Below are positions 1 through 64,000 of a DNA stretch of 64,000 nucleotides, in pieces. The position numbers were made by a program, and so were the translations under genes. A model generated the notes under the pieces. That model was not told where the DNA came from. It did not search any database and was given only the letters and a program-made list of their open reading frames with translations. Source of the DNA: Lysobacter arenosi (lineage in GTDB: Bacteria > Pseudomonadota > Gammaproteobacteria > Xanthomonadales > Xanthomonadaceae); contig NZ_CP071517.1 in NCBI RefSeq assembly GCF_016613475.2, forward strand, positions 930,001 to 994,000, given 5' to 3'. Each line of letters begins with the position of its first letter. Position 1 is the first letter of the stretch.

Positions 1-321
1 GGCGCCGGATTCGAGCGTGAGTTCATCGCCCAATGCCTGCGCGACGCCGATGGCTGCATGGTCGAGTTGCGCCAGGCCGGCGAGCAGGCCGACTGGGACC
101 ATGCCCGCGAGCAGGCACACGCGCTCAAGGGCGTGGCCAGCAACCTGGGCCTGAACAAGCTGGCCGCGGTCTCCGGCGAGATCATGCGGCTGCCGGACTG
201 GCAGCTGGCGCGCGAATGGCAGGCCCGGCTCAACGGCCTGGGCGAACGCATGGCGCAGGGCAGGGCGGCGCTCGATGCGCGTGAGCGGCAGCGAGCCTCG
301 CGCGGAGAAGGCGAGCGCTAG
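1..321 (+). CDS. rpfC: C-terminal HPt domain of hybrid sensor kinase RpfC (5' truncated by window)
   Basis: Only the last 106 codons are visible; the gene enters from the left edge and ends with TAG. The visible part is a histidine phosphotransfer domain. The motif HALKGVASNLG, with His at codon 40, is the phospho-accepting helix of HPt domains in hybrid kinases. RpfC is the inner-membrane sensor for the DSF fatty-acid signal; it phosphorylates the c-di-GMP phosphodiesterase RpfG and binds RpfF. The RpfC assignment rests on the convergent rpfF immediately downstream, an arrangement known in Xanthomonas. The sensor, kinase and receiver domains lie outside the window, so another HPt-ending hybrid kinase cannot be fully excluded. 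Confidence 0.85.
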   Translation, partial: GAGFEREFIAQCLRDADGCMVELRQAGEQADWDHAREQAHALKGVASNLGLNKLAAVSGEIMRLPDWQLAREWQARLNGLGERMAQGRAALDARERQRASRGEGER

Positions 322-507
322 GCGGATAGACGGAAAGGGATCCGGCCCGCCGGATTTCCCCTCCTGCGGGCGCTGGTTCCCCTTTGGCTCTTGCGGGTAT
401 TGCTTCGGATACTTCCGGTCAGGCGGGTGCGAACCTGCCTGATGCTCCTGCGTTTCCCCCGTGGATCATTGCCGTGCGGTTTTCTGGCCGTGCTCGGTCA
501 GCCGTTG

Positions 508-1377
508 TCAGGCAGCCCCATTGGCGGCACGCCGCTCCTGCGCCCGCACCAGCCTGTCCATCGTGCGCAGCGACTTGTCGCCCAGCTGCAGCGCGGTGTC
601 CACCCAGACTTCGGTGATGCGCATCATCTCGTCCAGGGTTACGGCCTGGGTCATCTGACGCACCTGGTGCATGGCGGCGCGAGCGTGCGGGATGCGACGG
701 TTGGCGCGAATCACGTCCTCGACTGCCGCCACGCCTTCACCGCGCGGAACCAGCACATCGACCAGACCCATCTTGTGCATTTCCTGGCTGCTGAACATGT
801 TGCCTTCCAGCATCAGCTTCTCGGCCACGTGCGGGGTGACGCGCTTGCACAGGAACGAATAGGCGCCCATGCCCGGGAACAGGTCGAACAGCACTTCCGG
901 CAGGCCCATCAGCACATCTTCTTCGGCGACGATGGTGTGGCAGCTCAGGGCCGCTTCGAAACCACCGCCGAGCGCGTCACCCTGGAGCAGGGCGATGCTG
1001 TGCGCACCGGCGCCCAGCCCGTCGTGGAAGGCATGCACGCCGCGCACGCACTGGCGGGCGTAGGTCAGCAGGCCGTCGCGGTCGCCGGCGCGGATCAGGC
1101 GGCAGAACAGGTCCAAGTCGCCGCCGAGGTTGAAGGCATCGGCGTCGGAGGCCAGGACCACGTGCGGCAGGGTGCTGCCCTTGGCCGCGCGGAAGCGGTC
1201 CGCCAGGCCGCGCTGGTACTGGATGATGTCGTCGACCAGGTCCATCGAGAAGCAGGCGCGACGGCCCGGGACGGCGTCCGCGTGCATGTGGCACCAGTAA
1301 ACGCCGCGATCGGTCTCTTCGACGACCCGCAGGTTGCGGCCGGTGGCAGTGCGGTGGAACGGGTAGACAGCTGACAT
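508..1377 (-). CDS. rpfF: DSF synthase RpfF (crotonase fold)
   Basis: A 289-residue crotonase-family enzyme that makes the diffusible signal factor (cis-2-unsaturated fatty acid) from acyl-ACP by combined dehydratase and thioesterase activity. The two catalytic glutamates described for Xanthomonas RpfF are present at the same numbers: Glu141 in GGGFEAALSCH and Glu161 in GLPEVLFD. The C-terminal segment around KSLRTMDRLVRAQ is also typical of RpfF. The start at 1377 is chosen because GGAGGA lies at 1384-1389, 6 bases upstream; an in-frame ATG at 1443 lacks such a site. The gene lies downstream of rpfB on the same strand with about 180 bases between them, and converges on rpfC. Confidence 0.96.
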   Translation of the reverse strand: MSAVYPFHRTATGRNLRVVEETDRGVYWCHMHADAVPGRRACFSMDLVDDIIQYQRGLADRFRAAKGSTLPHVVLASDADAFNLGGDLDLFCRLIRAGDRDGLLTYARQCVRGVHAFHDGLGAGAHSIALLQGDALGGGFEAALSCHTIVAEEDVLMGLPEVLFDLFPGMGAYSFLCKRVTPHVAEKLMLEGNMFSSQEMHKMGLVDVLVPRGEGVAAVEDVIRANRRIPHARAAMHQVRQMTQAVTLDEMMRITEVWVDTALQLGDKSLRTMDRLVRAQERRAANGAA

Positions 1378-1555
1378 TGCGAATCCTCCGTGGATTAAAA
1401 CCGTCCGGCCGGTCGCGCTGTTCGGGACGGCATTGCGAATCAAGGGGGTGCGTCCGACCGCCCGATTCTATGCCTACAAAAGCAAACGCCCGCAAGGCCG
1501 TCGGGCCGTGCGGGCGTCTGGGGAGGCTGCTGGACGGGCCGGGACCCGGCCAGGA

Positions 1556-3244
1556 TCAGTGAGCGGCGGGGCTCGCGGCCGGGCTGTCGCGCAGTTCGCG
1601 GCGCAGGATCTTGCCAACATTGGTCTTTGGCAGCTCGGTCCGGAACTCGACGAAACGCGGGTGCTTGTAACCGGTCAGGTGCTCGCGGGCGTGGGCCTTG
1701 ACCTGCTCGGCGGTGAGGCTCGGGTCCTTCTTGACGATGACGACCTTGACCGCCTCGCCGGACTTCTCGTCCGGGACGCCGACGGCGGCGACTTCCAGCA
1801 CCCCCGGCATCATCGCGATCACGTCCTCGACCTCGTTGGGGTACACGTTGAAGCCCGAGACCAGGATCATGTCCTTCTTGCGGTCAACGATGAAGAAGAA
1901 GCCCTTCTCGTCCATCCGCGCCATGTCGCCGGTGTGCAGCCAGCCATCGGCGTCGATCACCGCGGCGGTGTCCTCCGGCCGGCGCCAATAGCCCTTCATG
2001 ACCTGCGGACCCTTGATGCACAACTCGCCGACTTCGCCCATCTGCAGCGTCACGCCGTTCTCGTCCTTGACGCAGGCGTCGGTGGACGAGATCGGCAGGC
2101 CGATCGAGCCGTTGTAATCCTTCAGGTCCATCGGGTTGATGCACGCCGCAGGCGAGGTCTCCGTCAGGCCGTAGGCCTCGACCAGGGTCACGCCCGTGAC
2201 CTGCTTCCAGCGTTCGGCGACCGAGCGCTGCACCGCCATGCCGCCGCCCAGGGTCAGGTGCAACCTGGAGAAGTCGACCTGGTCGAAGCCCGGTGTGTTG
2301 AGCAGGCCGTTGAACAGCGTGTTGACGCCGGTGATGGCGGTGAACGGCACGCTCTTGAGCTCCTTGACGAAGCCCTTCATGTCGCGCGGGTTGGTGATCA
2401 TGTAGTTCAGGCCGCCGAACTTCATGAAGACCAGGCCGTTCGCCGTCAATGCGAAGATGTGGTACAGCGGCAGCGCGGTGATGATCACTTCTTCGCCGTA
2501 CTTGACGCCGGTGCCCACCCACATCGCCGCCTGCTGCATGTTGGCGACCAGGTTGCGGTGGGTCAGCATCGCGCCCTTGGCGACGCCGGTGGTGCCGCCG
2601 GTGTACTGCAGGAAGGCGATGTCCTGCGGCGAGATTTCCACCTCGGCCAGGTTGTGGCGCTGGCCCAGCGCCAGTGCGTCACGGAAGCGGATCGCGCCGG
2701 GCAGGTTGTAGTCCGGGACCATCTTCTTGACGTACTTCAGGACGAAGTTCACCACTGCGCCCTTGAGGCCGAGCATGTCGCCAAGGCCAGTGGTGATGAC
2801 CTGCTTGACCTGCGTGTCGGCGATGACTTCCTGCACGGTGTGGGCGAAGTTGTCGAGCACCAGGATCACGTTGGCGCCGGAGTCGACCAGCTGGTGCCGC
2901 AGCTCGCGCGCGGTGTACATCGGATTGGTGTTGACCACCGTCAGGCCGGCACGCAGCACGCCGAACGTGGCGATCGGATACTGCAGGCAGTTGGGCATCA
3001 TGATCGCGACGCGATCGCCCTTCTTGAGCTTCAGCTCGCCCAGCAGGTACGCGGCGAACTGCGCGCTGAGCTGGTCGATTTCGGCATAGGTGAGGGTCTT
3101 GCCGAGGTTGGCGAAGGCCGGCCGGTCGCGATACTTCTCGATCGCGTTTTCCAGCACGGCGACGACGGACGGGAACTCGTCCACATCGATCTCGGCCGCA
3201 ACCCCCTGCGGATACTGGGCCAGCCAAGGACGTTCAAAACTCAT
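1556..3244 (-). CDS. rpfB: Long-chain fatty acyl-CoA ligase RpfB (FadD type)
   Basis: A 562-residue AMP-forming acyl-CoA synthetase. Motifs in order: the P-loop-like YTGGTTGVAKGA near residue 215, YGLTETSP near 360, and SGFNVYPNEVED near 460. In Xanthomonas, RpfB belongs to the DSF locus and acts in fatty-acid activation and DSF turnover. Length matches FadD/RpfB. ATG at 3244 is preceded by GAGGGG; a longer in-frame reading up to 3478 has a low-complexity Arg/Ser-rich leader and is probably not coding. It lies upstream of rpfF on the same strand, as in known rpf loci. A housekeeping FadD role is also possible. Confidence 0.93.
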   Translation of the reverse strand: MSFERPWLAQYPQGVAAEIDVDEFPSVVAVLENAIEKYRDRPAFANLGKTLTYAEIDQLSAQFAAYLLGELKLKKGDRVAIMMPNCLQYPIATFGVLRAGLTVVNTNPMYTARELRHQLVDSGANVILVLDNFAHTVQEVIADTQVKQVITTGLGDMLGLKGAVVNFVLKYVKKMVPDYNLPGAIRFRDALALGQRHNLAEVEISPQDIAFLQYTGGTTGVAKGAMLTHRNLVANMQQAAMWVGTGVKYGEEVIITALPLYHIFALTANGLVFMKFGGLNYMITNPRDMKGFVKELKSVPFTAITGVNTLFNGLLNTPGFDQVDFSRLHLTLGGGMAVQRSVAERWKQVTGVTLVEAYGLTETSPAACINPMDLKDYNGSIGLPISSTDACVKDENGVTLQMGEVGELCIKGPQVMKGYWRRPEDTAAVIDADGWLHTGDMARMDEKGFFFIVDRKKDMILVSGFNVYPNEVEDVIAMMPGVLEVAAVGVPDEKSGEAVKVVIVKKDPSLTAEQVKAHAREHLTGYKHPRFVEFRTELPKTNVGKILRRELRDSPAASPAAH

Positions 3245-3438
3245 CGCGATCCCCTCTCCAATCGCTGTTGATAGCCTTCGGCGATGCGTGTTGCGAATGC
3301 GCCGCCGTACGGTGCTTCCAGCGATTGGAGCATAGGCCCCCAAGGCTGGCAAGGCGCGTGCCGATGCGGCGACGGCGGTCGTATCGGCATGGCAGCATGG
3401 CCGCGACGACAGCGTGGGCAATCGGCATGGGGCAGGGG

Positions 3439-3885
3439 ATGGGGACCACAAACTGGTTTGTGCGGTGCAGCGTGACACTGGTGCTGCTGGTAGTGGCGGC
3501 GTCCGGTTGCAGCCGCACGCCGCCGGAGCAACGCCTTCGACAGACAGTGGAGTCGTTGCAGCAGGGCATCGAGCAACGCGATGCCTCGGTGCTGGACGCA
3601 GTGCTTGCCGAGGATTTCATCGGCCCCGATGCGCTCGACCGCGACGGTGCGGGCAGGATCGCTAGGCTGATGTTCCTGCGTCATCGCCAGATCGGCATGA
3701 AGCTGGGACCGGTGTCGGTGGAGCTTCTGCCCGGCCATGCAACGGCGCGATTCACCGCGGCGTTGACTGGCGGCTCGGGCGAAATGCTGCCAGAGGCCGC
3801 GCAGATCTATGAGGTCGAGACCGGGTGGCGCGAGGAAGATGGGGAGTGGCGGCTGACGAGTGCGACCTGGGTGCCGAAGCTGTAG
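3439..3885 (+). CDS. Small exported lipoprotein, NTF2/SnoaL-like
   Basis: About 148 residues. The N-terminus has a hydrophobic signal sequence ending in a lipobox-like AASGC, so it is probably a lipoprotein. The rest has the length and character of a nuclear-transport-factor-2-like fold: a helical N-terminal half around RQTVESLQQGIEQRD, then beta-rich sequence ending WRLTSATWVPKL. No catalytic motif is seen. The ATG at 3439 is preferred because the signal sequence then begins at once and GGCAGGGG lies just upstream; ATG at 3427 is an alternative. It is divergent from rpfB and convergent with acnA. Its function is unknown. Confidence 0.7.
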   Translation: MGTTNWFVRCSVTLVLLVVAASGCSRTPPEQRLRQTVESLQQGIEQRDASVLDAVLAEDFIGPDALDRDGAGRIARLMFLRHRQIGMKLGPVSVELLPGHATARFTAALTGGSGEMLPEAAQIYEVETGWREEDGEWRLTSATWVPKL

Positions 3886-3889
3886 CAAC

Positions 3890-3923
3890 ACCCGTCATCC
3901 CCGCGTTCGCGGGAATGACGGGT
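3890..3923. repeat. REP-like palindrome, possible bidirectional terminator
   Basis: A near-perfect 34-base palindrome. The arms read ACCCGTCATCCCCGCG and CGCGGGAATGACGGGT around a TT centre. Elements containing GTCATTCCCGCG are dispersed intergenic repeats in many gamma- and betaproteobacteria. It lies between the convergent lipoprotein gene and acnA, 4 bases after the lipoprotein stop. It may end transcription from both sides or be a REP-type element. No second copy was noticed in this window. Confidence 0.6.
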
Positions 3924-3942
3924 CTCTGTCCGCCCAGCAGCG

Positions 3943-6702
<2,760 letters not shown>

Positions 6703-6847
6703 GGGGGAAGCTCCTGGCGTGCTGCTGCTGTGACTGAATGTGGCTGGGAGACCGGTCGATTATCCGCTGCTCGCGTTAAGGCTAGCGGACGATGGTCCGG
6801 AACCTGAATACGCGCCCCTCATTGTGCGCCCGTGCGGCCACGTGCGA

Positions 6848-6876
6848 TTGAGTATGGGTGGTCAGGTATGTATCAT
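6848..6876 (+). promoter_or_regulatory. Predicted sigma-70 promoter of the antitoxin-toxin pair
   Basis: TTGAGT at 6848-6853 and TATCAT at 6871-6876 are 17 bases apart, a good match to -35 and -10 elements. The antitoxin start lies 53 bases further on. Confidence 0.55.
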
Positions 6877-6887
6877 TCATGCATACC
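6865..6887. promoter_or_regulatory. Palindromic operator candidate for the AbrB-type antitoxin
   Basis: GGTATG at 6865-6870 is mirrored by CATACC at 6882-6887 around an AT-rich centre, and the palindrome covers the predicted -10 element. Toxin-antitoxin operons are usually repressed by the antitoxin binding such palindromes, so this is the likely autoregulatory site. It is inferred from position and symmetry only. Confidence 0.5.
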
Positions 6888-6928
6888 GGACCCGGCTGTC
6901 CGAGTCCGTCCGACCGAGGAGGTCCGCC

Positions 6929-7174
6929 ATGGAAGCCATCGTTGCCGAACGAGGCCAGATCACCCTGCCCAAGGCCGTGCGTGATGCGCTGGGCCTGACC
7001 AAGGGCACCCACCTCAAGGTGGAGCTCGAGGGCGGTCGCATCATCCTGCGCAAGAACGTGGACGATGCCATTTCGCGCGCGCGCGGCCGCTTCAAGCTGC
7101 CCGAAGGCGTGACCACCGACGACATCATGCGCGAGCTGCGTGGGCGCGCACCAGGCGATCCGGTGGACGTCTGA
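6929..7174 (+). CDS. AbrB/SpoVT-family antitoxin (VapB type)
   Basis: An 81-residue protein with an N-terminal swapped-hairpin AbrB DNA-binding domain: VAERGQITLPKAVRDALG followed by the beta strand LKVELEGGRIILRK. The C-terminal tail, from about residue 55, probably wraps and inhibits the toxin. ATG at 6929 has a strong GAGGAGG 6 bases upstream; a longer in-frame reading back to 6740 is not supported. The toxin gene starts 4 bases after its stop, so the two are cotranscribed and probably translationally coupled. The pair sits between acnA and acnB, so it may be a transferred addiction module. Confidence 0.88.
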   Translation: MEAIVAERGQITLPKAVRDALGLTKGTHLKVELEGGRIILRKNVDDAISRARGRFKLPEGVTTDDIMRELRGRAPGDPVDV

Positions 7175-7178
7175 CCCT

Positions 7179-7622
7179 ATGACACCCGCCGGCAACACCA
7201 TCGCAATCGACACGTCCGTGCTGATCGACCTGCTCGGCGAGGACGCGAGCATGGCCGATGCCGCGGAACAGTGCGTTCGCGATGCGTTGGCGCAAGGTCC
7301 GGTCGTGCTGTGCGACGTGGTGGTCAGCGAGATTACCGCCGGACTGGGGCATGGCACCGACATCATGGACGTGGTCGAGGAAATGGGGATGCGTTACCTC
7401 CCCGTGGAACGCCGTTCGGCCATCCGCGCGGGCGAAATGCAGCGCCGCTTCAACCAGCGTCGGGCCGCGGGGCAGGGTGGCCAGATCTCGCCGCGCACCG
7501 TACCGGACTTCATCGTCGGCGCTCATGCGCTGCTGCAGTGCGCCGGCCTGATCACACGCGACGCCGGGTTTTTCCGCGATTACTTCAAGGGTCTGAAGAT
7601 CATCGTGCCCAAAGCCTTATAG
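7179..7622 (+). CDS. vapC: VapC-type PIN-domain toxin
   Basis: A 147-residue PIN-domain ribonuclease. The acidic active-site residues are visible: Asp in IDTSVLIDLL near residue 11, Glu in VVSEI near 50, Asp in RTVPDFIVGAHAL near 110 and Asp in ITRDAGFF near 127. VapC toxins cut structured RNA such as initiator tRNA or rRNA and are neutralised by the antitoxin encoded just upstream. ATG at 7179 immediately follows the antitoxin gene. All four acidic positions are present, so it looks active. Confidence 0.9.
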   Translation: MTPAGNTIAIDTSVLIDLLGEDASMADAAEQCVRDALAQGPVVLCDVVVSEITAGLGHGTDIMDVVEEMGMRYLPVERRSAIRAGEMQRRFNQRRAAGQGGQISPRTVPDFIVGAHALLQCAGLITRDAGFFRDYFKGLKIIVPKAL

Positions 7623-7696
7623 AGCGCGACTTCATAGGGCACGACGCTCGCCTGACCGCACTACGCCACAACGACTGAGTTTTTCTGGAGAGAACC

Positions 7697-10282
7697 ATGT
7701 TGGAAACCTACCGCCTTCACGTTGCCGAGCGCGCCGCGCTGGGCATTCCGCCGCTGCCGCTGACCGCTCAGCAGACCGCTGACGTCATCGAGCTGCTGAA
7801 GAACCCGCCGGCGGGTGAGGGAGAGTTCCTTCTCGACCTGATCACCAACCGCGTGCCGGCCGGCGTCGATGACGCCGCCAAGGTCAAGGCCTCGTACCTG
7901 GCCGCCGTGGCCTTTGGTACCGAAGTCAATTCGCTGATCAGCCGCGAGCGCGCGACCGAACTGCTCGGCACCATGCTGGGCGGCTACAACATCCATCCGC
8001 TTGTCGACCTGCTCGACGACGCCCAGGTCGGCGTCATCGCCGCCGAAGCGCTGAAGAAGACGTTGCTGATGTTCGACGCCTTCCACGACGTGCAGGAAAA
8101 GGCCGAGGCCGGCAACGCCAACGCCAAGGCCGTGCTGCAGAGCTGGGCCGACGCCGAATGGTTCACCAGCCGCCCGGAAGTCCCGGCCAGCCTGACCATC
8201 ACCGTCTTCAAGGTGACCGGCGAGACCAACACCGACGACCTGTCGCCGGCACCGGACGCGACCACGCGCCCGGACATCCCGCTGCACGCCCTGGCGATGC
8301 TGAAGAACCGCCGCGAAGGCATCGAGCCGGAAGAAGACGGCAAGCGCGGCCCGGTCAAGTTCATCGAGTCGCTGAAGGACAAGGGCCATCTGGTCGCCTA
8401 CGTCGGCGACGTCGTCGGCACCGGTTCCTCGCGCAAGTCCGCCACCAACTCCGTGCTCTGGTTCACCGGCGAGGACATCCCGTTCATCCCGAACAAGCGC
8501 TTCGGCGGCGTCTGCCTGGGCAGCAAGATCGCTCCGATCTTCTACAACACCATGGAAGACGCCGGCGCGCTGCCGATCGAGCTGGACGTGTCGCAGATGA
8601 ACATGGGCGACGTGGTCGAGCTGCGTCCGTACGAGGGCAAGGCGCTCAAAGACGGCCAAGTCATCGCCGAGTTCTCGGTGAAGTCCGACGTGCTGTTCGA
8701 CGAAGTCCGCGCCGGCGGCCGCATCCCGCTGATCGTCGGCCGCGGGCTGACCGCCAAGGCGCGTGAAGCGCTGGGCCTGGCGCCGTCGACGCTGTTCCGC
8801 CTGCCGTCCAACCCGGTCGACAGCGGCAAGGGTTACTCGCTGGCGCAGAAGATGGTCGGCCGCGCCTGCGGTCTGACCGACGGCACCGGCATCCGCCCGG
8901 GTACCTACTGCGAGCCGAAGATGACCTCGGTGGGTTCGCAGGACACCACCGGCCCGATGACCCGCGACGAGCTCAAGGACCTGGCCTGCCTGGGCTTCTC
9001 GGCCGACCTGGTGATGCAGTCGTTCTGCCACACCGCGGCTTACCCGAAGCCGGTCGACGTCAAGACCCACCACGACCTGCCGGCCTTCATCAGCAACCGT
9101 GGCGGCATCGCCCTGCGTCCGGGCGACGGCGTGATCCACTCCTGGCTCAACCGCATGCTGCTGCCCGACACCGTCGGCACCGGCGGCGACAGCCACACCC
9201 GTTTCCCGGTCGGCATCTCGTTCCCGGCAGGCTCCGGTCTGGTCGCGTTTGCCGCGGCTACCGGCGTGATGCCGCTGGACATGCCCGAGTCGGTGCTGGT
9301 GCGCTTCAAGGGCACCATGCAGCCGGGCGTGACCCTGCGTGACCTGGTCAACGCGATCCCGCTGGCCGCGATCAAGCAGGGCATGCTGACCGTCGCCAAG
9401 CAGGGCAAGAAGAACATCTTCTCCGGCCGCATCCTCGAGATCGAAGGCCTGCCGCAGCTCAAGGTCGAGCAGGCATTCGAGCTGTCCGATGCCTCGGCCG
9501 AGCGTTCGGCTGCCGGCTGCACGGTGAAGCTCGACAAGGAACCGATCATCGAATACCTCACCAGCAACATCACGCTGCTGAAGTGGATGATCGCCGAGGG
9601 TTATGCCGACCCGCGCTCGCTGGCGCGCCGCATCAAGGCGATGGAAGCCTGGCTGGCCAACCCGCAGTTGCTGGAAGGCGATGCCGACGCCGAGTACGCC
9701 GCCGTGATCGACATCGACCTCGACCAGATCGTCGAGCCGATCGTGGCCTGCCCGAACGACCCGGACGACGTGAAGACGCTGTCCGACGTTGCCGGCGCCG
9801 TCATCGACGAGGTCTTCATCGGTTCGTGCATGACCAACATCGGCCACTTCCGTGCCGCCGCCAAGTTGCTGGAAGGCAAGCGCGACATCCCGACCCGCCT
9901 GTGGGTCGCGCCGCCGACCAAGATGGATGCCTCCGAGCTGACCAAGGAAGGCCACTACGGCACCTTCGGCACCGCCGGCGCGCGCATGGAAATGCCGGGC
10001 TGCTCGCTGTGCATGGGCAACCAGGCGCAGGCGCGCGAGGGCGCAACGGTGTTCTCCACCAGCACCCGCAACTTCCCCAACCGCCTGGGTCGCAACACCA
10101 ACGTGTACCTGGGTTCGGCGGAACTGGCGGCGATCTGCTCGCGCCTGGGTCGCATCCCGACCCGCGAGGAGTACATGGCGGACATCGGCGTGATCAACGC
10201 CAAGGGCGCCGAGATCTACCGCTACATGAACTTCGACCAGATCGAGGACTACCGCCAGGTGGCGGAGACCGTCGCAGCCTGA
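7697..10282 (+). CDS. acnB: Bifunctional aconitate hydratase 2 / 2-methylisocitrate dehydratase
   Basis: An 861-residue AcnB, the main TCA-cycle aconitase in most gammaproteobacteria. It has the AcnB architecture: an N-terminal HEAT-like domain, then the swivel domain, then the iron-sulfur domains, the reverse of the AcnA arrangement. Cluster ligands are visible in [11 protein letters not shown] near residue 710 and GCSLCMGNQ near 769-772. ATG at 7697 is preceded by GGAGAGA. An intrinsic terminator follows 28 bases after the stop. Having acnA and acnB side by side, separated only by a toxin-antitoxin pair, is notable. Confidence 0.97.
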
Positions 10283-10310
10283 TCGGGTTTGCCATGAGTT
10301 GAACAAGGAA

Positions 10311-10333
10311 CCCCGGCAATGCCGGGGTTTTTT
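10311..10333 (+). terminator. Intrinsic terminator of acnB
   Basis: CCCCGGCAATGCCGGGG forms a 7-base-pair stem with a short loop, followed directly by six T. Confidence 0.9.
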
Positions 10334-10449
10334 GTTACGGCCTGGACTGTGCCGTTCATCGCTAACCCCGAAGCTGGCCGACCCCAAGCGTCCAGTGCGT
10401 GACAACAGTCAAGGACTTGCGTCGCGCACTGTCGTTTCATCGCGCGCAG

Positions 10450-11232
10450 TCAGGGGGACAACATGAAGACGCACAAGGGGACGGATCGCGTCGAACAGAC
10501 GCTGCGCTGGATGCTCGCGCTCGCGTTGATCGCGGCGGTGTGCTGGGCCTGGGGGCAGAGCGGCGGGGCGTTCCCGCCGTCGGCCTGACGCGCAGGCCAA
10601 GGAGGGGCATTGCTCAGCCCCAGGTGGTCCTTGACCGCCGCCAGCAACTCGCGCCTGCGCAACAGGAAGTCCCACAGACTGCCGCCGCACTGGCGCCAGA
10701 GCACTGCCGAGCGCACCGCGGCGAGCAGGATCGCGCGCACTTCGGCCACCACCGTGGCCTGGCCGAGGTAGTGCGGATTACCCTGCACCAGCACGCGCGG
10801 ACGCAGGTGGCTCAGGGTTTCCGCGTACAGGCTGCCGAGGGCGGTCATCACGTCCGGGTGAGTGCTGCCACTGCGCTCGGCGTTGCCCGCCTGCGCACGG
10901 ATACCGGCCTGCACGCGCTGGGCCATGTCATCGTCGCGGACAAAGCGACGCTCCAGCTGCAGTACCGCCAGCACCAGGCGCGGCAGCTGCTCGTCGCGCT
11001 GCTGGTTGCTGAAATAGTCGCGCAACAGCGTCAGGCCCGGGCGCACGGCCTCGATGCCTCCGTAGATGGCCGCGGGCGAGGGCGAATCGATCCGGAAGAC
11101 CGAATCCATCGCGGTGCCGAGGATGGCGGCGTTGGCCTGGCCGGTGTCGGCGACCCGCCGCACCTGCGCCAGCGCCTGCACCAGACCGGCCAGCGCCAGC
11201 ACGCGAGTGGACATGGAGTTGCTTTGATTCAT
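10450..11232 (-). CDS. hflD: HflD-family protein with C-terminal extension
   Basis: 260 residues. Residues 1-203 are a typical all-helical HflD, with landmarks [36 protein letters not shown] and [20 protein letters not shown]. HflD is a peripheral membrane protein linked in E. coli to lysogeny control through lambda CII and encoded next to mnmA. The start overlaps the mnmA stop as ATGA, so the two are cotranscribed. Family members usually end near residue 205-213; here the frame stays open for about 55 more residues of low-complexity sequence (10450-10622). That tail overlaps a small plus-strand reading frame and may not be conserved. Confidence 0.85.
10463..10588 (+). CDS. Putative 41-residue single-span membrane protein
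   Basis: A small reading frame starting ATG at 10463, five bases after AGGGGG, and ending TGA at 10586-10588. The product begins [16 protein letters not shown], has one hydrophobic segment ([15 protein letters not shown], about residues 17-31) and a short polar tail. Third codon positions are almost all G or C, as in real genes here. It lies 130 bases after the acnB terminator and is antisense to the unusual tail of hflD. No family is recognised. It could be a chance frame, but the ribosome-binding site and the membrane-span layout favour a gene. Confidence 0.4.
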
Positions 11233-12353
11233 GCAGCTTGAGCCTTCAATCGTTCTTCCAGCGGTGCATCGGTGGTGGCGATGACGGCGCCACCCAGGCA
11301 GACGTCGCCGTCATAGAGGACCAGCGACTGTCCCGGCGTTACCGCACGTTGGGGGCGGGCAAAGCGGACTTCCAGTGTGCCGTCCTCGCGAACGCTCACT
11401 TCGCACGCCTCGTCATGCTGGCGATAGCGCGTCTGCGCGGTGCAGGTGAAGCGGGCCGAGGGCGGGGCGCCGGCGATCCAGTGAGCCGGTTCCGACCGCA
11501 GGGCGTGCGACTGCAGCCAGGGGCTGTCGGCGCCCTGGTCGACGTAGAGCACGTTGCCGGCGACATCCTTGCCGACCACGTACCACGGCGCTGCCTCAAA
11601 GCCACGTACGCCGCCGATGTTGAGACCTTCGCGCTGGCCGAGGGTGAAATAGAACACGCCGGAATGGCGGCCGATCACCTCGCCATCGGGAGTACGCATC
11701 TCGCCTTCGCGCGCCGGCAGGTAGCGACCGAGGAACTCGCGGAAATCGCGCTCGCCGATGAAACAGATGCCGGTCGAGTCCTTCTTGGCCGCGGTGGGCA
11801 GGCCGGCATCGAGTGCCATCTGCCGCACGTCGCGCTTGATCAGTCCGCCCAGCGGGAAACGGGTCGCCGCCAGCTGTGCCTGGCCGAGCTGGTGCAGGAA
11901 ATAGCTCTGGTCCTTGCTGCGGTCCACAGCGCGCAGCAGCAGGTGGCGGCCGGCGGATGCCTCGACCCGGGCGTAGTGGCCGGTGGCGATGTACTGCGCG
12001 CCCAGGTCGCGGGCGGCATCGAGGAAATGCTTGAACTTGATCTCGCGGTTGCACAGCACGTCGGGGTTGGGCGTGCGCCCGGCGGCGTACTCGGCCAGGA
12101 AGTGCTCGAACACGCCGGCCCAGTACTCGCCGGAGAAATCGCGGAAGTGGATCTGGATGCCGAGCCGGCCACTGACCGCAACCGCGTCGCGGCGATCATC
12201 CTCGGCGCGGCAGTCGCCGCTGCCGTCGTCGGCCCAGTTCTGCATGAACAAGCCGGCGATCGGTTCGCCGGCATCGCGCAGGTGCAACGCGGCCACCGAG
12301 GAATCGACACCCCCGGACATGCCGACGATGGTTCTTGCCTGTGCAGCGCTCAT
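11229..12353 (-). CDS. mnmA: tRNA-specific 2-thiouridylase
   Basis: A 374-residue enzyme that uses ATP and relayed persulfide sulfur to form 2-thiouridine at position 34 of Lys, Glu and Gln tRNAs. The PP-loop SGGVDSSVA is at residues 14-22. The catalytic cysteines are in LCNREIKF near residue 102 and [10 protein letters not shown] near 198. Length is that of the family. The gene order Nudix-mnmA-hflD matches E. coli nudJ-mnmA-hflD. It overlaps hflD by 4 bases, and its start lies about 30 bases after the Nudix gene. Confidence 0.97.
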
Positions 12354-12383
12354 GCCAGCGTGCTCATTGCGGCCACGATCTGC

Positions 12384-12863
12384 TCATGCCAGGTGCTGGG
12401 CCAGCTCCAGCGGGTGCCTGTGCCCCGCCAGGAAGTCCGCGGCCGCCCGCCACACCAGCGGACTGCGGTGGCGCTGCTGGGCCGCCTGAAGCTCGCTGGG
12501 CGTCATCCAGACCGCGCGGACGATGCCGTCGTCCAGCGGTCGCGCAGGATCGTGCCTGACCGGTTCGGCGGCGAAGGCGAAGCGCAGGTAATGGCGCCCG
12601 CCGCGGCCGTCGCCGTTGTCCGGTGCCTTCCACTGGTAGGCGCCGACGAACGCGGTGAGGCGGACGTCCCAGCCGGTCTCCTCGAGCGTTTCCCGAAGCG
12701 CGGCCTCGTGCAGGCTTTCGTCCGGCTCCAGGTGCCCGGCGGGCTGGTTGAGCACCAGCCGGCCACCGACCGACTCTTCGACCATGAGCAGCCGACCGCC
12801 GTCGACCACCACCGTGGCCACGGTCACGTCGGGTTGCCAGAACCGGCCTTCGCGGTAGCTCAT
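12384..12863 (-). CDS. nudJ: Nudix hydrolase, NudJ-like phosphatase
   Basis: A 159-residue Nudix protein. The Nudix box matches G-x5-E-x7-R-E-U-x-E-E-x-G-U: it starts at GHLEPDE near residue 43 and ends at LEETGW near 65. NudJ acts on nucleoside di- and triphosphates and on hydroxymethylpyrimidine pyrophosphate. The assignment as NudJ rather than another Nudix enzyme rests on its place directly upstream of mnmA, as in E. coli. Its start is one base beyond the stop of the upstream exported-protein gene, so they may share a transcript. Confidence 0.85.
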   Translation of the reverse strand: MSYREGRFWQPDVTVATVVVDGGRLLMVEESVGGRLVLNQPAGHLEPDESLHEAALRETLEETGWDVRLTAFVGAYQWKAPDNGDGRGGRHYLRFAFAAEPVRHDPARPLDDGIVRAVWMTPSELQAAQQRHRSPLVWRAAADFLAGHRHPLELAQHLA

Positions 12864-12864
12864 T

Positions 12865-13365
12865 TCAGAATTCGTCCTTGCCCTGGGTCAGGGCCGCTTC
12901 CATCTGGTCGGCCGAGCGCAGGACGAAGTCCAGAGCGTCGTCCAACTCCGCAGCCGCGGCGTCGGCGGCGATCTTGACCACGAACACGGCCATGTCGCCC
13001 TGCTTGACCCACGCCCCGAGCTTGCTCGACTGGCTGTCCTCGAGCAGGCGATTGGCGACGTCAATCGGGAACTGGGTCGAGGCGGCGCGATACGCCGGCG
13101 ACCAGATCTCGCGGACCTGCAGGTTGCCGAACTTTTCCGTCGCCGAGAGGATGTAGGCCAGCTGGCTGCGCTTGTCGTCGACATCGAAGGTCAACTTGTA
13201 GTCGCCGTCCTCGTCGACCTCGTAGCGGTAGTCCAGGCCGTCCAACTGACGGGCGATCAGAGGGTCGGCGGCAGAATGCTGCGTTTCACCAGCAGGCACA
13301 CCGGTGTCCGCGGCCAGGGCCGGCAGCGACGACAGTGCGATCAGCATCGCAGCAAGCAGACGCAT
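12865..13365 (-). CDS. Exported YbjN-domain-like protein
   Basis: 166 residues with a cleavable signal peptide (about 1-19, ending PALAA). The mature part resembles the YbjN fold: strands in [21 protein letters not shown], helix-rich [19 protein letters not shown], and a C-terminal helix [17 protein letters not shown]. YbjN-like domains act as structural or chaperone-like modules; the substrate here is unknown. ATG at 13365 gives the signal peptide directly; a longer frame to 13428 adds a non-hydrophobic leader. It is divergent from clpS and ends one base before the Nudix gene. Confidence 0.75.
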
Positions 13366-13459
13366 CTGGTTTGGCTCCTGGACTGATGAAAGCGGGGAAT
13401 GTGCGGCATTGTGCCGGCGCCCGGGCATGGGCGTCCACGACCGGCAGCGGCCCGGGCCC

Positions 13460-13465
13460 TATAAT
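13460..13465 (+). promoter_or_regulatory. -10 element of clpS (TATAAT), suggesting a leaderless or very short-leader mRNA
   Basis: A perfect TATAAT ends only 6 bases before the clpS ATG, so transcription would begin at or within a base or two of the start codon. No Shine-Dalgarno sequence lies between them. The -35 region is poor. Confidence 0.5.
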
Positions 13466-13471
13466 TCGGCC

Positions 13472-13792
13472 ATGGCCAAACAGACCGAACACGAACAACA
13501 CCACGGCGTGCTGGTGGAAACCGGCAAGCCCGAGGTGGCCCGCCCGCCCCTGTATTCCGTCCTGCTGCTGAACGACGACTACACCCCGATGGACTTCGTA
13601 GTCGAGGTGCTGATGCGCTTTTTCGCCATGAACGCCGAAAAAGCCACCCAGATCATGCTGCACGTGCATACCCGCGGTCGCGGTGTGTGCGGGGTTTTCA
13701 CCCGCGAGGTTGCAGAATCCAAGGTGGCGCAGGTGAACGAATTTTCAAGGCTCAACCAACACCCCTTGCTGTGCACGATGGAAAAGGCCTAA
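13472..13792 (+). CDS. clpS: ATP-dependent Clp protease adaptor
   Basis: A 106-residue ClpS that binds proteins with N-terminal Leu, Phe, Tyr or Trp and passes them to ClpAP. Visible are the core [17 protein letters not shown] near residues 31-47, with Asn-Asp-Asp and Met of the N-degron pocket, and [13 protein letters not shown] near 68-80. The N-terminal extension of about 25 residues that engages ClpA is present. There is no Shine-Dalgarno sequence before ATG at 13472. clpA follows 168 bases downstream. aat, which creates ClpS-recognised N-termini, is encoded 2.9 kb away. Confidence 0.97.
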
Positions 13793-13960
13793 AAGTTCTG
13801 CTTAGCACGTCTCGACCAGTAAGAAGCGTGGAACCAGCCGCTGCCAGGGCCGGTCCAAGGCCAGGAAGGAAGGGACTTGCGGCGGGCCTTGCAGGCGGCA
13901 TGGAATTCGCCAGTCCCACCCCCATCTAGGACGGCAGTAGTTTCCGGAGGCTCTCGCCCC

Positions 13961-16240
13961 ATGTTCAGCAAGGATCTCGAATACAGCATCGGCCAGTGCT
14001 ACAAGCGCGCCCGCGAGGCGCGCCACGAGTACATGACGGTCGAACACCTGCTGCTGGCGCTGCTCGACAACCCGTCCGCCGAAGCCGTACTCAAGGCGTG
14101 CGGGGTCGACTTCCCGCGCCTGCGCACCGACCTGGAACAGGCCATCGCCACCTCGGTGTCGGTGCTGCCCGAAGACGTCGACCGCGACACGCAGCCGACC
14201 CTGGGTTTCCAGCGCGTGCTCCAGCGCGCCGTCTACCACGTCCAGTCCTCGGGCAAGAAGGAAGTCACCGGCGCCAATGTGCTGGTGGCGATCTTCGGCG
14301 AGAAGGACTCGCACGCGGTCTATTTCCTCAACCAGCAGGACGTCGCCCGCCTCGACGTCGTCAATTACATCTCGCACGGCATTGCCAAGCAGGGTGGCGA
14401 GGAATCCTCGCGCTCGCAGGAAGAGGGCGAGTCGCCCTCGGGTGAAGGCGAGGGCGAAGGCAAGGGTGATGCCCTGGCCGAGTTCGCGGTCAACCTCAAC
14501 CAGCTCGCACGCGAAGGCAAGATCGATCCGCTGGTCGGCCGTGCCGACGAAGTCGAGCGCACCATCCAGGTGCTGTGCCGCCGCCGCAAGAACAACCCGC
14601 TGTACGTCGGCGAGGCAGGCGTGGGCAAGACCGCGATCGCCGAGGGCCTGGCCAAGCGCATCGTCGACGGCGACGTCCCCGACGTGCTTGCCGACGCCAC
14701 CATCTACGCCCTCGACCTGGGCGCGCTGGTGGCCGGCACCAAGTATCGCGGCGACTTTGAAAAGCGCCTGAAGGCCGTGCTGACGCAGCTGAAGAAGCTG
14801 CCGGAAGCGGTGCTCTTCATCGACGAGATCCACACCATCATCGGTGCCGGCAGTGCCAGCGGCGGCACGATGGATGCCAGCAACCTGATCAAGCCGGCGC
14901 TCGCGTCGGGCGACCTGCGCTGCATCGGCTCGACCACGTTCCAGGAATACCGCGGCATCTTCGAAAAGGACCGGGCCCTGGCGCGGCGCTTCCAGAAGAT
15001 CGACATCGTCGAGCCGACGGTGGGCGAGGCCTACGAGATCCTGCAGGGCCTCAAGCCCAAGTACGAGGCGCACCACGGCGTGACCTACGCCGACGATGCG
15101 CTGCAGGCGGCGGTGGACCTGTCGGTCAAGCACATCGGCGACCGCCTGCTGCCGGACAAGGCCATCGACGTGATCGACGAGGCCGGCGCCCGGCAGCGGC
15201 TGCTGGCGCTGGACATCCGCAAGAGCCTGATCGATGTCGAGGAGATCGAGACGATTGTCGCCAAGATGGCGCGCATCCCGACCAAGCAGGTCAGCGCCTC
15301 CGACAAGGACGTGCTGCGCAACCTCGAGCGCAACCTGAAGATGGTGATCTTCGGCCAGGATCCGGCGATCGACACGCTGACCTCGGCCATCAAGCTCGCC
15401 CGCTCGGGCCTGGGCAATCCGGACAAGCCGATCGGCAACTTCCTGTTCGCTGGTCCCACCGGTGTCGGCAAGACCGAGGTGACCAAGCAGCTCGCGCTGC
15501 AGCTGGGCATCGAGCTGGTCCGCTTTGACATGTCCGAGTACATGGAGCCGCATTCGGTGAGCCGCCTGATCGGTGCGCCCCCGGGTTACGTCGGTTTCGA
15601 CCAGGGCGGCCTGCTGACCGAGAAGATCGTCAAGACGCCGCACTGCGTGCTGCTGCTGGACGAGGTCGAGAAGGCGCATCCGGACATCTTCAACATCCTG
15701 TTGCAGGTGATGGACCGCGGCGTGCTGACCGACACCAACGGTCGCGAGGCCAACTTCAAGAACGTGATCCTGGTGATGACCACCAATGCCGGCGCGGCGC
15801 AGGCGTCGCGGCGCACGATTGGCTTCACCCAGCAGGATCATTCGACCGATGCGATGGAAGTGATCCGCCGCAGCTTCACCCCGGAATTCCGCAACCGCCT
15901 CGATGCGGTCGTGCAGTTCCAGGCGCTTGGCTTCGAGCACATCCTGCGCGTGGTCGACAAGTTCCTGATCGAGCTGGAAGCGCAGTTGCACGACAAGGAC
16001 GTGACGCTGTCGGCCACGCCGACCGCGCGCGACTGGCTGGCCCAGCACGGCTTCGACCCGCTGATGGGTGCGCGTCCGATGGCGCGGGTGATCCAGGACA
16101 AGATCAAGCGCCCGCTGGCGGACGAGCTGCTGTTCGGCAAGCTGGTCAACGGCGGCCGCGTCAGCATCGACGTCAAGGACGACGAGTTGGTGGTCGAGGC
16201 GCAGGCCGAGCCGGAGAAGCTCCTCCCGGCGACGGTCTAG
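13961..16240 (+). CDS. clpA: ATP-dependent Clp protease ATP-binding subunit ClpA
   Basis: A 759-residue AAA+ unfoldase that threads substrates into ClpP; the length matches E. coli ClpA. The N-terminal Clp_N repeat domain (1-140) is followed by an acidic linker rich in Glu and Gly (about 143-170). The first Walker A, GEAGVGKT, is near residue 217 and the second, GPTGVGKT, near 497. The IGL/ClpP-docking region lies in the second AAA module. CCGGAGG precedes ATG at 13961 by 10 bases. ClpS, its adaptor, is immediately upstream. Confidence 0.97.
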
Positions 16241-16301
16241 CCGGACGTTCCCTCTCCCCTCGCGGGAGAGGGGCCGGCGCTGCAGGCGCCGGAGAGGCAA
16301 C

Positions 16302-16330
16302 AAAAAAGGCGGCCGATGGCCGCCTTTTTT
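16302..16330. terminator. Bidirectional intrinsic terminator between clpA and infA
   Basis: A perfect palindrome: AAAAAAGGCGGCC, GAT loop, GGCCGCCTTTTTT. The A tract and T tract make it work on both strands, ending clpA on the plus strand and infA on the minus strand. Confidence 0.92.
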
Positions 16331-16350
16331 AATTCAATGGCTTACCGCTA

Positions 16351-16569
16351 TTACTTCATGCGGTAAGTGATACGGCCCTTGGTCAGGTCGTACGGGGTCA
16401 TTTCGACCTTCACCTTGTCGCCGGTCAGGATGCGGATGTAGTTCTTGCGCATGCGGCCGGAGATGTGGGCAATGATCTCGTGCCCGTTTTCGAGGCGCAC
16501 CCGGAACATGGTGTTCGGAAGAGTTTCCGCCACCGTGCCCTCGAATTCGATCACGTCGTCTTTTGCCAT
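16351..16569 (-). CDS. infA: Translation initiation factor IF-1
   Basis: A 72-residue OB-fold protein. The start [17 protein letters not shown] and the end KGRITYRMK are characteristic of IF-1, which fills the ribosomal A site during initiation. The start at 16569 gives the canonical length; longer frames upstream are not coding. An AGGAA-type ribosome-binding site precedes it. The gene lies between clpA (convergent) and aat (same strand), the order seen in E. coli (clpS-clpA / infA / aat). Confidence 0.98.
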
Positions 16570-16667
16570 GTGGTTCCTGAAATGCGTGGAGCGCCCGTGC
16601 CTCAGGATGAGGGACGGAACGAAGCCCCGTATTTTGCCATGCGCGCGCCGCCGTTGCAAAAAAACGG

Positions 16668-17414
16668 TTAATCGGGCAGCGGAGCGGCCAGTCGGCACGC
16701 CGGCCAATCGCCCACGCGGGCGTTCCAGCGCCCCGGGAGGCCCTCCAGCGTCGCCATCTCGGCCACCCGCGCGACGAAGGCCTGCCGCGGCCACAACCGG
16801 GCACCCAGGCTGATCAGGTGCGGGTTCTCGACCTGGGCGTCGATCAGGGGCCAGCCCCATTCGTGCAGATGGTGGGCCAGCGCGGCGAGGGCGACCTTGG
16901 AGCCGCCGGATTGCGCGCTGAACATGCTCTCGCCGTAGAACATCCGGCCCACCGTCACGCCGTAGATGCCGCCGACCAGCTGCTCACCGGCGAACACTTC
17001 GAACGAATGCGCATGGCCGAGCGCATGCAGGCGGCGATAGGCGACCTGCATCTCGCGGGTGATCCAGGTGCCGCGCTGGCCGGGCCGGCGGATCCGCGCG
17101 CAGACCTCGACGACCTCGTCGAAGGCGGTGTCGGCGCGCACCGTCCAGTCGCAGTGGCGCAGGCCACGGCGGAACTTCGAGGACAGCTTCACGGCATCGG
17201 TGGCGAACACCGTGCGCGGATCCGGGCTCCACCACAGGATCGGCTGGCCCTGCGAGTACCAGGGAAAGATGCCGTGCCGGTACGCGTTGAGAAGGCGCGC
17301 CGGCGAGAGGTCACCGCCGACCGCGAGCAGGCCGTCGGGCTGGCGCAGTGCTTGCTCCACGGGCGGGAACGGCGCCTCGGGATCGTCTGGCAGCAGGGCG
17401 GGCAGGGCGGTCAT
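16668..17414 (-). CDS. aat: Leucyl/phenylalanyl-tRNA--protein transferase
   Basis: A 248-residue GNAT-fold aminoacyl transferase that adds Leu or Phe to proteins with N-terminal Lys or Arg, marking them for ClpS-ClpAP. Family landmarks: [20 protein letters not shown] near the N-terminus, GIFPWY near residue 50, WWSPDPR near 62, and FYGESMFS in the second half. infA lies about 100 bases downstream and clpS-clpA beyond it, so most N-degron pathway genes are together. Confidence 0.96.
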
Positions 17415-17453
17415 GGTGGTGATGATGCATCCGCCGCGCCCGGGACGACAGCA

Positions 17454-18575
17454 TCAGTCCTTGAACGGCGAGTGCCCGACCAGGGTCGCCGCATACCTGC
17501 GTACCGCGGCCGACTCCTGCGCGCACCAGTCGCGCAATGCAGCGCGGAACTGCTCGTCCGCCACCCAGTGCCGGCTGCGCACGATCGTCGGCAGGAAGCC
17601 GCGCGCGAGCTTGTGCTCGCCCTGCGCGCCGGGCTCGAAACGGGTCAGTCCGTTCGCCAGGCAATAGTCGATGCCCTGGTAGTAGCAGGTCTCGAAGTGC
17701 AGGCCCGGCGCCGTCTCGCTGGCTCCCCAGTAGCGGCCGTACAAAGTGTCGCCGCCGCGCAGGCAGAGCGCGCCGGCGATCGGGCGTTCGTCGCGCATTG
17801 CCAGGAACATCACCAGCGAATCGGGCATCGCGCGTGCCATGTGGCGCAGGAAGTCGAGTGTCAGTGCCGGGTGGTTGCCGTACTCGGCGAATGTCTGCAG
17901 GTAGAAGCCATGCATCGCCGCCAGGTCGTCATCGCTGGCGTCGCGACCTTCGACCACGCGGAACGTCACGCCTGCACGGGCGACCTTGGCCCGCTCCTGG
18001 CGGATGTTCTTGCGGTGCTTGTGGTCGAACGCGGCCAGGTAGTCGTCGAAATCGCGCCATTCGCGGTCGTTGCGCCAGTGGTACTGCACGTCGATCCGCG
18101 ACAGCCAGTCGCGGTCGAACTCTGCATCCTCGTCGTCGCGATGGAAATTGACGTGCACTGACGACAGCGCATTGCCAGCGCACAGTTTCGCCAACGCCGT
18201 TGCGAGTTCGGAGCGACGATCGAGATCGCGGGCGAGCAGGCGCGGTCCGGTGACGGGCGAGTAGGGCACCGCGCACAGCCACTTGGGAAAGTACTCGAGC
18301 CCGTGCTGCGCATAGGCATGCGCCCAGGCGTGATCGAAGACGAACTCGCCGTGCGAGTTCTCCTTCAGGTAGGCCGGGGCGGCGGCGACGAGGTTCGTGC
18401 CCTCCCACAGCGTCAGGTGCTGTGGCGTCCAGCCCCATTGCGCACGCAGGCAGCCGTGCTGTTCGAGGCCGCAGAGGAAGGCGTGGCTGACGAACGGATT
18501 GCAGCCATCGTGCAGGGCATCCCACTGCGAAGCAGGAATGTCCGACAGCGAGGTGATGATGCGCGGCGCGGTCAT
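17454..18575 (-). CDS. GNAT-like N-acyltransferase (DUF482/FemAB-like family)
   Basis: 373 residues. The layout is that of the large COG3146 group of tandem GNAT-like acyltransferases. An N-terminal module has conserved NPFVSHAFLCGLEQHGC, and a C-terminal module contains FDHKHRKNIRQERAKV near residue 192 and GARFEPGAQGEHKLARG-like motifs near 330. Substrates are unknown; related proteins act on peptidoglycan or amino-acid acceptors. ATG at 18575 is chosen because upstream sequence to 18719 is Arg-rich and not family-like. It lies between aat and trxB on the same strand. Confidence 0.82.
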   Translation of the reverse strand: MTAPRIITSLSDIPASQWDALHDGCNPFVSHAFLCGLEQHGCLRAQWGWTPQHLTLWEGTNLVAAAPAYLKENSHGEFVFDHAWAHAYAQHGLEYFPKWLCAVPYSPVTGPRLLARDLDRRSELATALAKLCAGNALSSVHVNFHRDDEDAEFDRDWLSRIDVQYHWRNDREWRDFDDYLAAFDHKHRKNIRQERAKVARAGVTFRVVEGRDASDDDLAAMHGFYLQTFAEYGNHPALTLDFLRHMARAMPDSLVMFLAMRDERPIAGALCLRGGDTLYGRYWGASETAPGLHFETCYYQGIDYCLANGLTRFEPGAQGEHKLARGFLPTIVRSRHWVADEQFRAALRDWCAQESAAVRRYAATLVGHSPFKD

Positions 18576-18618
18576 GCAGGAGCGGGGATGGCAATGACCA
18601 GAGCCCCGCCCTCCAACA

Positions 18619-19587
<969 letters not shown>

Positions 19588-19780
19588 CTAATGGATTAAG
19601 GGGCGTTGGCGAGGTTGCAGCCATACGCCTGCGTGTGTCGGGTCGTCGAAGCCATAGCTTGGAGGCGGCACCCCGGCAAAACAAGGCGAGCTGCATGGAC
19701 GCAATGTTGCACTGCGCCGTGAGCCCTGTCTGGCTTGTGAAGGACAATAGCGGTACGCGCCGCACATGCGGCGCTTTTTT
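19588..19780 (+). ncRNA. Candidate intergenic small RNA or attenuated ald leader
   Basis: A stretch of about 190 bases with no credible protein. It is bounded by TATAAT at 19576-19581 and an intrinsic terminator at 19757-19780. It can form local hairpins, for example AAGCCATAGCTT and AGCC-CTGTCT-GGCT, and a longer pairing of AAGCCA with TGGCTT. Either it is a free small RNA, or it is the 5' leader of ald ending in an attenuator 82 bases before the ald start. 6S RNA was considered because of the length, but no matching 6S features could be shown. Confidence 0.35.
19757..19780 (+). terminator. Intrinsic terminator upstream of ald
   Basis: GCGCCGCA and TGCGGCGC form an 8-base-pair stem around a 2-base loop, followed by six T. 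It lies before, not after, an annotated gene, which is why a small RNA or attenuator is proposed. Confidence 0.75.
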
Positions 19781-19861
19781 GCGTCATTCCCCTCGCAATC
19801 GCCCGCGCATGCCCGCGCGGGGGGTTCAACACTTGCATCAACATTTCAAGAAGGTAGAGAC

Positions 19862-20932
19862 ATGCGGATCGGCGTTCCCAAGGAAACCAAGACCCTCGAA
19901 GGGCGCGTTGCGCTCGTTCCGGCTGCTGCCGGCGATCTGGTCAAGCGCGGCCACGAGGTCTGGCTCGAGAAGGATGCCGGCGTCAAGTCGGGCTTCACCG
20001 ATGAGCAGTACACCCAGCTGGGCGTGAAGATTGCCGTCGATGCCGCGCAGCTCTACGAGAAGGGCCAGCTGATCGTGAAGGTGAAGGAGCCGATCGCCGG
20101 CGACCTCAAGCACCTGCGCAAGGATCACCTGCTGTTCTGCTACCTGCACCTGGCCGCAGAGCCGGAGCTGACGAAGCAGCTGCTCGACATCGGCCTGACC
20201 GGTATCGCCTTCGAGACCGTCGAGCTGCCCAACGGCGACCTGCCGCTGCTGGCGCCGATGTCGGTCATCGCCGGCAAGATCGCGGTCCAGGTCGGCACCC
20301 ACCTGCTGCACCAGCCCGAAGGCGGCAAGGGCAAGCTGCTCGGCGGCCTGCCGTCGACCGAGCGTGGCAAGGTCGTCGTGTTCGGTGCCGGCCAGGCTGG
20401 CAGCGCCTCGGCGGCGCTGGCCGCGGCCGGCGGCTCGAACGTGGTCGTGTTCGAAATGCGCCAGGACCGCATGGACCAGATGATGCGCCTGGGCAACAAC
20501 GTCACCACCCTGTACCCGTACGCCGACGTGGTCGCGCGCGAAGTGGCCTCGGCCGACCTCGTTGTCGGTGCGGTGCTGGTCACTGGCGCCCGCGCGCCGC
20601 ACGTGCTGACCCGCGAGATGCTCAAGGGCATGCAGGACGGCAGCGTGGTGGTCGACATCTCGATCGACCAGGGCGGCTGCTTCGAGACCTCGCGCCCGAC
20701 CACCTGGAAGGAGCCGACCTACGTCGAAGAGGGCGTCACCCACTTCTGCGTGACCAACATGCCCGGCGCCGTGCCGCAGACCAGCTCGCAGGCGATCTGC
20801 GCGGCGATCCTGCCGTGGGTCAACAAGCTGGCCTCGGGCGACGCCTGGCGCCAGAACCAGGCGCTGGTGCGCGGCATCAACGTCGAAGGCGGCAAGCTGG
20901 TGCACCCGGCGCTGCAGGACATGAAGCTCTAA
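19862..20932 (+). CDS. ald: Alanine dehydrogenase
   Basis: A 356-residue NAD-dependent enzyme that interconverts L-alanine with pyruvate and ammonia. The start [18 protein letters not shown] is characteristic. The substrate-binding Lys is in IVKVKEP near residue 73, the catalytic His in [10 protein letters not shown] near 95, and the NAD-binding GAGQAGS near 174. The C-terminal [13 protein letters not shown] motif is typical. ATG at 19862 follows an AAGGT site. It occupies the place between trxB and ftsK where E. coli has lrp. Confidence 0.96.
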
Positions 20933-20960
20933 AGCCCGCCAAGCGTCATTGCGGTATCGA

Positions 20961-20994
20961 ACGGGGAGGGCCGGGAGACTGGCGCTCCCCGTTT
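20961..20994 (+). terminator. Probable terminator of ald
   Basis: ACGGGGAG and CTCCCCGT form an 8-base-pair stem around a 16-base loop and are followed by TTTCGTTTG. The T tract is interrupted, so confidence is moderate. Confidence 0.55.
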
Positions 20995-21153
20995 CGTTTG
21001 CGGCCGGTGGGGGCCCTGTAGGGGGCCTCAATGGCTTCGGTTACGATCTTTGACGTGCGCAGGTAGCCAGAACCGGGGGCGTCGCCTCACATTTCTGGTC
21101 TTTCTGGCGTATATTCAACAACTAACAGTATCTAGCTAAGGCAGAACATCACG

Positions 21154-23508
21154 GTGGCGCAAGCGTCCACAGCCAGCCGCAAGAAAGTCACGGCCGAAAA
21201 GCTGCCGCCATCGCCGCGGCGGCAACGTCTCATGCGCGATATCGCGCTGATCATCATCGCGCCCGTGCTGCTGTACCTGCTTGCGAGCCTGGTGACGTTC
21301 TCGCCGCAGGACCCGGGCTGGTCGCACGCCGGCAGCATTACCGCGCCGCTGCACAACGTCGGCGGCCGGGTCGGTGCGTTCACTGCCGACATCCTCCTGT
21401 ACCTGTGCGGCTATGTCGCCTTCCTGCTGCCGTTGATGCTCGGCGCGGTCGCCTGGATCGCCTTGTTCGGCATGGATGAGGACGGCGATGGCGATGCCGA
21501 CCTTGGGCCGGCACTGCGACTGATCGGCATCGTCGGTTTCCTGGTGGCTGCAACGGGCCTGCTGCACCTGCGCGTCGCGTCGCCGGATTCGTTCTCGGCC
21601 GGCAGCGGCGGCATGCTCGGCCGGCTGGTCGGCAAATCGCTTTATCTCGGTTTCGGACCGGTGGGCGGGAATCTGTTCCTGCTGGCGTTGTTGCTGGTGT
21701 CGGTGACGCTGGCCACGGGCCTGTCGTGGTTCGCGGTGATGGACAAGATCGGCCAGTGGGTGCTGGCGCTCGGACCGACGGTAAGCAAGCTGTTCCGCCA
21801 GGGCGAGAAACAGGCGACCGAGTGGCAGCAGACCCGAGCCTTCCGCGAGGAGCGCGAAGAGGCACGCAAGGTCGACACGGAACTGCGCGCCAAGCGCGCG
21901 CCGGTGAAGATCGAACCGCCGGCGGCACCGGTGGTGGAGAAGAGCGAACGCGCCAAGCGCGAGCAGCAGATCCCGCTGTTCCACGTTGGCGACGGCACCG
22001 GCATTCCGCCGCTGGCGCTGCTCGACGATCCCAAGCCGCAGCCCAAGGGCTACAGCGAAGAAACGCTGGAGACGCTGTCGCGCCAGATCGAATTCAAGCT
22101 CAAGGACTTCCGCATCGATGCGCAGGTGGTCGGCGCCTATCCGGGCCCGGTGATCACGCGCTTCGAACTGGAGCCGGCGCCGGGCGTGAAGGTCAGCCAG
22201 ATCAGCTCGCTCGACAAGGACATCGCCCGTGGCCTGTCGGTGAAGTCGGTGCGCGTGGTCGACGTGATCCCGGGCAAGTCGGTGGTCGGCCTGGAAACGC
22301 CGAACACCTCGCGCGAGATGATCTTCCTGTCTGAGCTGCTGCGCTCGAAGGAATACGACAAGTCGACCAGCCCGCTGACGCTGGCGCTGGGCAAGGACAT
22401 CGCCGGCCGCCCGACGGTGGCCGACCTTGCGCGCATGCCGCACCTGCTGGTTGCCGGTACCACCGGCTCGGGCAAGTCGGTCGCGGTCAATGCGATGGTG
22501 CTGTCGCTGCTGTACAAGGCCTCCGCGAAGGACCTGCGGATGCTGATGATCGACCCGAAGATGCTGGAGCTGTCGGTCTACCAGGGCATCCCGCACCTGC
22601 TCGCGCCGGTCGTCACCGACATGAAGGAGGCCGCCAACGGCCTGCGCTGGTGCGTGGCCGAAATGGAGCGCCGCTACAAGCTGATGTCGGCGGTGGGCGT
22701 GCGCAACCTGGCCGGCTTCAACAAGAAGGTCAAGGACGCGGAAGAAGCGGGCCAGCCGATGATGGATCCGCTGTTCAAGCCCAACGCCGAACTCGGCGAG
22801 GCGCCGCAGCCGCTGGAGACGTTGCCCTTCATCGTCATCTTCATCGACGAATTCGCCGACATGATGATGATCGTCGGCAAGAAGGTCGAAGAACTCATCG
22901 CCCGACTGGCGCAGAAGGCGCGCGCCGCCGGCATCCATCTGATCCTGGCTACGCAGCGTCCGTCGGTGGACGTGATCACCGGCCTGATCAAGGCCAACAT
23001 CCCTACGCGCATTGCCTTCCAGGTGTCGAGCAAGATCGACTCGCGCACCATCCTCGACCAGTCCGGCGCCGAAACGCTGCTCGGCCACGGCGACATGCTG
23101 TACCTGCCGCCGGGCACGGCGATGCCCGAGCGCGTCCACGGCGCCTTCGTCTCAGACGAGGAAGTGCACCGCGTGGTCGAGCATCTCAAGCAGGTCGGCG
23201 GCGGTCCGGACTACATCCAGGGCGTGCTCGACGAAGTGCAGACCATGGGCGACGGCATCGTCGTCGGCGCGACCGGCCTGCCGGAAAGCGGTGGCGGTGG
23301 CGGCGACGAATCCGATCCGCTCTACGACGAAGCCGTCCGCATCGTCACCGAGACCCGCCGTGCATCGATCTCGGGCGTTCAACGCCGCCTGAAAATCGGC
23401 TACAACCGCGCCGCGCGCCTGATCGAGGCGATGGAAATGGCCGGCGTAGTCACGCCTCCCGAGCACAATGGCGACCGCAGCGTGCTGGCCCCGCCACCGC
23501 CGAAGTAG
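21154..23508 (+). CDS. ftsK: DNA translocase FtsK
   Basis: 784 residues starting at GTG. Four hydrophobic spans (about 27-47, 79-107, 123-143 and 165-190) anchor it at the division septum. A short linker follows (about 225-290), then the RecA-like motor with Walker [10 protein letters not shown] near 436 and Walker [12 protein letters not shown] near 565. The C-terminal gamma winged-helix (about 720-784, [21 protein letters not shown]) reads the KOPS polarity sequences. It pumps DNA and activates XerCD at dif. The linker is far shorter than in E. coli FtsK. lolA and rarA follow, as in E. coli. Confidence 0.97.
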
Positions 23509-23600
23509 GGCTGTCGCGGGGGCGGTCGTGCGTCCATTCATCTTTCCGGCGGCACACTGCGCCCATCGCGTCCGTGCCGCCACATCATCCAGGGACTCCC

Positions 23601-24221
23601 ATGCGTTTCATCCATCTGACCGGCCTCATCGCCGCGCTGGCCGCTTCGAGCGCCTTCGCCGGCGCGCGTGACGACCTCAACACCTTCACCAAGGGCCTGA
23701 AGGGCCTTAGCGGGCAGTTCACCCAGCAGGTCTTCGATCCCAGCGGCAAGCTCAAGGAGAACTCGAGCGGGCAGGTGGCCCTGTCGGCGCCGCGGCTGTT
23801 CCGCTGGGAATACGTCAAGCCGTATCCGCAGCTGATCGTCGCCGACGGCAAGAAGGTCTGGGTGCACGATCCCGACCTGCAGCAGGTGACCGTGCGCCCG
23901 CAGGGCGAGGAAGAGCAGAACAGCCCGCTGTCGGCTTTGATCGATCCGAGCCGCCTGGACGCGCAGTTCAAGGTCAGGGAACTTGGTGCGGACGCGGGCC
24001 TGGAATGGCTGTCGCTGACGCCCAAGGGCGATAGTGACTCAGGCTTCCGTTCCGCCCGCTTGGGTTTCGGCCCGAGCGGCCTGGCCAAGATGCACGTGGT
24101 CGACGCGCTGGGTCAGCGCACCGAGATCAGCTTCAGCGGCTGGAAGCGCAACCCGGCGTTTGCCGCCGGGACATTCCGTTACACGCCGCCCAAGGGCGTG
24201 GACGTGATCGGCGGCGGCTGA
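23601..24221 (+). CDS. lolA: Outer-membrane lipoprotein carrier protein
   Basis: A 206-residue periplasmic chaperone that carries lipoproteins from LolCDE to LolB. The signal peptide covers residues 1-20 (ASSAFA). The mature protein has the LolA pattern: LSGQFTQQVFDPSG, LFRWEYVKPYPQLIVADGKKVWVHDPDLQQVTV, and FSGWKRNPAFAAGTFRY near the end. It follows ftsK with a gap of 92 bases, and a strong terminator lies 20 bases after its stop. Confidence 0.96.
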   Translation: MRFIHLTGLIAALAASSAFAGARDDLNTFTKGLKGLSGQFTQQVFDPSGKLKENSSGQVALSAPRLFRWEYVKPYPQLIVADGKKVWVHDPDLQQVTVRPQGEEEQNSPLSALIDPSRLDAQFKVRELGADAGLEWLSLTPKGDSDSGFRSARLGFGPSGLAKMHVVDALGQRTEISFSGWKRNPAFAAGTFRYTPPKGVDVIGGG

Positions 24222-24241
24222 GCCGCCACGATCTCCGGCGC

Positions 24242-24265
24242 AAGGCCTGCTTCGGCAGGCCTTTT
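24242..24265 (+). terminator. Intrinsic terminator of lolA
   Basis: AAGGCCTGC, TTCG tetraloop, GCAGGCCTTTTCGTT: a 9-base-pair stem with a stable UUCG loop and a T-rich tail. Confidence 0.9.
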
Positions 24266-24322
24266 CGTTATTCAGGGAGGCAGCGACGCCATTTCCCGGC
24301 CGCAGGAGCCTGCCGCAGATCA

Positions 24323-25039
24323 ATGCATGCTTGCTGGACATGGGGGCTCGTGCTGTTGTTGGCGCACTTGCCAGAGGCATTTGCCGCCGAGCCGGGCGCG
24401 ACCGCTCCGGCGACGCGGGCGTTGCCTCGCCCGGCGTTCGACACTGCATCGCCTGCTGTCCAGACACGCTCCAGGGACCGACCGGCGCTCGAGAAAGCCG
24501 TGGCCGGCGTCGTGGTTGGTGCGCTGGCCACGCAGTTCGATGGCCGCGCCATCGAAGCCCGCTTCGGCGCCATCGACGACCAGCCCGGCGACGCTGGCCG
24601 GCGTGTGATCAGCGGGGAAGGGCAGATGCGCTTTGTCGGCGACTGGGCCTGGATCGGCTTCACATTCCGCACCCAGTACGACGTGCTGCTCGGCCAGGCC
24701 GCTGCCCCGGAGCTGGTGCTGGGGGTCGGTGCGGAGGCGCGCCCGGTGCCCAACGACACGGCAGTGGTGCAGGATCTCGACGACGCCCTGGTGCAGGCAC
24801 TGCGCTCGGACCTGACGTTCGCGTCGATACGCCTGCAGCTTGATCGCATTGAATCGGTAGAGGCCGGTCAGGGCTACCTGCTGATCGACGCCTCGGGGCT
24901 GGCCGACTTCGGCCGCGACGGCAGCAGCAAGATCCGCATTGCCGCGTTCTACGATCGCCGCAGCGGCCAATGGCTGCAGTTGCACTACGACCTGGGTGAA
25001 GCACCCGACACCGCCCTGCCGCCCGTCGCCGGTCGCTGA
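24323..25039 (+). CDS. Exported protein of unknown function
   Basis: 238 residues with an N-terminal signal sequence (about 1-21, LVLLLAHLPEAFAA). The mature part begins with a low-complexity Ala/Pro/Thr/Arg segment. A compact region of about 170 residues follows with alternating strands (GQMRFVGDWAWIGFTFRTQYDV, KIRIAAFYDRRSGQWLQLHYDLG). No catalytic or metal-binding motif stands out and no family is recognised. It lies between lolA and rarA on the same strand but is separated from lolA by a strong terminator. A periplasmic location is likely. Confidence 0.72.
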   Translation: MHACWTWGLVLLLAHLPEAFAAEPGATAPATRALPRPAFDTASPAVQTRSRDRPALEKAVAGVVVGALATQFDGRAIEARFGAIDDQPGDAGRRVISGEGQMRFVGDWAWIGFTFRTQYDVLLGQAAAPELVLGVGAEARPVPNDTAVVQDLDDALVQALRSDLTFASIRLQLDRIESVEAGQGYLLIDASGLADFGRDGSSKIRIAAFYDRRSGQWLQLHYDLGEAPDTALPPVAGR

Positions 25040-25131
25040 AGTTGCGAAATCGTTGACGCTGCACACCGCGGTCGCGGCCACGCACGCCACTCTTGGTATT
25101 GTGTGCGTGTCCCCGGCAAGGTTGCCAACAC

Positions 25132-26526
25132 GTGGTCCGGCAAAGTTCCCCCCGAAACTCCGCTCCCGGTCTGTCCGCGAGCGAAGACCTGCTCCATGTC
25201 GACCGTGATGCCATGCGCCCGCTCGCTGAGCGCATGCGCCCGCGAACGCTCGACGAGATGGTCGGGCAGAAACGCCTGCTGGCACCGAAGTCGGCATTGC
25301 GTCGCGCGATCGAATCCGGGCGCGTGCACTCGATGGTGCTCTGGGGGCCGCCCGGTTGCGGAAAGACGACGCTGGCGCTGCTGCTGGCCAAGTACGCCGA
25401 TGCCGAATTCCGCGCGATCTCGGCGGTGCTGTCGGGACTGCCGGAAGTGCGGCAGGTCCTTGCCGAGGCGGCGGTGCGATTTGGCGAAGGCCACCGCACG
25501 GTGCTGTTCGTCGACGAGGTGCATCGTTTCAACAAGGCGCAGCAGGACGCGTTCCTTCCGCACATCGAACGCGGCACGATCCTCTTCATCGGTGCCACCA
25601 CCGAGAATCCGTCCTTTGAATTGAACTCGGCACTGCTGTCGCGTTGCCGCGTGCACGTGATGGAAGCGGTATCGGTGGAAGACATCCGCCTGGCGCTGCG
25701 GCAGGCATTGGCCGACGACGAGCGCGGCCTCGGTGGGCGCGGGCTCAAGGTCGACGACGAGGCGCTGGAACAGATCGCGCGCGCCGCCGACGGCGACGTC
25801 CGTCGCGGATTGACGCTGCTGGAGATTGCCGCCGAACTGGCCGAAGGCGAAGACGGCGAAATCACAGCTACCACTCTTGCGCAGGTGCTGGCCGACCGCA
25901 CGCGTCGCTTCGACAAGGGTGGTGAGCAGTTCTACGACCAGATCTCGGCGCTGCACAAGTCGGTGCGCAGTTCCAATCCCGATGCCGCGTTGTACTGGCT
26001 CACGCGCATGCTCGATGGCGGTTGCGATCCGTCGTACCTGGCACGTCGACTCACGCGCATGGCCATCGAGGACATCGGCCTGGCCGACCCGCGTGCGTTG
26101 CAGATGGCACTCGATGCCTGGGACACGTTCGAACGCCTGGGCAGTCCCGAAGGCGAGCTGGCCTTCGCGCAGCTGACGCTGTACCTGGCCAGCACCGCCA
26201 AGTCGAATGCCGGCTATGCCGCGTTCAATGCCGCCAAGCGCGACGTCAGCGAGTACGGAACGCAGGACGTGCCGCTGCACCTGCGCAATGCGCCGACGAA
26301 ACTGATGAAGCAGCTCGGTTACTCGAAGGGCTACCAGTACGACCATGACGCCGAAGGCGGCATCGCGCTGGACCAGACCGGGTTCCCCGATGCGATGGGC
26401 GAGCGCGTGTATTACCAGCCCGTCGATCGCGGCCTGGAGATCAAGCTGCGCGAAAAGCTCGAGCGCCTGCGTGCCGTTCGCGACGCTGCCCGGCGTGAGC
26501 GCGGTGTGAGCAGGGACGACGACTGA
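25132..26526 (+). CDS. rarA: Replication-associated recombination protein RarA (MgsA)
   Basis: A clamp-loader-like AAA+ ATPase of about 464 residues that acts at stalled replication forks with SSB. Walker A GPPGCGKTT is near residue 73, Walker B VLFVDEVHRF near 125, sensor 1 FIGATTENPSFE near 158, and the C-terminal tetramerisation region ends with RVYYQPVDRG. The start is uncertain: GTG at 25132 follows an AAGG site, while TTG at 25093 and ATG at 25213 are in frame. The order ftsK-lolA-rarA is conserved with E. coli. Confidence 0.94.
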   Translation: MVRQSSPRNSAPGLSASEDLLHVDRDAMRPLAERMRPRTLDEMVGQKRLLAPKSALRRAIESGRVHSMVLWGPPGCGKTTLALLLAKYADAEFRAISAVLSGLPEVRQVLAEAAVRFGEGHRTVLFVDEVHRFNKAQQDAFLPHIERGTILFIGATTENPSFELNSALLSRCRVHVMEAVSVEDIRLALRQALADDERGLGGRGLKVDDEALEQIARAADGDVRRGLTLLEIAAELAEGEDGEITATTLAQVLADRTRRFDKGGEQFYDQISALHKSVRSSNPDAALYWLTRMLDGGCDPSYLARRLTRMAIEDIGLADPRALQMALDAWDTFERLGSPEGELAFAQLTLYLASTAKSNAGYAAFNAAKRDVSEYGTQDVPLHLRNAPTKLMKQLGYSKGYQYDHDAEGGIALDQTGFPDAMGERVYYQPVDRGLEIKLREKLERLRAVRDAARRERGVSRDDD

Positions 26527-26674
26527 TCCGGATATTTATCCGTGCGTTGCCAGTGCGAAACGCCAGAAGAACAGCAGATTTTCGATTCAACACGTTGAGT
26601 GGAAACGGGAATCGGTCTTTTGAAAGATGCCTGTAAAGCCAGGCGTTTCAGTTTCGCAATACTTTGCTGAATAT

Positions 26675-26699
26675 GCGGTCCGCAGTTTGCGAGGACCGC
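26675..26699 (+). terminator. Hairpin after rarA, possible terminator
   Basis: GCGGTCC and GGACCGC enclose an 11-base segment that can itself pair (GCA/TGC). There is no T tract directly after it, so it may be a processing or protection structure rather than an intrinsic terminator. Confidence 0.4.
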
Positions 26700-26849
26700 C
26701 AATCAATGGTTTGCGCCGTGCCAATGGCGAAGGACATCAAGTCCGTCAAGGAAGCCGGTTTCAAATTTGCAACACCTTGGGCCGTTCTGCGGGTGTGCTT
26801 ACCCCGATCTCCTGCCAACCCATATTTGTTCAGTTGGAATCGCATTGTC

Positions 26850-26862
26850 GATCAATCACTTG
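26850..26862 (+). promoter_or_regulatory. IHF-binding-site candidate
   Basis: GATCAATCACTTG matches 12 of 13 positions of the consensus WATCAANNNNTTR; only the first base differs. It is centred about 50 bases before the predicted start point of the sigma-54-like promoter, the usual place for IHF at such promoters. Confidence 0.4.
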
Positions 26863-26879
26863 CCGTACCTGAACGAAGC

Positions 26880-26896
26880 TTGGCACCGGCTGTGCG
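26880..26896 (+). promoter_or_regulatory. Sigma-54 (RpoN)-like promoter candidate
   Basis: TTGGCACCGGCTGTGCG resembles the -24/-12 consensus YTGGCACG-N4-TTGCW. The key GG and GC dinucleotides are exactly 12 bases apart; one base of the TTGC box differs (GTGC). Predicted transcription would start near 26907, 60 bases before the glycine-rich protein gene. Confidence 0.45.
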
Positions 26897-26966
26897 TGTA
26901 GTTCCATGCGTCGTTTACCGGTGCCTCCCCCGGGTGCCAATCGACGTACCGTAAAGGAGAACAACA

Positions 26967-28277
26967 ATGCGCATTCGTAGCAGCTTGATGGCAACGGCAG
27001 TGCTCCTGGGACTTGGCCTTACCAGCCAGGCTTGGGCACAACAGACGAACGGTGATGGCAATGGCGGCGATGACATCCTCGCCAACATCACCGCCACCGA
27101 TAACAGCCAAGACAACGACAGCGACAGCAGCACTGCAAACAACGGCGATTCCGGAGCAGCTGCAGGCTCGGCCTCGGCCGCAAGCAGCGGTACGGCAACC
27201 AACACCTACACCGATTCGAGCAGCTTCTCCAAGACCTCCAGCCACATCGTCGCAATCACCAAGCTGGAAGGCTCGGTTTACGACGTTCGCACCCATGACA
27301 TCGGCAACGTCGCCAAGAACTTCGGCGATGCAAACGGTGGCAAGGGCGGCGCCGGTGGTGATGGCTACGGTGGCAAGGGCTACGGTGGCGACGGCTACGG
27401 TGGCAACGGCGGCGACGGCGGAGACGGCGGCGACGGCGGCAGCGGCGGCAGCGGTGGCGATGCCAACAATGGCAGCGCGACCTCCGGCGACGCGACCATC
27501 GGTGACGCGACCGCAGGTCGCGGCGGCCGTGGCGGCGACACCTGGGATAACACCAGTGGTCGCGGCGGCGATGCCGACAACGACAGCGGCGATGCTGGCG
27601 GTGCCAGCCTGGCCGGCTCCGGTTCCGGCTCTGGCTCCGGCGCGCTTGCCGGTGGCAGTGACGGCGGCGGCGGTGGCGGCGGCGGCGGCAACGACGGTGG
27701 CAACGGTGGCGGCGCTGGCGGTGATGGCGACGACAACGGTGGCGCAGGCGGTGCCGGCGGCACTGGCACGGGCGGAGCAGGCGGTGCGGGTGGTTCGTCC
27801 ACCGCAACGTCGACCTCGTCCTCGACCTCGTCCGCAACTTCCGGCGCAGGCACGGGCACCTCGGGTGCGACGGCCGGTGACGGCGGCGCGAGCGGCACGG
27901 TTACCGCATCTGCCGGTTCCGGCGGCGGCGGTGGCGCAGCCACCAACGGCGATGCCGATGCCAGCGCAAGCAATGGCTCGGCCACTGCCGGTGACGGCGC
28001 GGTCGGTGCGGCAGGTGCCGCAGGCGGCTCAGGCGGTGCTGGAGGGACTGGCAACGGTGGCACCGGCGAAGGTGGCGTGGGCAACGGTGCAGTCGGCGGT
28101 GCCGGCGGTGCTGGTGGCTCAGTCGCCAATGACGCAGGCACGTTCAACATGTCCAGCAACATGACCAGTGTTGGACAGTCGGCGGCCGGCATCATGACGG
28201 TTGCGCAGAACAGCGGTTTCTCCTCGCTGATCCAGCAGGGCGTGACCGTCCAGGCCAACCTGTCCGTAGGCCCATAA
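26967..28277 (+). CDS. Secreted glycine-rich protein, candidate major fibre subunit of a Fap-like system
   Basis: 436 residues with a signal peptide (1-24, ending AWA). Residues 25-110 are Asp/Asn/Ser/Thr-rich and include a short less-biased stretch (VAITKLEGSVYDVRTHDIG). Residues about 113-395 are almost entirely Gly with Ala, Asp, Asn, Ser and Thr in GGX repeats. Residues 396-436 are a distinct C-terminal module rich in Gln, Asn, Val and Ile (VGQSAAGIMTVAQNSG near 402). That module resembles the C-terminus of the next small protein. The composition and the neighbours (C39 peptidase, coiled-coil barrel) fit the FapC fibre subunit of Pseudomonas functional amyloid. AAAGGAGA precedes ATG at 26967. 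The role is inferred; direct homology to FapC is not established. Confidence 0.75.
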   Translation: MRIRSSLMATAVLLGLGLTSQAWAQQTNGDGNGGDDILANITATDNSQDNDSDSSTANNGDSGAAAGSASAASSGTATNTYTDSSSFSKTSSHIVAITKLEGSVYDVRTHDIGNVAKNFGDANGGKGGAGGDGYGGKGYGGDGYGGNGGDGGDGGDGGSGGSGGDANNGSATSGDATIGDATAGRGGRGGDTWDNTSGRGGDADNDSGDAGGASLAGSGSGSGSGALAGGSDGGGGGGGGGNDGGNGGGAGGDGDDNGGAGGAGGTGTGGAGGAGGSSTATSTSSSTSSATSGAGTGTSGATAGDGGASGTVTASAGSGGGGGAATNGDADASASNGSATAGDGAVGAAGAAGGSGGAGGTGNGGTGEGGVGNGAVGGAGGAGGSVANDAGTFNMSSNMTSVGQSAAGIMTVAQNSGFSSLIQQGVTVQANLSVGP

Positions 28278-28295
28278 GCGCTCCCCAACGGCGTA

Positions 28296-28315
28296 CCGGA
28301 GGCCCTTGCCTCCGG
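28296..28315 (+). terminator. Hairpin after the glycine-rich protein gene
   Basis: CCGGAGGC, loop CCTT, GCCTCCGG: an 8-base-pair stem 18 bases after the stop codon, with no T tract. With the next hairpin it may protect the upstream mRNA end or reduce read-through into the downstream genes. Confidence 0.45.
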
Positions 28316-28342
28316 CTACGTCGGAATGCGCGTAATGGACTT

Positions 28343-28369
28343 CCTGCCGGCGCCGCAAGCGCCGGCAGG
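28343..28369 (+). terminator. Second strong hairpin in the same gap
   Basis: An 11-base-pair stem (CCTGCCGGCGC and GCGCCGGCAGG) with a 5-base loop. It lacks a T tract. Its position between a probable abundant subunit gene and lower-abundance accessory genes suggests mRNA processing or partial termination. Confidence 0.45.
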
Positions 28370-28431
28370 AAATTCCGGCAACGTCGGAGACCACGCGCGC
28401 AACGGGGACTGCATGGCAAAGGAGAATGACC

Positions 28432-28860
28432 GTGCGACCGACCCGTTTCATCGTTCTTGCAAGCATCACGGGCCTGATCGGCCTGTCGTCATTGGGCACG
28501 GTGGTTGCCCAGGACCTCACTACCAGTTACACCGGACCTGTCGATCCCCTGGCGTTCGCACCCGCGGCCGAACCTGTCGTCGAAGTGCCTGTCCAGGACA
28601 ACGCGATGGGTCAGTCGATCAATCTGGAAGCGCTGGCCGACATGCGCGGCGGCGCCGACATCGTTGAAAACGACATCCTTCTGGAAGGTCGCGTCGAGGA
28701 CAACACGGCCAATCGTGTCGTCACCGGCAACAATGCCCTGGGCGGCGGATCGTTCGTCAATTCCAACGGCATCAACACCGTCATCCAGAACACCGGCGCG
28801 AACGTGCTGATCCAGAACGGAATGATCGTGAACGTGCAGTTCGCGGACCCGACTCCATGA
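28432..28860 (+). CDS. Small exported protein with DMRGG double-glycine motif (minor subunit candidate)
   Basis: 142 residues from GTG at 28432. AAAGGAGA ends 7 bases upstream of this GTG but only 1 base before the ATG at 28426, so GTG is the better start. The signal peptide is about 1-26 (GTVVAQ). Residues 61-74 read QSINLEALADMRGG, with hydrophobic residues at -4 (Met), -7 (Leu) and -12 (Ile) counted from the second Gly, the pattern recognised by C39 peptidases. The C-terminal 25 residues (113-137) resemble the C-terminus of the glycine-rich protein. The stop overlaps the C39 peptidase start (ATGA). It is a probable peptidase substrate and minor fibre component, by inference. Confidence 0.75.
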   Translation: MRPTRFIVLASITGLIGLSSLGTVVAQDLTTSYTGPVDPLAFAPAAEPVVEVPVQDNAMGQSINLEALADMRGGADIVENDILLEGRVEDNTANRVVTGNNALGGGSFVNSNGINTVIQNTGANVLIQNGMIVNVQFADPTP

Positions 28861-29555
28861 GCGTCCGCACCATCCGGGGCCGTGCTTTGTTGGCGGCATC
28901 GGCCTGGATACTGTTGGCCGGCCTGGCCCAGGCCGGCAAGGTGGACGTGCGCGTCAATGGCGCGCCCTACCGCATGCAGGTGGTCAGCCTCAAGGAGGCC
29001 AGATTCCAGACCACCGTGCCGCAGCAATACGACTTCAGCTGCGGATCGGCCGCGACAGCGACGCTGCTCACGTACCAGTACGGCATCCCGGTCACCGAGG
29101 CCGAGGTGTTCATGCAGATGTACGAGCGCGGCGACCAGGCCAAGATCAAGCAGCGCGGTTTCTCGCTGCTGGACATGCGCCGCTACCTGCAGTCGCGCGG
29201 GTTCGAAGCCGATGGCTTCGAACAGCCGCTGGACAAGCTTTTCCAGGAAGGGTTGCCGGCGATCGTGCTGCTCAACGATCGTGGCTACAAGCATTTCGTC
29301 GTGATCAAGGGATTGCGCAACGGACGCATCCTGTTGGGCGATCCCGCCCGCGGCACGCGGGCGATGCCACGCTCGCGGTTCGAAGAGCTGTGGGACAACA
29401 AGATCCTGTTCGTGATCCACAACCGGCGCGAGATCGCCGGATTCAATCTCGCCCGCGACTGGCGCACGGCGCCACCGGCGCCACTGGATGCCGGCATCGC
29501 ACGCGACAGCCTTTACAACATCGTCACGCCGCGCAAGCGGCCGGGCGACATCTGA
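28857..29555 (+). CDS. Periplasmic C39-family cysteine peptidase, FapD-like
   Basis: 232 residues with a signal peptide (about 1-26, LLAGLAQA). The papain-like C39 domain has Gln56 and Cys62 in PQQYDFSCGSA, His146 in GYKHFVV and Asp162 in LLGDPARG, so the full catalytic set is present. C39 domains cut after double-glycine signals, usually as the N-terminal part of ABC exporters. Here the domain is free and exported, with no ABC transporter, as in FapD of the Fap amyloid locus. It overlaps the upstream gene by 4 bases and is followed after 11 bases by the second DMRGG protein. FapD-like identity is inferred from domain and gene order. Confidence 0.85.
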   Translation: MSVRTIRGRALLAASAWILLAGLAQAGKVDVRVNGAPYRMQVVSLKEARFQTTVPQQYDFSCGSAATATLLTYQYGIPVTEAEVFMQMYERGDQAKIKQRGFSLLDMRRYLQSRGFEADGFEQPLDKLFQEGLPAIVLLNDRGYKHFVVIKGLRNGRILLGDPARGTRAMPRSRFEELWDNKILFVIHNRREIAGFNLARDWRTAPPAPLDAGIARDSLYNIVTPRKRPGDI

Positions 29556-29566
29556 GGGGGTGGCAT

Positions 29567-30079
29567 ATGCGCTCGCCTTCATTGCGTCTGAGAGTTTCCC
29601 TGGCTGCCGCCGCCTTCGTCGCCGCTGCCGCGGCCACGCTGACGGCCGGCGCTGCCGAAGCCGACTCGCTGGGAGAGGAATGGGTCGCGATCGATCCCGC
29701 TCTGCTGGAGGACATGCGCGGCGGTTTCCAGACCGCCAACGGCATGTCGTTGTCGTTCGGCATTGAACGCGTGGTGTACGTCAATGGCGAACTGTTGGCC
29801 TCCACGCGGGTGAACATTCCCGACATCGGCCGGATGACGCAGGCCCAGGCCCAGGAACTGGCGGACTTCAACCAGGGCCAGGTGATCCAGGTCGGCGAAG
29901 GCAACACTTTCGAGCCGTCAGCCAACTTCAACGGCCTGCTGGTCCAGAACACCCGCAACGATCAGGACATCCGCGCCCTGACCACGGTCAATGTCGGCGT
30001 CGACACCCTCAGCGCGTTCCAGGATCTCAATACACAGCAGGCCCTGCAGAACGCCATGGTCGCGGCGACATCGCCATGA
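29567..30079 (+). CDS. Second small exported protein with DMRGG motif (FapE-position)
   Basis: 170 residues. The signal peptide is about 1-30, with a long Ala-rich hydrophobic core. Residues 42-53 read IDPALLEDMRGG, with Met at -4, Leu at -7 and Ile at -12 relative to the second Gly, the same spacing as in the first small protein. The rest is Gln/Asn-rich with strand-like segments (GLLVQNTRNDQDIRALTTVNVG). ATG at 29567 follows GAGGGGG, and the gene starts 11 bases after the peptidase stop. It sits between the peptidase and the barrel gene, where Fap loci carry fapE. Homology to FapE is not established. Confidence 0.75.
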   Translation: MRSPSLRLRVSLAAAAFVAAAAATLTAGAAEADSLGEEWVAIDPALLEDMRGGFQTANGMSLSFGIERVVYVNGELLASTRVNIPDIGRMTQAQAQELADFNQGQVIQVGEGNTFEPSANFNGLLVQNTRNDQDIRALTTVNVGVDTLSAFQDLNTQQALQNAMVAATSP

Positions 30080-30169
30080 CAGCGCCCCACTGAGATTGCC
30101 GCCCTGGTGCCGGCGCCCTGAAAGTCGTCCGGACCGCGTTCTATCCGAGGACCCCCCACAGGAGGCCGC

Positions 30170-31981
30170 ATGAAAAGGACGCCACCAACGCGCAAGCGCC
30201 TGATGCTTGCTCCCTGCCTGCTGTTGAGCATGGCCGGCATCGCCAATGCCCAGGACCCGTCGCAGCCCGTGGCCCGGACCGACGCCGGGACGCCGGCCAA
30301 TGCCGCGCCCGCTCCCGTCGTGCCGCCTGCGCGCAGCGCCAGGACCGTGGTTGCGGACCGCTCCGCCACCGCGGCCTTGGCGGCCGCTGCCGCAGCTGCG
30401 GCTTCGACCGCCAGCCCCCCGGCCACCACGGCACCGAAGTCGGCGACCCCGGCAGCGGTGGTCGCTGCGCCGAAGGCAGTGCCTGTAGTTGTTGCCGCAG
30501 CAAAGCCGCTGCCGCAAGCGGCTTCTGTGCCAGTGGCGGTTTCGCAGCCGGCACCGGTGCAGCCGACGCCTTCGCAGGCAGCGCCTGTGCAAGCGGCACC
30601 GGTGCAGGCAACACCGCCGAAGCAGGCACTGGTTCCGGCAACGCCGGAGGAAGTGGCCGCCGCCGAGGCACGCCTGGACGCGCTGCAGCGCGAGATCAAC
30701 CAGCAGACCCAGCGCCTGGGCGAGTTGCGCCAGACCTTGGCCCAGCAGGAACAGAGCGTTGCCAACCTGCAGCGGGCCCTGGATGAGGAACGCCTGGAGG
30801 GTGAGCGTGGTGCAGGTGCGACGCCGAGCCGCATGGTGCCCTCGCTGGCGCAACAGACGTTCGTCCCGGTGCCTGGACAATCGCAGCCAGCGCAGGTGGC
30901 ACAGGCGCAACAACCGCAACAGCAGCAGCAAGCGCAACAGCCGGTCGCGCAGCAGCAGCAACAGCAGCCAGCGCAGCAACAGCGCCAGCAGCCTGTCGGC
31001 GAAGCACCGGAGACTTCGACACGTCCGCCCGAAGTGGCGCAGATCTTCGACCAGCCCGGCGTGCTGACGCCGGCGGGCAAGTTCATCCTCGAGCCGTCAC
31101 TGCAGCATGGCTACTCGGCCAACGATCGCGTGGCATTGGTCGGTTTCACCGTCATCCCGGCGATCCTGATCGGCCTGATCGACGTCCGCCAGGTCAAGAC
31201 CACCTCCGGCGTGGCGACCGTCACCGGCCGTTACGGCTTCGGTGGGGGACGCTTCGAGCTCGAAGCGAAGGTCCCGTACGTCTACCTCAATGCCGACACG
31301 GTCAGCCGCGAGATATTCACCGGCACGGCCGTCGACAACGTCTTCAATGCCAGCGGCCGCGGCATGGGCGATATCGAGGCGACGGCACGCTACCAGCTCA
31401 ACAAGGGCGGCCCCGACAAGGCGTTCTACATTGGTTGGCTGCGTTACAAGAGCCGCACCGGCAAGGACATCTTCGAGGTCGTCACCGACTGCGTGACGCG
31501 CTGCGTGTCCAACGCTACCGGCACCGGTCTTCCGCTTGAACTGCCTACCGGCACAGGCTTCCAGGCCGTGCAGCCGGGCGTGACCTGGCTGTACCCGTCC
31601 GATCCGGTGGTGTTCTTCGGCAGCATCAGCTACCTGTACAACTTCGAGCGCCACAACGTCTCGCGCACGGTCCTGCTCAGTGGCAAGGAACTGCTGGGTG
31701 ACGTCAAGGCGGGCGACATCTGGGGTTTCAACCTCGGCATGGGCCTGGCGTTGAACGAGAAGGCATCGATCAGCCTCGGCTACGACACCAGCCTGGTCGG
31801 CAAGACCGAACAGAACGGCAGGGAAGCGCCGGGTTCGGTGCGGGTGACGCTGGGAACGATGCTGCTGGGCGGCACCTATCGCTTCAGCGACAAGGTTTCG
31901 CTCAACGTCGCACTCGGTGTCGGCGTGACACGCGATACGCCTGACGTGACGTTTACCGCTCGCGTTCCGATCTCCTTCTGA
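30170..31981 (+). CDS. Outer-membrane beta-barrel with N-terminal coiled coil, FapF-like secretion pore
   Basis: 603 residues. Signal peptide 1-27 (MAGIANA). Residues about 28-155 are Ala/Pro/Val-rich. A heptad coiled coil covers about 160-205 (ARLDALQREINQQTQRLGEL). A Gln-rich linker runs over about 235-285. Residues 300-603 are beta-barrel-like with alternating strands and end on Phe, typical of outer-membrane proteins. FapF, the amyloid export pore, is a barrel with an N-terminal coiled coil. GGAGG precedes ATG at 30170. It is the last gene of the putative locus, as fapF is. A different solute transporter of the same barrel superfamily is the main alternative. Confidence 0.82.
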   Translation: MKRTPPTRKRLMLAPCLLLSMAGIANAQDPSQPVARTDAGTPANAAPAPVVPPARSARTVVADRSATAALAAAAAAAASTASPPATTAPKSATPAAVVAAPKAVPVVVAAAKPLPQAASVPVAVSQPAPVQPTPSQAAPVQAAPVQATPPKQALVPATPEEVAAAEARLDALQREINQQTQRLGELRQTLAQQEQSVANLQRALDEERLEGERGAGATPSRMVPSLAQQTFVPVPGQSQPAQVAQAQQPQQQQQAQQPVAQQQQQQPAQQQRQQPVGEAPETSTRPPEVAQIFDQPGVLTPAGKFILEPSLQHGYSANDRVALVGFTVIPAILIGLIDVRQVKTTSGVATVTGRYGFGGGRFELEAKVPYVYLNADTVSREIFTGTAVDNVFNASGRGMGDIEATARYQLNKGGPDKAFYIGWLRYKSRTGKDIFEVVTDCVTRCVSNATGTGLPLELPTGTGFQAVQPGVTWLYPSDPVVFFGSISYLYNFERHNVSRTVLLSGKELLGDVKAGDIWGFNLGMGLALNEKASISLGYDTSLVGKTEQNGREAPGSVRVTLGTMLLGGTYRFSDKVSLNVALGVGVTRDTPDVTFTARVPISF

Positions 31982-32003
31982 CCCCGCGGAGCGTTCGCGC
32001 AAT

Positions 32004-32024
32004 GGCAGGCCAACCCGGCCTGCC
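32004..32024 (+). terminator. Hairpin after the FapF-like gene
   Basis: GGCAGGCC, loop AACCC, GGCCTGCC, beginning 22 bases after the stop. There is no T tract, so it is only a possible transcription end of the Fap-like locus. Confidence 0.35.
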
Positions 32025-32176
32025 GTTCCGCGTGGCGGCAGCGTTTCACATCCAGTTCACGCCCTTGGGGGCTAATTCCCGTTCCACGTAAGCACCGCAG
32101 CCGTCGCGGGCCAGGACGGCTGTGGTTCGTCGCCGCACAAGGGCGAGCCAACGATTGCCTCACTCGGGAGAAGACC

Positions 32177-32716
32177 ATGAAACAACTTGCGCTGGGCATG
32201 TTGCTGGCGACGATGCTGGGCGGCTGTGCGACCTCGCCGACGGTGACCACCGATCACGATCCAGCCGCGCAGTTCGGCAGCTACCAGACCTATGCGTGGC
32301 TGAAGAAACCCGAAGCCAACTCGCCGCTGATCCAGCAGCGCATCGTGTCCGCCGTGGACGCCAAGCTGCAGGCGCGTGGATGGCGCCAAGCGGCCGAGTC
32401 CTCTGCGGACGTCGTCCTGGTGGCCAATGTCGCCACGACCCAGAAGCAGAGCATCGACACGTTCTACAACGGCCCGGCATGGGGCGGTTGGGGCTGGGGC
32501 GGCATGGGCATGGGCAGCGCATCCACAACGGTGCGCACCTATGACGTCGGCACGCTGATCGTGGACATGTTCGACACCAAGACCAAGCAGGCCGTCTGGC
32601 GCGGTACCGCGTCGGCCACCGTCCCCAGTTCGGTGGAGAAGGCCAACACGCTGGTGCAGGCGGGCGTCGACAAGATGTTTGCGACATTCCCGCCGGGCAG
32701 TGCGCCGGCGAAGTAA
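32177..32716 (+). CDS. DUF4136 lipoprotein
   Basis: 179 residues. The signal sequence ends in the lipobox LGGC near residue 16. The mature part is a DUF4136-type domain, with YQTYAWLKKPE near residue 40 and VGTLIVDMFDTKTKQAVWRGTA near 125. It has a Gly/Trp/Met-rich loop in the middle (WGGWGWGGMGMG). DUF4136 proteins are outer-membrane-associated lipoproteins of unknown role. It starts 195 bases after the barrel gene on the same strand, so it may or may not belong to the Fap-like unit. It is convergent with the hydrolase gene. Confidence 0.85.
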   Translation: MKQLALGMLLATMLGGCATSPTVTTDHDPAAQFGSYQTYAWLKKPEANSPLIQQRIVSAVDAKLQARGWRQAAESSADVVLVANVATTQKQSIDTFYNGPAWGGWGWGGMGMGSASTTVRTYDVGTLIVDMFDTKTKQAVWRGTASATVPSSVEKANTLVQAGVDKMFATFPPGSAPAK

Positions 32717-32742
32717 GGTCACAGAGGTTGGGGGTTGGGCAG

Positions 32743-32766
32743 GGCCGGCGGGGAAACCCGCCGGCC
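32743..32766 (+). terminator. Terminator between convergent DUF4136 and hydrolase genes
   Basis: A 10-base-pair stem (GGCCGGCGGG and CCCGCCGGCC) capped by a GAAA tetraloop and followed by a T-rich stretch (TTGCTGTTTCTG). Confidence 0.65.
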
Positions 32767-32785
32767 TTGCTGTTTCTGATGGAGG

Positions 32786-34465
32786 TCAGTCGCTGTCGGC
32801 GGACGCGCGAAGGATGCGCAGCACTTCGGCCACCCCTTCGTCGCTTTCCTGGAGATCGTGGCCGAGCGGAAGCACCTTCGTCGATTCGGCCCCGGGAATG
32901 ATCGCGCTGTCCAGCGGCACCACACCGTCAGTCGGCGGATTGCGTCCGGGCAATGCGCCGGCGATGGTGTGGTAGGCGATGCCGCTGGCCGGCATCAACA
33001 CCTGGCCAGCGGCGCGAACGGGTTGTTGCGTCTGCAACGTGGTGATGCTGTTCAGACGCGCCTGCTGGTAGAACAGCCGCAGCTCCGGTTGCACCGCCTC
33101 CGGATTGACGTCTGCGATGCGCTTGAGTGATTGCAGCTCCGGTGTGCGACGGCCGATCAGCACCCGTGCCAGGCGCCCGTACCAGCTGGTCGCGCTCGGA
33201 CTGCCCCCGTGCGGGGAGGAGATGAAGATGGCGCGCGAGATGCCCGGGTAGTGCGTGAAGTGGAAGACTTCGTCGACACCGGCGATGTCCTCGGCATCGC
33301 CTTTGAGGGCCGATTTCGGCGCCACGAAGGCCGCATTCCACAGCACGTCACCGCTGTCGACGCACAGCATCCGCGACACCACGCCGCCCAGGCTGTGGCC
33401 GACCAGCACCATGCCCGTGCGCGCTGCATCGTCGCCTTCGGGGTCGAGGACGTTCCAGGCCTCATCGAGGTATCGCTGCACGCGACGACGGATCACCAGC
33501 AAGGGCGCATTGGTCTGGTAGACGACGTGCCAGATCTGGAATCGCTCGCGCAAGTCGGGCGCACCCCAGACTGCGTTCGACAAGCGCGCCCACGTCAACG
33601 GACTGCTGCCAAGCCCATGGATCATCACCAGCGGACGCTTGCCTGGATCGTAGTCCTCGAGCAGGTAAAGGCCGGCGCGCCGGCCGACTTCATCGCCACC
33701 CAGCAGACCCCAGATCGCCAGCCGGTCCAGTTTCGAAGTGAGCGCGCCGGAGGCGTATCCGGCGGACGTGTCGTAAGCGAGCGTGATTCGCTGCGCGCCC
33801 ACGGCCAGGGTATCTAGGGCCACCGCATCGGCGATGACCAGCCGCGGCCGGTCGTCGCCGTCGCTGCCCGGTTCGAGCCAGGCGGTGGCATTGCGGAACA
33901 CGCCTTCCGGCGGCAGCAATTCGCACAGCGGCCGATCGTTGCAGCGGCGCGACAGCACGGCCAGCGGGACACCGAATCCGCCGCGGTGCATGCGGGCTCC
34001 GTCAAGGAGGGTCATCGGTACTTCGCTGGCGCGGGTGAGCCTGAGCGGGCCGTCCAGGTAGGGTGACAGCTGCCGGAACTCGATGTCGAATTCACTGCCG
34101 TCGATGGTCTGCGATCCGCTGACCCAGCCGCTGCCGCGCTGCGCCAGCATACGGGCGAGCAGGGCGTCAGTGCAGTGCGTGGCCAGTGTTGCCGCTTCGA
34201 CCACGGTGTCGCGCCCAGCCAGTGCCGGATACGCGCCGAGTGCGCAGCGTGTCCACGCGTCCGTCGCGCTGTCGCCTTCCATCGCTGCTGCGCGGCGCGA
34301 CCAGCTATGGGCCATCTCAAGGCCGCGCAGGACTCCGTCGCTGTCTACGGTTGATGCCGGCGAGGAGGACGGACGTTCGGCGACGCTGCGACAGGCGCAC
34401 AGCATCAGTGCGGCCAGCAGCAACCACCCGGCTCGCGAAGCGTTGCCAGCGGTGGCAGGGGCCAT
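32786..34465 (-). CDS. Alpha/beta-hydrolase lipoprotein (lipase-like)
   Basis: 559 residues. The N-terminal signal has the lipobox-like LCAC near residue 25, so it is probably lipid-anchored. An N-terminal region of about 250 residues of unknown fold is followed by the hydrolase: oxyanion-hole HGLGSSPLTW near 284 and nucleophile GHSLGG near 357. A catalytic His is likely in LPLGHDLQES near the end. Such proteins act as esterases or lipases at the cell envelope; the substrate is unknown. It lies between the DUF4136 gene and the exopolysaccharide export gene, transcribed like the latter. Confidence 0.82.
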   Translation of the reverse strand: MAPATAGNASRAGWLLLAALMLCACRSVAERPSSSPASTVDSDGVLRGLEMAHSWSRRAAAMEGDSATDAWTRCALGAYPALAGRDTVVEAATLATHCTDALLARMLAQRGSGWVSGSQTIDGSEFDIEFRQLSPYLDGPLRLTRASEVPMTLLDGARMHRGGFGVPLAVLSRRCNDRPLCELLPPEGVFRNATAWLEPGSDGDDRPRLVIADAVALDTLAVGAQRITLAYDTSAGYASGALTSKLDRLAIWGLLGGDEVGRRAGLYLLEDYDPGKRPLVMIHGLGSSPLTWARLSNAVWGAPDLRERFQIWHVVYQTNAPLLVIRRRVQRYLDEAWNVLDPEGDDAARTGMVLVGHSLGGVVSRMLCVDSGDVLWNAAFVAPKSALKGDAEDIAGVDEVFHFTHYPGISRAIFISSPHGGSPSATSWYGRLARVLIGRRTPELQSLKRIADVNPEAVQPELRLFYQQARLNSITTLQTQQPVRAAGQVLMPASGIAYHTIAGALPGRNPPTDGVVPLDSAIIPGAESTKVLPLGHDLQESDEGVAEVLRILRASADSD

Positions 34466-34556
34466 GTCCGATCCCAGGGAGGAAGTACCGCGCAGTGATA
34501 CCGCAAGCGCGGGGCAAACGCACCTGGGAATTGGCGGTCAGGCCTGCAGGACCGGC

Positions 34557-34587
34557 CGCGTCACCGACGCCTCAGGTCGGTGACGCG
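34557..34587 (-). terminator. Hairpin after the polysaccharide export gene
   Basis: A 12-base-pair stem (CGCGTCACCGAC and GTCGGTGACGCG) with a 7-base loop, 17 bases after the export gene stop on the minus strand. There is no clear T tract. Confidence 0.5.
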
Positions 34588-34604
34588 TGTTGCCAGGCCG
34601 TGCG

Positions 34605-35711
34605 TCAGTTGCCGATATCGTTTCCGGCCGCGGCGGCGTTGGCGATGATGCCCGACAGCGGCAGCAGCTGCGACAGGAAGCGGTTCCAGCGCGTCACACC
34701 GGCCGGGCCGACCCAGACCACGTCGCCGGGGCGCAGCGAGAAGCTGTTGCCCAAGGCGAACGCAGCCGGCGACTTGGCGTCGAGGTGGTAGACGGTGGCC
34801 GGCGTCTGCGTCATCTGTTCGATGCCGCGGATCACATAGACCGCTTCGCCTTTCGACGTGACCGGGTTGAGGCCACCGGTGCGACCCAGCGCCTGGGTCA
34901 GGGACATGTCGGTGGTCTTGAAGGTCAGCGCCTGGGGACGCAGCACTTCGCCGACGACGTAGACTTCCTTGCGATCGTTGAACGGCAGGAACAGGCGATC
35001 GCCGGGCTTGAGGAAGATATCGGGAGCGACCTTGCCGTCGCGATTGAGCGCGTCGAGGTCGAGCGGGTAATCGCGACCGTCGCGCGTCAGCACGAATCCG
35101 GCCAGGTCAGCCTGCTCGACATTGATGCGGGCGCGACCGACCGCCTGCGACAGCGTCAGCGGAACGGTGGTGAATTCCTGCGGCGCGGTGTCCTCGAACG
35201 CGCCCTGTACTGCGACGCGACTGCCATAGCCGACCACGTTGATGTCGAGCTGGGGATTGCGAAGGTACTGCGCGAGTCGACTGCTCAGCGTGCTGCGCAG
35301 GTCCTCGATGGTCATGCCGGTGACGTTGATCTTGCCCGCGTAGGGATAGAAGAACGTTCCGTCCGGTTGCACCAGGCGGCCGTTGGTGACGGCCTGCTGC
35401 TGGTTACCGGCGGGGCTGGTCAGCTCGGGGTGGTCCCAGACCGTGACCAGAATGGTGTCGCCGGGGTGGATCTTGTAGGACTCGGTACGGTAGTTCAGCA
35501 ACTCCTGCGGAACCTGGACCGCTGCCCGCTGTGGCGCCACGGTTTCGGCGGTGATCGGCACCATGCGTACGTCGCTGCCTCCCGCAACCTGCATATCGCC
35601 CGACGACTGCCGGCTCATCTGCTGGCCAGGCACACAACCGGCAGAAACAATCACGGCCGAAGCGATGGAGCTGGCTAACGCGACTCTCTTGATCGTGCTT
35701 CTTACAATCAT
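34605..35711 (-). CDS. Polysaccharide export outer-membrane lipoprotein (GumB/Wza family)
   Basis: 368 residues. Lipobox VSAGC near residue 21 follows a hydrophobic signal. The poly-export domain (YKIHPGDTILVTVWDHPEL near 80) is followed by two SLBB-type domains (VAVQGAFEDTAP; VYVVGEVLRPQALTF). A C-terminal helix region (NRFLSQLLPLSG) would insert in the outer membrane. It forms the export channel for exopolysaccharide with the GumC/Wzc inner-membrane partner. ATG at 35711 gives the signal directly. It is last in the minus-strand polysaccharide cluster, far from its usual partner gene at 46.6-48.8 kb. Confidence 0.92.
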   Translation of the reverse strand: MIVRSTIKRVALASSIASAVIVSAGCVPGQQMSRQSSGDMQVAGGSDVRMVPITAETVAPQRAAVQVPQELLNYRTESYKIHPGDTILVTVWDHPELTSPAGNQQQAVTNGRLVQPDGTFFYPYAGKINVTGMTIEDLRSTLSSRLAQYLRNPQLDINVVGYGSRVAVQGAFEDTAPQEFTTVPLTLSQAVGRARINVEQADLAGFVLTRDGRDYPLDLDALNRDGKVAPDIFLKPGDRLFLPFNDRKEVYVVGEVLRPQALTFKTTDMSLTQALGRTGGLNPVTSKGEAVYVIRGIEQMTQTPATVYHLDAKSPAAFALGNSFSLRPGDVVWVGPAGVTRWNRFLSQLLPLSGIIANAAAAGNDIGN

Positions 35712-35910
35712 GCTGTTCAAGGACTGGCCCTCATGTCGTTGGCAAGCGCATGGAGAACAAAGCACGCAACGCGCATACATTGCGAACCACACATGGGATC
35801 CTAATGGCGGCATCGACGATGAAGCGTGATTATGCGAATGCCTGGTGCAACGGCGTTCAGTGTGTTCAACCGCACCGAAACAAATCAGTGAAACGTGACG
35901 TGCTGCCAGT

Positions 35911-36681
35911 TCAGTTCTGTATACGAACCATCAACAAACCACCCATTTCCTTGAACGCACGCCCACTGCGCCACAGCGCGCTGCGGGACGGGAACCAGCG
36001 TTGCTTCCATGTAATGCGTCGCGCTCGTTCGGGAACGGATACCGCGATAGCGTCGATCCCTTCGCTGCGGAACTGCTCCATGGCGCGGGGCATATGTAGG
36101 GAAGACGTGACCAGCAGGACGCTGCGTGCCTCGCGTCGACTGAGGATCTGCGCGGTGTAGCGGGCGTTGTCGCGGGTGTTGTGGCTGCGCTCTTCCAGCA
36201 CCAGCGCCGACGACGGAATGCCCAGGCGCTCGATGGCGGTGGCCATCATCCGCGCTTCGCTGCCGTTGCTGCCTTCACCGCCGTTCTCGCCGCCGCCAGA
36301 CAGGATCACGATCGGCGCGCGGTGTGCGAGCCACGCGCGCGCACCTGCTGCCAGCCGGCTGTTCTCGAGATCCTCGGCACGGACATCGGGGCGGTCAAGC
36401 CAGCCATAGCGCATGCCGCCACCCAGAACGACGATGGCATCCGCACGCGGCAACGACGCCTCTTCGACAGGCGGATAGCGTTGCTCGACGCGGCCGCGCA
36501 GCCAGTCCGATGCCATCGGGATCGACCACACCGCCGACCACGCCATCGCCATGGCGAAGGTCGCCACGGCGCCGCGGTGACGACGCAGGAGCAGCAGCCC
36601 CAGTGCCAGGACTATGAGGCACAGGCTCAGGGCAGGGGGGTAGGTGAGTGCGACGATGAGTTTCTGCAGCGATTGCGACAT
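35911..36681 (-). CDS. YdcF/DUF218-family membrane protein
   Basis: 256 residues. Two N-terminal membrane spans (about 14-33 and 38-56) are followed by a DUF218 domain: ADAIVVLGGGMRYG near residue 80, APIVILSGGG near 123, ERSHNTRDNARY near 163 and VLLVTSSLHMPRAM near 188. Members such as ElyC and SanA affect the envelope and undecaprenyl-phosphate use. In this cluster a role in lipid-carrier recycling or polymer assembly is plausible but not shown. It starts 4 bases after the EpsG-like polymerase stop. Confidence 0.88.
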   Translation of the reverse strand: MSQSLQKLIVALTYPPALSLCLIVLALGLLLLRRHRGAVATFAMAMAWSAVWSIPMASDWLRGRVEQRYPPVEEASLPRADAIVVLGGGMRYGWLDRPDVRAEDLENSRLAAGARAWLAHRAPIVILSGGGENGGEGSNGSEARMMATAIERLGIPSSALVLEERSHNTRDNARYTAQILSRREARSVLLVTSSLHMPRAMEQFRSEGIDAIAVSVPERARRITWKQRWFPSRSALWRSGRAFKEMGGLLMVRIQN

Positions 36682-36685
36682 GCGG

Positions 36686-37747
36686 TCAGATCACGATCTC
36701 GTTGTTGACGTAGTAATAGAACACCGCGCACGACAGGACCAGGCCAAACCGAAGCAGCAGCGGGTGGCGGAACGCCGGCAGGCGGCTGTGGCAGATCACC
36801 GCGGCCACGATCAGTGATACCGACAGCCATGCCGGCAGCAGATAGCGGTTGGAGAAGAAGCCCCAGCCGATGGCGAAGAACGGCAGCAGCATCACCAGAT
36901 AGATGGCGGTGCTGTCGCGGATCTTCGTGCGGAACTCGGGCTTGACCAGTGGCGACAGCGCGTGTGGTAGCGCGTACCAGAAGATCGAGAACACGGCGAA
37001 GTCGATGCGCACGCCTGACCGGTAGTGGCTGTTCTCGGTGTAAGTCATCACCAGTTCGTACAACGAAGGCACGGCGGCCCTGACCATCGCCATCGACACG
37101 CCAGTGACGTACAGGATGAAGCCGGCCACGGCGACCAGGCGCTGCGTCCGGGGCCCCAGCAACAGCACCGGCGCGAACACCAGGTACAGCAGCGAGGACA
37201 TATGCAGGCTGCTGGCAATCAGGCCGAACAGCGCGAACATGCCCCAGCGCCGCTGCTGGAACGACAACAGCGCGGTGAACACCAGCAGGGCCGCCAGGCC
37301 CTGGCGCACCGCATTGATCGAGGCGTTGACGAACATCGGCGACACGAACAACAGCAACAGCGACACGCTGAGGAAGGTCAGGTAGCCGCGGTCGTCGCCA
37401 AGCGCGCGGAAGTACTGGCGGGTGGACACGACCACGGTGCCAAGCATCAGCGCGAACAGCGCGGTCTGGTAGCCGGTCACGCCGAGGCCCAGTTTCCACA
37501 GGGCGATGCTCAGATAGACGAAGCCCGGCTCCAGGCGCGTCTCGATCGATTCCCGGCCCAGTGCTTCGAAGAAGCCGGCGTAGGTCAGCGTATCGGTGCC
37601 GATATCGGGCGAGCGCGTGCCGACCAGCCAGCAACCAAACGCGGCCACGGCAGCCAGCAGCAGCACGCTCAGTACGGTGGCGCCGACGCTGTCGGCCGCC
37701 CGGTGCTGGCGAACATGGAAGGTGGTCAGGCCGTCGACCGTGTTCAT
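36686..37747 (-). CDS. EpsG-family membrane protein, probable polysaccharide polymerase (Wzy-like)
   Basis: 353 residues with about ten hydrophobic spans and a larger loop near residues 40-75 (TRSPDIGTDTLTYAGFFEALG). The pattern of Arg/Asp/Tyr in the first loop and GFVYLSIALWKLG matches the EpsG/O-antigen-polymerase-like family. Wzy proteins join lipid-linked repeat units in the periplasm. The ATG at 37747 overlaps the glycosyltransferase stop (ATGA). It is the only polymerase candidate in the cluster. Confidence 0.8.
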   Translation of the reverse strand: MNTVDGLTTFHVRQHRAADSVGATVLSVLLLAAVAAFGCWLVGTRSPDIGTDTLTYAGFFEALGRESIETRLEPGFVYLSIALWKLGLGVTGYQTALFALMLGTVVVSTRQYFRALGDDRGYLTFLSVSLLLLFVSPMFVNASINAVRQGLAALLVFTALLSFQQRRWGMFALFGLIASSLHMSSLLYLVFAPVLLLGPRTQRLVAVAGFILYVTGVSMAMVRAAVPSLYELVMTYTENSHYRSGVRIDFAVFSIFWYALPHALSPLVKPEFRTKIRDSTAIYLVMLLPFFAIGWGFFSNRYLLPAWLSVSLIVAAVICHSRLPAFRHPLLLRFGLVLSCAVFYYYVNNEIVI

Positions 37748-38586
37748 GATGCGGCACTCAGTGCACGCCATCGTCGCACCGCTGCAAACAGGCGCTGGCG
37801 GGCCTTGCGGACCAGCCCGAACGAGCGGGCAAACAGGTGCTCGGGCAGCGTGACCATTCCCTGCCGCAGCAGCTCCAGGCGCGCCTGGCGGCCTGCGCGA
37901 TGCATCGCGGCGAGGTCTTCACTGAGGCCGCCGGCGCCATAGTTGGCCTTGTGCCAGTAAGCCAGGGTCTGGTCGAGCTTGGCGCAACGGAACCCCGAGA
38001 ATCCGATCTGCCCCCACAGCAGGAAATCCTCGACGCGGCGGAAGTCCTCGTTGAAGCGGAATGGCAGGTCGCGGCGCAGCACCACCGATGCGGTCGGGAA
38101 CGGATTGCTCAGCAGCAGGCGCGCACGCGGCACGATGAACGTCCGAGCCGTGCGTGGCGAGGTTGGCGCGGGCTCGGCGCGGTCGCGAACTTTCATCGGA
38201 TGCGCGAGCAGGGCGATCTCCGGGTCCGCCCGCAGCGCCTGCATCTGCAGTTCGATCTTGGTCGGAGCCCAGGTGTCGTCCGAATCCAGGAAGGCAATGT
38301 ATTCCTGCCTGGCGCGCTGCCAGCCGGCATTGCGCGCACGCGATGGACCGCCGTTGTCGGGCAGGGCAATGACCTCGACCCAGCCGCGCGGGTAGCTGGC
38401 GGAAAGGAAGTGCAGCAACTCGAGCGTGCCGTCATTGCTGAAATCGTCGACCAGCAGCACCTGCGCCGGTGCGACCGTCTGCGCGGCGATCGAAGCCACC
38501 GCGTCAGCGATGGTGTCCCCACAGCGATAGCAAGGCACGACCACGCAGATCGGTGCTACGGAAGGCGAGGCGACTTCGCGGTTCAT
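37744..38586 (-). CDS. Family 2 glycosyltransferase
   Basis: 280 residues. GT-A fold: VVVPCYRCGDTIADAV at the N-terminus, the nucleotide-binding VLLVDDFSNDGT near 43, the DXD-type metal motif FLDSDDTW near 100, and a probable acceptor/catalytic region RRVEDFLLWGQ near 185. It has no membrane spans, so it is cytoplasmic, adding a sugar to the lipid-linked repeat unit. Donor and linkage cannot be read from sequence. It overlaps genes on both sides by 4 bases, so it is tightly coupled in the operon. Confidence 0.92.
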   Translation of the reverse strand: MNREVASPSVAPICVVVPCYRCGDTIADAVASIAAQTVAPAQVLLVDDFSNDGTLELLHFLSASYPRGWVEVIALPDNGGPSRARNAGWQRARQEYIAFLDSDDTWAPTKIELQMQALRADPEIALLAHPMKVRDRAEPAPTSPRTARTFIVPRARLLLSNPFPTASVVLRRDLPFRFNEDFRRVEDFLLWGQIGFSGFRCAKLDQTLAYWHKANYGAGGLSEDLAAMHRAGRQARLELLRQGMVTLPEHLFARSFGLVRKARQRLFAAVRRWRALSAAS

Positions 38587-39812
38587 GGCACCATCCCGTG
38601 GGTTCCCGGAGCGCTTCCCGATCGAAGGTCGACCCCTCGATTGGGCCGCGCCCGTTGATTGCTTGACCAAGGTGCACATTGGAATATGTCCTGGGCCTGC
38701 TGCGCGTATACGGACGGTGAAAGCGCCGGTTGCGCATCGGGATCGTTCAGCATCGTCGTGATGGCGGCGACGAGTTCGTCACTGCCATGAAGCTCGCCGC
38801 TAACGCGCAGTTGCGGCGGAAGGCCGACGTCGTCGGCGAAATCCCGGCACTTGGGGTGGTAATCGATGATCGTGAATGGCACGCCGCACAGGTAGGCAAC
38901 GATCGCCCCATGCAGACGCGCACTGATGAACGCATCGCAACGGCAGATGTCGCGGACGATGGCGAGCGGATCATCGCCGCGATACAGGCACAGGTCGGCA
39001 TCGATGCCGCGCGCGCGCAGCCGTGACTGGATGTCTTCGGCGAGCGCCTGGTCGCCATGGTGCGGATGGCCGTTGAGGCTGAACACCTCGACCTGCAGCG
39101 GGGTGTGTAGCGCAATGGTCGCCAGCGCTTCGATCATGGCGTCCTGCCATGCATCCATCGTGGGGGCGGGGTGGTCTGGGCGCGGGCTGTAACGACAGGG
39201 TGCAATGCCGATGTGCAGCGGTCCGCCGTGGTCGGCGCGCATGCCGATGCGGGCCGATCGGGTCGGAACCAGCAGTGACAGCAGGCCGGCCAGGTCGCGG
39301 CCGTGATGGGTGACACGGTCGAGTCCAAGGGTGAGTGCGAGTTCGTAGGAGCGGCGGTCGCGCACCGATAGGTAAGAGAAGTGGCGGGCGTACTCCGCCA
39401 CGATTGCCTCGTCGGCGCGATCGGCGAAAGGACCGATGGAAACGCCCACTGCCGCCAGCTGCAAGCCTCGTTGCCGATTGGCCCAGAGCATCAGGGGCTT
39501 GCGGAACGATTCGCGAGCGGTGATGACCGAGCCGCCACCCATCACCAGCACGTCGTTACCGTGCACGCCGCGGGCGAAGCTCAGCAGCCGGCTGCACTTG
39601 CCCGCGGCTCCGCTGGCGCCGTAGAGGTCCAGCGGGAAGCGTCGCGGCCAAGTGCTGCCACCTTCCAGATCCACGAGCGTGGGCCCTACCAGGGTCGGTT
39701 CCGCGTTCCAGTACAGTCGCGAGGCGGTGCTGCAAAGGACGCCGAACAGATCGTCGCCGAAGTTGCGCATGCCGTAGTAGCCGGTGAAACCGACCCGAAG
39801 CGCGTCCGTCAT
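38583..39812 (-). CDS. Polysaccharide pyruvyl transferase family protein
   Basis: 409 residues. Family landmarks: GYYGMRNFGDDLFG at the N-terminus, VMGGGSVIT near 92, YLSVRDRRSYELA near 148 and the C-terminal FISARLHGAIVAYLCGVPF near 300. These enzymes add a pyruvate ketal from phosphoenolpyruvate to a sugar, giving an acidic polymer as in xanthan. It overlaps the flippase gene and the GT2 gene by 4 bases. The last 40 residues are low-complexity and may be disordered. Confidence 0.9.
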   Translation of the reverse strand: MTDALRVGFTGYYGMRNFGDDLFGVLCSTASRLYWNAEPTLVGPTLVDLEGGSTWPRRFPLDLYGASGAAGKCSRLLSFARGVHGNDVLVMGGGSVITARESFRKPLMLWANRQRGLQLAAVGVSIGPFADRADEAIVAEYARHFSYLSVRDRRSYELALTLGLDRVTHHGRDLAGLLSLLVPTRSARIGMRADHGGPLHIGIAPCRYSPRPDHPAPTMDAWQDAMIEALATIALHTPLQVEVFSLNGHPHHGDQALAEDIQSRLRARGIDADLCLYRGDDPLAIVRDICRCDAFISARLHGAIVAYLCGVPFTIIDYHPKCRDFADDVGLPPQLRVSGELHGSDELVAAITTMLNDPDAQPALSPSVYAQQAQDIFQCAPWSSNQRARPNRGVDLRSGSAPGTHGMVP

Positions 39813-41116
39813 GATGCGCCGGCCTCCGGCCGCCTGATCCGCCGCACGCCCAGGTACATGAGCAGCAGCAGCGTGGCCTCGGCCACCACCGTCGCCCAGG
39901 CCGCGCCGACCGCGCCCAGGCGCGGGATCAGCAGCCAGGTCAGGGCTACGGCGACGACGGTCGCCACCAGCATCGCCAGCACGCGGTAACGCATGTGGTT
40001 CGCGGTGAGCAGTGCCGATCCGACCGACGTCGAGAGGAACCGGATCGGCGCGCAGATCGCGAGAATGCTCAGCAGCACCACGACATCGGCATAGGCAGGA
40101 CCAAACGCGATCGACACCAACATCGGCGAGAGAAGCCAGAGCGCCAGGCCGGTGAGCAGGCCCATCGCCAGCATCGCCAGGTTGCCTAGTCGATAGACTC
40201 GCCAGAACTGCGGTTTGTCATGCACGGCCCAGCGGTGAAGGCGCGACAGCAAATACTTCTGATAGACCGTCGCGGGGAACAGGTACAGCGCCGACATGAT
40301 CGCCAGGGCGACACCATAGTGGCCGGCCTGCGCGTTGCCATCCAGGTACTTCAGCAGAACCGTGCTGACCTGGAAGAAGACCGGGTAGAGTGCTGCGGCG
40401 ACCCCGTACGCCCAGGCCTGTGACCACAACTGCCACGTACCGGGCGTCTCAAGGGATGGCGGCGGCGCCCGGCGGGGGCCGTGACCGTTCAACTTCATCT
40501 CGCCACGATTCATCGCGGCAAGTTGCGGCATCGCCGTGGCCGCGACCAGCAGCGCCACGACGCCGTAGCCCAGTGCGACCTGTCGCGCGCCGATGCCGGC
40601 GATTCCGACTGCCAGCAATGCCACCGCCAGGCGGCCGGAGGGCATCAGCAGTTGCCAGCCGGCGAGGGCGCGGTGGCGCTCTTCCAGGCGCAACTTGCTG
40701 CCTATCAGGTCCACCGCAAACACGCCGATGATGACCGGGGTGAGCAGCAGCAGCGACGCGCGCGTGTCGGCATCCACCGGATTGCCCCACAGCGCCCATG
40801 CCACCACGCCGGCGATGGCCACCATCGTCGTGACGAAGGAAAAGCGCAGGGCCGGGCGAAGCCAGCGATCCGCGGCCCAGCCTTCGCTGCCGTAGGCCTT
40901 GAGGCGAAACTGCGAGAGACCGAATCCCGCCAATGGCGCGATCATCGTCACCGTTGCCAGTGACGATGCGAACAGACCGTACTCGGCCGGGCCGAGACGG
41001 CGCGCCAGCACCACCTGAGCGAGGAACACCATCACCGTACCGGCCAGCGTTGCCAGCCAGAGCAGGGAAATCGCCATTGCTGCCGGGCGCCAGCCGTGCG
41101 CGACCATCGTCTTCAT
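39809..41116 (-). CDS. Oligosaccharide flippase (Wzx family)
   Basis: 435 residues with about 12-14 membrane spans and the MOP-superfamily start (LAQVVLARRLGPAEYGLFAS near 34). The long polar loop near residues 205-225 is unusual but acceptable. It moves undecaprenyl-diphosphate-linked repeat units across the inner membrane for polymerisation. ATGA overlaps link it to the GT4 gene upstream and the pyruvyl transferase gene downstream. Confidence 0.93.
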   Translation of the reverse strand: MKTMVAHGWRPAAMAISLLWLATLAGTVMVFLAQVVLARRLGPAEYGLFASSLATVTMIAPLAGFGLSQFRLKAYGSEGWAADRWLRPALRFSFVTTMVAIAGVVAWALWGNPVDADTRASLLLLTPVIIGVFAVDLIGSKLRLEERHRALAGWQLLMPSGRLAVALLAVGIAGIGARQVALGYGVVALLVAATAMPQLAAMNRGEMKLNGHGPRRAPPPSLETPGTWQLWSQAWAYGVAAALYPVFFQVSTVLLKYLDGNAQAGHYGVALAIMSALYLFPATVYQKYLLSRLHRWAVHDKPQFWRVYRLGNLAMLAMGLLTGLALWLLSPMLVSIAFGPAYADVVVLLSILAICAPIRFLSTSVGSALLTANHMRYRVLAMLVATVVAVALTWLLIPRLGAVGAAWATVVAEATLLLLMYLGVRRIRRPEAGAS

Positions 41117-42276
41117 CCCGTCACGGTGGCGCGCGCCTGCAGCGGCACGGTCAGCAATTCCTCGTACACGTCCAGCGTGCGCCGGATGACCAGTCGCTCG
41201 TCGAAGTGGCGCAACGCCTGTTCGCGGGCACTGGCGCCCAGTCTTGCAAGCAGTTCGCGATCGTCATCCAGGCGCGCGAGCAGGGAGGCCAGGCATGCCG
41301 CATCGCGCGGGGGCACGCGCAATCCGTCCTCGCCATCGCGGGTGACGACCTCGCGGCAGCCGGGAAGATCGGTGGTGATCAGCGCCAGTCCGGCGGCGGC
41401 GCCTTCGATCAGGCAACGCGGCACGCCTTCGCGGTAATAGCTGGGCAGGGCCATGACGTCGACGCTGGCCAGCAAGCCTGGCATGTCCTCGACGTGGCCC
41501 AGCCACTGCAACAGGCCTTGTTCGTGCCACGCCCGCGCTTCCTCGCGCGTGATCGAGCTGGGATTGCCGGGATCGGGAGTGCCGGCAAGGAGGAACTCGA
41601 TCCTGCGCCCTTGCTGTTGCAGGAGCCTGGATGCCTCGGCGAACTCGCTCACGCCCTTCTCGCGCAACAGGCGCGCCGCGAGAAGCACGCGCAGCGGTTG
41701 CGTAGTGTCGGCGCGCGGGCATGGCCGGAAACGCTCGGTATCGACCCCGGAGCTCCTGATCAGGCGGATCTTGCTACCCGGGACCAGGCGCGCGTCGGTC
41801 AGTGCCTGCGCATCGTCGGGGTTCTGCAGGATCACGCGCGAATGGCCATGGCCGAGGCTTGCCCGTATCAGCATGCTGACCACCGGCCTCAGCATCCGCG
41901 CCTTGGCGCTTTCGCTGGCGAACACGTAGCCCATGCCCGCTACTGCGTTGACCACCGCCGGAACGCCGGCGACGCGCGCGGCAAGAGCGCCATAGACGGC
42001 GCACTTGACCGTGAAGTTGTGCAGGAGGTCGGGCTTGTGCGTACGCAGCACCGTCACCAGCTCGCGCAGCGTGTGCATCTCGCGAAAGGGATTCAGGCTG
42101 GCCCGGTCCATGGACAGCTGGCACCAGGGGATCCCATGCTGATCGAAGCGTTCGCCGAACTCGCCTGGCGGCGAGACCATCACGACATCGGCACCGTGCG
42201 CCTTGAGCTGCAGCGCGGTCGACAACCGGAAGTTGTACAGATACCAGTCGGTGTTGGCGAAGAAGACGATACGCAT
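41113..42276 (-). CDS. Family 4 glycosyltransferase
   Basis: 387 residues. GT-B fold: N-terminal RIVFFANTDWYLYNFRL, interdomain region with LLAARLLREKGVSEF near 200, and the retaining GT4 signature EGVPRCLIEGAAAG near 290, with the two Glu of the E-x7-E motif. Sequence elements such as SWYLYNFR-like and HNFTVKCAVYG are shared with N-acetylgalactosaminyl-diphospho-undecaprenyl transferases (PglA/WbpT-like). ATG at 42276 is preferred over a TTG two codons upstream. It is the first gene of the downstream part of the cluster, after a strong terminator. Confidence 0.92.
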   Translation of the reverse strand: MRIVFFANTDWYLYNFRLSTALQLKAHGADVVMVSPPGEFGERFDQHGIPWCQLSMDRASLNPFREMHTLRELVTVLRTHKPDLLHNFTVKCAVYGALAARVAGVPAVVNAVAGMGYVFASESAKARMLRPVVSMLIRASLGHGHSRVILQNPDDAQALTDARLVPGSKIRLIRSSGVDTERFRPCPRADTTQPLRVLLAARLLREKGVSEFAEASRLLQQQGRRIEFLLAGTPDPGNPSSITREEARAWHEQGLLQWLGHVEDMPGLLASVDVMALPSYYREGVPRCLIEGAAAGLALITTDLPGCREVVTRDGEDGLRVPPRDAACLASLLARLDDDRELLARLGASAREQALRHFDERLVIRRTLDVYEELLTVPLQARATVTG

Positions 42277-42475
42277 CGGCAAGCGGAGTGCCGTACATCG
42301 CAGTGCATTCTTACTGTTCGCGATGCAGCGGGCACTGTTCGATGGGGGGATCTGGATTGTATCGATGCCCCCTTACCGGGCTGTAAACGATGCGATCACT
42401 TTCCACATCGGCGCATGAACGAAACCGGGGGCGACGCGCGCGAAAGTGGCGGAACGGGGTCCGCATATGCCTTAG

Positions 42476-42507
42476 AAAAAGGAACGGCCGACATTGTCGG
42501 CCGTTCC
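42476..42507 (-). terminator. Intrinsic terminator after the first beta-helix gene
   Basis: On the minus strand GGAACGGCCGACA, a short loop and TGTCGGCCGTTCC are followed by TTTTT. It lies 21 bases after the beta-helix gene stop, and so splits the cluster into at least two transcripts. Confidence 0.85.
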
Positions 42508-42528
42508 ATGACGAACATTTCAGTGCGG

Positions 42529-43746
42529 TTACTTCGCGTACTGGTTCGTGGTTACGCGCAGGTCGACGCAGTCGGTGGTGGCCTGGATGTGGGCACCGTT
42601 GCCGTTGTTTCCGCCGACCAGGCCGGTCATCGACACCAGCGGGTTGGTCGCGGTGTTCACGCCGTGCATGCGCGTGTGGTTGTTGCGGAACGTATTGCCG
42701 CTCACCTGGAAGGACTTGGTCGTCGAACGCAGCATCACGCCCATCAGGTAGTTGTGCTGGAACTTGTTCTGGGCGATGTAGCCGCTCACCGGCGAGATCG
42801 TCAGGACGCCGTAGCCGCCGTTGTACTCGACCGTGCAGCTCTTGATGGTGACACCGGAGACGCGCTTGTAGACCTGGATGCCGTTGCCCTGGTTCTTGCG
42901 GACCAGGCAGTTCTCGATGTGCACCGTGGTGGTGGTGCCTGCATCGTCGGCATCAGGCTCGATGTCGATGCCGCAGCCCGGGGCGATGCCGGTGTTGTTG
43001 CTGAACTCCGAATCGTAGACCTTGATCTCGCTGGAGCGGCCGATCGAAAGGCCCTGGCGGCGATTGCCGGTGGAGACGACATTGGCGATGACCACGCCCT
43101 GCGAAGGGATGGCCGGCTTGCCGGTGACCATGGCGCCGCCGATGGAGATGCCATCGCCCCAGCACTTGGACAGGTGGATGTCGCGGATGGTGACTCGCGA
43201 GGAACCGCGGACCATGATCGCGTGACCCCACTCGCCGGTCGTGCCGAGGTGGTTGTCGCGGTCGCCGATGATCTGGCCGCCCGAGATTTCGACGTCGCTG
43301 ACCTTGTAGACCATGACCACATAGGCGCGATCGGCGCTGTTGCGCTTGGCTGCGAGGATGGCACCGTCGGCGAGCTGGAGGTGCATGCGGCTGCGCAGGC
43401 GCAGATTGCGGGTCGGGTCGATGACGTAGGTGCCGGCCGGAATCAGGATCGTGCCGCCGTCGGACGGCAGCGCATCGATTGCCGCCTGGATGGCAGTGGT
43501 GTCGTCATGGATGCCATCGCCGTAGGCGCCGCGATTGCGGACGTTGAATACGGCCGAGCCGCGAGCACGAACGGGAGGGTTGTACGCCGCCTCGACGGTA
43601 CTGCCGGTGGCTGCCAGCGCCCGCGACATGCCGGTCGCGGTCAACACGCCAGGCACTGCGGCAAAGAAGGATCGGCGGAGGAATTCTCGACGGCCGTTGT
43701 GGCCGTGGTCGGATGCGCGCGCGGCGCGCTTGGATCTGTTGTTCAC
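42529..43746 (-). CDS. Tat-exported right-handed beta-helix protein (pectate-lyase/GH28-like)
   Basis: 405 residues starting at GTG 43746. The twin-arginine signal [10 protein letters not shown] is at 19-28, with hydrophobic core to about 47. It has a pectate_lyase_3-like start ([24 protein letters not shown] near 67) and then about ten parallel-beta-helix coils with PbH1-type repeats ([20 protein letters not shown]). Asp-rich turns ([11 protein letters not shown] near 255) could be catalytic. In polysaccharide clusters such proteins are lyases or hydrolases that trim the polymer. It has a paralogue in the gene just upstream (44008-45105) and its own terminator. Confidence 0.85.
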
Positions 43747-44007
43747 TTATTGGGCTTCCTGGGCCAGCCCCTGTCCGGCCTTCTCGATGAGTGGTCGGCG
43801 ACATGGGCCGCCGATTCGTCACGCCACGATCATTTTCGTGACTCGAGCGAATCTAGCGCAGCGATGCTTAACTGCAGTTGCTGATTGTCGTAAGTGTGCG
43901 CGGGCGCAAGGAAATTGGCCTAGCTTGTTCATGTTGAACCGCATTCAAGTTGATGACTGCGGGTTCATTCATGTAGCTGTAGCGGCACATGCGCGGAATC
44001 GAATGGA

Positions 44008-45105
44008 TCAATTCCGGTATCGATTGTCGTCGCCAACCTGAATCGACTGCGTCTTCTCGGCGATCGAAACGTGGCGGTTGCGCGTGAGCGGCTTGCTCGC
44101 TCTTGCGCTGCGGGCCGGCCCGTTTGCCGCGAAATCGTTGCCGGTGACGCTGACGTTGCGCGTGCCAGGCCGCAGGCCAATGCCGCCCAGGCCGTTCTGC
44201 CGGATCTGGTTGCCGGTAATGACGCAGTCTTCGGCGGCGATGGCCAGAACGCCATGGCCGCGGTTGGCTTCGATCGTGCAGTCGCGGATCGTGATGTTGG
44301 ATGCGCGCTTGTAGAGCTGGATGCCGGCGCCTTCGTTCCTCATCACCTGGCAGTTGGCGATGACCACGTCGCTGGCGATGTCGCCGGCATCGGGTTCGAC
44401 GTCTATGCCGCAGCCGGGCAGGGTGCCACCGGTGTCGGTGAAGCTCGAGTCGTAGACGCGGACGTGGCGCGAGCGCCCGATGGTCAGCCCCTGGCGCCTG
44501 TTGCCGACGCACTGGACCCGCGCGATCACGACATCCCGGCTAGGTACCACGACACCGTCGATCTTCGAGCCGCCAATGGAGATGCCGTCACCCCAGCAAT
44601 GCGAGACATGCAGGTCGTGCACGGTCACCTTCGAGGCGCCGCGGATCATGATGCCGTGGCCCCATTCGCCCCCTGTTCCAAGGTGTGAGTCACGCTCGCC
44701 GATGATGCGCCCGCCGGAGATCTCGACGTCGCTGACAGCCTGTGCGTTCAGCACGTATGCGCGCTCGGCCGCATTGGCCTTGGCGATCAGGCGCGCACCC
44801 GCGGCCAGTTGCAGGTGCATCCGGCTTCGAAGCCGCACGCTGCGCACCGGGTCGATCAGATAGTCGCCCGCCGGCACCAGCACGGTGCCGCCGCTGTCCG
44901 GAAGCGTGTCGATGGCGGACTGGAACGCATCCGTGTCGTCGCGGCTGCCGTTGCCGAGCGCACCGTGGGTGCGCACGTCGATGCGTGCCGGCCCGCGCCC
45001 GCGCACCGTGACATCGGCGGCCAAGCTCGCCAGCGGTGCCCACAACGGCATCACCAGCAATGGCAGCACGCAGTTGCGCAGCAATCGCCGTCGCCCAAGG
45101 TCCAT
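44008..45105 (-). CDS. Second right-handed beta-helix protein, paralogue of the adjacent one
   Basis: 365 residues. It aligns along its whole length with its downstream neighbour. Shared landmarks include [68 protein letters not shown] and GCGIDVEPDAGD. The N-terminus has a shorter Tat-like signal (RRRLLRN then a hydrophobic core to about 30). A tandem duplication is the simplest explanation. ATG at 45105 starts one base after the upstream gene stop. It is probably a periplasmic or secreted polymer-modifying enzyme. Confidence 0.84.
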   Translation of the reverse strand: MDLGRRRLLRNCVLPLLVMPLWAPLASLAADVTVRGRGPARIDVRTHGALGNGSRDDTDAFQSAIDTLPDSGGTVLVPAGDYLIDPVRSVRLRSRMHLQLAAGARLIAKANAAERAYVLNAQAVSDVEISGGRIIGERDSHLGTGGEWGHGIMIRGASKVTVHDLHVSHCWGDGISIGGSKIDGVVVPSRDVVIARVQCVGNRRQGLTIGRSRHVRVYDSSFTDTGGTLPGCGIDVEPDAGDIASDVVIANCQVMRNEGAGIQLYKRASNITIRDCTIEANRGHGVLAIAAEDCVITGNQIRQNGLGGIGLRPGTRNVSVTGNDFAANGPARSARASKPLTRNRHVSIAEKTQSIQVGDDNRYRN

Positions 45106-45106
45106 G

Positions 45107-46570
45107 TCAGTGCTGCGCCGCATGCGCTCGCGCCGGGGCCGGGCGATCGGCACCAGGCGGTGCGGCCACTTGCCGGTCCGTCCGCCGCCTCGATTCCAGC
45201 CACGGCAACACGATCGCCAGCAGGTAAAACTTTGATGCGTGGTACTTGTTGTCGAGCCGCTTGCGGTTGCGCTCCAGCCAGGGAGCGGCACCGGGCAGGA
45301 TGTCGGCCGCCTGCCGGGCGAACTCGAAGACCTCGTCGAAACGCTGTTGCGCCAGGCCACGGACGTCGAAACGGAAGCTGCCCTTGCTTTGCACGTACGG
45401 AAGGTCGCCGAAGCGGGTGGCGATGTGTTGCCTGATCAGCAGCTTGTTCATCTTGGTCTTCGGATCGACCTTCTCGTAGCCGGGAACCTCGCGATGGATC
45501 CACTCACGCAAGGCCAGGTCACAGAATGGATAAGCTGCCTGCAGCGACAGTGCACTGGCGGTGTACAGGCCCTTGGCAAAGGCACCGGCCGAACCCGCAA
45601 TCGAGGTCGACATGTCGCGCCATTCGGCCGGGCTGGTGGCCGATCCGATCTCGGCGAGGAACAGGTCCAGGCGCTGCCGGGACTGGCCTGCGATCTGGCG
45701 GCCAAACAGTTCGTCGACCTCGTCGTTGCTGAAGCGCGAGCCGGGGAAGGCCCGCTCGATCGGGTTCATCTGCAGGGTGCTGAGCAAGTAGCAAAGGCGG
45801 AAACTGCGGTCGACCAGAGGCAGCTCGGCGATCCGCGGCGACAGGCTGAAATCGCGTGCGAGCCGGGCCAGCATGTGCTGGCGACGGCTCATCGGAGTGC
45901 CGAAATAGCTGTCGGCGCCGAGTCCGTCGATGATTCCGTCGCCGCCCCTGGCGGCGATTTCGGTGCCCAGGTCGACGCAGGAGAGCAATGCGAAGTCCGC
46001 GGTCAGCAACGGCATCCTGTCCACCACCGCCAGGTAACGGTCGTAGGCACGGCCGGGATCGCAGACCAGGGATTCGTGGCGCAAGCCGAGGGTGCGGGCC
46101 ACCCGCGTCGCCGACTCGACTTCGTCCTCCTCGCGTCCGCCGAGATAAGTGATGCACGTGGTATCTGGCCGGACCTCGGCGAGCGCGATGGCGAGCGTGG
46201 TCGAATCCTTGCCCCCGCTTTGCAGCAGCCAGGGCGCATGCATGTTCCCGCAGCTTCGATTGACCGCATCGCACAGCCGTCGGTGGTAGCCGAGCACCCA
46301 GTCCTGGTGCGAACTGGGTTCTTCGGGAACCTCGCCGGCGTTGCGGAACTTGAAGCGAAATTCCGGCGCAGTGTGCATGTCGTCGTACGGGCAGAACCCG
46401 AAGGTCACCAGGCGCACGCCTTGCAGGATCGAGAACGGGGGATAGACGAAGGCGTTGCGCAGCAGATCGGCCACCGACACCAGGTCGACCGGCGGCGATG
46501 CGGATGCCGCCTCCAGCGGGGTGAAATCGGGCGTGCCGTAGTACGGCGACATCGTGATCTGGGTACCCAT
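45107..46570 (-). CDS. Asparagine-synthase-like ATP-pyrophosphatase without glutaminase domain
   Basis: 487 residues. The PP-loop LQSGGKDSTTLA is near 118, an Asp-rich GIIDGLGADSYFG near 215, and the C-terminal YPFCDLALREWIHREVPG near 365 is typical of asparagine synthase B-type synthetase domains. The N-terminal class-II glutamine amidotransferase domain (with N-terminal Cys) is absent. The protein therefore needs free ammonia, another amine donor or a partner. Enzymes of this type in exopolysaccharide clusters are thought to amidate or transfer amines to uronic acids or sugars; the substrate here is unknown. GAGGTG precedes ATG at 46570. Confidence 0.85.
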   Translation of the reverse strand: MGTQITMSPYYGTPDFTPLEAASASPPVDLVSVADLLRNAFVYPPFSILQGVRLVTFGFCPYDDMHTAPEFRFKFRNAGEVPEEPSSHQDWVLGYHRRLCDAVNRSCGNMHAPWLLQSGGKDSTTLAIALAEVRPDTTCITYLGGREEDEVESATRVARTLGLRHESLVCDPGRAYDRYLAVVDRMPLLTADFALLSCVDLGTEIAARGGDGIIDGLGADSYFGTPMSRRQHMLARLARDFSLSPRIAELPLVDRSFRLCYLLSTLQMNPIERAFPGSRFSNDEVDELFGRQIAGQSRQRLDLFLAEIGSATSPAEWRDMSTSIAGSAGAFAKGLYTASALSLQAAYPFCDLALREWIHREVPGYEKVDPKTKMNKLLIRQHIATRFGDLPYVQSKGSFRFDVRGLAQQRFDEVFEFARQAADILPGAAPWLERNRKRLDNKYHASKFYLLAIVLPWLESRRRTDRQVAAPPGADRPAPARAHAAQH

Positions 46571-46574
46571 CAAT

Positions 46575-48834
46575 TCACCTCGCCGCCGACGGGTTGCGCA
46601 ATGGCTGGTAGTCGTAATAACTGTAGGTGTACTGGCCCGAGCCGCGCTTCTGCACGGCGTTGAAGATGGCGCCACGGACTTCGACGCCGTTCTGCTCCAG
46701 CCGTTGCTTGGCCATCGCGATCTCGCGCTGCTGGTTGTGGCCCCAGCGCACGACCATCAGGCAGGTGCCGACATGGTGGCCGATCACGGCAGCATCGGTG
46801 ACCGCCAGCACCGGCGGCGTGTCGATGATGACCACGTCGTAGAGCTTGGCCAGCTCCTCGAGCATGGAGCCGAAACGCGGATGCATCAGCAGTTCGGACG
46901 GGTTCGGCGGAATCAGTCCGCGCGAGATGAAGGTCATGTTCTCGGTGCCGGGCACCTTGCGCAGCGCCTGCTCCAGGTCGATCTGGCCCGAGATCAGTTC
47001 CGAAAGTCCGCCTTCCGAACGCACGCCTATGGCGTGGTGCAGGGTGCCGCGGCGCATGTCGGCGTCGATCAGCAGCACGGTCTGGCCGGCCTGGGCAATG
47101 GTCACCGCAAGGTTGGCGCAGACGAAGGTCTTGCCAACGCCAGGACTCGGCGCGGCAATCATCAACATGTTGTTCTTCATCTCCAGGCGGGTGAAGTGCA
47201 GGCTGGTACGCAGCGTGCGCAGCGCCTCCATCGCGAGGTCGGTCGGCGCGCGCAACGCGAGCAGGCGCTGCGTGTCGCGGCGGAAGTGGCGCGGACGCGT
47301 GGCGATCTGGTGGCCCTTGGCGCTGAAAGGAATCGAGGCGTAGACCGGCAGGCCGAGCAGTTCGATATCGGCCGGGTCTTCGACGCCGCGCCTGAACATC
47401 TGCCGCAGCAGCACGAAGGCGACCATGAACATCGCACCCAGCAAGGTGCCGCCGGCGACGACGAGCAGCGGCTTCGGCCAAGCCGGGCTGTCCATGTTGA
47501 CGTCGGCCGAATCGATCACCCGGGCATTGCCGATCGCGCTGGCGCGGGCGATGTTGAGCTGCTGCGCCTGGTCGAGCAGGTTGGCGTAAGTCTGGTTGGT
47601 GACTTCAACGTCGCGATTGAGGCGGAACAGGCCCTGTTGCGTATCGGGCAGCTGGCTCAGGCGCGACAGCAACCTGGCCTTCTCGGACTGGAACTGGCCG
47701 ATCTGGCGCTGCAGCGACTCATATACCGGGTGCTCGGTGGTGAAACGGCTGGCGATGTCGGCGCGCTGCACCAGCAACTGCTGGATGCTCGCATCCAGGG
47801 CGATGCTCTGGTCGAGCAGGGCCTTGTTCTGGACGGCGACGTCGAGCGTGCCGGTGCGGCTCTGGAAGTCGTTGAGCGCGGCCTGCGCATCGGCCAGTTC
47901 GCGGCGCACGTTCGGCAGCTGCTCGGTGACGAACTGCAGGCGCTTGGCCGCTTCGGCCGAGTTGCGCGCGACGTTCTGGCGCGAGTAGGCCCTGGGTGAT
48001 CTCCTCGAGCACCTGCTTGGCACGGACCGGATCGGAGTTGGAGTACGTCAGGGCGATCACGCCGGAATTGCGGCCCTGTTCGGTGACCGTGATCCTGCTC
48101 TTGAGGTCGGCCATGATCGCCATCGGGTTCAGGCGCTTGACCTCGAAACGCGTGCCAGGGTTGGCCACGATCGCCTTGACGTCGATGGTGACGCCGCTGC
48201 CGCTGACCGGGCCTTGTCCGGCGCGACCCTCCAACAAGGTCTTGCCGTTGGGATCGAGCAGCGCGAAGCGGCCACGGTCGGCGGCGATCAGTTGCAGCGG
48301 CAGGTCGATCAGCGTCTCGGGCAAGTCCAGCCTGGCCAGCGTGAGCTTCTCGCCACCCCAGCCGTACCCGTTCAGGCCGAACAGCGGCGTTGACAGTGCA
48401 TCGGGCTGCATCAGCTGTTGTGCGCGCGCCGCCAGATCGCCGATCACCGGCAGGCGCACGGGCTTGGCCGACAAATCCAGATCAAGGCGCTTCATCGCCT
48501 CGCCCAGCACGCGCCGGGATGTCAGCAATTGCGTTTCCGTGGCCGTCGGAGAGTCGGCCGACGGCGGCGCCTGTGGCGCGTTGCCCGCGTTGAGGCCCGG
48601 AACGGTGGGGAGACGGCTCTCGACCTCGACGACCGCATTGGCTTCGTACTGTGGGGTCGCCAGCAGCACGTAGATCGCGCTGGCGGCGAAGAACAGCATC
48701 GTGCCGAAGAGGATCGACCACTTGTTGTCGCTGAGCGTGGTCACCATGCTCGGAATGTCGATGTCGTCTTCCCGGATCGTGGTGGCGGGCAGCGGATGGG
48801 TGAGTTCCGCCCTGGTTATCAGTTGGGTAGCCAT
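46575..48834 (-). pseudogene. GumC/Wzc polysaccharide co-polymerase with tyrosine autokinase, interrupted by a one-base insertion
   Basis: Two overlapping frames together encode one protein of about 752 residues. Part 1 (48834 to about 48000) has the N-terminal Wzz span (about 38-60) and the periplasmic start. Part 2 (about 47990 to 46575) has the coiled-coil periplasmic region, the second span and the BY-kinase: Walker A SPGVGKT, Walker A' LLIDADMRRG, Walker B VVIIDTPPV, and a C-terminal tyrosine cluster (YTYSYYDY). The break is an extra C in the CCC run at 47990-47992; removing it restores EEITQ-AYSRQN. It could be a sequencing error or a real mutation; if real, the kinase is lost or made separately. 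Confidence 0.88.
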
Positions 48835-48946
48835 GTCTCGTCACCGTTATGTAGGAAGGGGGGAACAACCACAAGCGAATAGGAGGTGGCAGCGCGCATG
48901 CGCCAAGCCGCTGCAGGTGTAATGGGCGGCGCGTACATGCCTTGCA

Positions 48947-51364
48947 TCACGATGCCTCGTAGGCGCTGCCCATACCGGCATGGCTGGGGCCTGAGTGGTT
49001 TGGCGAACCTGCGTCCCGCGACAGGGTTCTTGTTGTGGAATCTGCAGGACGCAGGACCGCCAAGGCATCAGCGATGCGCACGCACGCATCGCCTTCGTCG
49101 AGTCCACCGGCGTTGATCGCCTGTGGGGTGCGCGGCTGCTCGCGGTCGATCAGGTGCAGCAGGTTGTTGCAGATCGAGACCGGATCGGTGCCGAGCAGGT
49201 GGATGCGACCGTTGCCCGGGACGTCGCGCTCGGTCTGCAGAGCCAGCAGCGGCACGGACATCGCCATGGCTTCGACTTCGATGTCGCGGTGGACGAAAGC
49301 CAGGTGTGCCCGCTCCAGCAGGTATACCGATGCCAGGTAGTCGGGCTGGGCGATCCAGTGGAAGTTCGGTGGCGCCAAGGTCGTTCCGCCCCATGCGCAC
49401 GATTCGGCGCATACGACGTCGATGTCCGGCCGCTCCATCGCCACCTCTTGCAGCGCCTGCGCCACTCTCCCGACGTGTTCGCGCGCGACGCCGTCGCAAA
49501 GCATCAGCAGCATCGTGTGGCCGCGACGCAGGAAGGCGTAGCGCTGGCGCAGGTCGGTGCGGCAATCGGCGTCCCATCGCAGATGCGACAGGGCCGCGCG
49601 CAGGGTATCGATTGCGGTGTTGCCGGTGACCAGGACCCGGTCGGCCGACACACCTTCGGCGATCAGCTGTCGACCGGTGGTCGCGCTTGGCGCGACGTGC
49701 AGGGCAGCCAGCGACCGCGCGATGCGTCGTCCCGGGTCGTCGCCGGGGATCTGCGCTGCGGCCGGTCCGCTGTCGATGCACACCACCGGCACATTGCGGT
49801 AATGCGCGGCCAGCGTTGCCGCCAGCGTCGCGGACGTGTCGCCGGGCACCAGCACCAAATCAGGCTGGAGTCTACTCATCAGGCGCTGCAGGCTTCCCAG
49901 GGCGTTCGACGTGGTTTCCACCGGATCCTCGCCGCGGGCGACGTCGAGTTCGACATCGGCGACCAGGTCGAACAGGCCCAGCACCTGGCTGGCATTGTTC
50001 TCGGGAAGGGAGGTCACGCACACCGTCGATTCAAAGCGGGCGTCGCGCGCCAGTTGCTGCGCGATCGGCGCGATATGGACGGCATCGGGAGAATCGGCGA
50101 GGACGCAAAGGGTCCTGACCGGTTCGAAGCCCCGGTCGGCGTCTCCGACATCGTCGTTGGCGGCGTCGCGATTGTTGCGTTCGTCCTTGGCGCGATTGTC
50201 CTTGGCGAGTTCGTCGAAGGAGGTGTCGACATCGTCGAAACGTGCAAGCTCGTTAACGAACATGGGCTCGTGGTCGCTGCCGCCCCAAGTCGTGGCCAGG
50301 CCAACGCCGTTGCCGGGGAGTGACGATGGCATCGCGGCGCGAACCCTGGCCAGCAAGGCGGGAGTGCCCCACACGTGGGCGCCGAGGGTTGCAAAGAACG
50401 CCACCAGGCTCACCACCTCGGGAATGTCGCGCAGCAGGTAACCGACCAGCACCAGCAGACCGCTCAGTCCGAGCATGGCAAGCAGTGTGGCGCGCGGCTT
50501 CAGGCCGGCGTCGAGCAGCAGGTGGTGCATGTGCTGGCGATCGGCGCGGAACGGCGAGCGCCCCATGCGCATGCGCCGGTACATGACCGCGGCGGTATCC
50601 ATCACCGGCAAGGCCACGCACCACAGCACATCCACCGGCGCCAGCCGCTCGATGCGCTCGTGGCTCATGTAAATCAGGCTCCACGCGATCAGGAACCCGA
50701 TCAGCGTGCTGCCGGCATCGCCCATGAAGATCTTGCGGCCGTCCGGCCACCCCAGGTTGACGAACAGGTAGGGGATCAGGGCGAAGAACAGGACCTGCAG
50801 CAGGAACACCACGCCCGGCATCGACCACGGGCTGTCGTCAAACAGCATGACTGCGCCAATGGTGACCATCGCCACCGTCGCGGCCAGGCCATCGATGCCG
50901 TCGAGCATGTTGAACGCGTTGATCAGGCCGATCACGGCGATGATCGTGAAAGGAATCCCGAGCATTCCCAGGCCGAGACGGTCGCCGAACAGGTTTCCGA
51001 GGTCCTGGATGTAGTAGCCCGAGGTTGCGATCACCAGTGCGGTCGCGCCGGCTTCCACCAGCAATCGGGCCCGAACGCTCAGGTCGCTGGCATCGTCGAG
51101 CGCACCGGCGACGACGATCAGCGCCGACGCCGCCATCAGGCTGGTCACGAACCCATCGAAGTAGCCCAGGTAGCTCAGGCCCACGACGGTGCCGATGAAG
51201 AAGCACAGGCCGCCGATGAGGGGGATGTGGCCGCGGTGGTGCTTCCTGCCGTTGGGCTTGTCTACAAGTCCCATCCGGCGCGCCCACGGCCGCATGGAGA
51301 AGATGGAGAAGAGCGTGACGGCCAAGGCGATGGCACTGGCAGCTACTAGCTGTGGATCCTTCAT
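48947..51364 (-). CDS. Priming glycosyltransferase (WecA/MraY family) fused to a degenerate UDP-GlcNAc 2-epimerase-like domain
   Basis: 805 residues. Residues 1-350 are a polyprenyl-phosphate HexNAc-1-phosphate transferase with about ten spans: DD motif ALDDASDLS near 92, NMLDGIDGLA near 150 and HMHH near 281. Residues about 350-412 are an acidic linker. Residues about 413-760 align with WecB (VPGDTSATLAATLAAHYRNVPV near 508; VTGNTAIDTLRA near 588). Key WecB elements have changed: GTRPE reads ADSPD, EAGLR reads DSGPA, the catalytic His loop reads LCDGVAR, and DSGG reads HRDI. The first half probably starts repeat-unit synthesis; the second is likely non-catalytic. ATG at 51364 follows GAGGTG. 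Confidence 0.88.
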   Translation of the reverse strand: MKDPQLVAASAIALAVTLFSIFSMRPWARRMGLVDKPNGRKHHRGHIPLIGGLCFFIGTVVGLSYLGYFDGFVTSLMAASALIVVAGALDDASDLSVRARLLVEAGATALVIATSGYYIQDLGNLFGDRLGLGMLGIPFTIIAVIGLINAFNMLDGIDGLAATVAMVTIGAVMLFDDSPWSMPGVVFLLQVLFFALIPYLFVNLGWPDGRKIFMGDAGSTLIGFLIAWSLIYMSHERIERLAPVDVLWCVALPVMDTAAVMYRRMRMGRSPFRADRQHMHHLLLDAGLKPRATLLAMLGLSGLLVLVGYLLRDIPEVVSLVAFFATLGAHVWGTPALLARVRAAMPSSLPGNGVGLATTWGGSDHEPMFVNELARFDDVDTSFDELAKDNRAKDERNNRDAANDDVGDADRGFEPVRTLCVLADSPDAVHIAPIAQQLARDARFESTVCVTSLPENNASQVLGLFDLVADVELDVARGEDPVETTSNALGSLQRLMSRLQPDLVLVPGDTSATLAATLAAHYRNVPVVCIDSGPAAAQIPGDDPGRRIARSLAALHVAPSATTGRQLIAEGVSADRVLVTGNTAIDTLRAALSHLRWDADCRTDLRQRYAFLRRGHTMLLMLCDGVAREHVGRVAQALQEVAMERPDIDVVCAESCAWGGTTLAPPNFHWIAQPDYLASVYLLERAHLAFVHRDIEVEAMAMSVPLLALQTERDVPGNGRIHLLGTDPVSICNNLLHLIDREQPRTPQAINAGGLDEGDACVRIADALAVLRPADSTTRTLSRDAGSPNHSGPSHAGMGSAYEAS

Positions 51365-51636
51365 GCACGCACCTCGGGTAAAGCCTCGGGGTGTTGATTC
51401 CGTGTGCATGTGCACCCACAACAACCACATCGCTCTGGCGCGAGAATCTTCGTGCTTGTGGGCATCCAATGCCGATTCGCGCGCCAGTACCGCGTCGAAT
51501 CTAGGTGCGAGTTGTTGACGGAGAGATGAAAGCAAGCTCCGTTGCTGAGCAAGGATTCAGTTCGATGAACGGTTCACTTGATATAGACAACGATGAAGCG
51601 AGTTGTCGGAATGAATCGCATCGTGGCCAGATAGGA

Positions 51637-52080
51637 TCACGGGCGTGCCACTGTCAGGCGTGATTTCCATTCATCGATAGCAGCGTCCATCAGCGTGTAG
51701 GCGAGATCGAATTTCTCCTGCGAACGGCCATACGGATCGGCGATGTCGCTGCCTCCGGACCAGCGCGACAGCAGGAACACGCGCCCGCGCAGTGCAGGCG
51801 ATAGTGCCAGCAATGCGGCCACGTGGCGCTTCTCCATGGCCAGGACCAGTTCGGCGCTGTCAAGGATTGCGCTGTTGATCTGGCGAGCCATGTGGTCGCT
51901 GGCGCTGATGCCATGGGCAAGCAGCGTCCGCTCCGCCGCAGGGTCGACCGGGAAGCCTTCCATGGCCGCCAGCCCAGCCGATTGGATATCGAGATCAAGC
52001 CCGCGCTGGCGCAGCATTGCCGCCGCCATGGGGCTACGGCAGATGTTGCCTTTGCAGACGAAGAGGATGCGACGCGGCAT
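51637..52080 (-). CDS. Low-molecular-weight protein tyrosine phosphatase (Wzb-like)
   Basis: 147 residues. The P-loop VCKGNICRS places the nucleophile at Cys9 and the phosphate-binding Arg at 15; the general acid is in the DIADPYG segment near 112. Such enzymes dephosphorylate the tyrosine cluster of Wzc-type autokinases and so control polymer length and output. Its target is probably the kinase encoded at 46.6-48.8 kb. It lies upstream of the priming transferase, with a gap of 272 bases, and may head the cluster. Confidence 0.93.
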   Translation of the reverse strand: MPRRILFVCKGNICRSPMAAAMLRQRGLDLDIQSAGLAAMEGFPVDPAAERTLLAHGISASDHMARQINSAILDSAELVLAMEKRHVAALLALSPALRGRVFLLSRWSGGSDIADPYGRSQEKFDLAYTLMDAAIDEWKSRLTVARP

Positions 52081-52105
52081 CTGCTGATTGCCCGCAACGG
52101 TCCTG

Positions 52106-52966
52106 TCAATTCGCAGGAATGATCTGGCGCACGCGCGAGAACCCCTCCCACGGATCCTCCTTGAGCGAATCGGCGCGGCGCGCCGCCTTGCGCATGTCGT
52201 AGGCCGAGGGCTTGCGGACCTGCGCCAGTTCCTCCCAGCTCAGCGGCATGCATACCGGCGCACCTGCGCGCGCGCGCAAGGACCAGCTGGCGACGCTGGT
52301 GGCGCCACGCGTGTTGCGCAGCCAGTCTATGAAGATGCGCCCTTCGCGCGCGGCTTTCGATGCCGTGGCCACGAAGCGCTTCGGCGTTTCGGCGACCAGT
52401 TGGCCGGCGAAGTTTTCGCAGAACGCCTTGGTCTGTGCCCAATCGGCCTTGGGACGCACGGGCACGACGACATGCAGCCCCTTGCCGCCAGACAGGCGCA
52501 CCCAGCTGCGCAGCTTCACGTCGGCCAGGCGGTCGCGAATGTCGCGAGCGGCCGACTTCACCGCGCTCCACGCGATTCCCTCATCCGGATCCAGGTCGAA
52601 GACGAGACGATCGGGATGTTCGACATCGTTCGTTCGCGAGCCCCAGGGATGGAACTCGAGCGTGTTCATCTGCACCAGGTCGAGCAGGCCGTCGACGTCG
52701 TCGATATACAGGTACTCGCCCGTTCCAGAGGCTTCGTCCAGCGTGATCGAATGCACGCCCGCACCGAGCGAGTCGGCATGGTGCTTCTGGAAGAAGCAAC
52801 TTGCGCCGGCCCCGTCCGGGCAACGCAGCAGCGAAAGCGGACGTCCGACCACGCCTGGCAGCATCCAGCGGGAGACGACGGCGTAGTACGCCGCAACGTC
52901 GCCCTTGGTGATCCCGGCGTCTTCGAAGACGACGCGCTCGGGACTGGTCAATCTGCGTGGGGTCAT
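52106..52966 (-). CDS. Stand-alone LigD-type DNA polymerase/primase domain protein
   Basis: 286 residues forming only the archaeo-eukaryotic-primase-like polymerase domain of LigD. Visible are RCPDGAGASCFFQKH near 50, the catalytic acidic motif FDLDPDEG near 125, SGGKGLHVVVPV near 158 and the C-terminal APVCMPLSWEEL near 235. It would add nucleotides at broken DNA ends or gaps. The full-length LigD gene 6 kb away has its own polymerase domain, so this is a second copy. ATG at 52966 is used; an in-frame GTG at 52981 is possible. It ends 25 bases before the phosphatase gene, transcribed the same way. Confidence 0.88.
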   Translation of the reverse strand: MTPRRLTSPERVVFEDAGITKGDVAAYYAVVSRWMLPGVVGRPLSLLRCPDGAGASCFFQKHHADSLGAGVHSITLDEASGTGEYLYIDDVDGLLDLVQMNTLEFHPWGSRTNDVEHPDRLVFDLDPDEGIAWSAVKSAARDIRDRLADVKLRSWVRLSGGKGLHVVVPVRPKADWAQTKAFCENFAGQLVAETPKRFVATASKAAREGRIFIDWLRNTRGATSVASWSLRARAGAPVCMPLSWEELAQVRKPSAYDMRKAARRADSLKEDPWEGFSRVRQIIPAN

Positions 52967-53138
52967 TGCATGCGGCCTCACCTGCAGGGAGCCAGGCTGC
53001 CGGAAGGCAGCGATGGCCGACTGTCCCGTGGACCGTGTTGGCGAATGGTGAACGCCGCGATCCGCGATTCAGGCTGGGCGGGCAGGGCGGGGCGCGATGG
53101 CACCGGAGCCATCGGCCCCGGTGCCGTCCTTCGCCAGA

Positions 53139-53648
53139 TCAGGTCAGCCGGGTATCGACCGCCCGCGGCGACAACTTCCGCACGCGCAGCACCTGCCACA
53201 CGGCCGCCACCAGGAACACGACGAAGGCCGCGCCGATCGGCTGCCTCAGGCGCGGGTCTTCGATTCCACTGGCCCACGGATTTCCGACCGGCACGCGAAT
53301 CAGCGTTTCGGTGAATCCGGGAATGAAATGGAAGAACAGCGCGATCAGGTACGACACCACGGCGACATGGCGCCAGAACCCGCCGCGGGCGCCGCGACGC
53401 TCACCGAACCATCCAAGCGCCAGCACCGCCAGGGTCAGCAGGCTCAGCACGTGTGGCACGCCGAAGCCGCCGTGGCGGAAGATGAACAATCCCGTCACCG
53501 CGGTTGCAGCGGTGAGCCAGAAGAACGCACGGCCAGATCCTGAAGCCATGTCGATCTGTCGATGGCCGATCAGCGCGGCAAAGCCGGCGACCACGGCGAT
53601 CAACCCGAGAATGGTATGGACCCAGCCGAGAGGCGTGATGTTGAGCAT
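53139..53648 (-). CDS. Small multi-span inner-membrane protein
   Basis: 169 residues with four or five membrane spans (about 8-28, 40-58, 64-82, 92-110 and 137-156). His residues occur near or within the spans (GWVHTILG, FRHGGFGVPHVL, LFFHFIPG). The arrangement recalls DUF2306-like or haem-binding small membrane proteins, but no family is assigned with confidence. It lies alone between the LigD-type polymerase gene and pirin, on the same strand as both. The function is unknown. Confidence 0.7.
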   Translation of the reverse strand: MLNITPLGWVHTILGLIAVVAGFAALIGHRQIDMASGSGRAFFWLTAATAVTGLFIFRHGGFGVPHVLSLLTLAVLALGWFGERRGARGGFWRHVAVVSYLIALFFHFIPGFTETLIRVPVGNPWASGIEDPRLRQPIGAAFVVFLVAAVWQVLRVRKLSPRAVDTRLT

Positions 53649-53796
53649 GCCGACACCCTTGTCTGTAGTTGCGATGGGAAGGAACGCAAAACAGGTGCAA
53701 CCGGGACGCGGTTGAGGTCGGCCCGGGACGAGGCGGCAGGGCCGCCCGGCAGGTGCAGCATAACCGCCAGCGAGGGCGCTGGCGGTCGCACGAAAG

Positions 53797-53824
53797 GCGA
53801 TGACGGCATCGTCGCCGTCATCGC
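53797..53824 (-). terminator. Probable terminator of the pirin gene
   Basis: An 11-base-pair stem (GCGATGACGGC and GCCGTCATCGC) beginning 8 bases after the pirin stop on the minus strand, followed by CTTTCG. A second strong hairpin (ACCGCCAGCG and CGCTGGCGGT, 53763-53786) lies just beyond. Confidence 0.55.
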
Positions 53825-53832
53825 AGGTGCCG

Positions 53833-54534
53833 TCAGGCGGCGGTGTCGACCAGCACCAGCTCGACGTCTTCCAGCGCGGTCACGGTGAGCGTGCGTTCGT
53901 TGCGGATGGCCGCGCCGTCGCGTTCCTCGACGCGGACACCGTTGACCTCGGCCACGCCCTTGGCGGGGACCAGATAGCCGAAACGGTCCTCGCCCAGTTC
54001 GTACTGCGCCGTTTCACCGGCGGCCAGGGTAAGGCCGAGCACGCGGGCATCGGCACGGATCGGCAGCGCATCCTCATCGCCCTGCGCGCCGCTTGCCAGG
54101 ACCACGAAGCGTCCGGCGCGGTCGCCCTTCGGGAAGGGCTTGGCGCCCCAGGTCGGCGCGCCACCGCGCTGGTCGGGGATGATCCAGATCTGGAAGATCC
54201 GGGTCGTGCCGGGCTCGAGGTTGTACTCGGCGTGCTGGATGCCGGTGCCAGCGCTCATCACCTGGACGTCGCCGGCCTCGGTGCGGCCACGGTTGCCCAG
54301 GTTGTCCTGGTGCGTGATCGCGCCTTCGCGGACGTAGGTGATGATCTCCATGTCCGAGTGCGGGTGCGGTGGGAAGCCGGTGTTGGCGGCGATGGTGTCG
54401 TCGTTCCAGACCCGCAGCGCACCCCAGCCCATGCGCTGGGCGTCGTGGTAGCTGGCGAAGGAAAAGTGATGCTTGGCGTCGAGCCAACCGTGGTTGGCTC
54501 CACCCAGGCCGTTGAAGGGGCGACGCTCGATCAT
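53833..54534 (-). CDS. Pirin-family bicupin protein
   Basis: 233 residues. The N-terminal cupin carries the metal-binding [12 protein letters not shown] near residue 57 (two His and a Glu) and further His residues in ITHQDNLGN and GIQHAEYN. The C-terminal cupin is less conserved. Bacterial pirins include quercetinase-like dioxygenases and proteins that influence stress or central metabolism; the activity here is unknown. It is transcribed away from a LysR regulator across a 113-base gap holding a clear palindrome, so that regulator probably controls it. Confidence 0.93.
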
Positions 54535-54609
54535 GGTGCTGCTCCTGTGGGGGTTGCCCGGTAGGGAATTGGGTTGGCCGACAAGATAGGCCTCCCCGAA
54601 CAGGTTTAG

Positions 54610-54641
54610 AATGGAACCAATCGAAAAGTATTGTTTCCATT
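54610..54641. promoter_or_regulatory. LysR-type operator candidate between pirin and lysR genes
   Basis: Two 12-base arms, AATGGAACCAAT and ATTGTTTCCATT, are inverted repeats matching at 11 of 12 positions around an 8-base spacer. The palindrome ends 6 bases before the regulator ATG. Autorepression of the regulator together with control of pirin is the expected LysR arrangement. Confidence 0.65.
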
Positions 54642-54647
54642 ATTGAC

Positions 54648-55568
54648 ATGCAGAAGCTGCCCGACCTCGAAGCCTGGGCGATCTTTGCCAAGGTCGCCGA
54701 AACCGGCTCGTTCGCCCGCACGGCAACCGACCTGGGCCTGTCGCAGGCCACCGTGTCCAAGGCCATCACCCGGCTGGAGACGCGGTTGAAGACGGTGCTT
54801 TTCCACAGAACCTCGCGGCGGATGTCGCTGACCGAGAGCGGTCGCGGCGCACTCGAGCGCGCCACCCGGATCCTCGCCGAAGGCGAGGCGGTCGAAGCCG
54901 AGATCACCGCCCAGGCCACCAGCCCGCGCGGGCTGGTGCGGATGGCAGTGCCCATGTCGTTCGGCATCGCACATCTGTCACCAGTGCTGCCGGAGTTCAT
55001 GCGCCGCTATCCCGACATCGCCCTCGAAGTCGACTTCGACGACGGCTTCGCCGACCTGGTCGGTGGCGGCTTCGATCTCGCCCTTCGGATCTCGGCGCTG
55101 GCCGATTCCAGCCTGCTGGCGCGCCGGCTCTGCGGTGTCCGCGTGCTGCTGGTGGCCACGCCGGAGTACCTCGACGCACGCGGCCGGCCGCGCCATCCGC
55201 GCGAGCTTGCAGACCACAGCGCGTTGTTCTACACGCTGTCGCGCTTCGGCAATGCCTGGCGTTTCCAGCACCGCCGCCATGGCGATTTCTCGATCAGCGT
55301 GCAGGCACCGCTGCGGGTCAACAATGCCGAAGCGATCAATCCGGCATTGCTCGCAGGGCAGGGACTGGCGCTGCAACCGGAGTTCCTGGTGTGGCGCGAG
55401 ATCAAGGCGGGCAAGCTCGAAGTGGTGATGCCGGACTGGTCGCCGCCGCCGATCGCACTGCACGTGGTGACGCCGCCCGGTCGCGTGCGTCCGGCGCGCG
55501 TGCAGGCACTGATCGACCATCTCGTGCGAAAGTTCGAGAAGGCACCGTGGGCGGACCGCAGCGAATGA
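54648..55568 (+). CDS. LysR-family transcriptional regulator
   Basis: 306 residues. The N-terminal winged helix-turn-helix (about 1-62) has [21 protein letters not shown] and [20 protein letters not shown]. Residues 90-300 form the effector-binding domain. It has the features of the large LysR clade that regulates a divergent redox or pirin-type gene. ATG at 54648 is chosen since the HTH begins immediately. The effector is unknown. The operator-like palindrome overlaps its start region. Confidence 0.94.
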
Positions 55569-55684
55569 ACATCAGCGGCGGATTGCGTTAAGCCGGTGTG
55601 ACGACAGGGAGCCGATGAACCTGCAAGCCCGGTCTTGCCGGTCTTCGGCGTTGGAGCAGGCAGGAAGCCGCTGAGGAGTGCCTC

Positions 55685-56122
55685 ATGCACGTTGCCAAGG
55701 GTTGGTGGTGGCTGGGCCGTATCGGCCTGTGCCTGCCTTATGCCTCGAGCGGCGTGTCGAAGCTGCTGGACTTCCCGGGAGCGGTAGCCGAGCAGGCGCA
55801 TTTCGGCATGGTGCCACCGGCGCTGTACGCGGCCGGCGTGATCGTCGTGCAACTGGGCGGCTGCCTGGCCGTGCTGTTCTGCCGCGGCCGATGGCGGGCA
55901 GGCGGCGCAATCGTGCTGGCGTTGTTCACCATCGCGGCCACGGTCATCGGACACAAGTACTGGACGATGGCGGGCATGCAGCGCGTGCACACGCTCAATT
56001 CTTTCCTCGAGCACGCCGGCCTGGTTGGCGGTTTCGTCCTGATCGCCGCGCAGGCTTTGCACAGGGGCGGTGTCGGCGGCGACGAGGAGGAAGAAGAGGA
56101 AGAGGAAGAGGAAGAAGAATGA
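55685..56122 (+). CDS. DoxX-family membrane protein with poly-glutamate tail
   Basis: 145 residues with four membrane spans (about 8-22, 45-67, 74-94 and 109-126) and the DoxX-type start WLGRIGLCLPYASSGVSKLLDFPG. The C-terminus is an uninterrupted run of 12 Glu (134-145) encoded by GAG/GAA codons, which form a purine-only tract prone to replication slippage. DoxX proteins are linked to redox or sulfur metabolism. The acidic tail is unusual for the family and may be recent. It lies alone downstream of lysR and is convergent with the hydrolase gene. Confidence 0.85.
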   Translation: MHVAKGWWWLGRIGLCLPYASSGVSKLLDFPGAVAEQAHFGMVPPALYAAGVIVVQLGGCLAVLFCRGRWRAGGAIVLALFTIAATVIGHKYWTMAGMQRVHTLNSFLEHAGLVGGFVLIAAQALHRGGVGGDEEEEEEEEEEEE

Positions 56123-56158
56123 GGCCGGCACGGATTGCAACCGTGCCGGCCCACTGAC

Positions 56159-56983
56159 TCAGGACTTCGCGAACGCCAGCAGGTCGGCGTTGAGCTGGTC
56201 CTTGTGCGTGTCGGTGATGCCGTGCGGGGCGCCCGGGTACACGACCAGCTTGGCGTCCTTGATCAGCTTGGCCGACGAGCGCGCGGCGGCGTCGATCGGG
56301 ACGATCTGGTCGTCGTCGCCGTGGATGATGATCGTGGGCACGTCGAACTTCTTCAGGTCTTCGGTGAAGTCGGTCTCCGAGAACGCCTTGATCGAGTCGT
56401 GCGTGTTCTTGTGGCCGCCCATCATTCCCTGCATCCACCAGGCATTGATCACGCCCTGCGACGGCTTCGCGCCGGGGCGGTTGTAGCCGAAGAACGGACC
56501 GCTGGGGATGTCGAGGAACAACTGCGAGCGGTTGGCGATGAGGCCGGCACGGATTCCGTCAAACACGCTCACTGGCAAGCCGCCGGGGTTGGCGTCGGTC
56601 TTGACCATCAACGGCGGCACCGCGGAGATGAGTCCGGCCTTCTTGACCCGCTTGGTGCCATGGCGACCGATGTAGCGGGCCACTTCGCCACCGCCGGTGG
56701 AGAAGCCGAAGATCACGATGTCCTTGACGTCCAGGTGGTTAAGCAATTGCGCCAGGTCGTCGGCGTAGTGGTCCATGTCGTTGCCGTCCCAGGGCTGGCT
56801 GGAGCGCCCGTGGCCGCGGCGGTCGTGGGCAATGCAGCGAAAGCCGTTGTCGGCCAGGTGGTACATCTGCGATTCCCAGCTGTCGGCATTGAGCGGCCAT
56901 CCGTGGCAGAAGACCACGACGGGACCCTTGCCCCAGTCCTTGTAGTAGAGCTCGACGTTCTCTTTCGTGGTGAAGATGGCCAT
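56159..56983 (-). CDS. Alpha/beta hydrolase (non-haem chloroperoxidase/arylesterase type)
   Basis: 274 residues. Oxyanion-hole region [12 protein letters not shown] near 25, nucleophile Ser in [18 protein letters not shown] near 95, catalytic Asp in [11 protein letters not shown] near 225 and His in YPGAPHGI near 253. The layout matches cofactor-free haloperoxidase/esterases, whose main activity is usually esterase or perhydrolase. ATG at 56983 is chosen; the longer frame to 57205 adds a Pro/Arg-rich leader. It is convergent with the DoxX gene. Confidence 0.92.
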
Positions 56984-57102
56984 GGTCCAGTGCGCTCCGG
57001 TGGGGGATGGATGGGGACTTCGACGCCGATGCACCTTAGGGTGGGCCGCGCCGAGATTGTGTGTAGAGCCTCTGGCACGATCCGTGCGAATGCCGGAGCG
57101 GG

Positions 57103-57912
57103 CTAATCGCGCGAGGACGTCAGCCGCCGGTACTGCGACATGTGGCGGATGGCCTGTCGCGGCTGGTCGAGCGCCTCGTGCAGCAGGGCCAGGTTGTAGT
57201 GGCAATCGGCCAGGGCAGGGTCCTCCTGCAACGCGGCCTCGTACGCCTGGATCGCTTCCTGCTTGCGGTCCATGTCGTCCAGCAGCACGCCCAGGTTGTA
57301 GAACAGCAGCGGATCGTCGTCGCCGTTGGCGAGCGCATCGCGGTAGACGCGCTCGGCCTCCTCGAACCGCCCCAGTTCGTGCAGCAGGCGACCGAGGTTG
57401 ATCCGCGCGTCCTGTCGGGCCGGCTCGGCGGCGATGGCGCGCCGGTAGGCGGCGATGGCGGCTTCGGCGGCATCAGGTTCGGTGTGGGCGCCGCTGTCGG
57501 CGGTGGGCAGGGCGGATGCGGCCGGGACCGGCTCGATCACCCGCAGTGACCCCTGCGCCGGATCACCTTCGAACGCGAGCAGGTACTGCCCCGATTCGGC
57601 ATGCCAGCGGCTGCCGCCTTCGCGCACGACCACGTGGTCGGCAATGGCGCCAATGCTCAGGCCCGACAACGGCATCTCCTCGGGCAGCCGGCTGCGCAGT
57701 TCCTTAAGCGAACGCAGGATCCGTCGCTGCGGCACGTTGGCCGCGGCGAGTGCCTGCGCGGTGCGCAGCACGATCAGGTCCTGGAACGAGAACAGCCAGG
57801 CATTGCGCGGCCCGCGCATGGGCGCGACGAACCCCGCCGTGACCAGCGAACGGATGGCACTGCGGGGCAGGCGGAGCAGCTTTTCGACATCACGCATGCC
57901 GTAGTGATGCAT
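57103..57912 (-). CDS. MerR-like DNA-binding protein with TPR repeats
   Basis: 269 residues. Residues 1-70 look like a MerR-type winged helix ([28 protein letters not shown]). Residues 70-140 are a linker region without a clear family. Residues about 145-260 hold three TPR repeats ([67 protein letters not shown]). A one-protein combination of DNA-binding and protein-interaction modules suggests a regulator. It starts 6 bases after the Ku stop, so it is cotranscribed with the end-joining genes. Its targets are unknown. Confidence 0.85.
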
Positions 57913-57918
57913 GTGCGG

Positions 57919-58833
57919 CTACTTCGCCTTCTTTGCAGCCTTGCGCCTGGCCGGTGCCTGCTCTCGATCAGCCTGGTCTTCCTCGACGGCCTGCTTGGGT
58001 GGTTTGCGTGCGCGTGTCGCCGACTGGGTCGCGACCTTGCCTTTGGCCGCGGGCGCCGCACCCTTCTTCTCCAGGCTCGCACGCAGCGCTTCCATGAGGT
58101 CGATGATCTGCGCGCCGCCACCGGGTTCTTCGGCCACGGTGATCTGCTCGCCTTCGACCTTGCGCTGGATCGCCTCCTCGACGCGCTCGCTGACCTCGTC
58201 CTTGTAGGCGGCCGGATCGAAGCGGCTGGAGGCCTGCTGGTCGATCAGTTGCTGGGCCAGCTTTAGCTCGGCATCGCGGACGTCCGTCTTGGGGATGTCG
58301 AGGTCGCCGATCGAGCGCACCTCGTTGGCATACAGCAGCTGCTGCATGACCAGGCCGTCGTCGACGGGGCGGATCATCACGATGTGCTGCTTGCCGTGCG
58401 ATGCCCAGGTGCCGACCGCGCAGCGCTTGGATTCGCGCAGCGCCTTGGCGAACAGCGCGTACGGCTTGGCGCCGCCCTTGTCGGGAGCCAGGTAGTAGGC
58501 CTTGTCGAAGTAGACCGGGTCGATCGAGGAGATCGGCACGAACTCGGTGATGTCGGCACTGTGCGTGCCGGCTTCCTCGAGCGCCTTGAGCTCCTCGGGC
58601 GTGAACATGACGTACTGGTCCTTGGCGAACTCGTAGCCCTTCACGATGTCGTTACGCGCGACCGGGATTTCCTCGCGCGCGCAGATGTACTGCTGCTTCA
58701 GGCGCGATCCGCAGCCCTTGTGCAGCAGGTTGAAGGAGATCGAGTGGCTGGACTCGGTGGCCGAGTACAGCTTCACCGGGATGGATACCAGACCGAATGA
58801 AACGGTCAGCGACGCAATCGAACGTGCAGCCAT
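57919..58833 (-). CDS. ku: Non-homologous end-joining protein Ku
   Basis: 304 residues. A bacterial Ku core covers 1-255: SLTVSFGLVSIPVKLYSATE at the N-terminus, a Cys pair region HKGCGSRLKQQYIC, and DAELKLAQQLIDQ near 190. A Lys/Arg/Ala-rich C-terminal tail (about 255-304) probably binds DNA. Ku dimers encircle broken DNA ends and recruit LigD. The gene starts 20 bases after the ligD stop and continues into the MerR-TPR gene, forming a three-gene operon. Confidence 0.96.
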   Translation of the reverse strand: MAARSIASLTVSFGLVSIPVKLYSATESSHSISFNLLHKGCGSRLKQQYICAREEIPVARNDIVKGYEFAKDQYVMFTPEELKALEEAGTHSADITEFVPISSIDPVYFDKAYYLAPDKGGAKPYALFAKALRESKRCAVGTWASHGKQHIVMIRPVDDGLVMQQLLYANEVRSIGDLDIPKTDVRDAELKLAQQLIDQQASSRFDPAAYKDEVSERVEEAIQRKVEGEQITVAEEPGGGAQIIDLMEALRASLEKKGAAPAAKGKVATQSATRARKPPKQAVEEDQADREQAPARRKAAKKAK

Positions 58834-58853
58834 GACTGCCTCCGGGAGGGACG

Positions 58854-61568
58854 TCAGGCGGGGCCACCCGCCAGGGCGCTCGCCAGGTCCTGCTTGCGTT
58901 CCAGGGCGTCGCTCCAGCGATCACCCGTGCGGGACAGACGCTTTACCACATCCGGGATCCTGAAGTCGAGCGGGTGCGCGTCGGCCAGTTCGTCCCAGGT
59001 CAGCGGCATCGACACCGGCGCGCCGGGCTCGCCGCGTGGCGAGTAGGCCACGTTCAAGGTCTTGCCGCGCACGTTCATGTTGTGGTCCATGAAGATCTTG
59101 CCGGTGCGCTTGGGCACGCTCCAGTCCATGGTGATGTCCTTGGGGTGCTGGCGCATGAGGTGGCGGCTGACCAGTTCCGACACGTGCCGGGCGGCATCGA
59201 AGTCGAGCGTGCGCCGGATCGGCACGAACACGTGCAGGCCGGTCTTGCCGGATGTCTTCACGATCGGCTGCAGCGACATGCCAAGCAGCAGTTCGCGCAA
59301 CCAGAACGCGACCTGCTTGCCTTTCTCGAAGGCCACGGTGTTGAGCTCCGGCTCGGCGCCCTTGGCCTCCTTGCCCGAGTAGATATAGGGGTCGATGTCG
59401 AACACGACATAGTCCGGGTAGTTCAGCACCGACGCTTCCATCGCTTCCAGCGAGCTGTCGTAGTCGGTCGACGTGGATATTGCATCCGGCCCCGGACGTG
59501 CACGCGAATGCCAGACGTGGAACTCCAGCGTGCCCGACTGCGCCAGCCACAGCAGCGTGGGCAGGTTGTTGCACAGCAGGTACTCGTGGTCCTCGTCCTT
59601 GTGCGCCGAATAGACATTCACCGTCTCGACGAAGTCCGGTCGCTCCTGCTTCCAGTGCTTCTGGAAAAAGCGCTGGCCACCGATGCCATCGGGCATGCGG
59701 ATCATCGTCAGTGGCCGGTCGGCGAGATGGGGCAGCATCAACGGCGCGACGTGGGTCAGGTAGCGCAGCAGGTCGCGTTTGCTCAGCGCCGGTTGCTGCA
59801 AGGCTTCGACCGCGGGCCAGTAGACGCGGTCGAGGTGGGTCAGGCGGATGCGCTGGTCGCCGACGGCGAGGTCGAAGGCGTTCTTCGGATTGTCGAGTGC
59901 TGCCAGGATGTCGTCGGCGCCACTGGCGGGTCGGCGCGCTTCGACGTTGCTGCGTCGCTTAGCGGATTGCGCGACCGCCAGCGGATCGACACGTTTGACC
60001 GTGCGTGCTTCGATGTCGTCGCGCAGGCGGACGAACGTCGGCGCCCGCAGCGATCCGTCTTCGGTCCACTGCTGGTAGTTGATCTCGGCGACCAGTTCGG
60101 GCTTTACCCAAGTGACCGGGCCGTTGACCACTGGCGTTTCAGCAAACGGGCAAACGTCTACATGCAGCGGCTCCAGTCGCGCCAGCACCTGCTTGAGCGC
60201 GCGCTCGTCGAACCCCGAACCGACGTGCGAGGCGTGGCGCAGCTTGCCCTTGTCCCAGTAGCCGACCAGTAGCGCACCGAGTTTCCCGCGCCCGCCCTTG
60301 CCGCGGGTGTATCCACCGATGACGAACTCGGCGCTGTGCGTCGGCTTGATCTTCAGCCACGACGGCGAGCGCCGGCCGGCCTCGTAGACGCTGTCCTTGT
60401 GCTTGCCGACCACGCCCTCGAAGCCACTGGCGAGCGCGGCGTCCTGCAGCGCGGCGCCATCGTCGGCCGCATGCACCAGGTGGATCAGCGGCGACGGCAG
60501 CAGGCATTGCGCGAGGTAACGACGGCGGTCCCGGTAGGGCGTCCGGCGCAGGTCGATGCCTTCGAAGTGCAGCAGGTCGAAGGCGTAGAAGAGGGTGGGA
60601 CTGGCGCGATCGGCGGCGGCGATCTCACGCTCGCCCTTGAGCTGAAAGCGGTTCTGCAATGCGTTGAAGGAGGGTTTGCCATTGCCGTCGAAGGCCACCA
60701 GCTCACCGTCGAGGATCAGGCCGCTGTGTGCCTGCTCGCGCAGCTCGGCGGCCAGGCGCGGGAACGTCGCGGCCAGCTCGAGGCCGCGCCGCGAACGGAT
60801 GCGGACGCCGTTGCTGTCGACGAATGCGAGCGCGCGGTAGCCGTCCAGCTTCGGCTCCCATAGCCAGTCCGGACTCTGCAAGGGTGCATCGCCGATTTCG
60901 GCGAGCATCGGCTGCAGCTTCTCCGGCATGACGGTCAGTTCTCCGTGCGGGGCCAGTCGCGTCGCCGGCATCCGGTGCACCGGCGCGACCTTGAGGTCGC
61001 GGACGGTAAATCCGGACAGCACCGATCGGTCCTGTGCGGTGACATCGGCCGTGGTGACGAAGCGATCTTTGTGCTTGATCAGCAACCAGGTCTTCGGGTC
61101 CTTGGTGCGCACCAGCGCGAACGAGCCTTTCAGCTTCTCGCCGCGCAGCTGGATGCTCAGCTTGCCGGCGTCGATGCCTTCGCGCACGCGGCGCTCGGCT
61201 TCGGCGCGGTCATGGAATGCGGTGCCGCCCTCGTCGGGGCTGTAGACGCCGCAGTCCCACACGATCACTTCGCCGGAGCCGTACTGGCCCGGCGGAATCA
61301 CGCCCTCGAACGAGGCGTAGTCGTAGGGATGGTCCTCGACGAACACCGCCAGGCGCTTCTCGGCGGGGTCCAGCGACGGCCCTTTCGGCACGGCCCAGGA
61401 CTTGAGCACGCCGTCGCACTGCAGACGGAAGTCGTAATGCAGCGCCCGCGCCAGATGCTGCTGGACCACGAACAATAGCGGCCCGCTGCCGCCCTCGACG
61501 GCCACCGGCGGCGGTTCCGGGGTGGCTTCGAAGCGTCGCTTGGCGGAATATTCGCTGAGCTTTGCCAT
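58854..61568 (-). CDS. ligD: Multifunctional DNA ligase D
   Basis: 904 residues with three domains in the order phosphoesterase-ligase-polymerase. The 3'-phosphoesterase covers about 20-185 (HLARALHYDFRLQ; HPYDYASFEGVIPPGQYG). The ATP-dependent ligase covers about 215-530, with the adenylated Lys in EPKLDGYRAL near 239. The polymerase/primase covers about 600-890, with the acidic FDIDPY motif near 720 and SGKTGLHVFVP near 765. This is the Pseudomonas-type order. The protein repairs double-strand breaks with Ku. ATG at 61568 is only 25 bases from the divergent DUF72 start, so the two promoters must overlap. Confidence 0.97.
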   Translation of the reverse strand: MAKLSEYSAKRRFEATPEPPPVAVEGGSGPLLFVVQQHLARALHYDFRLQCDGVLKSWAVPKGPSLDPAEKRLAVFVEDHPYDYASFEGVIPPGQYGSGEVIVWDCGVYSPDEGGTAFHDRAEAERRVREGIDAGKLSIQLRGEKLKGSFALVRTKDPKTWLLIKHKDRFVTTADVTAQDRSVLSGFTVRDLKVAPVHRMPATRLAPHGELTVMPEKLQPMLAEIGDAPLQSPDWLWEPKLDGYRALAFVDSNGVRIRSRRGLELAATFPRLAAELREQAHSGLILDGELVAFDGNGKPSFNALQNRFQLKGEREIAAADRASPTLFYAFDLLHFEGIDLRRTPYRDRRRYLAQCLLPSPLIHLVHAADDGAALQDAALASGFEGVVGKHKDSVYEAGRRSPSWLKIKPTHSAEFVIGGYTRGKGGRGKLGALLVGYWDKGKLRHASHVGSGFDERALKQVLARLEPLHVDVCPFAETPVVNGPVTWVKPELVAEINYQQWTEDGSLRAPTFVRLRDDIEARTVKRVDPLAVAQSAKRRSNVEARRPASGADDILAALDNPKNAFDLAVGDQRIRLTHLDRVYWPAVEALQQPALSKRDLLRYLTHVAPLMLPHLADRPLTMIRMPDGIGGQRFFQKHWKQERPDFVETVNVYSAHKDEDHEYLLCNNLPTLLWLAQSGTLEFHVWHSRARPGPDAISTSTDYDSSLEAMEASVLNYPDYVVFDIDPYIYSGKEAKGAEPELNTVAFEKGKQVAFWLRELLLGMSLQPIVKTSGKTGLHVFVPIRRTLDFDAARHVSELVSRHLMRQHPKDITMDWSVPKRTGKIFMDHNMNVRGKTLNVAYSPRGEPGAPVSMPLTWDELADAHPLDFRIPDVVKRLSRTGDRWSDALERKQDLASALAGGPA

Positions 61569-61593
61569 GTCGGGTCACCGAAGGGTTCGGATC

Positions 61594-62319
61594 ATGACTG
61601 CACGACTGCTGGTGGGTGCGAGCGGCTATTCCTACAAGGAATGGAAGGGCGACTTCTATCCCGCGACCATCAAGCCCGACGCCATGCTGGCCTGGTACGC
61701 GCAGCGCCTGCCCACGGTCGAGATCAACAATACCTTCTACCGGATGCCCAGGGTGTCGATGCTGGAGGAGTGGGGGCAGGCGACTCCGGAGCACTTCCGC
61801 TTCGCGATCAAGGCCTCGCGCAACATCACCCACGAGGCGCGACTGAAGGCCGAGGAGGCCAGCCAGCCACTGGCCTATCTTTACGACCACCTGCAGGCAC
61901 TGGGCGACAAGCGCGGCCCGGTGCTGTTCCAGCTGCCGCCGTTCCTGAAGAAGGACCTGCCGCGCCTGGTCGCTTTCCTGCAGTTGCTGCCCGCGGACCA
62001 TCGGGCCGTGTTCGAGTTCCGCAACGACAGCTGGTTCGATGACGACGTCTACGAGGCATTGCGCGGCGCCGGCGCGACGCTGTGCCTGTCCGAGCGCGAG
62101 GACGCGACACCGCCGCCGCTGCTGGAAACCTCGTCGTGGGGGTATGTGCGGTTGCGCCTGGAACGCTATACCGGCCACGACCTGGCGCGCTGGGTGGAGC
62201 GGCTCAACGCGACGGCATGGGAGGATGTCCATGTCTACTTCATGCACGAACCGACCGCGCCGGAATATGCGCGGACATTGATGGAGCTTGCGGCCGTGCA
62301 GGAGGGCAGGGAGACATGA
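61594..62319 (+). CDS. DUF72 family protein (YecE-like)
   Basis: 241 residues. Family landmarks: LLVGASGYSYKEWKGDFYP at the N-terminus, VEINNTFYRMP near 43, FAIKASRNITHEAR near 70, LFQLPPFLKKD near 110 and the C-terminal VYFMHEPTAPEYARTLMEL. DUF72 proteins have a TIM-barrel-like fold with conserved charged residues but no settled function. AAGGG precedes ATG at 61594. The stop overlaps the next gene start (ATGA). It is divergent from ligD; DUF72 genes near end-joining ligases occur elsewhere, but a functional link is not shown. Confidence 0.92.
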   Translation: MTARLLVGASGYSYKEWKGDFYPATIKPDAMLAWYAQRLPTVEINNTFYRMPRVSMLEEWGQATPEHFRFAIKASRNITHEARLKAEEASQPLAYLYDHLQALGDKRGPVLFQLPPFLKKDLPRLVAFLQLLPADHRAVFEFRNDSWFDDDVYEALRGAGATLCLSEREDATPPPLLETSSWGYVRLRLERYTGHDLARWVERLNATAWEDVHVYFMHEPTAPEYARTLMELAAVQEGRET

Positions 62320-62987
62320 CCGATCCGGTGAGCATCGTTGTCGAATCAGGCGAGCAGGTCTCCGGCCTGCTGCAGGCACCTTCCGATGCATTGGCGTGCT
62401 ACGTGCTTGCCCATGGAGCAGGTGCAGGAATGACCCATGCGTTCATGGCGGCGGTGGCCGACGGACTGGCCGAGCGATCGGTGGCCACGCTCCGCTATCA
62501 GTTCCCCTACATGGAGCGCGGTTCACGCAGGCCCGATACGCCGAAGCTGGCGCAGGCGACCGTGCGCGCCGCAGTGGCGGAAGCGTCGCGGCGAATGCCC
62601 GGAACGCCGTTGATTGCCGGCGGCAAGTCGTTCGGCGGACGCATGACCTCGCAGGCACAAGCGGCCTTACCCTTGCCGGGCGTGCTCGGACTGGCGTTCA
62701 TCGGCTTTCCGTTGCACCCGGCGGGCAAGCCTTCGGACGATCGCGCCGACCATCTCGCGCAGGTCTCGGTACCGATGCTGTTCCTGCAAGGCACGCGCGA
62801 TGAACTGGCCAGCCTCGAGCTGCTGCAGCCAGTGGTGGACCGGCTGCAGGCCCTGGCGACATTGCAGCTGTTCGCCGATGGCGATCACTCCTTCCACGTA
62901 CCGGCACGCAGCGGGCGCAAGGATTCGCAGGTGATGGCGGAACTTCTGGACGTGCTGGCGAAGTGGATCGGCTCGGTGGTGCGGTAG
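62316..62987 (+). CDS. Alpha/beta hydrolase of the KANL3/Tex30-like (dienelactone-hydrolase-like) group
   Basis: 223 residues. Features: YVLAHGAGAGMTHAFM near 29 (oxyanion hole), nucleophile GGKSFGGRM near 103, LFLQGTRDELA near 158 with the acid, and DGDHSFHVPARSG near 192 with the catalytic His. This layout is typical of the small KANL3/Tex30-type hydrolases. The substrate is unknown. It overlaps the DUF72 gene by 4 bases, so the two are translationally coupled. It is convergent with the short-chain dehydrogenase gene, with only 7 bases between the stops. Confidence 0.9.
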   Translation: MTDPVSIVVESGEQVSGLLQAPSDALACYVLAHGAGAGMTHAFMAAVADGLAERSVATLRYQFPYMERGSRRPDTPKLAQATVRAAVAEASRRMPGTPLIAGGKSFGGRMTSQAQAALPLPGVLGLAFIGFPLHPAGKPSDDRADHLAQVSVPMLFLQGTRDELASLELLQPVVDRLQALATLQLFADGDHSFHVPARSGRKDSQVMAELLDVLAKWIGSVVR

Positions 62988-62994
62988 CAGGCGG

Positions 62995-63894
62995 TCAATG
63001 CGCCGTGCGCGGCACCAGCAGGTCCGACAATCCCACGCGGTGCAGCATCTCGGCGCGCAGCCGGTCGGTCACCGTGAAGCCGACGTCGGCACCGTCCGCG
63101 GCGGGGTCGACGTGGACGCGGAACGGTCGCTTGCCGACGGGCATCGCCACCGCATCGACGATCGCTTCCGCCACCAGCGACGCATCAGCGTCGGCCGGCA
63201 CTATCTCGGCAAAGGCCTGCTGGATCTGTCCGCCGAATCCGGCATACGGGCCGGCGTCGTACTCGGCGGCTCGTGCCTCGTCGTCTGGCTGGCCGCTGTG
63301 GGCGAAGTGGTTGGTGCCGCTGGTGAACGCGCCGGGCACGATGATCGAGGTCTCGATGCCCCAGCGCGAAAGCTCGCGTGCGTACTGCACGGCGATCGCA
63401 TCCATTGCGGCCTTGGCGCCGAAGTAGGGCGCCAGGTACGGCGGCGTGCCGCCGGCGACACTGCTGCTGGACACCCACACCACCAGGCCGCTGTGCTGGC
63501 GACGCAGGTGTGGCAAGGCGGCGCGGTTGACGCGTTGCGTGCTCAGCACGTTGACGTCGTACATCTGCGCGTACTGCTCCGGCGTGAATGCCTCGGCCGG
63601 GCCGAACATCATGTGGCCGGCGTTGTGGATCAGCACGTCTATGCGGCCGGTCTCGGCGATGACCTGAGCGATCGCCTGGTCGACCGAATCCTGCGACTGC
63701 ACGTCCATCTCGCCGGTGCGCAGGTCGACGCCGTTCTCGTTGGAGAAGGCCTTCATCTGCTCGACGACCGTGGCGTTGCGGCCGGTGGTGTTACGCATCG
63801 AGGCGTAGACGGTGTGTCCGGCCCTGGCGAGCGCTTCAGCGGTGAGGCGACCAAAGCCGCTGGAGGCGCCGGTGATGACGATGACGTTGTTCAT
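62995..63894 (-). CDS. Short-chain dehydrogenase/reductase
   Basis: 299 residues. Rossmann motif TGASSGFG at 8-15, NAG near residue 91, catalytic Ser in VSSSSVAGG near 143 and YFGAK near 157 (Tyr and Lys). The segment after residue 190 and the C-terminal tail are longer than in minimal SDRs. The coenzyme is probably NADP or NAD; the substrate is unknown. It lies just downstream of a second SDR gene that runs off the window, so a small redox operon is likely. Confidence 0.9.
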   Translation of the reverse strand: MNNVIVITGASSGFGRLTAEALARAGHTVYASMRNTTGRNATVVEQMKAFSNENGVDLRTGEMDVQSQDSVDQAIAQVIAETGRIDVLIHNAGHMMFGPAEAFTPEQYAQMYDVNVLSTQRVNRAALPHLRRQHSGLVVWVSSSSVAGGTPPYLAPYFGAKAAMDAIAVQYARELSRWGIETSIIVPGAFTSGTNHFAHSGQPDDEARAAEYDAGPYAGFGGQIQQAFAEIVPADADASLVAEAIVDAVAMPVGKRPFRVHVDPAADGADVGFTVTDRLRAEMLHRVGLSDLLVPRTAH

Positions 63895-63956
63895 GGAATT
63901 CTCCCGGGTGCATCAGGCGCGTCGCCGCGATGCACCGCGAATGTGTGGATTGATGT

Positions 63957-64000
63957 TCAGATGATCCCGCCGTTGGCGCGCAGGACCTGGCCGTTGATCC
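63957..64000 (-). CDS. C-terminal end of a second short-chain dehydrogenase (truncated by window)
   Basis: Only about 14 codons are visible on the minus strand, reading INGQVLRANGGII before the stop. This is the classic C-terminal tetramer-interface end of SDR enzymes (G-Q-x-L-R-x-N-G-G). The rest of the gene lies beyond the right edge. The gap of 62 bases to the downstream SDR suggests cotranscription. Confidence 0.7.
   Translation of the reverse strand, partial: INGQVLRANGGII

Follow-up and report, generated by a model that had tools for sequence, protein, structure and literature searches.

Bacteriocin-type leader motifs on two Sec-type proteins flanking a free C39 peptidase in a predicted Fap-type operon of Lysobacter arenosi

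Five same-strand genes form one unit in the window, as we call the analysed stretch of 64,000 nucleotides from Lysobacter arenosi, and their products are named P0, P1, D, P2 and F here. Behind a Sec-type signal, P1 and P2 carry a double-glycine leader of the kind known from peptidase-containing ABC exporters, and between their genes lies that of D, a free C39 peptidase. We consider it probable, based on sequence comparison and predicted structures, that the unit is a divergent Fap-type system in which P1 and P2 lose their leaders to D once they are in the periplasm. This reading builds on the gene anatomy, the conservation of the motif, the homology to Fap parts and a match between peptidase clade and leader type, all of which were established directly.

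A periplasmic C39 peptidase together with a FapF-type pore is already known (PMC5557850), and the accessible text on the nap island of Neisseria (NapA-C, NapP and NapF) describes GG peptides, a C39 peptidase and a FapF-like pore, with cleavage proposed to occur in the periplasm (PMC11798529). Compared by this description, which mentions no Sec signal, the nap system differs in its small cationic peptides and in the holin-like protein suggested for their passage through the inner membrane. In the literature covered, mostly main texts that are free of subscription, no bacteriocin-type leader is described in FapE or FilA, nor are Sec-exported Fap-like subunits with RGG leaders. The textbook C39 site in the FapE-like protein of Lysobacter points to an equivalent, slightly changed site in FapE. 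It offers a candidate target for the question of the FapD substrate, reduces a question of biofilm amyloid secretion to one N-terminus and suggests roles for other free C39 peptidases.

Organization of the operon

The genes of P1 and D overlap in the sequence ATGA and 11 bases separate D from P2, whose ORF was taken from inside a longer listed frame (Table 1). All five products have a signal-like N-terminal stretch, as judged by eye and with a home-made score. An earlier note on this DNA had placed the peptidase gene between those of two small proteins, which is indeed the order of these ORFs, but the bounds it gave the unit (28432..30079) proved too short, as a glycine-rich protein is encoded ahead of them and a FapF-type gene continues the unit.

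Table 1. Genes of the operon and leader cores of P1 and P2, with positions in the window
Feature	Position	Strand	Description
P0	26967..28277	+	436 aa, Gly/Ala/Asp-rich, exported-looking; candidate main subunit
P1	28426..28860	+	144 aa, Sec-type, leader ends DMRGG, C-terminal Q/N unit, FapB-like position
P1 leader core	28618..28653	+	residues 65-76: I-12, L-7, M-4, R-3, G-2, G-1
D	28857..29555	+	232 aa, free C39 peptidase, FapD-like, signal-like N-terminus
P2	29567..30079	+	170 aa, FapE-like, Sec-type, leader ends DMRGG^F
P2 leader core	29690..29725	+	residues 42-53: I-12, L-7, M-4, R-3, G-2, G-1; W39 = -15
F	30170..31981	+	603 aa, FapF-type: N-terminal linker part and outer-membrane barrel C-part

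Pfam and NCBIfam gave no family for P0, P1 or P2 at E 0.1. The C-terminal unit of P0 resembles P1 and is matched by the P1-family HMM (E 9.2e-6). P0 is a candidate fibre subunit without a known family; the leader motif was not found in P0 in a loose-pattern scan of the called genes of the window. A Wza-like polysaccharide export protein is encoded near the operon (34605-35813, minus strand).

The sole Pfam match of D is the C39 family (E 5.1e-22), and no ABC membrane or ATPase domain is fused to it according to Pfam, so D falls outside the peptidase-containing ABC transporters. When its structural model (mean pLDDT 80.6) was compared by Foldseek, PCAT1, ComA and LahT were matched in their peptidase domains (E ~2e-6 to 1e-5). 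The putative catalytic residues Gln56, Cys62, His146 and Asp162, which the earlier note had read correctly, are invariant in 28 aligned sequences including that of the window and in 160 tabulated peptidases, a set whose entry required the Cys motif. D, which is 98% identical to a peptidase of L. prati, thus combines the family match, the fold and the Gln/Cys/His/Asp set of a C39 peptidase.

Against the NCBIfam model of FapD, D scores 133.7 bits, below the equivalog cut-off of 330 (a FapD control from Pseudomonadaceae reaches 440.9 bits), and F scores 143.7 bits against FapF, below the cut-off of 700. F also matches the PDB structures of FapF (5o67, 5o65 and 5o68; best E 4.5e-26 over residues 287-602). 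Because both proteins score below these cut-offs while F matches the FapF structures, the locus, as judged from its sequence, is a divergent Fap-type one outside the curated NCBI families. By its gene order the locus is Fap-like in the wide sense: a FapD-like C39 peptidase is followed by a FapE-like protein and then by a FapF-type pore. With fapABCDEF of Pseudomonas it shares this order, an exported-looking FapD-like peptidase, the homology of its pore to the solved FapF structures and a homologous leader in FapE. It differs in the low scores of its peptidase and pore, in a leader that ends in RGG instead of RG[RK], in a second leader-bearing protein (P1) and in the lack of a family match for P0. 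A bacteriocin reading of the unit was rejected, since the genes beside D include no ABC exporter and P1 and P2 are FapB- and FapE-like.

The genome (G000) holds one other C39 match (G000:C1:1040250-1040621), in a 737-residue open frame ~81 kb away that is probably a peptidase-containing ABC exporter. That the GG leaders serve this frame and not D is highly improbable: the leaders of P1 and P2 are preceded by Sec-type signals, the two genes flank D, and D is the only free C39 peptidase found in its genome.

Leader motif of P1 and P2

The motif DMRGG occupies residues 72-76 of P1 and 49-53 of P2. Counted from the second glycine as -1, positions -12, -7 and -4 are taken by I65, L70 and M73 in P1 and by I42, L47 and M50 in P2, in agreement with the spacing given in the earlier note. 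Both proteins therefore show the hydrophobic residues at -12, -7 and -4 and the G-2 G-1 pair of double-glycine leaders. For peptidase-containing ABC exporters, the accessible text of PMC6959990 gives the consensus L(-12)xxxE(-8)L(-7)xxxxG(-2)G(-1), helical from -10 to -4, and that of PMC6363468 a similar one. The leaders of P1 and P2 follow this consensus except for Ile in place of Leu at -12 and for the Glu at -8, which is absent from both proteins (Ala69 in P1, Leu46 in P2). The likeness to ComA, PCAT1 and LahT extends over the C39 fold, the catalytic residues, the hydrophobic positions -12, -7 and -4 and the glycine pair; the differences are that D has no ABC domains, that the Lysobacter leader stands behind a Sec-type signal and that -8 is not Glu.

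A single scan yielded 73 relatives of D from named genomes, among them Lysobacter, Pseudoxanthomonas, Luteimonas, Ralstonia, Variovorax, Polaromonas, Rhodoferax, Halomonas, Thioalkalivibrio, Ectothiorhodospira, Marinobacter and Iodidimonas. P2 was aligned from 66 of these 73 loci and the window. In all 67 sequences L-7, R-3, G-2 and G-1 are kept and -12 is V, I, A, L or M, and W stands at -15 in 62. Seven loci with cut, fused or over-long frames were left out of this alignment (L100, L110, L118, L123, L129, L133 and L135); the match in L118 was P1, with no P2 seen there, and RGG is present at this position in each of the remaining six. When 29 diverse P2 sequences were compared (mean column identity 32%), the only invariant columns were M1, L47, R51, G52, G53 and G65.

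P1 (67 of the 73 loci and the window) is more variable: L-7 is found in 68/68, R-3 in 67/68, G-2 in 63/68 and G-1 in 62/68, with Y or Q at -4 in 35/68 and Ala at -2 in 5/68. The six exceptions to G-1 come from Ectothiorhodospira, Thioalkalivibrio and Marinobacter. No match to P1 was obtained in L111, L131 and L133, and L124 and L125 (wrong frames) and L127 (LAGLEGG) were omitted. L124 and L125 are near-alike loci, one assigned to an alphaproteobacterium and the other to an Anaerolineae MAG, which probably reflects a binning error. An apparent loss of GG in P1 of Burkholderiales was rejected, as YRGG and QRGG are present and were missed when M, L, I, V or F was demanded at -4; a loss of the whole leader in relatives without GG was dropped because the same over-strict pattern lay behind it. 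The five letters of DMRGG, whose conservation in orthologues the earlier note had made decisive, are thus kept in their RGG part, whereas -5 and -4 vary. Its broader idea, in which Sec-type proteins with GG-type leaders are encoded next to a free C39 peptidase that itself looks exported, is supported, and these leaders are conserved in the relatives.

The motif stands out from the variable stretch that separates it from the signal, with a mean pairwise identity of 0.61-0.72 from -7 to -1 versus 0.18-0.20 in that stretch. LxxxRGG within residues 26-140 occurs in none of the 352 other signal-bearing called genes of the examined loci and in 4 of their 1524 other called genes, so its presence in both P1 and P2 is well above chance. 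A looser pattern, ending in G[GAS], picks out 5 of the 55 called genes of the window, namely P1 and P2, which are the only ones with RGG, and three others, one of which has a signal-like start. In a profile comparison P1 and P2 align to each other (Prob 96.8).

In the model of P2 (mean pLDDT 75.5, pTM 0.52), residues 44-51, i.e. -10 to -3, form a helix of moderate confidence (block mean 69), pLDDT drops below 50 at residues 53-55, and a beta core starts at residue 62, where the block means stay at 80-95 as far as residue 150. P2 would thus consist of a separable leader ahead of a folded domain. The motif could instead be a structural element of the mature FapE- and FapB-like proteins, with D acting elsewhere, e.g. 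on the linker that F has in the periplasm. That FapD cuts FapF in its linker has been suggested (PMC5557850 and PMC12822426, in the text accessible to us), and the first 20 residues after the motif of P2 are conserved as well (mean pairwise identity 0.52). The spacing of a C39 leader, the position of the motif outside the predicted core of P2 and its presence in both P1 and P2 while it is rare elsewhere make this structural role improbable.

Some loci with a single peptidase have RGG in P2 and RGR, AGR, AGK, SGR, RAR or RAM in P1; in L161, L220, L251 and L137, RGG in P2 faces RGR, AGR, AGK or SGR in P1 of the same locus. Judged from these sequences, either one enzyme can accept substrates with different residues at -1 or P1 is left uncut at this position.

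Equivalent leader in FapE

The alignment with the Lysobacter branch exposed the equivalent site in FapE. The P2 profile matches that of FapE from other fap loci along 35 columns with the motif at their centre (Prob 95.0, E 3.6e-8), setting VAIDPALLEDMRGGF against ELTDGELSGMRGRF. All 16 FapE sequences of other fap loci, which were chosen by position from gene calls, have L or M at -7, M, L, I or Q at -4, G at -2, R or K at -1 and Y or F at +1, and -3 is R in 13, Q in 2 and S in 1. Among 59 genomes of Pseudomonadaceae, 12 encode a FapD above the NCBI cut-off, and in all 12 the FapE leader lies shortly past the signal, e.g. ELKDQELATLRGRY. A second glycine-rich spot, ~25 residues beyond the FapE leader, reads GG or GA in 5/16, versus 16/16 for the leader itself. 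In L190, the protein in the FapA position (10425-10907, minus strand) carries MTDADFAAMVGG, a possible leader in another Fap component.

According to the accessible text of the 2017 study (PMC5557850), FapD of Pseudomonas is periplasmic and its catalytic Cys is essential, as mutant C38A abolishes FapC secretion. The same text describes canonical C39 sequences as absent from the Fap proteins, points to GG and GA in FapE and reports FapE as the only Fap protein without peptides in its first ~70 residues. Of two later papers, again as far as their text is accessible, that of 2018 (PMC6173800) calls the substrate of FapD 'yet to be determined', and that of 2025 (PMC12822426) has FapD as 'thought to process' FapE and FapF. 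No further FapD substrate is named in the accessible parts of PMC3684753, PMC11787515 and PMC12392863.

Proposed processing and cleavage site

In the proposed sequence of events, P0, P1 and P2 would cross the inner membrane by Sec. D would then dock the amphipathic leader that P1 and P2 still carry N-terminally, with the hydrophobic residues at -12, -7 and -4 in a groove and the glycine pair in its narrow active site, and would remove the leader at or next to this pair, either before the proteins enter F or while they pass it. This would yield mature minor subunits, FapB-like P1 and FapE-like P2, which may then pass or gate the FapF-type pore F. From the conserved leaders and the peptidase beside them we infer the cutting of P1 and P2, the bond that is cut and the order of cutting and secretion. 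Extended to relatives, FapD-like peptidases would act in the periplasm by recognizing bacteriocin-type leaders of subunits that Sec has exported. The earlier suggestion of periplasmic maturation by the C39 peptidase thus finds backing in the conserved leaders, and had missed the Fap-type nature of the operon.

The R or K at -1 of FapE counts against cutting, since the narrow C39 cleft is expected to refuse a bulky residue. For FapE and for the P1 proteins with such a residue, either this branch accepts a bulky residue, or the cut falls after G-2, or the leader only serves for docking. A cut after GG should not be taken for granted, as G-2 is steadier than -1 across leader types.

A version of the processing model in which D cuts after G-2 is possible, though we rate it well below an even chance. 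The recognized core would then be x-G followed by a lineage-specific residue (G, R/K, Q and at times A or T). It would spare the C39 peptidase a bulky residue at the P1 site and accommodate that G-2 is constant and -1 depends on lineage across the RGG, [RQS]G[RK] and GQ types. It would also displace L-7, -4 and -12 by one position relative to LahT and PCAT1; moreover, protein P1 has Ala at -2 in the five sequences mentioned above, and G-2 was part of the filter behind the leader counts given below.

Alternatively, the leader may serve for docking or gating and be bound by D or F but left uncut, as by the catalytically dead C39-like domains of some type I exporters; the accessible texts of PMC5557850 and PMC6173800 confirm that C39-like domains without cutting exist. 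A strict protease would not allow R or K at -1 in FapE nor a -1 residue that differs between P1 and P2 of one locus. The invariance of the catalytic residues and the loss of FapC secretion in the active-site Cys mutant of FapD speak for an active enzyme, and we consider docking without cutting unlikely.

Leader types across free C39 peptidases

Of 183 distinct free peptidases in the loci examined, 160 have a downstream protein that fits L or M at -7, G at -2 and G, R or K at -1; as these three positions were the filter conditions, the constancy of G-2 in this count holds by construction. The residue at -1 is G in 107 and R or K in 53, and 148 of the 160 have M, L or I at -4. Among the 23 peptidases that failed the filter, L118 had no downstream frame and the rest no fitting downstream protein. 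The form RG[RK][YF] is not general, as only 28 of the 53 proteins of the R/K class have R at -3 and 38 have Y or F at +1.

A set of 193 peptidases was thinned to 133 for a quick maximum-likelihood tree. The 65 peptidases of the G type and the 42 of the R/K type form one clade each in it (SH-aLRT 98), with 26 others apart from both and the FapD of Pseudomonadaceae inside the R/K clade. The match of peptidase clade and leader type fits joint evolution, as far as a comparison of sequences can tell; it is no proof of contact, since leader type and peptidase travel together by operon descent, and the columns of D that separate the G from the R/K type follow the clade. One genome (G021) carries R/K-type and G-type Fap loci (L139/L015 and L013) on one contig, ~90 kb apart.

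A loose leader pattern was found in 121 of 334 signal-bearing genes near the peptidase (≤ 1.5 kb, same strand) versus 14 of 190 far ones. The far set comprises genes at a distance of more than 4.5 kb, genes on the opposite strand and genes elsewhere in the window, with those in between left uncounted. The p-value of ~2e-14 (Fisher) is inflated by the abundance of homologues in the near set, and the per-gene counts are lower bounds, as the gene caller missed genes in several loci. Some of the 14 far matches look like true members, namely three in L169 and perhaps two in L124/L125. The three in L169 (1182-4821, minus strand, G246) are related Sec-type proteins with the leaders AEMDSVQGK, AEIESVQGK and AEMDAVQGK, and the FapD-like peptidase near them has a split frame.

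FilB-like peptidases and GQ leaders

D scores almost as high against FilB as against FapD (129.9 bits), below the FilB cut-off of 475, and a leader comparable to that of Lysobacter is found in FilA of an Acinetobacter record, where it ends in TGQ. FilA of this record corresponds to DUF6160 and carries MDDAALSAATGQ. On FilA and FilB nothing on point was found in the literature, and the FilB of PMC11784438 is, in its accessible text, another protein.

A second class of free C39 peptidase was found in Pseudomonadaceae (L267-L275 and L279-L283), with 115-122 bits to FapD; two tested members score ~250 bits to FilB. L170, L172, L267 and L279, a FilB-like group among the 26 peptidases outside both clades of the tree, reach 237-311 bits against FilB versus 110-122 against FapD. 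All 14 loci of the second class encode a Sec-type protein with [ML]DD..L...GQ (13 TGQ, 1 SGQ), of 140-155 aa and with the extended form [ML]DD..L...GQ[DA]GIS, like FilA/DUF6160. The loose leader pattern was unmatched at L277, a weak free frame of 29.4 bits, and at the long-frame loci L276, L278 and L284. The double glycine that the earlier note took as the signal is the local form in the window; in the wider leader, -1 is R or K in FapE of other fap loci, and next to FilB-like peptidases it is often Q.

Tentatively, and with confidence slightly short of even, FapD, FilB and the window clade, all in Pseudomonadota, may be one kind of periplasmic leader peptidase that acts on the bacteriocin-type leaders of Sec-exported fibre subunits. 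G-2 would be kept, and -1 (G, R/K, Q, sometimes A or T) would serve as a lineage letter that keeps co-resident systems apart. If so, FapD would gain FapE as a substrate and FilB the FilA/DUF6160 proteins. The matches at other loci, which are absent or chance-like in part, lower the odds of this wider proposal: the loose leader scan matched 16 of 30 such loci and gave none in 14, and several of the 16 matches fall inside the peptidase or resemble chance matches (L175, L202, L207 and L212). The more convincing endings at these 30 loci are EGA, EGK, QGR, QGA, KGG, KGT and QGK.

One genome (G083) encodes seven free C39 peptidases of one clade (L196 and L207-L212), several of which adjoin weak FapF-like genes, while two adjoin Sec-type proteins with leaders ending in QGR or EGK.
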